Assembly (NCBI GenBank): GCA_035653615.1
Contig: DASRBN010000037.1
Location: 1 to 39,735, forward strand
From: Ktedonobacteraceae bacterium
Lineage (GTDB): Bacteria; Chloroflexota; Ktedonobacteria; Ktedonobacterales; Ktedonobacteraceae
Direction of reading: 5' to 3'
DNA length: 39,735 bases
Numbering within the stretch: position 1 is the stretch's first letter; each line of letters opens with the position of its first letter. Below, one piece after another: positions 1 through 39,735 of the stretch. The position numbers were made by a program, and so were the translations under genes. The notes beneath the pieces were generated by a model that worked only from the letters and a program-made list of their open reading frames with translations, did not search any database and was not told the origin of the DNA.

Positions 1-216
1 ATAGTAGGTGCCCGATCTGTCCCAGACATGGAAGCAGGGCTGGCCATTGTTGGTCACCTGTTGAATGCGCAGGTAAGAGATATGTTCGGTATCGTAGAAG
101 GAGCCGTTGGGGATCAGGCGGTCGCCGACATTGGCCACGCCGCTGATGAAATACCAGGTGGTGCCCGTGTTGGGATAGACATCGGCGCTGACTGACCCCA
201 GCGAGAGCGTCCACAT
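1..216 (-). CDS. Partial hypothetical protein (N-terminal 72 residues), runs off the left edge
   Basis: A leftward reading frame is open from an ATG at 216-214 to the first base of the window. It gives 72 residues beginning MWTLSLGSVS, rich in aromatic and small polar residues (for example TTWYFISGV and CFHVWDRSG), which suggests a beta-rich or secreted fold. I do not recognise the family. A GGGGAG sits about 12 nt upstream of the ATG. An in-frame GTG 39 nt further upstream, directly after a stop codon, is an alternative start. A consensus-like promoter (-35 at 342-337, -10 at 319-314) points into the gene, which supports it being real. The C-terminus is outside the window. Confidence 0.5.
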   Translation of the reverse strand, partial: MWTLSLGSVSADVYPNTGTTWYFISGVANVGDRLIPNGSFYDTEHISYLRIQQVTNNGQPCFHVWDRSGTYY

Positions 217-313
217 GCTGAGAGCTGTCTCCCCGCTCTGGACAGCGAAAAACACCTATGAGATGCCAATGTGGCAAAAACGCTCGATGAGAGAAATAGC
301 GTTACTACGGATA

Positions 314-342
314 AGTATAAATACTCAACTGCTTGTTGTCAA
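314..342 (-). promoter_or_regulatory. Sigma-70-type promoter for the leftward partial gene
   Basis: On the minus strand TTGACA (342-337) is followed, after 17 nt, by TATACT (319-314). Transcription would begin near 307 and read into the partial gene starting at 216. Confidence 0.6.
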
Positions 343-404
343 GATGCAATTGGGCGGGGCGGCGATGGATGAAGGAGATTTCTGCAATTTTGCCTGCATT
401 TCAA

Positions 405-433
405 TTGACGATTCTGCCAGGAAGGAGTATGCT
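405..433 (+). promoter_or_regulatory. Sigma-70-type promoter for the membrane protein at 489
   Basis: TTGACG (405-410), a 17-nt spacer, then TATGCT (428-433). The predicted start near 440 leaves a short leader before the ATG at 489. It also argues against the upstream ATG at 429, which lies within the -10 box. Confidence 0.5.
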
Positions 434-488
434 CTATAGCGTATATTTTGCGTTTCTCAAGCTTTGTCTAAACGGGTGGGATCAGATT

Positions 489-1277
489 ATGACGAACAAC
501 TCCATTTTGCTGCTCTTCGCAGTTATCAATGTGGTGGTTCTGGCGCTTTTCGCGGGCCTGGTATTGAGCCAGTATATGCGGCGTCATCGTACATACCAAC
601 TCTTCTGGAGCATCGCTTTGATCATGGCTTTTATCGCGACGCTGGCCTATGTGCTGATGGTGATCGTAGGGCCTACGAGCGACGCGGGAGTGGTATTTTT
701 CCGCCTCTATTACATCCTGGGGGGCGCGTTGACGCCTGCCTGGCTAGGCCTGGGCAGCATTGCGCTGGTAACGAGTCAGCGTGTTTCGCGCATCTGCCTC
801 GTTATTTTAATCGTACTGAGTATAATAGCAGCCGCCCTGGTTGCCACAGCCGGCATTGATATGAAGGCGCTTCGCCAGATCGCCGGTACGCCAGGCACCG
901 GCATTCTACAACCAACCTTCGGCGCGTGGACGCTGATGATCATTATTCTCAATACGCTTGGCGTGCTGGCCGTGGTGGGGGTAGCGATCTATTCCGGTTG
1001 GAAGATGGTGCTGCGGCAGTCGAACGTTTCGGGCTTCCGGGCGAGCAACCTTTTGTGGGCCAATGTGCTGATTCTGATAGGAGAACTGTTGAACGCGGCA
1101 GCCGGCAGCTTTGCACGTTTCTTCGGTCTGGAAAGTAGCTTCTGGCTGATTATGTCCCTGGGATGGGTCGTCTTTTATGCCGGCGTGCTGCTTACCAGCC
1201 GTCGCCCGGCAACGGCAAGGCCAACGGTCGATGTGCGCAACCCGGCGGATGCTAGAGGGCCAATTGCTCCGGCATAG
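489..1277 (+). CDS. Seven-helix integral membrane protein of unknown function
   Basis: This 262-residue protein has about seven hydrophobic helices, near residues 5-27, 38-61, 68-92, 100-119, 142-165, 183-205 and 215-235. The C-terminal tail is short, polar and proline/alanine-rich. Basic residues after the first helix (YMRRHR) fit an N-out/C-in topology. No catalytic or substrate motif is visible, and the family is not recognised. The reading frame is open further upstream to 333. I chose the ATG at 489 because a promoter-like TTGACG/TATGCT pair at 405-433 overlaps the earlier ATG at 429, even though that ATG has an AGGAAGG just before it. The gene is monocistronic; a repeat-rich gap follows. 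Confidence 0.75.
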   Translation: MTNNSILLLFAVINVVVLALFAGLVLSQYMRRHRTYQLFWSIALIMAFIATLAYVLMVIVGPTSDAGVVFFRLYYILGGALTPAWLGLGSIALVTSQRVSRICLVILIVLSIIAAALVATAGIDMKALRQIAGTPGTGILQPTFGAWTLMIIILNTLGVLAVVGVAIYSGWKMVLRQSNVSGFRASNLLWANVLILIGELLNAAAGSFARFFGLESSFWLIMSLGWVVFYAGVLLTSRRPATARPTVDVRNPADARGPIAPA

Positions 1278-1419
1278 CATTCAAGGAGATTGCATGCTTT
1301 GCGCGCGGCTAGCGAATATTCCCCCGGCGTGACTGTGCAATTGAGCAAACAGGTCGGAAGTCCCGGACATGCCGGTGAATTGCAATGGGCGCGATGATGC
1401 AGTTTGACAAAATACAGCG

Positions 1420-1530
1420 GTCATCCACACCGGGCCGATGATGAGTTTTAACCAACAGATATGCGTTGGGGGATGCCTTGTGACGAATTAGGCGTCATCC
1501 ATACCGGGCCGATGATGAGTTTTAACCAAC
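1420..1530. repeat. Pair of 37-bp direct repeats, 37 bp apart
   Basis: Positions 1420-1456 and 1494-1530 are identical except for one base (CCACACC versus CCATACC). The sequence between them is also 37 bp. Only two copies exist, so this reads as a local tandem duplication, not an array. Confidence 0.85.
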
Positions 1531-1557
1531 GGTATCAGTAATCCGAGCAGTCTCCCC

Positions 1558-1705
1558 CTGTCATTCTGAGCGACAGCGAAGAATCTGCATCGCTTCTGGC
1601 ATGCCCCCAGCGGTGATTGGGTTGATTTTTCCTGTCATTCTGAGCGACAGCGAAGAATCTGCATCGCGGCCGTCGGGATTCTTCGCTGTGGCTCAGAATG
1701 ACAGG
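1558..1705. repeat. Three copies of dispersed palindromic repeat family A
   Basis: Two direct 36-nt copies (1558-1593 and 1632-1667) and one inverted copy (1676-1705) share the core CATTCTGAGCG...CGAAGAATC. The second and third copies can fold into a long hairpin. The same core recurs at about 9373-9506, 15316-15410 and 31358-31389, and as a fragment near 34082. Confidence 0.85.
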
Positions 1706-1731
1706 GGCCGGGCATGATATGAGATGATCTA

Positions 1732-1760
1732 TTGCCGCCAGCCCGCAAGAATGAGATAAT
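1732..1760 (+). promoter_or_regulatory. Candidate promoter for the TPR gene
   Basis: TTGCCG (1732-1737), a 17-nt spacer, then GATAAT (1755-1760). It is upstream of both possible starts of the TPR gene. Confidence 0.4.
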
Positions 1761-1879
1761 AGACGGCAAAATAAGATGGAGGAATATTTTCGTTGGACAG
1801 GCACGCAAAACGCATAGAGGGGAGCAAACAAGGTATCAGCGCGGTAAACGATGGAAATGATCCAGGTGTAAGGAAGGAT

Positions 1880-2866
1880 ATGGAAACGCTGCGACAGCAG
1901 GCACGCGCTTTTTTGCGGGCAAGACAATGGCATGAAGCCGAGGTAGCATATACTACATTATTGGGAGAAGACGAGGATGATCAAGATGCCCTGCTTGGGC
2001 TGGCGGTGACCCTTGACAGGTTGGAAGAGCATGAGCGGATGCTTGAGGTGGCGGAGCATGCCCTGCAACTCGATCCAGGTTCGGCGCTGGCGCTGGCGTG
2101 TAAGGCGCGGGCACTGCAAAAGCTGGGCCGGCTTTCCGAGGCCACAATCGCGAATGACCAGGCATTGCTGCTTGATACAAACCTGCCGCTGGCCTGGTTT
2201 AATCGCAGCGGGCAGCAACTTTTGCAGGAACGATACCACGAGGCATTGCGCTACGCCGAACGAGCCACTGAGCTGAATCCAGACGATGAGCGAGCCTGGG
2301 CTAACAGGGGCCTGGCCTTATTGCATTTGAACCGTGCATACGAGGCGCTAGAGGCGATCAATACAGGCCTGTCCCTCACCCCCGATTATCTTGTGGCACT
2401 GGAAGTGAAAGGCGAAATACTGCGCCGCTATGCGCGATTGCAGGAACTTGAGCAGACGATGCGACACGCGCTGGCGATTGCTCCGGATGACGTAGCGTGT
2501 TTGAATTTGATGGCACATGCCCTGCGCGCGCTTGGTGAGTACGACGCGCTCCTGGAGATAACGACCAAATTGGTCACGTTGGTGCCCGATAACCTGTTTG
2601 CATGGGAGAGTCACATGTATGGGTTGCGCGGCCTGGGTCGATTCGAGGAGGCAGAAGAGGTGATCGACCATGTGCTGGAGTTAGACCCTACGAATGTACG
2701 CTATTGGACGATTAAGGCCGATAATCTTTATCGGCAGGAGCGCTATCGCGAGGCGGTTCGTGCCTCAGAACGCGCCTTGAAGCTCGATGAGGAGTACGCG
2801 CCGGCCCGTCGCGTTCACGAGAAGGCGACGAAGCTAATGTACCAGCAGAAACGAAAGAAAAAGTAA
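1880..2866 (+). CDS. Tetratricopeptide-repeat protein
   Basis: This 328-residue protein is built almost entirely of helical TPR units, with the usual spacing of W/L/G/Y/A/P positions. Examples are the segments around AWFNRSGQQLL, AWANRGLALLHLNRAYEAL, YWTIKADNLYRQERYREAV and the terminal PARRVHEKATKL; I see about eight to nine repeats. It has no signal peptide, membrane segment or catalytic domain, so it is probably a cytoplasmic scaffold for protein-protein contacts. I chose the ATG at 1880 because AAGGAAGG precedes it closely. A TTG at 1793 with GGAGG ten bases upstream would add 29 non-repeat residues. A strong bidirectional hairpin directly follows the stop. Confidence 0.85.
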   Translation: METLRQQARAFLRARQWHEAEVAYTTLLGEDEDDQDALLGLAVTLDRLEEHERMLEVAEHALQLDPGSALALACKARALQKLGRLSEATIANDQALLLDTNLPLAWFNRSGQQLLQERYHEALRYAERATELNPDDERAWANRGLALLHLNRAYEALEAINTGLSLTPDYLVALEVKGEILRRYARLQELEQTMRHALAIAPDDVACLNLMAHALRALGEYDALLEITTKLVTLVPDNLFAWESHMYGLRGLGRFEEAEEVIDHVLELDPTNVRYWTIKADNLYRQERYREAVRASERALKLDEEYAPARRVHEKATKLMYQQKRKKK

Positions 2867-2872
2867 AAACTT

Positions 2873-2924
2873 GTAATAAAACCTCTACAATGCGAACATG
2901 CTTGCATTGTAGAGGTTTTATTAC
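2873..2924. terminator. Bidirectional terminator, perfect 21-bp stem
   Basis: The arms 2873-2893 and 2904-2924 are perfect inverted complements with a 10-nt loop. The A/T-rich ends give a T-rich tail on either strand. It lies between two convergent genes and includes the stop codon of the HD-domain gene. Confidence 0.85.
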
Positions 2925-4387
2925 ATATCAACTAATTTTTCCAGTAGCGGCAGGAGGATATCGTCGCGGTGAGCCAGCAGCGGAGGGCGCAGGCGTTCGT
3001 TGACGATGACACGAATGCGGCGCTGGTGCTGTTCGTAGCGAGCGAGGTCATCGGGCTGGAGGCCAGTAGCCTGTACCCATGTGACGAGGGAATCCATGCC
3101 GACGGGCGGATTGGTAAAGGTGACCCAGACATCCATTTCATATTTTTCGGGGCGTGGAATATCGAGCAGGACTTCGTAATCGGCGATGTCCATTTCTAAC
3201 GCGGCTGCCAGTTCGGTGGCGAGCAGTTGTTCGATGCGGCGGCGGCGCTGTGCATCCCAGAAAAGGGCATCCAGGCGCTTATAGAGGGTGCCCGCCAGGC
3301 GGCTGATTTCCAATACGCCCTTGTAGGGATGGCGCAGTTCTAAACCTTCGGCTAAGGCGCGAGTGTTGGGTGGCATGGATGATGAAGTCAGCAAGGCAAG
3401 CAGGGAGGCATCATCCAGACCTGCCAGTTGCGGTGCCTGGAGCGCGCCCGCCAAAAATGCTTCCTGCACGGCGCGCAGCAACATGATCTGCAAGGCACGA
3501 CTGGTATGATGCCAGTAAATGTTATCGAACATTTCCTGGCGCGCGTGCAGCAGTGAGTGCAGGGGGCTGATGCCCTTATGTGTAACGACGATGCGGCGCG
3601 TGCCATGAACGTTGGGATGGATGCGCAATGCCGCTTGCAAGCGGGCCACATCCACTCCCCCATAAGGGACATTGCAGGCGCGGGCATCGCGTGCCAGGTA
3701 ATCGAGCTTATCTACGTCGAGCGCGCCACTTAACAGGCTCCTCAGTAGCTCATCATCGGGGGATAAAGGCTTTGTGCGCGGTGGATCGATAAAATCCGCG
3801 ACGCGTTCAGGCGAAAGAAGATATTCTTTTTCCAGGATATCCGCGACCTCGCTCTTTTCAATAATGGCGCGTCCCACCTTTTCATGAGGAATGATGGGGT
3901 AGCCAAGCTCTTCAAGAGTATGCGAGTAAGGGTAATGCCCGATATCGTGCAGCAATGAGGCAACCACGAGGGTCTGTATGCTGCTGATAGAGATGCCGTA
4001 GAGACCACCATCATTACCACGTTGCAGCAGCGAACGCAGGGCACGAACCGCGAGGTAGTAGACACCAAGGCTATGCTCGTAGCGTGTATGCGTGGCACCG
4101 GGCCAGACACGATAAACGAAGCCTAGCTGCTTCACCTTTTGCAAACGGAGAAAAGGGGCGGTGCCGATGAGTTTTTCTTCGCGCAGTCCAAGAGGGATAA
4201 GGTCATATAAACTATCGCGCACGGTACTTATGGGCTGCTCATCAGGCAACAGGGGGAAACCGGCGGCATCCAACCACGGCGGTTTCCCCTGCTGCACAGT
4301 ATCTCGGGCGCTATGCCGATTGACGCTGGCCAGCCGTTTCGTGCGTGGTTTGACAGGCTTTCCAGGTAATTCTTCTCGTATACTCAT
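2921..4387 (-). CDS. HD-domain phosphohydrolase (COG1078, dNTPase/SAMHD1-like)
   Basis: This 488-residue protein belongs to the HD phosphohydrolase family related to dGTP triphosphohydrolases and SAMHD1. Metal-binding residues are visible in order: H105 in TRYEHSLG, the H147-D148 pair in LLHDIGHYPYSH with H156, and the downstream LDVDKLDYLARDA segment (about residues 223-235), which carries the last conserved Asp and the substrate-pocket signature. The family usually hydrolyses dNTPs or other phosphorylated small molecules; the substrate here is not evident. The length is typical of COG1078. The first ATG is used, although no clear ribosome binding site precedes it. The gene stands alone, converging on the TPR gene. 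Confidence 0.88.
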   Translation of the reverse strand: MSIREELPGKPVKPRTKRLASVNRHSARDTVQQGKPPWLDAAGFPLLPDEQPISTVRDSLYDLIPLGLREEKLIGTAPFLRLQKVKQLGFVYRVWPGATHTRYEHSLGVYYLAVRALRSLLQRGNDGGLYGISISSIQTLVVASLLHDIGHYPYSHTLEELGYPIIPHEKVGRAIIEKSEVADILEKEYLLSPERVADFIDPPRTKPLSPDDELLRSLLSGALDVDKLDYLARDARACNVPYGGVDVARLQAALRIHPNVHGTRRIVVTHKGISPLHSLLHARQEMFDNIYWHHTSRALQIMLLRAVQEAFLAGALQAPQLAGLDDASLLALLTSSSMPPNTRALAEGLELRHPYKGVLEISRLAGTLYKRLDALFWDAQRRRRIEQLLATELAAALEMDIADYEVLLDIPRPEKYEMDVWVTFTNPPVGMDSLVTWVQATGLQPDDLARYEQHQRRIRVIVNERLRPPLLAHRDDILLPLLEKLVDM

Positions 4388-4438
4388 GATGTGATTGTAG
4401 CAGAAGCGCGAGAAGCAAGTCTAGCCCCACCCTGGGCG

Positions 4439-4457
4439 AGGCAGGCCGCTGTCCCTA
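4439..4457. repeat. Single copy of dispersed repeat family B
   Basis: The segment ending GCCGCTGTCCCTAG matches one arm of the perfect inverted repeat at 9211-9272 and the copy inside the gene at 11758. Confidence 0.5.
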
Positions 4458-4546
4458 GAGCAGTTCCCTTTTCTGGTTGTAAAAAACATTAATTGCGCCT
4501 GGCTGGACATGGGATATATACTATTCATAGCCCCACTCCGGGGAAT

Positions 4547-4574
4547 ATGCGACGGGATTCCTGTCCCGTCGCAT
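4547..4574. other. Short perfect hairpin upstream of the HAD phosphatase gene
   Basis: The 11-nt arms ATGCGACGGGA (4547-4557) and TCCCGTCGCAT (4564-4574) flank a 6-nt loop. It would lie in the leader of the gene at 4612. It lacks a T-run, so a role in leader folding is more likely than termination. Confidence 0.5.
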
Positions 4575-4611
4575 CGTTATTATATACAAATGAATGTGAT
4601 GATTGCGTGAA

Positions 4612-5502
4612 ATGACGATAGAAATAACTCCTGAAACTATTACAATGCTGGTCATCGATATTGATGGTACGCTGCTCAACCCGTCGGGAGAAATCACGCC
4701 CGCTACTCGTGCGGCAGTGCAGGCGGCCCGGCAGGCGGGTATTGTGGTAACGCTGGCCACAGCTCGTCGCTATTGCAATACGGCTCCCATCGCTATAGAA
4801 CTCGGCCTGGATATTCCCCTGATCCTGTATGATGGGGCCTTGATTGTAGAACATCCCCAGGGAAAGATATTGCATACGCACCCACTTGCGGCAACGGTGG
4901 GACAGCAGGCAGTCGATTTGTTAGCAAGCAATGGTATACAACCCATCGTTCATCCCGCGACAGGGACGGCGGAAGAGATATGGACAGGTCCTGCTGAACT
5001 CGATAATTTGTGGGTGGAAGCCTATTTCACGACATTTCCTGAGCAGATGCGCCGCATGCCCTATGCGAACCTGTGTCACGGACATCCCGATCCGTTGCGA
5101 GTAGTAGGTTTCGCGGACGAGGAGAGGATTATGGGCCTTTTACCCGCGGTTTCCGCTCTCGATTGTTCGTGGATCGTGACGAAACGCGGCAACTACGGCA
5201 GCGCTGAGATAGCCTTGATGGACCCGGGTTGCTCAAAAGCCAGCGGAGTGAAGGCCCTGGCAGAACATTTTGACATTGCGCTTGAGCAGGTTATGGCCAT
5301 TGGCGATAACACCAATGATATACAGATGCTGCGTTCAGCTGGCTGGGGAGTGGCAATGGGACACGCACCTGAAGAAGTACAGGCAGTGGCAAGAGCTATC
5401 ACCACCAGCAATAGCGAGGATGGAGTCGCCCTGGCGATTGAACGTTACGCGCTTTGCCGCTCTACAATCACATTTTCAAATTCCCGCAAGCGCACGATCT
5501 GA
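4612..5502 (+). CDS. HAD-superfamily phosphatase, Cof/IIB type
   Basis: This is a 296-residue cytoplasmic HAD hydrolase of the Cof (IIB cap) class, which dephosphorylates sugar phosphates and similar metabolites. Motif I is VIDIDGT, with nucleophile D16 and acid/base D18. Motif II is the TLATAR segment (about residue 48). The motif III lysine is near K209 (SKASGVKAL). Motif IV is GDNTND at 231-236, followed by a typical VAMGHAPEEV helix. A TTG at 4603 is a possible alternative start; neither start has a strong ribosome binding site. The last 15 residues extend past the usual family end and overlap the convergent phosphatase gene by 58 bp. The substrate cannot be predicted. Confidence 0.88.
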   Translation: MTIEITPETITMLVIDIDGTLLNPSGEITPATRAAVQAARQAGIVVTLATARRYCNTAPIAIELGLDIPLILYDGALIVEHPQGKILHTHPLAATVGQQAVDLLASNGIQPIVHPATGTAEEIWTGPAELDNLWVEAYFTTFPEQMRRMPYANLCHGHPDPLRVVGFADEERIMGLLPAVSALDCSWIVTKRGNYGSAEIALMDPGCSKASGVKALAEHFDIALEQVMAIGDNTNDIQMLRSAGWGVAMGHAPEEVQAVARAITTSNSEDGVALAIERYALCRSTITFSNSRKRTI

Positions 5503-6131
5503 CCGTGGTTAGGCGATGCCTGCCAGCGTCGTTGCTGCACCAGATTGAGCGCCGCCTGCGCATGCATCCCCCCGTAGACGAGTACCGCGCAAGCCAGTAA
5601 GACGCTGCGACCAACGCCGTGTTCGCAGTGGATGAGTACGCGTTTGCCCTCGTCCAGGCGCTGCTGTACCCATTGCGCTCCCATCAGCATTTGCTCAATC
5701 GAAAGGGGACGCGTATCCGGGGTGGGCAGGTGCAGGAGTTCAATGCCCTCTTTGCCCAATGCCACGGCATCATCGCAATATTCGGAGCGTGTATCCACGA
5801 CGCTATTTACTCCTATGCGCGCGAGCGCCGGAATATCTTGCGGGCGTATACGTCCCCCCACCGCGAGTTGATCGGTTATCCAACTCATGTTGAGTTGATC
5901 GGGCAGGGGAATGTGCAGGGATTGCGCGAATTGCTCCGCTTTTGAATTTTCGGGAAAGAGATGGGCCGCGACACGTGTCCAGCGTCTATACAGCACCCGA
6001 ATGATGCCGGAAAAGACCCAGCGCGAACCTGAAAATTGCACTGTTGGCCGCTCCACGGCCTCGGTTACAGGGGCATCGGCGGGAGGTGGAGTAATAGTTG
6101 GGTCAGATGACATGCCAGAGTTATCCTTCAT
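5445..6131 (-). CDS. Dual-specificity-type cysteine phosphatase
   Basis: This 228-residue protein carries the Cys-based phosphatase P-loop HCEHGVGRS, with nucleophile C169 and R175, and a likely general acid at D139 (PTPDTRP). This is the pattern of small dual-specificity or plant/prokaryotic MKP-like phosphatases that remove phosphate from Tyr/Ser/Thr or from phospholipid-type substrates. The first 80 residues are unrelated, proline-rich at the start, and include a moderately hydrophobic segment that might contact the membrane. The gene starts 9 bp after the DUF1385 stop, so the two are probably co-transcribed. A second ATG at 6113 has AAGGA about ten bases upstream and may be the true start. 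The Ser/Thr kinases elsewhere in the window make a role in protein dephosphorylation plausible, but this is inference. Confidence 0.82.
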   Translation of the reverse strand: MKDNSGMSSDPTITPPPADAPVTEAVERPTVQFSGSRWVFSGIIRVLYRRWTRVAAHLFPENSKAEQFAQSLHIPLPDQLNMSWITDQLAVGGRIRPQDIPALARIGVNSVVDTRSEYCDDAVALGKEGIELLHLPTPDTRPLSIEQMLMGAQWVQQRLDEGKRVLIHCEHGVGRSVLLACAVLVYGGMHAQAALNLVQQRRWQASPNHGQIVRLREFENVIVERQSA

Positions 6132-6140
6132 GATGTATTT

Positions 6141-7184
6141 TTAAAGAGAAACAACGAGCGGAGGTAAAGACGCGTCCACCTCCGAATTTTGCTGAGCATA
6201 TTGGGCGTCTCGACGCATGACACGATTGAGGGAAGCAATGGCGCATTCGATCATGCCATCATCGGGTTCGCGCGTGGTCAAACCCTGTAAGGCAAGACCT
6301 GGCGCAAGCAGCCAGCGAACGACCCGAAAACGATAGTTAGCAGCTCCCAGGCGCATCAATTCATAAGCAATCCCGGCCACAACAGGCACGAGAAGTATGC
6401 GGGAGGCGACCTTGATCAAAAAGGAGGGCGAGCCGACAAAAGCGAAGACAATGATTGAAACAACCACCACCAGCAGGAGAAAACCGGTGCCACAACGTGT
6501 ATGCACGCGCGAGGCCTTGCGAACATGCTCAATATCTAGCGGATCGCCGTGTTCCATCGCATTAATGGCCTTATGTTCCGCGCCATGATAGCCGAAGACG
6601 CGCTGGATGTCCGGTACTCGCCCGATAAGATAGATATAGCCAATCAAGAGCGCAAGCCGAATCAACCCCTCGATGACCAGGCTGAGCCAGCCCTGGCCAA
6701 TTTGATTGTGCAGCAGTCCTGTAATCAGTAACGGGCTGAGAAAGAAAACGACAATGGCAAACCCCAATGAGACAACCAGTGTCAATACTAAAGCTGCGCC
6801 GCCGATCTGTGGGGGTGGCGCGGGGTTCTCAGGTAAATCACCGGTTGTACTCTCAATACCGACCATTGTGGGGCTTGTCAGCGACCCTTGTGGTCGCCCT
6901 AAAGTTTCTTCACCGGTTCGAGTATCAGGGTTAATAGCGCCGCTAGCGATATTTGCCGAAAGCGTCATCATCCGCGTGCCGAGTACGAGCATTTCCCATA
7001 ACAGCAACATGCCGCGTAGAAATGGAAGGCGAAAGAAGCGATTCTGGTAGAGTCGAGGATTGAGGGCCTCTTCATAGATAAAGATGCTGTTATCAGGGCG
7101 CCGCACGGCTACGGCAGCCGATGTGCGTCCCCGCATCATCACCCCCTCCATTACTGCCTGACCGCCGTAATAGAATTTTGCCAT
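6141..7184 (-). CDS. DUF1385 membrane protein (YqhQ family)
   Basis: This 347-residue polytopic membrane protein opens with the family signature GGQAVMEGVMMRGR (residues 7-20) and carries GYHGAEHKAINA and HTRCGTGFLL in the middle, both diagnostic of DUF1385. Hydrophobic helices lie near residues 53-70, 130-155, 168-190, 230-252 and 258-280. The biochemical function of the family is not established. Its genes often lie beside rpmE, prmC and prfA; here rpmE is about 1.7 kb upstream on the same strand, with a glycosyltransferase in between. A GGAGGAGAAGAGAAGG tract precedes the ATG. The Cys-phosphatase gene follows after 9 bp. Confidence 0.9.
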   Translation of the reverse strand: MAKFYYGGQAVMEGVMMRGRTSAAVAVRRPDNSIFIYEEALNPRLYQNRFFRLPFLRGMLLLWEMLVLGTRMMTLSANIASGAINPDTRTGEETLGRPQGSLTSPTMVGIESTTGDLPENPAPPPQIGGAALVLTLVVSLGFAIVVFFLSPLLITGLLHNQIGQGWLSLVIEGLIRLALLIGYIYLIGRVPDIQRVFGYHGAEHKAINAMEHGDPLDIEHVRKASRVHTRCGTGFLLLVVVVSIIVFAFVGSPSFLIKVASRILLVPVVAGIAYELMRLGAANYRFRVVRWLLAPGLALQGLTTREPDDGMIECAIASLNRVMRRDAQYAQQNSEVDASLPPLVVSL

Positions 7185-7287
7185 ACCTTCTCTTCTCCTC
7201 CGTGCCTTACGGTTCGTAACCTGATTCAGTGCTTGCTGCTATATGTATGAGATCATGTAATTGTATCATCTCGTCTCTACGCTCCTC

Positions 7288-8808
7288 TTAGCGGGAAGAT
7301 TTATTCCGCGTTTGCTGTAGCGATAGGTGAGATGGACGACTGTGAGGGTTGCCGGCATTGAACGTCCTGCGTGCCGAGCGCCGCAAAATTCTTAAACGCG
7401 GTAAAGGTAGCCTGCGGCGCATCAATGTGCCACGGCGCAGCCGCTGCGAGGCGTAACGCCGGCGCAGAACGTGCATGGATGTGCCCGAACGCACTTGAAT
7501 CGGCATCAGGTATGGTTGTCTCACCGGCTCGAAATGCTGCCAGATACCCGGAGCGCCGGTGGCGGGTAGAAAACTCAGGATGCTTCGAGCGATATCGAAA
7601 GCGGCATATGGGCGACGAATGCGCTTCTCATTCGCCAGTTGCTCGATCAGAACCTCTGATCCTGGTTTTAACAAACGACGCAGCGCACCTATCAGCTCAA
7701 CCGAATCATAGGCCATCGTACCGACCTTGTTTTCAAGCACATAGGTCACATTGCCCTCCTCCTGACCCGGCACATAGCCATTCAGAATGATCGGCAGGTT
7801 ACAGGCCATCGCTTCACAGATCGTGCCAGGGCCGGCCTTGGTCACAATCACGTCCGCGGCGTGCATCATTTCGGGCATGTTATGCACAAAACCGAAAATC
7901 TTTGCGGGCACCTGCAAGCTAGATCGCGAACGCTGCAGGTGCGCGTACAGGCGCTTGTTGCGACCGGTAACAATCAGCAATTGGACAGGCAAATGGGCCT
8001 GGGAGATAAAATTTATCGAGGCGCGCAGGCCACGTGAGCCTTCACCTCCGCCTACTAATAAGATCACCGGCTTGCCCGGTTCCAATCCCAATTTGCGCTG
8101 TAATGCCTCTTTGCTCTCAGGTGGCAGCGTAAACTTCGGATCGATGGGCATGCCGAGCAGGTGAATGCGTTCTGGATCGATACCGTTTTGAATATAAATA
8201 TCCCTGGCTTGCTCAGTCGGTACAATATAGGCATCGGCGCCTGGAGCAATCCAGGCCTGGTGAACGCTCACCAGGTCGGTCACCACCGTAATAAAAGGAA
8301 TGTGCAGACCCAGGTCTTGCAGAGCACGAATCGTGATGTGATTGAGCATCGGATGAATAGAGACAATCACATCAGGCCGCACACTCATTATGAGACGCAG
8401 CAGGCCGTTATACACGAGCGGGCCTGCTACCTGCTCTACAGCCAGAACTCTCCCGGCACGGTTACTCAAATGAAAAACATGCCCATAGAGTTTGGGATTA
8501 AAGCGAATCGTCGGGCCGTAGAGTCTAACCGCCTCTCGTAAAGGGAAATGGCTATATTCTTTGAACACATCCACGATCTCAATGCGGTACGTTGGCGGTG
8601 GGGGTAGGAGTGATGAAGAATCCTTCCCGCTTGCATCTTCATCAAGAGCCTGTTGCTGCGCGCCCCATTGTTCTTGCTCATGTTGTGCAAGTAAAATCAT
8701 GGCATTCCGAATAGCATTTGCGGCGCTGCGGTGCCCTGCCCCGGTGTCAGCAATGAGGAACAGAATGGTTCTTTGAGGCGCTTTCAACGAGGAATTCTCC
8801 TCATGCAT
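7288..8808 (-). CDS. MGDG-synthase-like / processive diacylglycerol glycosyltransferase (GT28 type)
   Basis: This 506-residue GT-B enzyme resembles bacterial diacylglycerol glucosyltransferases (UgtP) and plant MGDG synthases. The N-terminal domain has FLIADTGAGHRSAANAI and the family's VDVF...P...Y pattern. The C-terminal domain has LLVGGGEGSRG and the donor-binding KAGPGTICEAMACNLPIIL segment. It probably transfers a sugar from a nucleotide sugar to diacylglycerol at the inner membrane face. The ATG at 8808 follows GGGAGGTC and is preferred over a GTG 12 nt earlier. Residues 449-483 form an unusually basic tail with 15 arginines in 35 residues, beyond the catalytic core. The gene lies 77 nt downstream of rpmE and is probably co-transcribed with it. 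Confidence 0.88.
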   Translation of the reverse strand: MHEENSSLKAPQRTILFLIADTGAGHRSAANAIRNAMILLAQHEQEQWGAQQQALDEDASGKDSSSLLPPPPTYRIEIVDVFKEYSHFPLREAVRLYGPTIRFNPKLYGHVFHLSNRAGRVLAVEQVAGPLVYNGLLRLIMSVRPDVIVSIHPMLNHITIRALQDLGLHIPFITVVTDLVSVHQAWIAPGADAYIVPTEQARDIYIQNGIDPERIHLLGMPIDPKFTLPPESKEALQRKLGLEPGKPVILLVGGGEGSRGLRASINFISQAHLPVQLLIVTGRNKRLYAHLQRSRSSLQVPAKIFGFVHNMPEMMHAADVIVTKAGPGTICEAMACNLPIILNGYVPGQEEGNVTYVLENKVGTMAYDSVELIGALRRLLKPGSEVLIEQLANEKRIRRPYAAFDIARSILSFLPATGAPGIWQHFEPVRQPYLMPIQVRSGTSMHVLRRRYASQRLRRGTLMRRRLPLPRLRILRRSARRTFNAGNPHSRPSHLSLQQTRNKSSR

Positions 8809-8885
8809 ATGACCTCCCACACATAGAAAAAAGGGACAAAGGATTGGACAAACCCTTCATCCCTGCATTTCCATATCCTGAGCAA

Positions 8886-9095
8886 TTACGCCTCTTCCGG
8901 CAAATTGAAGCGTTTGCGGAAGCGCTCCACGCGACCGGCGGAGTCCAGAATGCGCTGCTGCCCCGTAAAGAATGGATGACACTTTGAGCAAACATCAACC
9001 TTCAAAACGGGTTTAATGCTAACGGTTTTAAAGCTATTGCCACAGGCGCAACTGACCGTGGCCTCAACATAATTTGGATGTATTCCTTTTTTCAT
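8886..9095 (-). CDS. rpmE: 50S ribosomal protein L31, zinc-binding form
   Basis: This 69-residue protein begins MKKGIHPNY and has the four zinc-ligand cysteines C16, C18, C36 and C39, then [12 protein letters not shown] and a basic C-terminus. This is the standard zinc-containing (C+) L31 of the large ribosomal subunit. A GGAG seven bases before the ATG serves as the ribosome binding site. A consensus promoter lies about 70 bp upstream (9195-9167), and a small hairpin (9124-9139) falls in the leader. The gene heads a leftward set with the glycosyltransferase, DUF1385 and phosphatase genes. Confidence 0.97.
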
Positions 9096-9123
9096 CGCAA
9101 CTCCGTAACTTCAGATTGGCAAT

Positions 9124-9139
9124 CCAGGCCAACGCCTGG
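9124..9139. other. Small hairpin in the rpmE leader
   Basis: CCAGGC (9124-9129) and GCCTGG (9134-9139) flank a 4-nt loop about 30 nt upstream of the rpmE start. It may be a leader structure; its function is unknown. Confidence 0.4.
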
Positions 9140-9166
9140 TGGGATTCATATATGGCTGTGAGCATG

Positions 9167-9195
9167 ATTGTACATGGATGGTGCGTTTCCGTCAA
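9167..9195 (-). promoter_or_regulatory. Sigma-70-type promoter of rpmE
   Basis: On the minus strand TTGACG (9195-9190), a 17-nt spacer, then TACAAT (9172-9167). The leader to the rpmE ATG is about 65 nt. Confidence 0.65.
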
Positions 9196-9210
9196 GTCAA
9201 CTTCTCGTCC

Positions 9211-9272
9211 TGTAGGGACAGCGGCTTGTCCCTGTCCTGCAACCCTGCCTGGGACAAGCCGCTGTCCCTACA
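9211..9272. repeat. Perfect 22-bp inverted repeat, family B
   Basis: The arms 9211-9232 and 9251-9272 are exact inverted copies around GGGACAGCGGCTTGTCCC, with an 18-nt loop. Single-arm copies occur at 4439-4457 and, within a gene, at 11888-11913. Confidence 0.9.
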
Positions 9273-9371
9273 GAGGGCTGTACATCTGACCCCAATATCC
9301 ATATTCCATGACCATATTCTATCATAGATAACAACAATTTCAGCATGTTTATGCCCGAATTTCTCATGCGG

Positions 9372-9506
9372 CAGAGATTCTTCGCTACGCTCAGAATGAC
9401 AAGGCCCGCGGACGGCAGAGATTCTTCGCTGCGCTCAGAATGACAAGGCCCGGAGACACCTGGCTGTCTCCGGGGCCTTGTCATTCTGAGCGTAGCGAAG
9501 AATCTC
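9372..9506. repeat. Family A repeat cluster with a 41/42-bp hairpin
   Basis: Two direct copies begin 45 bp apart (about 9373 and 9418), and an inverted copy ends at 9506. Arms 9418-9458 and 9465-9506 pair over about 41 bp, with one mismatch, a one-base bulge and a 6-nt loop. It lies immediately beyond the stop of the leftward gene ending at 9512 and may terminate its transcript. Confidence 0.88.
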
Positions 9507-9511
9507 GCAAC

Positions 9512-10351
9512 TTACCGGTAATCACCAGTGGTCTGTATTGACAACAGGGCCTCCACCCATTCGGAAGCTGAGCCGGTGACCGACCAGTGCGAACTGTTGC
9601 CAAGGGTGTTGGAGATCGTCGTCTCATAGCCAAGCATGATGACGTAGGTGCTATCTTTGTATTGCAGGTTGAAGGCTTCGCATTCGAGTTTCCCCACATA
9701 AAACGAGGCTCTTTGCTTGACGGAACGCAGGTCTTTGAAGGGGGCATAGAAAAATACCCGCTTCTCACCACGATTTTCTGTGCAGAGCAGGTGATTCTCG
9801 AACAGGTAGAGCCTTCCTCTTGCTACCAGCTCGCCCTGTGTATTGAGCAGGGTTATCAGCGTGAAGAGGCGTGGGTGACGTACTTCCACATGCGCGGCTA
9901 TCGCCTGTTCAACTGCGGCGCGCTGTTGGGGCCACATGCCTTCTAAATGGAGACGAACAAAGCGCGTCTTCCCGATCAGATGCCCCAGTCCCTCCTTGCC
10001 CTTGCTGGCGCGCAGGTAATCTTCTCCTTCATCGACGGCAAAGCGTGCTTCAGCCCATTCCATCTGCTGCTCTTTCTCACCTGGATACTGCACGCGCAGA
10101 CGATCCGGCTCAATCCACAAACCGGCACGCGCGTAACTGTATTGGAAGTAGAGCATGGGCATCAGAAAAACAAAGCCGATCAAGGCCAGGATATAGGCAA
10201 AGACAACATAGGCGCTCAGATCGGCAGGCAGCACTATAACGTTTGAGAGAATGGCCAGACCGCCAAAAACGACTAAAAGGAAAACACAGATCGCGGTCAA
10301 GAGCGTGATACGGCGCTCGTGCAGCGCGAACCGATAGCGTAAAACGGACAT
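9512..10351 (-). CDS. Two-helix membrane protein with a cytosolic C-terminal domain
   Basis: This 279-residue protein from the ATG at 10351 (MSVLRYRFAL) has two adjacent transmembrane helices at about residues 18-42 and 50-75, then a soluble domain of about 200 residues. The pattern of two helices followed by a beta-rich domain (LRVQYPG..., FLENH-type strands) resembles bacterial proteins with PH-like domains, but I see no decisive motif. The frame is open back to an ATG at 10444, which would add 31 residues and reach into the purB upstream region; I judge this less likely. The gene is divergent from purB. The family A hairpin directly follows its stop. Confidence 0.7.
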   Translation of the reverse strand: MSVLRYRFALHERRITLLTAICVFLLVVFGGLAILSNVIVLPADLSAYVVFAYILALIGFVFLMPMLYFQYSYARAGLWIEPDRLRVQYPGEKEQQMEWAEARFAVDEGEDYLRASKGKEGLGHLIGKTRFVRLHLEGMWPQQRAAVEQAIAAHVEVRHPRLFTLITLLNTQGELVARGRLYLFENHLLCTENRGEKRVFFYAPFKDLRSVKQRASFYVGKLECEAFNLQYKDSTYVIMLGYETTISNTLGNSSHWSVTGSASEWVEALLSIQTTGDYR

Positions 10352-10445
10352 ACCGGATACCCCAATCAAAAAAGATGTATGATACACTACTAGTGAGAAC
10401 AAACTATCCCGTTGCAGTGTAACACATAGAGGAACCTTTTTCATT

Positions 10446-11756
10446 ATGCTAGAACGTTATTCGCTGCCGGAGATGGCCAGCATCTGGTCGGCAGTTCATA
10501 AAACAGATCTGTGGCTCAAGGTCGAATTGCTCGTGTGCGAGGGATGGGCGCATGAAGGCGTCATACCCGAAGAAGCCATGCAAAAGATACGCGTCGCAGG
10601 CTACAACCTGCAGCGCATGCAAGAGATCGAGCAGGAAACGCATCACGACATCATCTCGTTTCTGCGCTCGATTCAGGAACAACTGGGGCCGGAGGGGCGT
10701 TTTATTCACCTGGGGCTGACCTCTTCAGACGTGCTGGATACCGCCCTGGCCGCGCAGATCAAAGAGGCCGGCGTATTGTTGAGCGAGTCGCTGGCCGCAT
10801 TGACCCAGGCGGTCACAAAGCAGGCAGTACGCTATAAGTATACCTTGATGGCGGGGCGCACGCATGGCATTCATGCCGAGCCGCTTACCTTTGGCTTGAA
10901 ACTGGCGCTGTGGGTAGATGAATTGCGGCGCGGCCAGCAACGCCTGGCCGCAGCATTGGAGCAGGTGGCGGTGGGCAAGATTTCCGGCGCCGTGGGCACG
11001 CATGCCACCGTGCCGCCTCAGATCGAGGAATTTGTGTGCGAGCAACTGGGCCTTGGCGTAGCGCCGCTTTCCAGCCAGATTGTGCAGCGCGACCGCCACG
11101 CCCATTTCATGACCACGCTGGCCTTGATCGGTAGTTCGCTGGAAAAGATGGCGCAGGAGATTCGTCACCTGCAGCGAACGGAAGTGAGCGAGGCTTTTGA
11201 GCCGTTTAGCGCCGGCCAGCAGGGTTCCTCGGCCATGCCACACAAACGCAATCCCGAACTCTGCGAACGCATTTGCGGCCTGGCGCGAGTGCTGCGCGGA
11301 TACGCGGCGACCTCGATGGAGAATGTAGCGCTCTGGCACGAACGCGATATCAGCCATTCCTCTGCGGAGCGCATCATCATACCCGATGCCTGCACCCTGC
11401 TGCACTATATGCTCCACATCTTCACACGCGTCATGAGCGATGTGCAGGTTGATGAGCAGCGCATGCTTGCCAACCTGCATATGACGGGCGGTCTGATTTT
11501 CTCCCAGCGCATCTTGCTCGCTCTGATCGATAAAGGCGTGGGCAGGCAGGAAGCGTATAAGATGGTGCAGCGCAACGCGAAAAAAGTCTGGAGCATGGCG
11601 AGCAAGGGGCCAGCCGCGGGGCCGGCGTTCCTCGAAGCGCTCAGCAACGATCCTGAAGTTACTGAATACCTCACGCCGGCAGAGCTAGCATCCTTGACGA
11701 ATACTGACTATTATATAAAGTATATCGACACGTCATTTAAGAGGATTGGCCTGTAA
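10446..11756 (+). CDS. purB: Adenylosuccinate lyase
   Basis: This 436-residue cytoplasmic enzyme of purine synthesis acts twice: it releases fumarate from SAICAR to give AICAR, and from adenylosuccinate to give AMP. The fumarase/aspartase-superfamily signatures are present: HLGLTSSDVLDTA (about 88-100), AGRTHGIHAEP with H140, and the mobile loop signature GSSAMPHKRNP (260-270) with the catalytic serine and K267. Its length is usual for bacterial PurB. AGAGGAA lies upstream of the ATG. It heads an operon with a GT-C glycosyltransferase, IPP isomerase and methyltransferase. No other purine gene is in the window. Confidence 0.97.
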   Translation: MLERYSLPEMASIWSAVHKTDLWLKVELLVCEGWAHEGVIPEEAMQKIRVAGYNLQRMQEIEQETHHDIISFLRSIQEQLGPEGRFIHLGLTSSDVLDTALAAQIKEAGVLLSESLAALTQAVTKQAVRYKYTLMAGRTHGIHAEPLTFGLKLALWVDELRRGQQRLAAALEQVAVGKISGAVGTHATVPPQIEEFVCEQLGLGVAPLSSQIVQRDRHAHFMTTLALIGSSLEKMAQEIRHLQRTEVSEAFEPFSAGQQGSSAMPHKRNPELCERICGLARVLRGYAATSMENVALWHERDISHSSAERIIIPDACTLLHYMLHIFTRVMSDVQVDEQRMLANLHMTGGLIFSQRILLALIDKGVGRQEAYKMVQRNAKKVWSMASKGPAAGPAFLEALSNDPEVTEYLTPAELASLTNTDYYIKYIDTSFKRIGL

Positions 11757-11757
11757 C

Positions 11758-13365
11758 ATGGGGAAAGATTCAAGGAGCTGGTTATTGAGCATCGCCATAC
11801 TTCTTGAACTCCTGTACCTCTTATTCGTTGCTCTCTCAGCCTTGCCGCCGCTCCATCTTCAGCCCACGCCCTTGCTCGCGGATTGGCAGGACAGGGACCA
11901 GCCGCTGTCCCTACTTTCACACTTGCTCTTTCCAGGGGCCTGGATAGGAACTGGCCATCCTGCGAGCGCCGCCTGGCCCTACATCTTGCTACTGGTCATC
12001 GTCCTGCTCGCGCTTGCCGCTCTCCACCTGCTCGCGCTTGGCAAGATCAATAAACGCGATGTGACCGCTGAAGATGTTACCGGCTCTGCTGGCGGATTGT
12101 TCTTGCTTTTGATAGCAGCAGCTATATTCGGCATAACTCTCCTGGCGCAACCGGCGCTTTTTTCGGATGATGTCTTTCGCTACATCCTTTCCGGTCGCAT
12201 ACTGTCTCTCTATCATGCTGATCCTATGACGGCAGCTCCCGCGCAATTTCCGCATGACCCGTACCTTTCCTGGATAGCCTCGCCCGGTACGCCGAATGTC
12301 TATGGCCCATTATGGCTCGCGTTTACATCCCTGCTGGCGCGCATCGATAGTTCCCCCTTAACCATGCTGCTGCTTTTCAAGTCCTCTACGCTCATTTTTC
12401 ACCTGCTGGATTGTGTTCTCATCTGGGCCATTCTAGGAAAGATTGCCCCCGCGCGCCGCTTCCTGGGAACACTGCTCTACGCCTGGAATCCACTGGTCTT
12501 GATCGAAATTGCCGGCAATGGCCATAACGAGGCGGCGTTGATCCTGCTCTTATTACTGGCAATATGGCTCTATGTGCAGGGCAGCGGAATCTGGTATGAG
12601 ATTGGAGCGTTAGTGCTGCTGGGACTTGCCGCGGCCATCAACTTTATCGCCTTGCTGGTAGCGGTGCTATTTGCCTGGTTCGTAGTACGCAACTATCGCG
12701 GCATAGCCAGAGTGAGCCGGAATGCCGGTTGGAGGATAGCGCTGGTACTTATTCCCGTCGTCTTGCTCTACATTCCATACTGGCATGGAAGTTCCACGTA
12801 CCTGGCAATTACCTCGAACACCAGTATAGAACCGGCGGGAATCTCATTCGTCAATATGCTGGCGACACCGCTGCGAGCGTTCTTCAGTTTCTTAGCAGTG
12901 GTTTCAAACTACCATTCGCCCGATGTCGAACCAATACCCGCCGCCAATGCCACGGTGCTGGGCACGTGCATCTTTCTGTATGCCCTCATCTATCTCTACC
13001 TGCTGGGCAAGATGCGCAAAAGCGAGCAGGAGGAGAACAAGCAAGAGCGACCGCAAGGCACGTCCCTACCCTACACGAGTTGGAGCATTGCGCTCGTGGG
13101 ATACATAATACTGGCAGTGGGAGCATTCTGGCCGTCATTCGTTTTGTGGGCGCTGTGGGTAACCGCCTTGCGTCGTTTTGACGCCTTGAATATCAGTGTT
13201 CTGCTGCTTTCATACACTGCTCTACTTATCTATCCACTACTCTCTATTGGCAGCGGGCCGGTAGCCGTTTATGCATCAGTACTCATCTTCGGCATACCTC
13301 TCGTCTATGTATTGCCACGTAGAATGCGAAGGTCAGAAAGGAACAAACTCTTTTATGGCGGATGA
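11758..13365 (+). CDS. Polytopic GT-C glycosyltransferase (MptB/GT87-like)
   Basis: This 535-residue membrane protein has about a dozen hydrophobic helices. It carries the pattern of polyprenol-phosphate-mannose-dependent GT-C enzymes: an acidic first periplasmic loop FSDDVFRYILSGR (about 137-149), NVYGPLW, and NPLVLIEIAGNGHNEA. It probably adds a sugar from a lipid-linked donor to an outer-face acceptor such as a lipid or glycan; the acceptor is unknown. It starts 2 bp after the purB stop; AAGAGGA 12 bases upstream is a possible ribosome binding site. It overlaps the start of the isomerase gene by 11 bp. A copy of repeat family B is read in frame near residues 44-52 (QDRDQPLSL), an insertion absent from what I know of the family. 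Confidence 0.8.
   Translation: MGKDSRSWLLSIAILLELLYLLFVALSALPPLHLQPTPLLADWQDRDQPLSLLSHLLFPGAWIGTGHPASAAWPYILLLVIVLLALAALHLLALGKINKRDVTAEDVTGSAGGLFLLLIAAAIFGITLLAQPALFSDDVFRYILSGRILSLYHADPMTAAPAQFPHDPYLSWIASPGTPNVYGPLWLAFTSLLARIDSSPLTMLLLFKSSTLIFHLLDCVLIWAILGKIAPARRFLGTLLYAWNPLVLIEIAGNGHNEAALILLLLLAIWLYVQGSGIWYEIGALVLLGLAAAINFIALLVAVLFAWFVVRNYRGIARVSRNAGWRIALVLIPVVLLYIPYWHGSSTYLAITSNTSIEPAGISFVNMLATPLRAFFSFLAVVSNYHSPDVEPIPAANATVLGTCIFLYALIYLYLLGKMRKSEQEENKQERPQGTSLPYTSWSIALVGYIILAVGAFWPSFVLWALWVTALRRFDALNISVLLLSYTALLIYPLLSIGSGPVAVYASVLIFGIPLVYVLPRRMRRSERNKLFYGG
11888..11913. repeat. Family B repeat copy inside a coding region
   Basis: The segment containing ACAGGGACCAGCCGCTGTCC matches the 9211-9272 palindrome arms and is translated in frame as part of the first loop of the GT-C protein. 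Confidence 0.65.
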
Positions 13366-14521
13366 AGTCAAACAACGCAAGATCGAACATGTCAGTGTTG
13401 CCCTGGAACAGGGTATTTCCGTAGCGCAGCGGGCCAACTGGAATGACATCCAACTCGTACATCAGGCATTGCCGGAGGTAAATCTAGACGAAGTGGATAC
13501 CTCGGTAACATTCCTCGGCCATACATTACGCTATCCCATCTTTATCTCTTCCATGACAGGTGGGCATCCCGATGTTACCTCGATCAACCGCAACCTGGCG
13601 CGTGCGGCGGAAGAATATGGCCTGGCGCTGGGCGTAGGTAGCCAGCGGGCAGGTATTGTCAATCCAGAGGTGGCAGGGAGTTATGCCGTCACGCGCGAAC
13701 AGGCCCCGGATACCTTCTTGATCGCAAATATCGGCGCGCCGCAGTTGATCGAGCAACCGCGCCATCCTGCCTTCACACTTGAACAGGTCCAGCGAGCCAT
13801 CGACATGATTGGGGCAAACGCGCTGGCAGTGCATATGAACAGCCTGCAAGAGGCGGCCCAGCCCGAGGGTGACCGGCGTGCATTCGGCGAGGCGGCAGCA
13901 TTAAAGGGGCTGACCGGCAATATCGCCATTCCGGTTATTGCCAAGGAGACGGGGGCAGGTGTCTGCCGCGAACAGGCGCTGTTGCTGCGTTCCTGTGGCG
14001 TGGCCGCCATCGATGTTGGGGGAGCAGGCGGCAGTAGCATGTCGGCCATGGAAGCGGCTCGCTCGCAGGCGCGAGGAGATGAGCGTACATACGCTATCGG
14101 TATGCTCTACCGCGATTGGGGTATAGCCACACCCATCGCAGTCGTCGAGGCAGGCACAGCCGGCCTGCCCTTGATCTCAACCGGGGGAGTGCGCAATGGA
14201 CTGGATATAGCGCGGGCGCTGGCGCTGGGAGCAAGTCTCGTCGGTATAGGCTTTCCTTTCCTCAAGGCGGCCAGCGAAAGCTACGAGGCCGTTTGCGAAC
14301 TGTTGGAGACGCTGGTAGCAGAATTGAAGGTGGCGATGCAATTGAGCGGGGCCGCGAATATTGCCCAGTTGCAACAGGCCGACGTGGTGATCGGCGGAGA
14401 GACGCGCGCCTGGCTAACGATGCGCGGCTTCGACGAGGCGTTGAAACAGATGGCACAAAGACGCTGGTCAAAGATGCAAGCTACATTCAATGAGAATGAC
14501 TCTGTATCAAAAGGAGCTTGA
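13355..14521 (+). CDS. fni: Isopentenyl-diphosphate delta-isomerase, type 2 (FMN-dependent)
   Basis: This 388-residue enzyme interconverts isopentenyl and dimethylallyl diphosphate using reduced FMN and Mg2+. The type 2 signatures are clear: RKIEH near the N-terminus (8-12), FISSMTGG (63-70), NIGAPQL (125-131), the HMNSLQE...EGD segment (160-173) with catalytic-site His and Gln, and AKETGAG and GGAGG flavin-phosphate loops. I start at MADEVKQ because family homology begins there; the frame itself is open back to 13271 inside the upstream gene. AAAGGA lies about 12 bases upstream. The pairing with a lipid-linked-sugar glycosyltransferase fits polyprenyl carrier supply. Confidence 0.93.
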   Translation: MADEVKQRKIEHVSVALEQGISVAQRANWNDIQLVHQALPEVNLDEVDTSVTFLGHTLRYPIFISSMTGGHPDVTSINRNLARAAEEYGLALGVGSQRAGIVNPEVAGSYAVTREQAPDTFLIANIGAPQLIEQPRHPAFTLEQVQRAIDMIGANALAVHMNSLQEAAQPEGDRRAFGEAAALKGLTGNIAIPVIAKETGAGVCREQALLLRSCGVAAIDVGGAGGSSMSAMEAARSQARGDERTYAIGMLYRDWGIATPIAVVEAGTAGLPLISTGGVRNGLDIARALALGASLVGIGFPFLKAASESYEAVCELLETLVAELKVAMQLSGAANIAQLQQADVVIGGETRAWLTMRGFDEALKQMAQRRWSKMQATFNENDSVSKGA

Positions 14522-14524
14522 ACA

Positions 14525-15229
14525 ATGGACAAACCTGTATCTTCCGAGACGCTCGATGAGATGATGGCTTACTACAGAGCACGCGCCAGCGAGTACGATG
14601 AGTGGTTTTACCGTCGCGGTCGCTACGACCGTGGCGCCGGGGCAAATGCACGCTGGAACTCGGAAATGCAGGAAGTCTTTGCCACACTTGATGCGCTGGA
14701 TATCAAGGGCGATGTGCTTGAACTGGCTCCCGGCACCGGCATCTGGACCGAACGTCTCCTGCGTACTGCCGCCTCAATTACCGCGGTTGATGCCTCTCCC
14801 GAAATGATTGCTATTAACCGCGCCAGGGTTGCGAGCGATCGCGTCTCTTATGTGCAGGCTGACCTCTTCAAATGGCATCCTACGCGAACATATGACGCTG
14901 TCTGTTTCTGCTTCTGGATCTCCCATGTACCGCTTGAGAGGCTGCACACATTTCTGAGTATGGTTGCGGAGGCACTGCGGCCAGGAGGCAAAATCTTCTT
15001 CGTCGATGGGCGACGCGAGCCGACCGGTACTGCCGCGGATCACCAGTTGCCAGCAGAGGATGAGCAGGTGATGACGCGCCGGTTAAACGATGGACGCGAA
15101 TTTCAAATCGTCAAGAATTTTTATGAACCGGCCTCGCTTGCCGCAAGTTTTGCAGCCGCCGGACTCGACGTCAAAGTGTGTGAGACGGCAACGTATTTTC
15201 TTTACGGTTACGGCCCCTCTGAAAATTAA
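14525..15229 (+). CDS. Class I SAM-dependent methyltransferase
   Basis: This 234-residue soluble protein has the Rossmann motif I VLELAPGTGIWT (64-75), an acidic motif II ITAVDASPEMI (about 84-94), and post-motif segments YVQADLFKW and LRPGGKIFFVDGRRE. It transfers a methyl group from SAM to an unknown acceptor. It begins 3 bp after the isomerase stop, with AAAAGGAG nine bases upstream, so it is the last gene of the purB operon. The sequence YYRARASEYDEWF near the N-terminus is common in ubiquinone/menaquinone-type and small-molecule methyltransferases, but the substrate is not evident. The DNA encoding its last residues is duplicated directly downstream. Confidence 0.88.
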   Translation: MDKPVSSETLDEMMAYYRARASEYDEWFYRRGRYDRGAGANARWNSEMQEVFATLDALDIKGDVLELAPGTGIWTERLLRTAASITAVDASPEMIAINRARVASDRVSYVQADLFKWHPTRTYDAVCFCFWISHVPLERLHTFLSMVAEALRPGGKIFFVDGRREPTGTAADHQLPAEDEQVMTRRLNDGREFQIVKNFYEPASLAASFAAAGLDVKVCETATYFLYGYGPSEN

Positions 15230-15325
15230 TGAGCAGGATCGGTCGTGTCATTCGGATACCGCCTATCGCTATCCAGGCGGCAGACGAGCTCTGAAAATTA
15301 ATGAGCAGGATCGGTCGTGTCATTC
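15217..15325. repeat. 37-bp direct repeat duplicating the 3' end of the methyltransferase gene
   Basis: Positions 15217-15253 and 15289-15325 are identical over 37 bp. The first copy contains the methyltransferase stop codon (15227-15229). The second copy runs into a family A repeat. Confidence 0.9.
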
Positions 15326-15418
15326 TGAGCCTTTCGCTTCGCTCGAAGGTGAACTCCGCGAAGAATCTCTGGCGCGGTGGGCGCGGATTCTTCGCTCCAC
15401 TCAGAATGACACGACCGG
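15311..15418. terminator. Family A repeat hairpin between convergent genes
   Basis: The outer arms near 15312-15329 and 15400-15417 pair over about 18 bp (GGTCGTGTCATTCTGAG and its complement). An inner GCGAAGAATC/GATTCTTCGC pair extends the structure. It lies between the convergent methyltransferase and mobA genes, so it could stop transcription from both sides. Confidence 0.6.
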
Positions 15419-15463
15419 CTTTATGAGAGGGCCGATTTTACTTTTTAATATTCATCCGATCTT

Positions 15464-16069
15464 CTACATCAATCTTTGCAACTCGTCCGGTGTATTCACG
15501 TTGATGAACGAGCGCAGTTCAGGATCAACCTGGCGCAACCGTTCTTCGGGAATGTACTGCACAGGCGCTACCTCAAGCAGCGAGCGCGGGTCGCGACGTC
15601 CCTGGCGCAAGCGCTCTTCAATAAACGGTAGGATGGAGCGCGGATATATCGCCAGCAACACCTGGGGCACATCATTCACCATCGGCACAAGCATGGCTCC
15701 GGTCAGGGGTAGCGAGAGCAGGTAGGAGAGCAGGGCCGGTTGCACAAACGGCATATCAACGGCGACCACCAGGGCACGTGACATCGTCGTGGCGCTCAAT
15801 CCACTATAGAGGCCCATCAGGGGGCCGAGATCAGGTTCCAGGTCAAAAACGAGGCGCGCGCCCGGCAAATTATAACCGGAAGCATCCGTGCCATGGCGAG
15901 CGACGATCAATACTTCGGGGCAAACGGTTGCGAGTGTAGAGGCAAGATATTCCACAAAAGTGATGGATTGACTCCCGGGATGTGGCAGCAGGGCCTTATT
16001 CTTGCCCATACGCCTGCTGTATCCGCCGGCCAGGATAATGCCACTGGAGATGATGTTTGATGAGTTCAT
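15464..16069 (-). CDS. mobA: Molybdenum cofactor guanylyltransferase
   Basis: This 201-residue protein has the MobA/MobA-like NTP-transferase fold. It begins with the nucleotide-binding signature GIILAGGYSRRMGKNKALL, followed by the VFDLEPDLGPLMGLYSGL and VAVDMPFVQPAL segments that hold the metal- and guanine-contacting residues. It attaches GMP to molybdopterin to form the bis-MGD-type cofactor. I start at MNSSNIISSG (16069). The frame continues to a GTG at 16108, but that would place the start inside a large inverted repeat. No other molybdenum-cofactor gene is nearby. It lies downstream of the small membrane protein gene on the same strand. Confidence 0.9.
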   Translation of the reverse strand: MNSSNIISSGIILAGGYSRRMGKNKALLPHPGSQSITFVEYLASTLATVCPEVLIVARHGTDASGYNLPGARLVFDLEPDLGPLMGLYSGLSATTMSRALVVAVDMPFVQPALLSYLLSLPLTGAMLVPMVNDVPQVLLAIYPRSILPFIEERLRQGRRDPRSLLEVAPVQYIPEERLRQVDPELRSFINVNTPDELQRLM

Positions 16070-16080
16070 GAACTTAAATT

Positions 16081-16144
16081 GGTATCGGATGCTCATACAT
16101 CCAGCCACCTGGTCAGATAGCTGGATGTATGAGCATTCGATACC
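16081..16144. repeat. 25-bp inverted repeat just upstream of mobA
   Basis: Arms 16081-16105 and 16120-16144 match with one mismatch and a 14-nt loop. The element fills the gap between the small membrane protein stop and the mobA start. It could end the upstream transcript or act in the mobA leader. Confidence 0.8.
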
Positions 16145-16153
16145 ACATAGATT

Positions 16154-16645
16154 CTACCGTGAGGTGGCGGCTTTACGCCGGTTTCCTTGCTTATTGCTCT
16201 TTGGCATGTACTGCTGCTGCTTCTGACGAGCCAGGTAACTTGCGCGTTCCTGCGGATATTTGCGCACAAGGTAGATTACCCATACGATGGCCCATATCAC
16301 TAAGGCCAGCAACCAGAGATAGCGCCAGACACGCCAGGCAAAGAAGTATTCGTAGAGGTAGGCGCGCGCGAAAATCAATGGATACCCAAGCAGGCAGATG
16401 ATAGCAAACCATCCCAGGTAACGATCAAACATGTACTTAAGCACCGGTTTGTTTCTCACAAAGCGCTTGCGGCCCTCGACCGAATAATAGAAGGCGATCA
16501 AAACGCCGAGGCTACAAAAGATAAGCCAGGGTATATAGAAGTGGAACGTCTCCGGTGGAACTGCCGGAACACCCGGAGAGGCCGCCACACAGTTTGTCGC
16601 TGTACACGGATCGGTGAACAGCCAGTTAATCAGATTGAAGTGCAT
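16154..16645 (-). CDS. Small integral membrane protein of unknown function
   Basis: This 163-residue protein has three hydrophobic segments near residues 37-55 (FYIPWLIFCSLGVLIAFYY), 76-95 and 105-126 (WRYLWLLALVIWAIVWVIYL), and a strongly basic C-terminal tail of about 35 residues. The N-terminal 35 residues contain two cysteines and several prolines and probably face outside. I do not recognise the family. It lies between the transmembrane pseudokinase gene and mobA on the same strand. The gap to the pseudokinase stop is about 100 bp, so co-transcription is possible. Confidence 0.7.
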   Translation of the reverse strand: MHFNLINWLFTDPCTATNCVAASPGVPAVPPETFHFYIPWLIFCSLGVLIAFYYSVEGRKRFVRNKPVLKYMFDRYLGWFAIICLLGYPLIFARAYLYEYFFAWRVWRYLWLLALVIWAIVWVIYLVRKYPQERASYLARQKQQQYMPKSNKQGNRRKAATSR

Positions 16646-16747
16646 AAATGATCTCGCCCCTTCATACTATCGAACACGACACGGAACCTGTATTAGCATT
16701 GAGGATAATGATAACACGGTTGCAGTGAAGAGTCTAGAGTTTTTGGT

Positions 16748-18985
16748 TTAATTTCCGGGAGCGAGTGGTAAGGTCGCCATCAACTGTCCCTGGGTATAAG
16801 CGGTAAGTACTCCTGCTTCTCCCGGCACGGGACTGATCAGTCCATCACCGTTGGCATCCACTCCATGATACACTGCATCGGCGAGAGCAACTATTTCGGA
16901 GACCCTCGATAGATCAGCAGGATTGGCCCGTAGTTGTAGAGTATCCTGTTTGATTGTGGTTACCCATCCCTTTGCGTTCGAGAGCGCAACTGCCAGCAAT
17001 GCCGCGTGCTGGCGCATAATGCTGGTTGCATCAGGCTGGCTGATGGCGAGAGTAGCATGTACTGTTGCTTTAGATAGATAGTCGCCTGAACCTGATAGCC
17101 CAAAGGTATCGCCTTCCTCTGTAATATCCTGTTGCGTGCATACTGAGGAAAGTGTCCGGTAATCAGGGCCTTTCGATCCCTCGATAATATCGAGTAAGCT
17201 CTGCGCCTCACATTGAATGGCAGAAGTATTATGGCTGTATGCAAAATTCTGTAAGACATCTGCCTGGATATTCAGCAGATGTGCTTGCAAGAGGCTCCCA
17301 ACCAGCACGCCGATTTGCTCAGGTGTAGTAGGAAATTTGACAAGTAGATGCTGAATATGCGCAAAAGCCTGGGGCGGAAATGAACCGGAAAGCTCAACAT
17401 TACCGGTGGGTAGCCTGGCTCCCTTGCGCTCCAGAGTAACTTCAAGTTTGTTTCCGCTCGCCAATAGATTGGTACTACCCCCACTATAGGATAATGAGTA
17501 GGTTTGCTGATGTAGTACGAGCGTTCCTAATATGATGACCTGTTCGCTCTGGTCATTGATGTACCACGCATCGTATTCGTACCCGGTGGGAGGAGCGCTC
17601 AAGCCATGAACAACGATACTGAGTGCATTGGAGTTCCCTGGAGTAATATGGCTTGCATCTAGAAACGTCACCTGCCCACTCACGGTTACAGCCCCTGCTC
17701 CTTTCTGCGTGAGCAACAGGATGCCTGTGATACTGCCGGCCACAAGCACCAGCAGGATGACGACAGAGACGATGACGATACGCTGCCTATTTCTACGCTG
17801 AAAGCGACGCATCAATGAGAGGCGGGGAGTATTAAAATCGTCAAGAGAGTCGGGGTCTGAATGGAAGGAACGTGCCTTGAAATGCGAGCCTGCAACGTCG
17901 CTCTCGCGGCTACGCTTCGCGTCAGCAGGCTCGTAAGGAAGTGCCTGAGAGAAGGGTTTTTGCAGAACGGGTTGCTGCGTTCCAGCCATGTGTTCGTCGC
18001 GTGTAAGGCTATTACTACTCTTCTCAATTTCGGCGGCCTGCACATCCGTCAGAGAGACTACGGATGCGTGTTGGCGCTGAAGCGAGTTGTCAGCTGTCTC
18101 GCTGGCGACAAACGGCACGCGGGTTCGATTATGCGGATCAACGATACGCTGGTAGGCATTGGCCAATGCTCCGGGTTGATGAAAGCGCTGTGCCGGGTCC
18201 TTGGCCAACGCACGTGCGACGATGCTGTAAAGACCGGAGGGTAGATCAGCGCGCCACCTGCTCAATGGAGGAACCGAGGCATAGAGATGCTGCTGGGCCA
18301 GTTCCTCAGGTGTGTTGCCGGCAAAGACAGGCGAACCGGCCAGCAAGTGATAGAGAACGGCTCCGAGAGCATAGACATCCGTATAGGAACTGATAGTTTT
18401 TCCCAGCAATTGCTCCGGCGCGCACACCTCACCGCGCCCGTGAAGAAGATGCCGCTGCGCATCTTGCCCGTTCAATTCAATAAGGTCCATGATGCCGAAG
18501 TTTGCTACGACGAGCTGGCCATCCAATCGAATGAAGATATTGTCGATGGTGAGATTTCCGTGCAACACATTGTGCTGGTGCGCATATTCGAGAGTAGCGG
18601 CTACCTGATCCAGGTAGCGACCGGCAGTATAGATATCCAGAGGGCCGCTCTTTGCCAGCCGGGCGCGTAATGAGCGCATAGGAATCTGTGGTGAAACAAG
18701 ATATGGCGTGCCACGTTCAACTCCATAGTCAACGATGGGAAGGATATAAGGATGCTGTAAAGCTGCGATCTCCCTGGCGCGGTAAAGAAAACGTTCCAGG
18801 TAGCCCTCGCGGTTTCTTGGTGAAAGACCGCCAGGTTCGGCGAGAATGCGGATGAGATAGGTTGCTTGCGCGTCACTGGTGCGGGCAAGAAAGACGAGCT
18901 CATAATTGTCTTGCTCGATGAGTTGTTCCAGACGGTACTTTCCCAGGTTTGTTCCAACTAACCTGTCGAATGCGAGATTATTCAC
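16748..18985 (-). CDS. Transmembrane Ser/Thr pseudokinase receptor
   Basis: This 745-residue protein has an N-terminal protein-kinase fold (about residues 15-285), a charged linker, one transmembrane helix (about 403-426) and a roughly 320-residue extracytoplasmic domain. The kinase scaffold is kept: APE at 189-191 and the alpha-F Asp in DVYALG at 203. All three catalytic signatures are altered: the ATP-binding Lys is Arg (R46 in YLIRIL), HRD is HGN (142-144), and DFG is NFG (162-164); the glycine loop is also lost. It is therefore probably a catalytically dead signalling scaffold. The outer domain starts with a segment resembling RskA-type anti-sigma domains (YEYDAWYIND) and ends with an EF-hand-like DANGDGLISP. 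I chose the GTG at 18985 because AGAAGGGGG precedes it; a TTG eight codons upstream is the alternative. Confidence 0.88.
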   Translation of the reverse strand: MNNLAFDRLVGTNLGKYRLEQLIEQDNYELVFLARTSDAQATYLIRILAEPGGLSPRNREGYLERFLYRAREIAALQHPYILPIVDYGVERGTPYLVSPQIPMRSLRARLAKSGPLDIYTAGRYLDQVAATLEYAHQHNVLHGNLTIDNIFIRLDGQLVVANFGIMDLIELNGQDAQRHLLHGRGEVCAPEQLLGKTISSYTDVYALGAVLYHLLAGSPVFAGNTPEELAQQHLYASVPPLSRWRADLPSGLYSIVARALAKDPAQRFHQPGALANAYQRIVDPHNRTRVPFVASETADNSLQRQHASVVSLTDVQAAEIEKSSNSLTRDEHMAGTQQPVLQKPFSQALPYEPADAKRSRESDVAGSHFKARSFHSDPDSLDDFNTPRLSLMRRFQRRNRQRIVIVSVVILLVLVAGSITGILLLTQKGAGAVTVSGQVTFLDASHITPGNSNALSIVVHGLSAPPTGYEYDAWYINDQSEQVIILGTLVLHQQTYSLSYSGGSTNLLASGNKLEVTLERKGARLPTGNVELSGSFPPQAFAHIQHLLVKFPTTPEQIGVLVGSLLQAHLLNIQADVLQNFAYSHNTSAIQCEAQSLLDIIEGSKGPDYRTLSSVCTQQDITEEGDTFGLSGSGDYLSKATVHATLAISQPDATSIMRQHAALLAVALSNAKGWVTTIKQDTLQLRANPADLSRVSEIVALADAVYHGVDANGDGLISPVPGEAGVLTAYTQGQLMATLPLAPGN

Positions 18986-19506
18986 TGTATCAGCCCCCTT
19001 CTTAAGCAATTACTCTCAGGTCATAGCGATCCTTCCCCTTCTCGACCTTGCTCGCACCCAACGCCCACATCCATGTAGCGTTTTTCTCTTTGCGTTACAA
19101 TATATTCCAGGTATAAAATGTAAAGCAGGCAAAAGCAGAATTCTAGTACGTACAATTCGTAATGTACCGACAAAATCATAGTGAATAGCGATAGATGAGT
19201 CAAGTGAATAGCAAATTTGGGTATTCTCTGATAAGAAGAGAAGCTCTGCTTTCACACCTGAAATTTAATAGAAAATAAAAATTCAGGAAACAAGTCATAT
19301 TGATAATAAGGAAAGGGAGAGAAATAACAGGCACGAGGTCAGATTCGCTCACTTCCAACCACTGCCTTCTTTGAAGCACAGCGATGTTATAATGAGGTTG
19401 GAGCGAGAACGACTATGCGGGTCTTACACGTGCAGGTATTTTTGCCTGGCGAGGACACCGCGACCTGCAAACTGCTATTTATTATTTATGATGAAGGAGA
19501 AATGAT
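18986..19506. other. Intergenic region between divergent genes
   Basis: No convincing reading frame is seen. The region is AT-richer than its neighbours and holds the promoters of the divergent pseudokinase and DUF1611 genes. A TATAAT at 19388-19393 is a good -10 for the rightward gene, but no clear -35 is visible at the right spacing. Confidence 0.5.
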
Positions 19507-20559
19507 ATGCGGCGAATAGTAATTCTGGCCGAGGGCTCGTTTGAATGGCACTATGGCAAGACGGCCACGGGCGTGATTCGTTATGGAAAAGATACGGTGG
19601 TGGCAGTAATTGATAGCACGAAAGCCGGGATGGATGTGGCACAGGCGTTGGGAGCATCATTTGGCGTGGGTATTCCTGTTGTGCGTGATATTAATGAGGC
19701 CCTGGGTTTGCAGCCGGATACGCTTTTGATCGGTATTGCGCCTATGGGCGGCGCGCTACCGGCAGCTTGGCGCTGGCAATTGCTGAAAGCTATTGATGCC
19801 GGACTGGATATCATTAGCGGGCTGCATTTCTTTCTTTCTGAAGACGAAGAACTGCGCGCCGCCGCCGAAAAGCGCGGCGTGACGATCTGGGATGTTCGCC
19901 GTCCACCGGCCACGAACCGTGTCGCTCAATTCACGCCGCATCGTCCCGGTAGCCATACTATTTTGCTGGTAGGCTCTGATTGCGCGGTAGGCAAGATGAC
20001 GGCGGCGCTGGAATTGGACCGTGAGGCGCAAAAACGTGGACTGAGCAGCGCTTTTGTGGCAACCGGGCAGACCGGCATTATGATCTCGGGCAATGGCCTG
20101 CCTGTAGACCGCATCATCAGTGACTTCGTGGCCGGTATGGTGGAACAGATGGTGCTGGATTTCTGTAGCGAGTATGACTGGGTCTTTGTCGAGGGACAGG
20201 GCGCGTTGAATCATCCGGGTTATTCACCTGTCACGCTCGGCCTTATTCATGGTTCGATGCCGGACGCGATGATCTTTTGTCACAAGGTTGGTGCGACTGC
20301 CATCGAGGGATACACCTATTGCCCGCTTCCTTCATTGAACCGCATGATCCAGATCAATGAAGACACCGTCAGCTGGGTACGCCCCGAACGGCCATGCAAA
20401 GTGGTGGGGCTTGCGCTGGTAACCCATGGCCTTTCTGAAGAGGCTGCGCTTGATGCTATCAAACAGGTCGAGGACGAGACAGGACTGCCGGCCACCGACG
20501 TATTTCGTTTCGGGACGGAAAAGCTAATGGACGCGCTCGTCAAGCATTTTGCTTCCTGA
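19507..20559 (+). CDS. DUF1611 / DgcN-family protein (putative D-glutamate N-acetyltransferase)
   Basis: This 350-residue protein matches the DUF1611 family. It has an N-terminal Rossmann-like part (about 1-145; RIVILAEG, SGLHFFLSED) and a C-terminal P-loop NTPase-like part starting with LLVGSDCAVGKMTAALEL (about 153-170), then FVEGQGALNHPGYSPVTLGL. Members characterised as DgcN acetylate D-glutamate. In other species DUF1611 genes sit next to an enolase-superfamily racemase/epimerase, which is absent here, so the substrate is uncertain. AAGGAGA lies eight bases upstream of the ATG. The gene converges on the next one with only 14 bp between stops. Confidence 0.87.
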   Translation: MRRIVILAEGSFEWHYGKTATGVIRYGKDTVVAVIDSTKAGMDVAQALGASFGVGIPVVRDINEALGLQPDTLLIGIAPMGGALPAAWRWQLLKAIDAGLDIISGLHFFLSEDEELRAAAEKRGVTIWDVRRPPATNRVAQFTPHRPGSHTILLVGSDCAVGKMTAALELDREAQKRGLSSAFVATGQTGIMISGNGLPVDRIISDFVAGMVEQMVLDFCSEYDWVFVEGQGALNHPGYSPVTLGLIHGSMPDAMIFCHKVGATAIEGYTYCPLPSLNRMIQINEDTVSWVRPERPCKVVGLALVTHGLSEEAALDAIKQVEDETGLPATDVFRFGTEKLMDALVKHFAS

Positions 20560-20573
20560 GATGATTTCTATGA

Positions 20574-21368
20574 TCAGGCTTTTACGACGCCCTCGAGGCG
20601 GATCACCTTGATGATCGATATGATGGCGCCAGCCAATAATACAATGCCCCAGATGATCGCAATGACGCCAACGATAATCGCGGAGATTGCGTCGGTGATG
20701 CTGACCAGAAAACCTGGAACAATGCCCAACAGAAAGGTGACCAGTACATTAGCAAGTAGAGAGGTCAGCACCAGCAGCACGAGGCCCTTGCTCTGGAGAA
20801 AGCGTTGTTGGGCTAAAAAGAGGCTGACGGCGAACCCGAACTTGAGCAACATGATGAGGCTCAACGCGATATCGGCGCCCGTCCGGTTAAAGAAGCCGTA
20901 AATGATGAGATAGATAATGGTGCCGAACGGGATAGCCAGTAGCAGCGATATCATCAGGATGAGCTGACCAACCGCGAGCAATACCAGTACGAGAGCAGTA
21001 ACGATCAACAGGAGCGAGAAAATAAGCGTGGCTATTCCCTGTACCCTTCCTTGCAGTCGTTCGGGGAGCAATAACGCGATGCCTATAAGTGCGACGGTGA
21101 AAAGCACAATGCTATCCACAAGGGCAAGGTAGGGGACGCCAAGCCCCGGTGGACGCCCCTGCTTGTTCAACTGGGTCAATATGTTCTGTTGATCGCTATT
21201 GAGGTGAGAGACGGCCGCACTGACCTGTGGAGGCAGTTGCTGGAAGTTACCGAGCGGAACCTGATTGCCGCGCAGCACGCCGGGAAGAGCTGTACCCGTT
21301 TCAATGAGTATAGCTAAAAAAATCAGGATGATGGCAAGTATCAGAAAAGGAGTACGCAGGCGTTCCAT
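20574..21368 (-). CDS. Polytopic membrane protein of unknown function
   Basis: This 264-residue protein has an N-terminal signal-anchor-like helix (about 7-25), an outside loop of about 55 residues rich in Gln/Asn/Pro, then five to six closely packed helices from about 80 to 255. It contains no charged catalytic motif that I recognise. It is divergent from the contractile injection system operon, with about 370 bp between, and could be regulated from the same region; a functional link is speculative. The stop lies 14 bp from that of the convergent DUF1611 gene. Confidence 0.7.
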   Translation of the reverse strand: MERLRTPFLILAIILIFLAILIETGTALPGVLRGNQVPLGNFQQLPPQVSAAVSHLNSDQQNILTQLNKQGRPPGLGVPYLALVDSIVLFTVALIGIALLLPERLQGRVQGIATLIFSLLLIVTALVLVLLAVGQLILMISLLLAIPFGTIIYLIIYGFFNRTGADIALSLIMLLKFGFAVSLFLAQQRFLQSKGLVLLVLTSLLANVLVTFLLGIVPGFLVSITDAISAIIVGVIAIIWGIVLLAGAIISIIKVIRLEGVVKA

Positions 21369-21529
21369 CTTCAGTGTGCCAGGGCTTTCCGGCAGCGTTC
21401 AAGCGGCAGGTAAAGGCACCGTCCCCTTTCTTGCTCTTTGATTGGCATTGGAACCTGTTACCTGATTATAACTGAAGAGCAGGGAAGCGGTCAAGTACAT
21501 GATATGTATAATCAAACTTGCTTGCGCCC

Positions 21530-21558
21530 TTGACAGCCGGACAATTCACAGGTAGAAT
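21530..21558 (+). promoter_or_regulatory. Consensus promoter of the contractile injection system operon
   Basis: A perfect -35 TTGACA (21530-21535), a 17-nt spacer, then TAGAAT (21553-21558). It is the only strong promoter seen ahead of the ten-gene overlapping run that begins at 21736. Confidence 0.75.
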
Positions 21559-21575
21559 AGTCTCAGCTAGACTAT
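21557..21575. promoter_or_regulatory. Palindromic operator candidate over the start site
   Basis: ATAGTCT (21557-21563) and AGACTAT (21569-21575) form a perfect 7-bp inverted repeat with a 5-nt centre. It begins in the -10 box and covers the expected transcription start, the classic position for a repressor. Confidence 0.5.
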
Positions 21576-21656
21576 ACTTGCGCGCGAACCTTCAGCCAGT
21601 ACATCAGAATAATAGTTCCCTACTAGACCGAATATACGGAAAGGAGATATTTGCTC

Positions 21657-21743
21657 GTGGGTACTGGCATATTTCATCCTTCCTCATCTAACAGCTACGA
21701 ATCAATCCCTGCAAAGACTCGGAAGCAGGCACATCGTGATTGA
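21657..21743 (+). CDS. Possible 28-residue leader peptide
   Basis: A GTG at 21657 lies ten bases after AAGGAG, the best ribosome binding site in the region. It opens a 28-codon frame (MGTGIFHPSSSNSYE...) ending at a TGA in 21741-21743. The frame overlaps the GTG start of the next gene (21736) by 8 nt, and that gene has only a weak binding site of its own, so translational coupling is plausible. The peptide is polar and has no recognised domain. It may be only a coupling device. Confidence 0.4.
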   Translation: MGTGIFHPSSSNSYESIPAKTRKQAHRD

Positions 21744-22422
21744 TTCAGCGGACAGGGACTTGCAGACATGGGTCAGGACGGTTGTTCCTGGTGTCGAGGT
21801 TTTCTTAGGCCCGCCTCAACACCTGGATGGCAAACAGGGAGTTAGCCTGTATCTGCTGGCGTTAAGCGATCCCCCGCCGGCGTGGATGAACCGCCAACCT
21901 GCCACGCGTGTTGCGCTGCGCTATCTGGTGACGACCTGGGCGGAAGATGAGATAGAGGCCCATCGTATACTGGGACAGCTCGTCGTGGCAGTGATGGAGA
22001 ATCGTCAATACGAGCTTGACCTTGCCGCGTTGCCGGCGGCACTGTGGACAGCTTTAGGTATAGCGCCCCGGCCCTCGTTTACGTTGTGCGCGCCCCTACA
22101 TATTGAGCCACCTGTGCCGGACACGAAGCTGGTCAAAGGGCCTTTAGTGATACGAGGCGCGCCGGTAACCAGCCTGCAAGGGGTTGTGCTGGGGCCTGGC
22201 AACATACCGATCGTTGGAGCGAGCGTGGAGATTCCCGCGCTTTCGCTAACTAATCATACTGATGCGAAAGGGCGATTCTACTTTTCGTCGGTACCAGGGG
22301 AGCCGCGCAGCATCCAATTGCTGGTAAAGGCAAGGGGACGCACGCAAAGCGTAACGGTAGAGCAACCTGCCTCAGACCGCGAGCCCCTGGCAATACGTTT
22401 CGACTCATTTGATACAAAGTGA
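21736..22422 (+). CDS. CIS cap/tube terminator, DUF4255 (Pvc16-like) with C-terminal carboxypeptidase-regulatory-like domain
   Basis: This 228-residue protein has an N-terminal DUF4255/Pvc16 domain (about 1-135), including the typical GVSLYLLALSDPPP and LRYLVTTWAEDEIEAHRILG segments. In contractile injection systems this domain caps the distal end of the tube and sheath. Residues about 146-210 form a small beta-sandwich of the carboxypeptidase-regulatory type (VVLGPGNIPIVGASVEI ... TDAKGRFYFSSVPG), probably exposed on the cap. The GTG start is assigned because no ATG or TTG precedes it in the frame; its binding site is weak and translation may depend on the overlapping leader frame. It is the first structural gene of the operon. 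Confidence 0.82.
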   Translation: MIDSADRDLQTWVRTVVPGVEVFLGPPQHLDGKQGVSLYLLALSDPPPAWMNRQPATRVALRYLVTTWAEDEIEAHRILGQLVVAVMENRQYELDLAALPAALWTALGIAPRPSFTLCAPLHIEPPVPDTKLVKGPLVIRGAPVTSLQGVVLGPGNIPIVGASVEIPALSLTNHTDAKGRFYFSSVPGEPRSIQLLVKARGRTQSVTVEQPASDREPLAIRFDSFDTK

Positions 22423-22430
22423 GGAACAGC

Positions 22431-23669
22431 ATGGTCATCTACATTGCACCCGATATCTACATTGAGGAAGTAGCTGGAGGTGCCAGGCCGATTCAGGCTG
22501 TTGGCACAAGCACGGCAGGATTCGTGGGCGAAGCTCCAGATCCCAATGCGCGCGTGAACGAAGCGGTTGCCATCAACAACTGGTCGCAGTTCACGCGTAT
22601 TTTTGTGCCCGAGGGTAGTAGCAGTACGGCGCTCTCACACGCTGTATATGGTTTCTTCCTGAACGGGGGCAGTCGTTGTTTCGTGGTGAATGTGGGCAAG
22701 GGCGGAGCGATTGCCTCGGGAGGACGCACGCGCGTCGGGTTGGATGTGCTGGAGCAGGTCGATGAGGTCGCCATTGTAGCGGCGCCAGGATATACGGATG
22801 CCGCCTCGTATGACGCCGTCGTCGCGCATTGCGAAAAACTCAAAGACCGGGTGGGGATACTGGATGCGCCGGGAGAAGTAGAAGATATTACCCTTTTGAC
22901 GCAGGTTGCAACAGCGAAGGCAAGTGGTGAAGGAGGTGGTTCAGGGAAGTCCGGTGGCACAAAGGAGCTGCAGGGTGGCGAGGCGGGCCGGGGTTTGCGG
23001 GCGCGCCAGTCCGACGGTGGCTATGCCGCGTATTACTTCCCCTGGATTACCGTGCGCGACCCGCTCTCGCCAAACACGCTGGTAAACGTGCCGCCTTCCG
23101 GCCATCTTGCCGGCATCTGGGCAAGAACGGATGCCACGCGGGGAGTGCATAAGGCGCCGGCCAACGAGGCCGTGCGAGGCGCGCTCAACCTCACTTATTT
23201 ACTGACGCGCGAAGAACAGGGCATTCTGAATCAGAACGGCGTCAACTGCATCCGCTCATTTGCCCGCGAGGGGATTCGCGTCTGGGGAGCGCGTACCATC
23301 GCTGATGGCAGCAGCGAATGGCGCTATCTGAATGTGCGGCGGCTGTTCAACATGATCGAGGAATCAATTGCCACCAGTACTCGCTGGATCGTCTTTGAGC
23401 CAAACGACAGGACATTGTGGAAATCGATCCGCCGCGATATCGCTGCTTTCCTGACACGCCTCTGGCGCGATGGCGCATTGATGGGCCGCACACCGCAGGA
23501 AGCTTTCTTTGTCAAGTGTGATGAAGAAACCAATCCCTCGGATGTCATCGACGCGGGTATAGTGGTAACGCTGATCGGCATTGCCCCGGTTAAACCGGCG
23601 GAGTTCATTGTTTTCCGCATTAGCCAGTATGCTGGTGGTATTGAAACCGAAACGATAGGAGGCTTCTAA
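22431..23669 (+). CDS. CIS contractile sheath protein
   Basis: This 412-residue protein is the phage tail sheath homologue. Diagnostic segments include the N-terminal IAPDIYIEEV and TSTAGFVGEA, then VHKAPANEAVRG, INCIRSF-like NCIRSFAREGIRVWGARTI, WRYLNVRRLF and RWIVFEPND in the C-terminal half. The sheath polymerises around the tube and contracts to drive it through a target membrane. Compared with other sheaths it is short and has a glycine-rich stretch near residues 165-195, where larger sheaths carry outer domains. GAGGA five bases before the ATG is the binding site. An upstream in-frame GTG at 22419 overlaps the previous stop and is less likely. This is the only sheath gene in the cluster. 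Confidence 0.95.
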   Translation: MVIYIAPDIYIEEVAGGARPIQAVGTSTAGFVGEAPDPNARVNEAVAINNWSQFTRIFVPEGSSSTALSHAVYGFFLNGGSRCFVVNVGKGGAIASGGRTRVGLDVLEQVDEVAIVAAPGYTDAASYDAVVAHCEKLKDRVGILDAPGEVEDITLLTQVATAKASGEGGGSGKSGGTKELQGGEAGRGLRARQSDGGYAAYYFPWITVRDPLSPNTLVNVPPSGHLAGIWARTDATRGVHKAPANEAVRGALNLTYLLTREEQGILNQNGVNCIRSFAREGIRVWGARTIADGSSEWRYLNVRRLFNMIEESIATSTRWIVFEPNDRTLWKSIRRDIAAFLTRLWRDGALMGRTPQEAFFVKCDEETNPSDVIDAGIVVTLIGIAPVKPAEFIVFRISQYAGGIETETIGGF

Positions 23670-24152
23670 ATGCCTGATGGAGTAGATACAGCACCAGAAG
23701 GAGCGCCATCTGGTGCGCAACCAGGAGTCTTCAACGATCCCTATCGGGCCTATAACTTTAAACTCGTCATTCAGGGAGTCACGGAGGGACACTTTACGGC
23801 CTGCAGCGGGTTAGGCGTCAAAGTGCAGGTGATTAAGTACCGCGAGGGAGGAACCAACCAGGTGGTGCATTGCATCCCCGGTCCGGTGGAATACGCGGAT
23901 ATCACGCTGCGCTATGGCCTGACTGCCTCACACGAAGTCTGGGACTGGTTGATGACCGCCGTAGTAGGGAAAGTTGAGCGCAAGAATGTCTCTATCCTCA
24001 TGCTCGATAGCGATGGGGTAAGTGAGGTGATGCGCTGGGACTTAATCAACGCGTGGCCCTCTGAGTGGCGTGGGGCGCCGCTTGACGCCTTGAATCGCGA
24101 GGTCGCCATCGAGACACTGACATTGGTGTATGAGACACTGCAACGAGCCTAG
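23670..24152 (+). CDS. CIS inner tube protein (gp19/Hcp-like)
   Basis: This 160-residue protein is of the phage T4 gp19-like tail tube family. After a flexible 20-residue start come FNDPYRAYNFKLVIQGV, HFTACSGLGVKVQVIKYREGG and, towards the end, the LINAWPSEWRGAPLDALN and VAIETLTLVYE strands that form the hexameric ring interface. It builds the rigid tube inside the sheath. The ATG follows the sheath stop directly, so the two are translationally linked. Only one tube gene is present, unlike Afp/PVC, which have several. Confidence 0.93.
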   Translation: MPDGVDTAPEGAPSGAQPGVFNDPYRAYNFKLVIQGVTEGHFTACSGLGVKVQVIKYREGGTNQVVHCIPGPVEYADITLRYGLTASHEVWDWLMTAVVGKVERKNVSILMLDSDGVSEVMRWDLINAWPSEWRGAPLDALNREVAIETLTLVYETLQRA

Positions 24153-24157
24153 CGGCC

Positions 24158-25177
24158 ATGGAAAAGCAAGGTTTCAAGTTCTACATCCTGCGCATTCTCG
24201 CCCATCGATTGCAACACTGGGTCGATTTCCTATCCAGGCAAGCAGGCGGAGATGAAAGGCCAGGCGCGCGGGAGCAGGTAAACATAGAAACAGCCCAGAT
24301 GGTAAGCATGGGGGATGATGCGGGCATGGTTTCTACTCCTGAGCCAGAGGTAGAAAGCGAGAATACCGAGGGTATGCCGCCCCACTGGTTAGCGCGTGTA
24401 AGAGCTGCTGAGCCGTCGGCAGACTGGCTGGCGCGCGTGCAGAAGGATGCACCGGCGCTGCTTACACAGAGAGCGACTCCCAAACAGTCGATTGCGGCTC
24501 AACCTCGCCTTTTGCCTGCCAGAGAGGCGGATATTCATGCGCAGTTGACAGGCGTTGGAGCGGGCCAGGATCGCGACGCTGCAGGGCAACCTCACACGCA
24601 GCAATACGTCCCCAATGTGGATACCGCACCGGTTACAGATATGGGCATTGAGCTAAAAAGTCACGAGGCCGGAACCGCGCCGGGGGTGAAAGAGGCCGGT
24701 AAACCGGAGGGAAAAGACAAACCGCGACGCGAAGAAAACGAGATGCGCCAGGACAAAACTACTGTTTTCGCTCCGGTATTGAAACAGCACGAGGTAGGAG
24801 AGGTAGGACAGAACAGAGAGCAGGTGCAAAACAGTAACCAGGAAGTGATTTCTAGATTGTCTTCTCAAAGAGGAAGTCTGAGCCAGCTGGTGGAGCAGGA
24901 AAATTCGCTCCTGCAAGTGAAAAGACCTGCTAATACCAAACAGGACACAGGACATCATCGCCGGTCGCAAGCGGGTCTATCCAGGCCGATATATGGCAAT
25001 CACCAGGCGGAAGCGAGTATAAGCGAGGCCGACGAACAAATACAGCAGCTATCATCCTGGCCGGCTCTTCCTGAGGAAGAGGTAGTAGACAACCAGGATT
25101 GGGAAATGGTGCGGCGGGCATGGGAACGACGGCGACGATTGGACGAGGAGCAGCGAGGTAGGACATGGAACGCGTAG
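24158..25177 (+). CDS. Disordered hypothetical protein in the CIS operon
   Basis: This 339-residue protein has a short amphipathic N-terminal part (GFKFYILRILAHRLQHWVDF) and is otherwise very rich in Glu, Gln, Arg, Ala and Pro, with low predicted order. A short motif WLARV occurs twice, at residues 77-81 and 90-94, in a near repeat (HWLARVRAAEPS / DWLARVQKDAP). A charged helical tail (EMVRRAWERRRRLDEEQ) ends the protein. It sits between the tube and LysM genes and overlaps the latter by 13 bp, so it belongs to the operon. I do not recognise a family. It could be a chaperone-like, cargo-binding or length-setting component; none of these is shown by the sequence. Confidence 0.72.
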   Translation: MEKQGFKFYILRILAHRLQHWVDFLSRQAGGDERPGAREQVNIETAQMVSMGDDAGMVSTPEPEVESENTEGMPPHWLARVRAAEPSADWLARVQKDAPALLTQRATPKQSIAAQPRLLPAREADIHAQLTGVGAGQDRDAAGQPHTQQYVPNVDTAPVTDMGIELKSHEAGTAPGVKEAGKPEGKDKPRREENEMRQDKTTVFAPVLKQHEVGEVGQNREQVQNSNQEVISRLSSQRGSLSQLVEQENSLLQVKRPANTKQDTGHHRRSQAGLSRPIYGNHQAEASISEADEQIQQLSSWPALPEEEVVDNQDWEMVRRAWERRRRLDEEQRGRTWNA

Positions 25178-25917
25178 CATTTTTGCTAGAGGAGACGAAC
25201 GAGCGGTTGGGATGTTTACTGAATCCTGATAGCCTGGTCGTCCGCCGGGTGGCAGGAGTGCTTCCGCGCCGCTCGTTCGGCGGGCAGTTTACAGGCGCTG
25301 GATTAAGGGACAATCCGCTGCTCTATACAGGGGGAGGCAGGACTGAACTGGAGCTTCACCTGCTCTTCGATGTCTCGCTGGCGGGGTCATCTATTGTCAC
25401 CAATGATGTGCGCGATCTCACGGGGCCGCTGTGGAACCTGGCGGAGAATGTGCGCAGCATCAATGGCACGCGTCGTCCGCCGCTGGTGCGTTTTGTGTGG
25501 GGCAAATCCTGGAACATACCGGGCATTGTGGCCGCGGTAGCCGAGTACCTGGAGCAATTCTCAGCTGATGGTGTGCCCCAGCGCTCGTGGCTGAGTATGC
25601 GGCTCCTGAGAGTAGGCGAGCCACAGAATGAAACAACACCGGGCGAGCAACGGCTACAGGCTCAGGCGCTCTCGCCGGCAGACCTGGAGCTGGCGCCTGA
25701 AAGCGTACCGCCTGACCAGGTGCAAACGCATGTAGTAAGCGCGGGCGAACGTCTGGACGAGATCGCGGCACGTTATTATCCAGATTCCCCGGCAGCGGAG
25801 GCTCCGTCGCTCTGGCGGCTGCTGGCCTCGTACAACGGGTTGGAAGACCCGCTTCATATCGCACCAGGCACCGTATTGCGCATACCACCGCTCTCGGCGC
25901 TAGGAGGCACGTCATGA
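25165..25917 (+). CDS. CIS tube/baseplate protein with LysM domain (Afp7-like)
   Basis: This 250-residue protein has an N-terminal CIS tube-type domain (about 1-155; FLLEETNERLGCLLNPDSLVV, RTELELHLLFDVSL, RRPPLVRFVWG) and a C-terminal LysM-type module (about 187-242; VVSAGERLDEIAARYYPD ... APGTVLRIPP). In Afp/PVC systems the corresponding protein joins the spike-hub complex to the inner tube and wedges, and LysM anchors it within the baseplate. AGGTAGG precedes the ATG, which lies within the end of the previous gene. The stop overlaps the start of the spike gene (ATGA). Confidence 0.88.
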   Translation: MERVAFLLEETNERLGCLLNPDSLVVRRVAGVLPRRSFGGQFTGAGLRDNPLLYTGGGRTELELHLLFDVSLAGSSIVTNDVRDLTGPLWNLAENVRSINGTRRPPLVRFVWGKSWNIPGIVAAVAEYLEQFSADGVPQRSWLSMRLLRVGEPQNETTPGEQRLQAQALSPADLELAPESVPPDQVQTHVVSAGERLDEIAARYYPDSPAAEAPSLWRLLASYNGLEDPLHIAPGTVLRIPPLSALGGTS

Positions 25918-27437
25918 GCTATCCGATCAAGGCTCTGCCAGAAATACAGGTGGAGGCGGAGGGAGTGCCACTGACTGCCGGAGAACTCTATGCGCTGGCA
26001 GAAATTCGTGTCCAGCAGCGCTTATCTCTGCCGGCATTATGCGAATTGGCCTTCTCGGATGTGCCCGGTCCGCTAACAGGCGCGAGGCGGTTTGAGCCGG
26101 GAACGGCCCTACGTGTGATGGTCATAGGGCAACAGGAGCCATTGTTTGTGGGGCAGGTGACGGCTGTCGAATATTGCTACGGGCCAACGGGCGACAGAGA
26201 AATTCGTGTTCGTGGCTATGACCTCTTGCATCGACTACGAAAACGCCAGCCGGTGCGGGCACACGTGCAGGTGACAACGCGAGACCTCGCGCAGGAACTG
26301 GTGGCCGACCTGGGGTTAACGGTGCAGGCAGCAGAATCAGGGCCGCTCTGGACGCGCCTCATGCAGTACCGGCAATCGGACCTCGAATTGTTGCAGGAAG
26401 TAGCTGAGCGATGCGGCCTCTATCTCGCTGTGCGAGGCAATACCCTGCATTTGCTGACGCTGCAAGGCATAGGCGAGGCGGTACCACTGGCACTCGGCGA
26501 GACCCTGCTGGAGGCGCGTATTGAAGTCAACGCCGACGCCGCCTGCCGGTCGGTAACAGCGGTGGGATGGGATACCTCTCGCATCGAAACACACGAAGGG
26601 CAGGTATCGCAGGCGCGGATAGGGCGCGTTGTCTCCGAGGAGGTACTGCCGGCAAGAGTCGGAGGCAGCGGTAAGCGCGAACTTGTGGATGAGGGAACAC
26701 CTGGCGATGATCACGCGACGGCGCTTGCGCAGGCTGAATTAGATCAGCGCCTGGCGCGAGAAGTTATATTCTGGGGAGTAGCAGAAGGCAATACGCGCTT
26801 GCAGGTGGGCACACCGGTAGAGGTTACGGGAGTGGTCGATTCTGTCGCCGGACGCTATGTGCTGTCGTCGGTCACGCATACTATTGATGGGCAGAAGGGC
26901 TTTCTTTCTGAAATCTCCAGCGCGCCGCCCGCGCGCCGGCCAGAAATGCGTGGCAGCGCGGTAGCGCCGGGAGTGGTCACCCAGATAGACGATCCTGAGA
27001 AATTGGGGCGCGTCCGAGTCTCGCTGCCAACCTATGGCAACCTGGAAACGGATTGGATGGGCGTTTTGAGCGCGGGCGCGGGAACGGGCAAGGGGTTTAT
27101 GACGCTGCCGGACATAGGCGATCACGTGCTGGTTCTCTTCGCCCACGAAGACCCCGGTCAAGGCATCGTGCTAGGCGGTCTTTATGGCGCGCACGAACCG
27201 CCTGATACGGGTATCGATGGCGGCGTGGTGCGGCGTTATACGCTGCTGACCCCAGGCGGCCAGCGTATCCGGCTGGACGATGGACAACGCTCGATCCGCC
27301 TGGAGAACAGCGACGGCAGTTATTATGAACTCTCGCCGCATAAGGTGCAGATACACGCGGCAGTTGACCTGGAGATTGAGGCGCCGGGGCAACGGGTGGT
27401 CATTCGAGGCAAGAACATCGATTTTGAGAGGGGATAG
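25914..27437 (+). CDS. CIS spike/hub protein (VgrG, gpD-gpV fusion)
   Basis: This 507-residue protein fuses a hub domain of the phage late-control D type (about 1-335; FVGQVTAVEYCYGP, REIRVRGYDLLHRLR, MQYRQSDLELLQEVAERCGLYL) with a gp5/gpV OB-fold (about 350-430; PGVVTQIDDPEKLGRVRVSLP, GFMTLPDIGDHVLVLF, VLGGLYGAHEPP). A C-terminal beta-helix-like stretch of short repeats follows, to the end. It forms the trimeric spike hub at the tip of the tube. It has no effector domain at its C-terminus. It overlaps the LysM gene by 4 bp and is followed by the PAAR-like gene after 10 bp. Confidence 0.93.
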   Translation: MSYPIKALPEIQVEAEGVPLTAGELYALAEIRVQQRLSLPALCELAFSDVPGPLTGARRFEPGTALRVMVIGQQEPLFVGQVTAVEYCYGPTGDREIRVRGYDLLHRLRKRQPVRAHVQVTTRDLAQELVADLGLTVQAAESGPLWTRLMQYRQSDLELLQEVAERCGLYLAVRGNTLHLLTLQGIGEAVPLALGETLLEARIEVNADAACRSVTAVGWDTSRIETHEGQVSQARIGRVVSEEVLPARVGGSGKRELVDEGTPGDDHATALAQAELDQRLAREVIFWGVAEGNTRLQVGTPVEVTGVVDSVAGRYVLSSVTHTIDGQKGFLSEISSAPPARRPEMRGSAVAPGVVTQIDDPEKLGRVRVSLPTYGNLETDWMGVLSAGAGTGKGFMTLPDIGDHVLVLFAHEDPGQGIVLGGLYGAHEPPDTGIDGGVVRRYTLLTPGGQRIRLDDGQRSIRLENSDGSYYELSPHKVQIHAAVDLEIEAPGQRVVIRGKNIDFERG

Positions 27438-27447
27438 TAATACTAAG

Positions 27448-27789
27448 ATGAAGTGGCTGACTGAAGACGCCGTCCTTAACTGCAAGCACGAGTTAGGGAT
27501 TGTACATATCGCGCCAACCCAGGACCTGGTGACCATCGAACACCGCAGGGTGCTGGTGGACAACAATCCAGAGAGCAGGCCTATTACCGGCTGCCCGAAT
27601 ATTGGCGCGACCATCAAGCCCTGCCTGCATACACTCAAGGTGGAGACCGGCTATTCCGATTTTCTGCGCATCAATGGGCAGCGCGTCTGCCTGGATACGG
27701 TGACCGGCCTTACCGACGGGACGCCGCCCGGCGTGGTCAAATACACGGTGCGCACTCCCGGGCAGGATTTCGTCACGGAGGTATCATGA
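27448..27789 (+). CDS. PAAR-like spike tip protein
   Basis: This 113-residue protein has short beta-strand-forming segments and a set of conserved-looking cysteines (C12, C49, C59, C81) in DAVLNCKHE, ITGCPNIG, KPCLHTL and RVCLDTVTGLTDG. This resembles the DUF4280/PAAR-like tip proteins of extracellular injection systems (Afp10 position), which sharpen the spike and can carry cargo. Its place directly after the VgrG gene supports this. The ATG at 27448 is chosen because the homology-like region begins there; the longer open frame upstream lies inside the spike gene. It overlaps the gp25 gene by 4 bp. Confidence 0.75.
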   Translation: MKWLTEDAVLNCKHELGIVHIAPTQDLVTIEHRRVLVDNNPESRPITGCPNIGATIKPCLHTLKVETGYSDFLRINGQRVCLDTVTGLTDGTPPGVVKYTVRTPGQDFVTEVS

Positions 27790-28217
27790 GTACTTCGCGT
27801 TACCGCGCCTGGAAATTCGTGCATCCTGACCTGGACTCTCCAGAAGGCATAGTGGGACTCGGCCTCACGCCGCGTGGCAGCATTGCGATGGTAGAGGGTA
27901 ATGATTCGGTAAGACAGGAAATCCTGCTCTTGCTGTCAACCATACCGGGGGAACGGGTCATGCGTCCAGATTACGGCTGCCAGTTGCATCGCCTGGTCTT
28001 CTCTCCCAACGACGAGACCACCGCCGGGCTGGCGATTCATTACGTGCGGCAGGCGCTCAATCTGTGGGAACCACGCATCGATGTGCTGCGGCTGGACGCG
28101 GAGCGGAACGCAGATAATGCAGAACAATTGATCATTCGCCTCGAATACCGGGTACGAGCAACGCAGCAATCCGATACTGTCGCCTTTGCTTTCGATCTGG
28201 CAGGAGGGAGTCGCTGA
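27786..28217 (+). CDS. CIS baseplate wedge protein, gp25/GPW family
   Basis: This 143-residue protein is of the gp25-like family, which initiates sheath assembly and clamps the wedge to the tube. The diagnostic segments are present: SVRQEILLLLSTIPGERVMRPDYGC (about 41-65), the LHRLVF...DETTAGLAIHYVRQAL helix and the conserved EPRI motif (WEPRIDVLRL). The size is typical. It overlaps its neighbours by 4 bp at the start and 1 bp at the end, as expected in a tightly coupled structural operon. Confidence 0.94.
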   Translation: MSTSRYRAWKFVHPDLDSPEGIVGLGLTPRGSIAMVEGNDSVRQEILLLLSTIPGERVMRPDYGCQLHRLVFSPNDETTAGLAIHYVRQALNLWEPRIDVLRLDAERNADNAEQLIIRLEYRVRATQQSDTVAFAFDLAGGSR

Positions 28218-30802
28218 TGCCACTACCGTCACCCAACCTCGACGACCGCGACTTTCGCCAGCTGGTGGAGGAGGCACGCCGCCGTATTATGCAATCTTCC
28301 CCCGGGTGGACAGACCTTTCACCCGGAGATCCGGGGATGGTGCTGCTGGAGCTTTTCGCCTACCTGACGGAGACGATGATTTACCGGCTGAACCGCGTGC
28401 CGGATAAGATGTACATCGAGTTCTTGCGATTGATTGGCATACGCCTGCAACCCCCGTCGGCAGCCAGCACCAGCCTGCTCTTCAGCCGGGCGCGAGCAGA
28501 GGATACTCCGATCCAGATTCCGCGTGGCACGCGTGTGACGCTAAGCCGTTCGAGCGGCGCTAGCGATGCGCTGGTCTTTACGACAGCAGCCAATGCCACT
28601 ATTCCCTCGGGCGCAGCCCAGGTAGAAGTGCTTGCCCATCATTGTGATCTGATCGAGGGCGAACTGGCCGGAACAGGTAGCGGTTTGCCCGGCCTGGTTG
28701 TAAAAGCGCAGAGGCCGCCGATTGTAGCAGCAACAGGTGATGAACTGGACCTGGTTGTCGGTGTCGAAGCGGCGCCTGGCGAACTGGGCGAGCGCGTCCC
28801 GGCTATCAAGTATGGAGATAAGACCTATCGCGTATGGCGCGAGGTGGAAAGCTTTACCAATGTGGGGGATGACCCGTATGTCTACGTTGCCGACCGCATG
28901 GCAGGGATGATTCTGTTCGCCCCCGCTGCGCGTCTCGAGCGTGAAGATGGAAATCTGGAGGAAGCCGCTCACGCGCTGGCGGCTATTCCAGGAGTGAGAC
29001 GCGAGATACGCTTGTGGTATCGGCGTGGTGGTGGCCCGGAGGGAAATGTCGAGGCAAATACGCTCACGAAGCTGAAGGATGCAATTACGGGAGTGCAGGT
29101 CACTAATCCAACCCCGGCAGTTGGCGGGCGTGCCGCTGAAACGTTGGAGAATGCGCTGGTGCGAGGACCGCAGCAGTTGCATTCGCTGCAACGAGCGGTT
29201 ACGGCGCGCGATTTCGAGCTGGCCGCGCTCTATAGCTCAAGGGCAATCGCGCGCGCGAAAGCGCTGACACGGGCAGCTTTGTGGGCTTTTGCTACGCCGG
29301 GTACCGTAGAAGTATTGCTCGTGCCTTATATTGAGGAGGAAAAGCGCGGTGGAGGCCAGGTAACGATTGCTGTCCTGGGAGAACACCAGACGCCAGAGGT
29401 GCGGACATTTGTGCAACAGGTGCTGAACGAGCGCCGGCCGCTTGGAACGACCTGCCTCGTGAACTGGGCGCACTACAAGACGGTTCGTGTGACGGCGCGG
29501 ATTGTTGTGCGGCGCGAAGAGGATCCTCAGGCTGTCAAACAGCGCGTTATCGAGCGCCTGCACTCGACAATCAACCCATTGCCGACGCGCTTCAGTTCGA
29601 CCGGATGGCCCTTTGGACAGGCCTTACGCGCATCGCATGTTTACGATGTGGCATTGACCGAGCCAGGAGTGCGCTGGGTGGACCGGGTGCGGCTCGTGGT
29701 GGATGAGGTTCCTGAAGCGAATGTAGCAGCGATTGTGGCAGATACAACGCAGGCGCGAACCTGGTATGTTGGAAGCGGCCCCACGCTGTTCCGCTCATTA
29801 AACGACGGCGAGGGCTGGGAACCGGCGGGCCGCTTTCCAGATGAGGAGATTACCGGCGTGCAGGCCCACGCAGATCGTGCTGGGCTGATAGCTACCGTCA
29901 CGCGGCTGCCTGGCGATGGGGGATCGCGCTTACATATTTCATGGGATTGCGCTGAGACATGGGGAGCTACGGCCTATACCTTCGCCTTCCAGGTGCAGGA
30001 TATGGCCTGGACGCTGCGCGGGGGAGTGCCGGTGCTGTTGATGGCGACAAGCGCGGGGTTATATGAACTCTCCATGCAGCCGGGAAGCAGCCCGATACAG
30101 GTGCTAGTAGACCGTACAAATCAGGCGCTGGGCTTTTATGCCATAGCAGCAAGCACAGATGTGCGCGGTGTAGTAAACGTCGCCGTCGCGGCCCAGAATA
30201 CGGGAGGCGTCTATCTTTCCAGCAGCGGAGGCTCAACAGGCACGTTCCGGCACACCGGACTGCGCGGAGAAGACATTCGCGAATTGACAGTACAGCATGA
30301 CGGTCCGCGTTCGTTCCTCTGGGCAGGGGCAGCTGCGCCGGGCGGTGATGATCCCGGCAAGGGGTGCTTCACTCGCGAATTACTCGGTTCGGAAGACCCT
30401 CCGAATGGATGGCAGGGATTCGGCAAAAACTGGACCGGGGGGACTTGCCGGTCAATCACGTTTGTAGGCGCAAAGGTTCTGGCCGCCTCTCACCGGTCAG
30501 GAGTGCTACATCTCGATCTACACGCGCACGATGCCGCGTGGCAAGCATCCGATGTAGGATGCGGCCTGCCGCTGCGAGACCCCGGACGCTTCCTTCCGGT
30601 TCTCGCATTGGCGACAGATCCAGAAGGGCGGCTGGTGATGGCAGGTGGAGCGAAAGGAGTTTTTCGCAGCGAAGATGGCGGCACAACGTACTTACCAGCT
30701 TCGAGCAAGGAATTTTCGGACAAAGTGACCCTGCCTGCGACCTGGTTGTTCGTTTCAGGCGAGCATGATATTACGGTGGTAGGTGAAGATGAAGCTGAAT
30801 GA
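28217..30802 (+). CDS. Baseplate J-like wedge protein fused to an Asp-box beta-propeller
   Basis: This 861-residue protein has a gpJ/gp6-type wedge module in its first 500 residues (DLSPGDPGMVLLELFAYLTETMIYRLNRVP at 33-62 split by FAYL; TRFSSTGWPFGQALRASHVYDVAL near 457-480). Residues about 505-855 form a different domain with three Asp-box motifs, SxNDGxxW (527-534), SxDxxxTW (575-582) and SxDGGTTY (818-825), typical of sialidase/BNR or Ycf48-like beta-propellers. J proteins link wedges around the hub; the propeller would point outwards and could bind a receptor, glycan or partner protein. No sialidase catalytic residues are apparent. It overlaps gp25 by 1 bp and the next gene by 14 bp. Confidence 0.88.
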   Translation: MPLPSPNLDDRDFRQLVEEARRRIMQSSPGWTDLSPGDPGMVLLELFAYLTETMIYRLNRVPDKMYIEFLRLIGIRLQPPSAASTSLLFSRARAEDTPIQIPRGTRVTLSRSSGASDALVFTTAANATIPSGAAQVEVLAHHCDLIEGELAGTGSGLPGLVVKAQRPPIVAATGDELDLVVGVEAAPGELGERVPAIKYGDKTYRVWREVESFTNVGDDPYVYVADRMAGMILFAPAARLEREDGNLEEAAHALAAIPGVRREIRLWYRRGGGPEGNVEANTLTKLKDAITGVQVTNPTPAVGGRAAETLENALVRGPQQLHSLQRAVTARDFELAALYSSRAIARAKALTRAALWAFATPGTVEVLLVPYIEEEKRGGGQVTIAVLGEHQTPEVRTFVQQVLNERRPLGTTCLVNWAHYKTVRVTARIVVRREEDPQAVKQRVIERLHSTINPLPTRFSSTGWPFGQALRASHVYDVALTEPGVRWVDRVRLVVDEVPEANVAAIVADTTQARTWYVGSGPTLFRSLNDGEGWEPAGRFPDEEITGVQAHADRAGLIATVTRLPGDGGSRLHISWDCAETWGATAYTFAFQVQDMAWTLRGGVPVLLMATSAGLYELSMQPGSSPIQVLVDRTNQALGFYAIAASTDVRGVVNVAVAAQNTGGVYLSSSGGSTGTFRHTGLRGEDIRELTVQHDGPRSFLWAGAAAPGGDDPGKGCFTRELLGSEDPPNGWQGFGKNWTGGTCRSITFVGAKVLAASHRSGVLHLDLHAHDAAWQASDVGCGLPLRDPGRFLPVLALATDPEGRLVMAGGAKGVFRSEDGGTTYLPASSKEFSDKVTLPATWLFVSGEHDITVVGEDEAE

Positions 30803-31385
30803 AATTGAGCAAATGCTCCCCGGCGTTTTTCAGCGCACGGTACTGGAAGGCACGCCTCTATTTGCCCTGCTGGAGGTAATGGAGGATTTACACGCGCCGG
30901 ACGAAGCGGTGCTGGATCAGCTCGATGCGTTCTTTGATCCATATCGCGCGCCCGATACGTTTGTGCCGTTTCTGGCAAGCTGGGTCGATCTGGATCGACT
31001 CTTACTAGCGGTTCCGGAGGAGTTTGAGGAGACAGCGCCCCCACCGCTGCCGAGCGGGATAGGACGGCTACGCGAACTGGTAGCGGCGGCGACCTTTCTG
31101 GCACAATGGCGTGGTACAGCGAAAGGGTTGCTGCGTTTCCTGGAGACGGCGACGGGAGTGCAGGGATTTGTGATCGAGGAGCAGGTATTAGGCCCTGATG
31201 GAGAGTTCAAGCCCTTTCACCTGCGTGTGCGCGTTCCACAGGAAGCGGCATCGTACCGGATGATGATCGAGCGCATCGTTGAGTCAGAGAAACCGGCCTA
31301 CGTCACCTATGAACTGCTGGTGATGGGTAAAGCGCAGGATAGCAGGCAGGGTGGGGTCAGAGATTCTTCGCTGCGCTCAGAATGA
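30789..31385 (+). CDS. CIS tail protein I-like (gpI)
   Basis: This 198-residue protein is of the phage tail protein I type. It has an N-terminal MLPGVFQRT and LLEVMEDLHAPDEAVLDQLDAFFDPYRAPDTFVPFLASWVDL, and a later LVAAATFLAQWRGTAKGLLRFLETATGV segment, both common in CIS-associated members. It completes the wedge next to gpJ. The ATG at 30789 follows GGTAGGTGA; a GTG two codons upstream is possible. The last residues (RDSSLRSE) and the stop codon are encoded by a copy of dispersed repeat family A (31358-31389), so the native C-terminus was probably replaced or extended. It is the last gene of the overlapping operon. Confidence 0.88.
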   Translation: MKLNEIEQMLPGVFQRTVLEGTPLFALLEVMEDLHAPDEAVLDQLDAFFDPYRAPDTFVPFLASWVDLDRLLLAVPEEFEETAPPPLPSGIGRLRELVAAATFLAQWRGTAKGLLRFLETATGVQGFVIEEQVLGPDGEFKPFHLRVRVPQEAASYRMMIERIVESEKPAYVTYELLVMGKAQDSRQGGVRDSSLRSE

Positions 31386-31389
31386 CAGG
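31358..31389. repeat. Family A repeat copy forming the 3' end of the gpI gene
   Basis: This copy carries the core GATTCTTCGCTGCGCTCAGA and ATGACAGG. It is nearly identical to the copy at 9416-9447 and supplies the TGA stop at 31383-31385. Confidence 0.85.
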
Positions 31390-31448
31390 ACTGTGTCCAG
31401 AATGAGATGGCTGAACTAAGAATGACATGGGTGGAGGAACATATTGCT

Positions 31449-31937
31449 ATGAGCATACCGAACAGCACAAAGGTTTTCATTGTTGTATTATTTCTGATAG
31501 GTTTACTCTTCATCGTTGGCATTAATATTGGGGCCGCGCACTCGAATGATACGGCATTTTCGACGCCCGGCTGGGTGAACAGTCTTGGTGGAACAGTGGC
31601 GCATTCGCAGCCACTGAAATTGAGTGATCTCACTCCTGTATCCGGGAATTGCCTCCAGCAAGGTAAATTCGTTATCTCGCCTGGGAGTGCCTGTACGTTT
31701 GGCATTTCGCAATCATCATTTACTTCAAGAGTGGTTACGCTGCAACTGGTTCAAGGATCACCGGCGATGGTGACACTCACGCAGGAACAGGTGTTGCCGG
31801 TACAAGAAAGGCTTTCAACTGCCGGTGTCATGTCGGATGCCAATCTAAAGGTTTACCCGGGCAAAGCGCACGGGATGCTAAGCATACAATGTCTGAGCGC
31901 AGGCGGAGGGCCGACCTGCATACTCCAACTGAAGTAG
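31449..31937 (+). CDS. Signal-anchored hypothetical protein
   Basis: This 162-residue protein begins MSIPNSTKVF and has one strong N-terminal transmembrane helix (about 8-28), then an exported domain of about 130 residues. That domain has four cysteines (two near NCLQQGKF and SACTFG, two near the end in QCLSAGGGPTCILQL) which could form disulfides. The pattern resembles small beta-sandwich surface proteins; no family is recognised. GGAGGAA nine bases upstream of the ATG is the binding site; the frame is open back to 31407. It lies between the CIS operon and the two paralogous membrane proteins, with a 15-bp gap to the next gene, so it may be transcribed with them. Confidence 0.7.
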   Translation: MSIPNSTKVFIVVLFLIGLLFIVGINIGAAHSNDTAFSTPGWVNSLGGTVAHSQPLKLSDLTPVSGNCLQQGKFVISPGSACTFGISQSSFTSRVVTLQLVQGSPAMVTLTQEQVLPVQERLSTAGVMSDANLKVYPGKAHGMLSIQCLSAGGGPTCILQLK

Positions 31938-31952
31938 GCACAGAGGAAAACT

Positions 31953-32891
31953 ATGACAAGCCCATTCGCTATCACAGCCGCGACCAATACTGTCCTGTTG
32001 GATAACAACCGCCAGGGCTTGACCTCCTACACGGTTACTAACACGACGAGTCATGCTATTCGTGGACGTGCCCATATTGTTGCCCTGCAAACAACCTCCG
32101 TACCCTGGTTGACGCTGGTAGGGCGGACTGAACGCGAATTCGCCGCCAGTGGTAGCCAGCAATACGTGGTACAAATCAGCGTCCCCCCTGGTGCGGCAGC
32201 CGGAGATTATACCTTCCGCATGGATATGGTGGACCTGGCCGATCCTGATGATAACTTCAGTGAGGGACCCACGGTCAAGTTTGTGGTGCCAGCGCCGGTG
32301 CCGGTGAAAAAGCCATTTCCCTGGTGGATTATAGCGGTCATCATTGGTATATTGATCCTGGTTGGAGCTGGAACCTATGGTATAATCCAGCTTACGCATA
32401 AAAAGCCTGTGGTTACCGCAACACCTACGGTCACTAGGCCCACTCCGACTCCTATGCCCCCAACAGCGACTCCGACCCCAGTATTCAGATTGGGAAACTG
32501 GCAAGGTAGGATCGTACATAACGATGGCCAACCCACAACTTCAGCACTATTGCAGTTGAGTACATTGCAAAATGGCGCATTTACGGGAGGATTGTTTGGG
32601 CCAGGAGTAGGTGAAGGGCCAAGCTCCGGCAATATATCCGGACAAGAAGCTGCCTTGAACTCATTCAGCCCTGGCGCTCAGAGCCGCTTGCAGCAAGCAA
32701 TAAACCAGTACGGGAATGGCTCAGGGATGTATCTAGAATTTACGATTAATTCATATGGGAATCTGGGGATCAATTTCCCATTAAATTCTGTGTTCGATGC
32801 TGTTGTTTTCCCCGATGGCAGTTTACACGGAGTCTGGTTCAAACCGGGCGATACCCAACCTGATGGCTCATTTGTTCTGAATAGACAATAA
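31953..32891 (+). CDS. Membrane-anchored CIS-associated protein, copy 1
   Basis: This 312-residue protein begins without a signal peptide. A beta-sandwich domain of about 115 residues (Ig/NPCBM-like; ATNTVLLDNN, FAASGSQQYVVQISVPPG, AAGDYTFRMDMVDLADPDD) is followed by a transmembrane helix at about 125-147 (PFPWWIIAVIIGILILVGAG), a Pro/Thr linker and a C-terminal outer domain of about 130 residues. The lack of an export signal puts the first domain in the cytoplasm. The next gene encodes a close paralogue. Position directly after the CIS genes suggests a role in docking the particle at the membrane, comparable in logic to CisA of Streptomyces; no homology to CisA is claimed. GAGGA lies six bases before the ATG. 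Confidence 0.75.
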   Translation: MTSPFAITAATNTVLLDNNRQGLTSYTVTNTTSHAIRGRAHIVALQTTSVPWLTLVGRTEREFAASGSQQYVVQISVPPGAAAGDYTFRMDMVDLADPDDNFSEGPTVKFVVPAPVPVKKPFPWWIIAVIIGILILVGAGTYGIIQLTHKKPVVTATPTVTRPTPTPMPPTATPTPVFRLGNWQGRIVHNDGQPTTSALLQLSTLQNGAFTGGLFGPGVGEGPSSGNISGQEAALNSFSPGAQSRLQQAINQYGNGSGMYLEFTINSYGNLGINFPLNSVFDAVVFPDGSLHGVWFKPGDTQPDGSFVLNRQ

Positions 32892-32923
32892 CAGGGTTCA
32901 TTACAACTGAACCCTGTTATTGT
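32885..32923. terminator. Hairpin after copy 1
   Basis: Perfect 16-bp arms (32885-32900 and 32908-32923) with a 7-nt loop; the stop codon of copy 1 lies in the left arm. There is no T-run beyond it on the plus strand, so it may act as a partial terminator or a 3'-end stabiliser. Confidence 0.65.
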
Positions 32924-32976
32924 GGACAAGAGTATGCAAGCATGCTTCAAGTGAAGTAGCTTCGGAGGGAATAATT

Positions 32977-34023
32977 ATGACAAGTCCATTTGCCATCACG
33001 GCTGCAAGCAATACAGTTCTGCTGGACAACAATCGTCAGGCTCAGACTTCCTTTACGGTTTCCAATACGACGAGTCACACCATCCGAGGACGCGCCCACC
33101 TGGTAGTCCAGCCATCCAGCGCGGAACCGTGGTTGAGGATGCAGGGAGAGGCTGAACGCGAATTCGCCGCCAGCGAAAGCGAGCAATACGTCGTTCAACT
33201 TATCGTTCCACCCGGTGTGCCAGCCGGAGATTACACCTTCCGGCTGGATGTGGTAGACCTGGCCAATCCCGATGATAATTTCAGCGAAGGGCCGACGGTC
33301 AAATTCGTAGTACCCGCTCCTGTGCCGGCGAAAAGGCCATTTCCCTGGTGGATTGTAGCCGTTGCAGTAGGCATACTGATCCTGATAGGGGCAGGAACCT
33401 ATGGTCTCGTCCAGCTCAGCCATAAAAATCCCACCGTGGCCTCAACAGCTACGGTCACCAAACCCACACCAACTCCTCTACCTCCTACTCCGACTCCAAC
33501 ACCTAAGCCTCTATTCAGCCCTGGAACCTGGCAAGGACAATTTGATAATGGCCCGATACAATTTTCTTTAATAGTAAACACTATTCAGAATGGCGCAATT
33601 GCGGGAACATTAGATCAGAGCCATTTTGAAGGAGCAACCGTTGAAAACATAACAGGCACCGAAGGTAATTTGAATCTCTTTGCTCCTAATGCCCAGAACC
33701 GCTTACAATTTGCAATTCAGCATTTTGGAAATGGCACCGGGATTTTTGTAGATTTCACGAATCTTTCTTTTGCGCCAGGCTCCAAAGGTATCGCTAATTT
33801 ATGTATAGCTGTTTTAAATTGCTCATTCGATGCAGTGGTTTATCAAGATGGCAGCTTACATGGTGTTTATTTCTATCCTGGCCATACTCAGCCGGATGGC
33901 ACGTTTGTTTTAGATAAAATATCACAAGGGTCTATTCCAACCGAATATCCACCCAATTTGTTGAATGCTCCTCTACCTTCAGGGTCACGAGATTCTTATG
34001 TCAAGGATAGCGCTGTTCTTTGA
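32977..34023 (+). CDS. Membrane-anchored CIS-associated protein, copy 2
   Basis: This 348-residue paralogue of the preceding protein has the same plan: a cytoplasmic beta-sandwich domain (about 1-118, most residues identical), a transmembrane helix (about 125-147), a longer Thr/Pro linker (TPTPLPPTPTPTPKP) and an outer domain. The outer domains share only scattered residues (GxWQG, NGxIxGxL, FDAVVxxDGSLHGVxFxPG, QPDG), so they have diverged faster than the inner domain. Copy 2 has about 25 extra C-terminal residues. GGAGGGA eight bases before the ATG is the binding site; the frame is open further upstream. The pair arose by tandem duplication. Confidence 0.75.
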   Translation: MTSPFAITAASNTVLLDNNRQAQTSFTVSNTTSHTIRGRAHLVVQPSSAEPWLRMQGEAEREFAASESEQYVVQLIVPPGVPAGDYTFRLDVVDLANPDDNFSEGPTVKFVVPAPVPAKRPFPWWIVAVAVGILILIGAGTYGLVQLSHKNPTVASTATVTKPTPTPLPPTPTPTPKPLFSPGTWQGQFDNGPIQFSLIVNTIQNGAIAGTLDQSHFEGATVENITGTEGNLNLFAPNAQNRLQFAIQHFGNGTGIFVDFTNLSFAPGSKGIANLCIAVLNCSFDAVVYQDGSLHGVYFYPGHTQPDGTFVLDKISQGSIPTEYPPNLLNAPLPSGSRDSYVKDSAVL

Positions 34024-34174
34024 AAATGCTTACAGGCTACCAGCGTTGCTGAACCTGGGAGCGAATATACGTATCGTACACTTCTCGCGAAGAATCTCTG
34101 GTCCCCCCTTTCATTAAGCCAAGCCACCGCATCTGAGCTGACGGACTTCTGGGTAATTACCAGAATATACCCTA

Positions 34175-34203
34175 TTTACAACTCTGCTCCAATGTGCTAT
34201 TAT
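34175..34203 (+). promoter_or_regulatory. Promoter of tRNA-Ala(CGC)
   Basis: TTTACA (34175-34180), a 17-nt spacer, then TATTAT (34198-34203). The start would fall a few bases before the tRNA at 34214. Confidence 0.6.
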
Positions 34204-34213
34204 CATCTTGCCA

Positions 34214-34286
34214 GGGGATGTAGCTCAGCTGGGAGAGCGCGACAATCGCACTGTCGAGGTCAGGGGTTCGAGCCCCCTCATCTCCA
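34214..34286 (+). tRNA. tRNA-Ala, anticodon CGC
   Basis: This is a complete cloverleaf. The acceptor stem pairs 34214-34220 with 34279-34285 and has the G3:U70 wobble that specifies alanine. The D-stem is GCTC/GAGC, the anticodon stem CGACA/TGTCG, and the 7-nt loop ATCGCAC reads anticodon CGC (34247-34249, codon GCG). The T-arm is regular and the discriminator is A. The 3' CCA is not encoded. Confidence 0.95.
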
Positions 34287-34307
34287 CCCTGTACAAGCCA
34301 TAATGCC

Positions 34308-34341
34308 TTGCAAATCGCAAATCATTGTGGTATAGTATAAT
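34308..34341 (+). promoter_or_regulatory. Promoter of the T-box / tRNA / leuS unit
   Basis: TTGCAA (34308-34313) followed after 17 nt by TATAGT (34331-34336). A perfect TATAAT overlaps at 34336-34341. Either -10 box places the start just before the T-box stem I. Confidence 0.55.
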
Positions 34342-34583
34342 GCACAGAGGAAGTAAGCAAGAGCAAAGCAGTGAGCAGGAGTAGTAGGTCAATCTCTTGC
34401 AGAGAGTAGCCGGGTGGTGCAAGGCTACAACCTTTTGACCGAACTCGCCTGTGAGCAGCAAGCGTGAAGCATTCATTCTTCGATGGTACTTATGTACCGT
34501 AAGAGTAATAGCGCTTGCCGGAACGCCCGTTACCGCGTAGAATGAGTTTCGTTCTCGGACGCTTAACAGGAACTAGCAGATAT

Positions 34584-34659
34584 GGGCCTGTAGCGCAGCT
34601 GGAAGAGCGCATCCATGGCATGGATGAGGTCAGGGGTTCGAGCCCCCTCAGGTCCACCA
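34584..34659 (+). tRNA. tRNA-Ala, anticodon GGC, inside the T-box leader
   Basis: The acceptor stem pairs 34584-34590 with 34649-34655 and has the alanine-specific G3:U70 pair. The anticodon stem is CATCC/GGATG and the loop ATGGCAT reads GGC (34617-34619, codon GCC). The T-arm is identical to that of the first tRNA-Ala. The discriminator A is followed by an encoded CCA (34657-34659). The D-stem (GCGC/GAGC) has a G12-A23 mismatch. The gene has no obvious promoter of its own and would be transcribed from the T-box promoter. Confidence 0.92.
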
Positions 34660-34703
34660 TACGCGTCCAGAATGAATAAATTTGGGTGGTACCACGGAAG
34701 AAA

Positions 34704-34739
34704 AGCCTTTCGTCCCTTGCGGATGAAAGGCTCTTTTTT
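34704..34739 (+). terminator. Rho-independent terminator of the T-box
   Basis: AGCCTTTCGTCC (34704-34715) pairs with GGATGAAAGGCT (34721-34732), including one G-U pair, and is followed by CTTTTTT. It can be replaced by the antiterminator formed with 34683-34697. Confidence 0.92.
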
Positions 34740-34816
34740 ATTGTTTCCCTGTTTGTTGAAGTTGTCCCAAATCAAATCGTTATTATCCATGTTGTTTAGA
34801 GAAAGGGGGGTGTATT

Positions 34817-37288
34817 ATGATTACCCGAACCAGGTATAACCCCAAAGAAATCGAAGAGAAGTGGCAGACGCAGTGGGAGGCCGAACAATTGTATCATGCT
34901 CCCGATGACTCGCCGAAACCAAAATTCTATAACCTGGTGATGTTGCCCTACCCGTCCGGTGACCTGCATATCGGCCACTGGTACAACTTCGCGCCCGCCG
35001 ATGCCTATGGGCGTTTCATACGCAGGCATGGCTATAATGTCATGCAGCCCATCGGTTTCGACGCCTTCGGTCTGCCCGCCGAAAATGCCGCCATCTCGCG
35101 TGGTGTTCAGGCGCGCACGTGGACGCTGGCAAATATCGAAACCATGCGCAGGCAGCTGCGCCGGATGGGTGCTGCGTGGGATTGGGAGCGCGAAATCATT
35201 TCGTGCTTGCCCGATTACTACAAATGGACGGAATGGCTGTTCCTGCAATTCTATAAGCACGGGCTGGCCTATCGTACTAAGGCACCTGCCAACTGGTGTC
35301 CCAGCTGCAATACCACGCTGGCGAACGAGCAGGTACTGGCCGATGGCACCTGCGAGCGCTGTGGCAGCCAGGTGATTCGCAAGGAGATCGACCAGTGGCT
35401 GCTGCGAATCACCAACTATGCCGAGGAGCTGCTGGACTTCTCCAAGATCGAGTGGCCTGAAAAGACCGTGACCATGCAGCGCAACTGGATCGGGCGCAGC
35501 GAGGGAGCTGAGATTCGTTTCTACGCCGAGGTCAATGGGCAGCGCGAGGAGATTCCGGTCTTCACCACGCGCCCGGATACGATCTACGGCGTCACGTTCT
35601 TTGTGCTGGCGCCGGAGCATCCGATGGTCGAAAAGATCACCACGCCCGAACATAAGGCCGAAGTCGATGCCTATGTGGACCAGGCAAGGCACATGACCGA
35701 GATCGAGCGCATGAATACAGAAAAGGAGAAGACGGGCGTCTTCACCGGTGGTTATGTAACCAATCCGGTCAGCGGCGAGCAGGTTCCGGTATGGATCGCC
35801 GATTACGTGCTGATGGGCTATGGTTCGGGCGCAATCATGGGTGTTCCGGCGCATGACCAGCGCGATTTCGAGTTTGCCCGCAAGTTCGGCATTCCCATAC
35901 GCGAGGTAATTCGGCCAGCCGGCGAGGAGCCGAGCGATCCGGATACCTGGACTGAGGCGAAAGTGGCGCTGGGCGTGATGGTTAACTCCGGCCCATTCGA
36001 CGGCACGCCCGCGGATGAGGCGATTACCGCCGTTACCCGGTACGTAGAGGAACAGGGCATTGGCAAATTCATGGTTTCCTATCGCCTGCGCGACTGGCTG
36101 ATCAGCCGCCAGCGATATTGGGGTTCGCCCATCCCTATCGTGTATTGTCCAACGCATGGGACAGTGCCGGTACCAGAGGATCAACTGCCGGTGATCCTGC
36201 CGGAAAATGTGGAGTTCAAGCCAACCGGAGAGTCACCGCTGCGCTACGAGCCTGACTTCGTCAACACAACCTGCCCAATTTGTGGCGGTCCGGCGACGCG
36301 AGAGACCGATACCATGGACACCTTCATCTGTTCGTCCTGGTACTTCCTGCGCTATGCCGATCCACATAACGAGCAGCAGGCATGGAGCCAGGAGGCGATG
36401 AAACGCTGGCTGCCCGTCGATCAATACATCGGCGGGCCGGAACACGCAGTCCTGCACCTGCTGTACGCGCGTTTCTTCATCAAGGCGCTGCGCGATATGG
36501 GCTACCTGGACTTCGACGAGCCGTTCACACGCCTGTATCACCAGGGTATGGTGCTGGGACCCGATGGTCAGAAGATGTCCAAGTCGCATGGCAATGTCGT
36601 GGCTCCCGACGAATACGTCGAGAAGTACAGCACCGACGCGGTACGCTGCTACCTGATGTTCATGGGACCGTTCGATCAGGGCGGCACCTTCAAGGCCGAC
36701 AACCTGGAGGGCGTGTGGCGCTTCCTGAACCGCTTCTGGAACCTGGTCACCGAGTCCTGGATCGATAATCCAACCTTTGAGGAGACCGGCGAAAGCAAGA
36801 CAATCGAGCGGCTGCGCAATAAGACCATCAAGCGCGTGACCGAAGACCTGAGCAATTTCCGCTTCAACACGGCGCTGGCCGCGCTGATGGAATGCAACAA
36901 CGCGCTGATCAAGCAGCAAAACGAGCCGGTGGCGCGCAGCAAAGCCTATCGCGACACGCTGGAGACGATGATAGAACTGCTGGCGCCGATGGCTCCATAC
37001 ATCACCGAGGAGTTGTGGCACCTGACGGGTCACATCGGCAGCGTCCACGTGAGTGAATGGCCTGCATATGACGAGGCCCTGACGCGCGACGAGACCTTCA
37101 CGCTGGTCGTCCAGGTCAACGGCAGGGTACGCGAGCGCATTGAAGTCGCCTCGGGCACCAGCGAGGGTGAGATTCGCATGCTGGCCCTGGACAATCCGCG
37201 TGTGGCCTCTTTCATCGGTGATGCCACGGTCCAGAAGGTCGTTTACGTGCCTGAGCGACTGATTAATATTGTGGTAAGAAACGAGTAG
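34817..37288 (+). CDS. leuS: Leucyl-tRNA synthetase
   Basis: This 823-residue class I synthetase charges tRNA-Leu in the cytoplasm. The ATP-binding HIGH motif is at 51-54 ([14 protein letters not shown]) and KMSKS at 586-590. A zinc-binding insertion appears as CPSC ... CERC (about 157-180). The CP1 editing domain occupies roughly 225-420, with the usual [20 protein letters not shown] segment and [14 protein letters not shown] second Cys pair lies near [17 protein letters not shown]. The anticodon-binding and C-terminal domains follow. The length is normal. The ATG follows GGGGGG seven bases upstream. Expression is set by the T-box leader with a CTC specifier, and a 26-bp hairpin ends the unit. 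Confidence 0.98.
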
Positions 37289-37296
37289 TTTCACAC

Positions 37297-37358
37297 CTGG
37301 ACATAGCAAAACCAACCCAAAGCGACTGATCACTTTGGGTTGGTTTTGCTATGTCCAG
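37297..37358. terminator. Perfect 26-bp hairpin after leuS
   Basis: Arms 37297-37322 and 37333-37358 are exact inverted complements with a 10-nt loop. The stem contains a TTGGTTTTGCT stretch but no following T-run. It is probably the leuS transcript end. Confidence 0.75.
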
Positions 37359-37777
37359 ATTCCATCACCATTTTTTGTAACCTTCCAACGTTAATATCAT
37401 AGTAAGAAATATGACCTGGTTATCCTCTAGCATAGGTTTATGTATGTCTACAGGATTGGCCGGTTTTTCGTGGAACTTATGGGATAGGTAAAACGTATAT
37501 CTGTCATAAGTTGAAGCAATGTGAGGTAACTCACAGCGCAGGGGTAAGTTGATAGATAGCCGGAGCGCATATTTTCCGTTTATACTTTGTTCGTGAGGAA
37601 TAAGTAGAAGGGGATGTATGTTGTGAAGGTTACTATCGCATTCGTATTTGAAAATGTATAGGGCCATTCGTCTAAAACAATATGCATATGACAATAGGCG
37701 AGGGGCCATAAACACTTATTGAAAACGCGGAATATATTCACCGTTAGCCCACGAATAAAGGGCGGAAGGAAACTATA
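37359..37777. other. AT-rich intergenic region without a convincing gene
   Basis: A leftward open frame of 116 codons (37365-37715) exists but lacks recognisable features, and I do not call it. The region contains the CRP-like palindrome at 37520-37535 and a TATACT at 37581-37586 that may be a -10 box. Confidence 0.5.
37520..37535. promoter_or_regulatory. CRP/FNR-type operator candidate
   Basis: TGTGAGGTAACTCACA is a perfect palindrome that fits the classical TGTGA-N6-TCACA CRP half-site spacing. It lies about 45 bp upstream of a TATACT and 240 bp upstream of the next rightward gene. Confidence 0.4.
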
Positions 37778-38011
37778 ATGAATCCGCAAATCGAATCTGA
37801 AAAACAAATTGAACAGCTGTCCACTGTTGAAACGGCGACCACAGAAACCGATATGGCTCTTCTTGCTGAGGGCAAGTTCACCGAGGACGAAGTGACTTCT
37901 CTGCTCTGGCTGCGCCAGTGGTATCAAAACGGTGGTAGTGACCGCGTCGAGGTCCTGCGCCGCCTTGAATTCCTCAAGCTGATGGTCATGAGCGGACGGA
38001 TAGAACTGTAG
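37778..38011 (+). CDS. Small conserved-looking protein of unknown function
   Basis: This 77-residue protein has an acidic Glu/Thr-rich N-terminus (about 1-25) and a helical C-terminal part (TEDEVTSLLWLRQWYQNGGSD, then VEVLRRLEFLKLMVMSGRIEL). It has no membrane segment or cysteines. GGAAGGAAAC precedes the ATG and a clear terminator follows, so it is an independent small gene. I do not recognise the family; the WLRQWY and LEFLKLM segments suggest a protein-binding helical hairpin. Confidence 0.7.
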   Translation: MNPQIESEKQIEQLSTVETATTETDMALLAEGKFTEDEVTSLLWLRQWYQNGGSDRVEVLRRLEFLKLMVMSGRIEL

Positions 38012-38015
38012 GAGA

Positions 38016-38067
38016 GAAAGCCGAGAGGCACAGCATCGAACTACTGTCCCTATGCTTCTCGGCTTTC
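38016..38067 (+). terminator. Terminator after the 77-residue protein gene
   Basis: GAAAGCCGAGAGGCA (38016-38030) pairs with TGCTTCTCGGCTTTC (38053-38067), one G-U pair included, with a 22-nt loop and a T-rich tail (TTCTTGTAATTTG). Confidence 0.75.
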
Positions 38068-38125
38068 TTCTTGTAATTTGTACATTTAGCTATGATTGGT
38101 CATCTGTTCCTTTTTGCCTGCCGCC

Positions 38126-39403
38126 TCACTTTCTCCCGAGCTTCCACAAGGCATCATCTCTCTCTAACTTGAACCAGGTAATACCAGGATCTAATTGGAG
38201 CGCACGGTCGAAGTCTTGAATGGCACGATAATAATCCTGGAGATAATAATAAGCCAGTCCTCGATTAGCATAACGTGTAGCATTGGGGGCGAGACTAATC
38301 GCCTGGTTAAAGTTAGCTATTGCTAGTCTATAGTCTTTAAGATCACTATAAATATTGCCACGATTGTTGTACGCAAGAGCATAATTGGAATCAAGAACGA
38401 TAGCTTGATTATAAGCTGCAATAGCCTCTTGATATCTTCCAGCTTTACGATAAGCGACTCCTTCCTTTACCCATTGTTCCTTTGTCTTTCGGGGCAATGG
38501 TGTATAAACTTGCGACTGAGTGGTTTTCATTGGAGACGGCGCACTTGCCATAGATGGTTTGACCAAAACAGTCGGAGCATATATAGCTTGATCGCACTGT
38601 TGAACTGCCACAGCCAATACCTGCGCAAACTCCTGCACACTGGCAAAACGCTTCTCATACTCCTTTTCCAAAGCCTTCAGCACAACCTTCTCAATCTCAG
38701 ATGAAAGATTTGGAACCTTCTCCCTCAACGGCGGTGGTGGCGTCGAAAAATGCTGGGAGACGATCTCCCAGGATGTCCCATCGAATGGCCTGGTGCCAGT
38801 AAGCCACTCATAGACTACTATCCCTAATGCATACTGGTCGCTGGCTATGCGCGGTTTGCCTTGCAACTGTTCGGGTGCCATGTAGGGTAGCGTTCCGACC
38901 TGATCCTGTGTATTCATTGAGCGTGAGCTATGGGCGACGACGGCAATGCCAAAGTCGCTCAGTAAGGCATTCTCTCCATCAAGCAGCATATTCTCCGGTT
39001 TGATATCGCGATGGATGAGCTTTTGATCGTGGGCGTATTGCAGGGCAGAGGCAATCTGGGTGACGTAGGGGAGTATTATTGCAGGTGGCAATCGTGTTCC
39101 CTTGGGGAAACGCTGCCGTAAGGTGCCATCGGCAACATAATCCATGACGAGAAAGGGAGTGCCGTTATCGACGCCGAAGTCCAGGACACGGATGATATGC
39201 GGGTGTTTCAGGCGAGCGATGGTGCGGGCCTCGTTGCGGAATTGCTCGATTTCGTCGGAGGTCAATCTGGCGGTCAGGACTTTAATAGCAGCTTCAGTTC
39301 CCAGGTGAATATGTTCACCAAGATAGACTTCGGCAAAGCCGCCTTCGCCTAGCAGTCGAACAAGGCGATAGTTGCCGAGTTGTTGTCCTACGCGGTCTGG
39401 CAT
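38126..39403 (-). CDS. Ser/Thr protein kinase with C-terminal TPR repeats
   Basis: This 425-residue cytoplasmic kinase has an intact catalytic domain (about 11-270): glycine loop GEGGFAEV (19-26), VAIK-type K41, HRDIKPEN (131-138, catalytic D133), DFG (150-152) and APE (176-178). After a Pro/Ser/Thr-rich linker, three TPR units (about 311-344, 345-378, 379-408) form a protein-interaction module. There is no transmembrane helix, unlike the pseudokinase at 16748-18985. It phosphorylates Ser/Thr on unknown partners, probably recruited by the TPRs. GGGAG nine bases upstream of the ATG is the binding site, and a consensus promoter lies about 90 bp upstream. Confidence 0.95.
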   Translation of the reverse strand: MPDRVGQQLGNYRLVRLLGEGGFAEVYLGEHIHLGTEAAIKVLTARLTSDEIEQFRNEARTIARLKHPHIIRVLDFGVDNGTPFLVMDYVADGTLRQRFPKGTRLPPAIILPYVTQIASALQYAHDQKLIHRDIKPENMLLDGENALLSDFGIAVVAHSSRSMNTQDQVGTLPYMAPEQLQGKPRIASDQYALGIVVYEWLTGTRPFDGTSWEIVSQHFSTPPPPLREKVPNLSSEIEKVVLKALEKEYEKRFASVQEFAQVLAVAVQQCDQAIYAPTVLVKPSMASAPSPMKTTQSQVYTPLPRKTKEQWVKEGVAYRKAGRYQEAIAAYNQAIVLDSNYALAYNNRGNIYSDLKDYRLAIANFNQAISLAPNATRYANRGLAYYYLQDYYRAIQDFDRALQLDPGITWFKLERDDALWKLGRK

Positions 39404-39491
39404 GGATGCTGCTCCCTTAAGAGTTGATTGAGATCGCGATGTTCATACGGCAGATTCATCAATTGCCAATTGTCTTGGATTGGTTAGAGGT

Positions 39492-39521
39492 ATTGTAGAG
39501 CATGCAAGGGGTGGGAGTCAA
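39492..39521 (-). promoter_or_regulatory. Promoter of the Ser/Thr kinase gene
   Basis: On the minus strand TTGACT (39521-39516), an 18-nt spacer, then TACAAT (39497-39492). It lies just beyond the stop of the broken retropepsin-like gene. Confidence 0.6.
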
Positions 39522-39532
39522 GGAGATAGTTC

Positions 39533-39735
39533 TTACACCGCAAAAGTGAATGCTCCCAAAGGCCCATTATATACAAAAATGCCTCTTGCGAGAACATCCC
39601 GACCAATTAGAGCAATGAGCTATTGACCATTTATAATCTGTCCAGATAAGTCCACTCCTGCAACAGCAGAGAAATCGAAATCAATACCCGCCGCTGGAAA
39701 TGTAAAGTGTGCAGGAAACAAATTATGGAGAACTG
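39533..39735 (-). pseudogene. 3' part of a retropepsin-like aspartyl protease gene with an in-frame amber codon
   Basis: Read leftward from the window edge, one frame gives FPAAGIDFDFSAVAGVDLSG, then INGQ, a TAG at 39622-39620, and continues in the same frame as LIALIGRDVLARGIFVYN to a TAA at 39535-39533. The IGRDVL segment is the C-terminal signature of retropepsin-like proteases (the Gly-Arg-Asp/Asn motif). The same-frame continuation on both sides of the TAG points to a single nonsense mutation in a formerly intact gene, or an amber codon that is read through. The catalytic DTG would be outside the window. Confidence 0.55.

Follow-up and report, generated by a model that had tools for sequence, protein, structure and literature searches.

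In this Ktedonobacteraceae genome, the transcriptional leucine T-box that forms the leader of leuS carries a complete tRNA-Ala(GGC) gene in place of the tip of its stem III. By nearly every testable defining feature the leader is a T-box riboswitch, and its architecture appears to be new. The analysed stretch, here called the window, comprises 39,735 nucleotides of contig DASRBN010000037.1, and the parts of the leuS locus described below lie on its forward strand. At the level of sequence, the anatomy of the locus, its conservation, its co-linearity and its covariation are established.

A full-length T-box leader encloses a tRNA-Ala gene

When the whole window was compared with all Rfam families, three matches were obtained, namely two tRNAs and one T-box leader. 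The latter was a single RF00230 match at 34362-34720 (cmscan, 100.6 bits, E 3.4e-21), which covered model positions 1-219 of 219 and scored above the gathering score of 93. Its alignment crossed a 117-nt insertion at stem III, and this insertion contained the tRNA-Ala(GGC) gene (34584-34659). A previous sequence-only reading had placed such a tRNA inside a leucine T-box and had proposed a covariance search of the leader. The search found stems I and II upstream of the tRNA, within one RF00230 match and alongside the tRNA match, and bore out both the positions and the parts.

The alignment and the sequence placed stem I, with its AGAGA motif and the distal GGUGGUG, at 34366-34457. The specifier codon CUC (Leu) was found at 34444-34446, on the 3′ side of the specifier loop (GAA-CUC-GCC). 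Stem II occupied 34458-34518, with GCAAGCG/CGCUUGC pairing, and was followed by a stem IIA/B region containing CCGUUA (34519-34532). Downstream of stem III, the alignment positioned the antiterminator at 34684-34716, with the T-box bulge UGGU at 34687-34690, and a terminator scan identified an intrinsic terminator at 34704-34739. Since the antiterminator and the terminator have UUUCGUCC in common, the two structures are mutually exclusive. The downstream ORF, leuS (34817-37288, 823 aa), encodes what we take, from its sequence and general knowledge, to be leucyl-tRNA synthetase (LeuRS), and its first 150 aa matched LeuRS-type ORFs in 41 out of 41 genomes searched. The CUC specifier fits this gene and is matched by the tRNA-Leu(GAG) gene of the genome, whose acceptor end is GAGGGC-A, with A as the discriminator; after CCA addition it would read ACCA, which is complementary to UGGU. 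Across relatives, A-CTC lay 5′ of the tRNA in 82 embedded loci and the specifier was CUC nearly everywhere.

None of the other 17 T-boxes of the same genome had a tRNA inside. The genome also carries a second LeuRS-like gene (L001, contig C11; 46 percent identity over the N-terminal part), which is preceded by an ordinary T-box that lacks a tRNA. Codon usage of leuS was distinctive. CTC and CTT, which the sensed tRNA-Leu(GAG) would be expected to read, did not occur among its 53 leucine codons (family median, 3 percent), and they represented roughly 17-42 percent of the leucine codons in other T-box-linked ORFs of the genome. Such avoidance may keep leuS translatable under the very starvation to which it responds, or it may reflect high expression. 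Elsewhere in the window, the interval 31953-34023 contains two similar ORFs arranged in tandem (MTSPFAITAA...LLDNNRQ), both of which include a transmembrane-like stretch, and the ORF before them (30783-31385) may be phage-tail-like.

The tRNA gene caps stem III

Folding of the window leader showed that the arms of stem III pair over 14 bp, with the tRNA in the loop. The 5′ arm, UUCGUUCU-C-GGACGC, was located at 34548-34562 by folding and by the covariation of stem III across loci, and the 3′ arm, GCGUCC-AGAAUGAA, at 34663-34676 by folding. According to two T-box publications (PMC7583486; PMC7778990), stem III belongs to the discriminator and is flanked by RRRxG purines before it and AA after it; the former describes it as indispensable for the discriminator (PMC7583486). 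The 5′ purine motif ends in U in the window and in G in relatives (GAGTG, GAGAG, GAGCG), where the AA is kept. The tRNA-Ala(GGC) thus caps a working helix of the discriminator domain, and because stem III is part of that domain, the insert does not lie in a gap between the sensing and the deciding halves. The sequence-only reading had put the tRNA between sensor and terminator; its location inside the T-box held, while the supposed gap gave way to a tRNA at the tip of stem III.

Stem III was examined in 114 loci as a 6-bp helix whose ends were fixed by the purine motif and by the closing AA, and the right arms were then permuted among loci. A perfect helix was present in 50 of the 114 loci versus 9.6 expected after permutation (sd 2.4, max 15), a comparison that serves as a guide and gives no strict probability because the loci are related. 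All six anchored positions showed several standard pair types. By this measure, the helix that brackets the tRNA covaries. A duplex-energy test, in which 60-nt left arms were combined with non-cognate right arms, gave a weak result (23% of the loci past the 95% level), since long left arms pair by chance. The space around the tRNA was tight in many Bacillota, with approximately 9-12 nt from the start of stem III to the tRNA, and some of them had a stem III of only about 6-7 bp.

The leader and the tRNA follow a probable common promoter

A promoter-like sequence (TTGCAA-17-TATAGT, 9/12 consensus, with TG before the second hexamer) was located at 34308-34336, just ahead of the leader, and its hexamers recurred before stem I in most loci of the family. 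Among 59 loci without an upstream tRNA, 41 had a promoter matching at least 10/12 consensus positions just before stem I, and only 1 did so after shuffling. Between stem I and the tRNA, no site of at least 10/12 was found in any of these 59 loci, and a cruder count that included loci with an upstream tRNA gave 3 out of 75. A separate tRNA promoter was accordingly rejected as a candidate. The sequence-only reading had named a separate promoter and terminator for the tRNA as the arrangement that would speak against it, and the sequences of these loci do not point to one. In the window itself, a weak internal promoter-like site (34515-34543, 9/12) was present, and such sites were not conserved.

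Further upstream, a tRNA-Ala(CGC) gene outside the T-box was identified at 34214-34288 (ARAGORN; Rfam, 61 bits). It is preceded by a promoter-like site, TTTACA-17-TATTAT (34175-34203, 10/12 consensus), which keeps its position across the family, and it is probably an upstream member of the same unit as the T-box leader. A tRNA-Ala(CGC) just upstream of the T-box was conserved within the family and also in many Chloroflexota, as seen in five example loci. In several Chloroflexota loci, only 1-35 nt, and no promoter, lay between the end of this tRNA and stem I, so it seems to be co-transcribed there, and in some members of the phylum one leader transcript may carry both alanine tRNAs.

The nested tRNA appears intact and is often the only one of its kind

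The nested gene was called by ARAGORN and by Rfam (53.5 bits), two independent predictions that agreed. Its cloverleaf, its GGC anticodon (34617-34619) and its G3:U70 pair, the identity pair for AlaRS, were all present, and the CCA is encoded. G3:U70 and A73 were found in 89 out of 89 embedded tRNAs scored, of which 68 encoded the CCA and 21 did not. By these features the embedded tRNAs are intact.

An inventory of the genome, based on an Rfam search and on ARAGORN applied to stretches, yielded 47 tRNA genes, and the nested gene was the sole tRNA-Ala with anticodon GGC. Among 40 other genomes, a tRNA-Ala(GGC) pattern matched in 35, and in 32 of these the single match was the nested gene. Within the family of the window, tRNA-Ala(GGC) was single copy in 13 out of 21 genomes and had a second copy elsewhere in the remaining 8, which means that a genome need not depend on the nested gene alone for this tRNA. 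In some bacteria, tRNA-Ala(UGC) reads further alanine codons.

The nested arrangement recurs in several phyla

A search of relatives found LeuS-type genes in 40 genomes, and the loci of 29 of these were retrieved. Whenever a same-family locus had enough upstream DNA, cmscan placed the tRNA-Ala(GGC) inside a full-length T-box (19 out of 19), in agreement with what the sequence-only reading had led us to look for in the leuS leaders of relatives. Nesting was also present in two more same-family loci and in one locus of another family of the same order.

We then scanned 84,980 GTDB species genomes with a tRNA-agnostic pattern, consisting of a generic T-arm followed by a T-box core within approximately 75 nt. 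Among the matches listed (120 stretches), a real tRNA occupied the site in 91, and it was tRNA-Ala(GGC) in 90 and tRNA-Ala(CGC) in one; no other isoacceptor was found beside a T-box core among these 91 tRNAs. The nested loci among the matches listed belonged to Chloroflexota, Thermomicrobiota, Bacillota, Atribacterota, Caldisericota, Coprothermobacterota, Armatimonadota and one Actinomycetota bin. All 21 pattern loci tested with Rfam gave one full-length T-box across the tRNA, and a full-length Rfam T-box spanned the tRNA in 43 relatives. Pattern matches occurred in 49 out of 63 genomes from the class of a Thermosyntropha genome, 22 out of 60 from the class of a Desulfofundulus genome, 18 out of 50 from the phylum of an Atribacteria genome and 52 out of 400 across the phylum of the window, a few of the latter being expected by chance. 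Conservation of the nesting in same-family loci and in several phyla excludes chance as its origin, and an annotation artefact was likewise ruled out by the one covariance match that spans the insert and by the recurring layout.

In most nested loci among the matches listed, leuS was directly 3′ of the T-box. Where another gene comes first, it appears to be either an acyl-CoA synthetase-like gene, with an ORF of LeuRS size behind it in two loci, or, in three loci, a gene that resembles a branched-chain aminotransferase. An Anaerolineales locus presented a tRNA-Ala(CGC), a T-box core and a terminator before an aminotransferase-like gene and leuS; stem I was absent upstream, which leaves half a T-box. 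Seven Exiguobacterium T-boxes had in common a GTTCGAGCC...GGGAACGAGGGTGG element, conserved among them and placed immediately upstream of the core, and no tRNA was found at this element in any of the seven loci.

A sister family belonging to the order of the window genome showed no T-box core ahead of leuS, and Rfam detected no T-box in the loci tested. Five genomes of this family keep the order promoter, tRNA-Ala(GGC), terminator and leuS, with a terminator shaped like that of a T-box; neither stem I nor a T-box core was found in these five, which look like a decay intermediate. Three other genomes of the family have the tRNA-Ala(GGC) elsewhere with its own terminator. That tRNA and terminator outlive the switch is as expected if the terminator serves both. 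In a LeuRS tree, the sister family adjoined the nested relatives and the branching roughly followed the phyla (9 label changes, minimum 6), a pattern compatible with an old, vertically inherited arrangement and later losses. Joint transfer of the leader with the gene is another possible history.

A switch for leuS that would also be a tRNA precursor

We consider it likely that every initiation at the leader promoter yields a tRNA-Ala precursor and that the leucine switch decides only on readthrough into leuS. Since the tRNA lies upstream of the terminator and follows the leader promoter, it should be transcribed regardless of leuS readthrough, in the short terminated and the long leuS transcripts alike. 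Co-transcription, tRNA release and the response to leucine, which we infer from the sequence, would combine as follows. RNase P and 3′ processing would free the tRNA-Ala from both transcript lengths, while the binding of uncharged tRNA-Leu(GAG) to this RNA during its synthesis would determine only whether the polymerase continues into leuS. The tRNA would already be folded when the antiterminator forms, and the pairing of stem III would keep the discriminator intact around it. The T-box terminator would double as the tRNA terminator. Because the switch acts downstream of the tRNA, it should not change tRNA output, and tRNA supply would depend on how strong the leader promoter is rather than on leucine. 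Two expectations of the sequence-only reading are affected. Its proposal that tRNA-Ala would be made whether or not leuS is read agrees with this order of elements. The coupling that it envisaged between tRNA supply and the leucine switch would survive as a shared promoter and terminator and would not operate through the switch itself.

That reading had also predicted that tRNA processing would cut the sensing half away from the decision half. As a paired helix of 14 bp flanks the tRNA, excision would nick the RNA and need not separate the two modules, and stem III could hold both halves together afterwards. A related possibility is that excision is itself a regulatory event, in which RNase P and 3′ processing break stem III; we regard this as unlikely, although if true, tRNA maturation capacity would set a time window or a ceiling for leuS antitermination, a built-in self-destruct. 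Only slightly less credit goes to the wider form of this idea, in which nicking or opening of stem III, a part of the aminoacylation-sensing discriminator, serves as a timer or feeds RNase P or tRNA processing capacity into leuS readthrough as a further input. The tRNA sits exactly in the helix described as indispensable in the T-box review (PMC7583486), and the short stem III of some Bacillota, with the tRNA about 9 nt from its start, would favour such an effect. Nevertheless, with only some 80 nt between the tRNA and the terminator, the decision is probably made before cleavage, and the helix of the window could survive excision.

The arrangement could also be explained by two separate overlapping genes, with a tRNA promoter inside the leader and an independent T-box. 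The internal site at 34515-34543 would fit this explanation, but it is made very improbable by the lack of any stronger site between stem I and the tRNA in the 59 loci, by the short distance from the start of stem III to the tRNA in many Bacillota and by the Chloroflexota loci in which a tRNA-Ala(CGC) abuts stem I with no promoter between. Another explanation would make the nested tRNA-Ala a decoy in cis, whose ACCA end competes with tRNA-Leu for UGGU and adds alanine sensing. The invariant A73 among the scored tRNAs would allow this pairing, and the triplet after the CUC specifier is GCC, an alanine codon, in 57 out of 82 loci. However, it is GTC, ACC, ATC or another triplet in the other 25, the CC of GCC is paired within stem I in the Rfam model, the CCA is missing from 21 of the 89 genes, and the end of a precursor differs from a free 3′ end, all of which render the decoy highly improbable. 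A dual Leu/Ala specifier, CUC-GCC, was likewise rejected, since GCC is not conserved and is located within the stem I helix. The loop of stem III is permissive, and insertions are known in every T-box domain (PMC7583486), which would suit a neutral insertion in one lineage with no consequence. Conservation already contradicts neutrality, however, since one tRNA isoacceptor recurs at this position in several phyla, often with no other gene copy, and stem III covaries; its probability is negligible.

Relation to known RNAs and significance

The leader shares with transcriptional leucine T-boxes of the leuS type (RF00230) a stem I with a CUC specifier and an AG bulge, stems II, IIA/B and III, and a UGGU antiterminator that excludes the terminator. 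It differs in that the apex of stem III is a full tRNA gene for another amino acid and that the leader would also be a tRNA precursor. In polycistronic tRNA-mRNA transcripts and tRNA operons, a tRNA is excised from a longer transcript that may include a coding gene. The likeness to the present locus lies in such an excision, whereas here the tRNA is within a structured regulatory RNA, in the loop of an essential helix, and would use the terminator of the switch. The leader-trailer helices of rRNA, and the tRNAs in rRNA spacers, also involve a helix that brackets an RNA later cut out; here, that helix belongs to the working parts of a switch that controls a gene. A review that covers tandem and inserted T-box domains notes stem III insertions as a class (PMC7583486), and neither the passages searched in this review nor TBDB (PMC7778990) mention a tRNA gene among the insertions. 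No earlier report of a tRNA gene inside a T-box was found in the searchable open-access full text, and priority is not certain.

Nested tRNAs explain part of the uncharacterised stem III insertions of T-boxes, and they open to experiment how a switch that acts during transcription tolerates, in one of its working helices, an RNA that folds fast and is excised by enzymes. The nested gene is often the sole one for the tRNA expected to read GCC and GCU, and deletion or disruption of the leader would also remove this often single-copy tRNA. One RNA would thus serve as a tRNA-sensing switch and as a tRNA precursor, a double use kept across several phyla.
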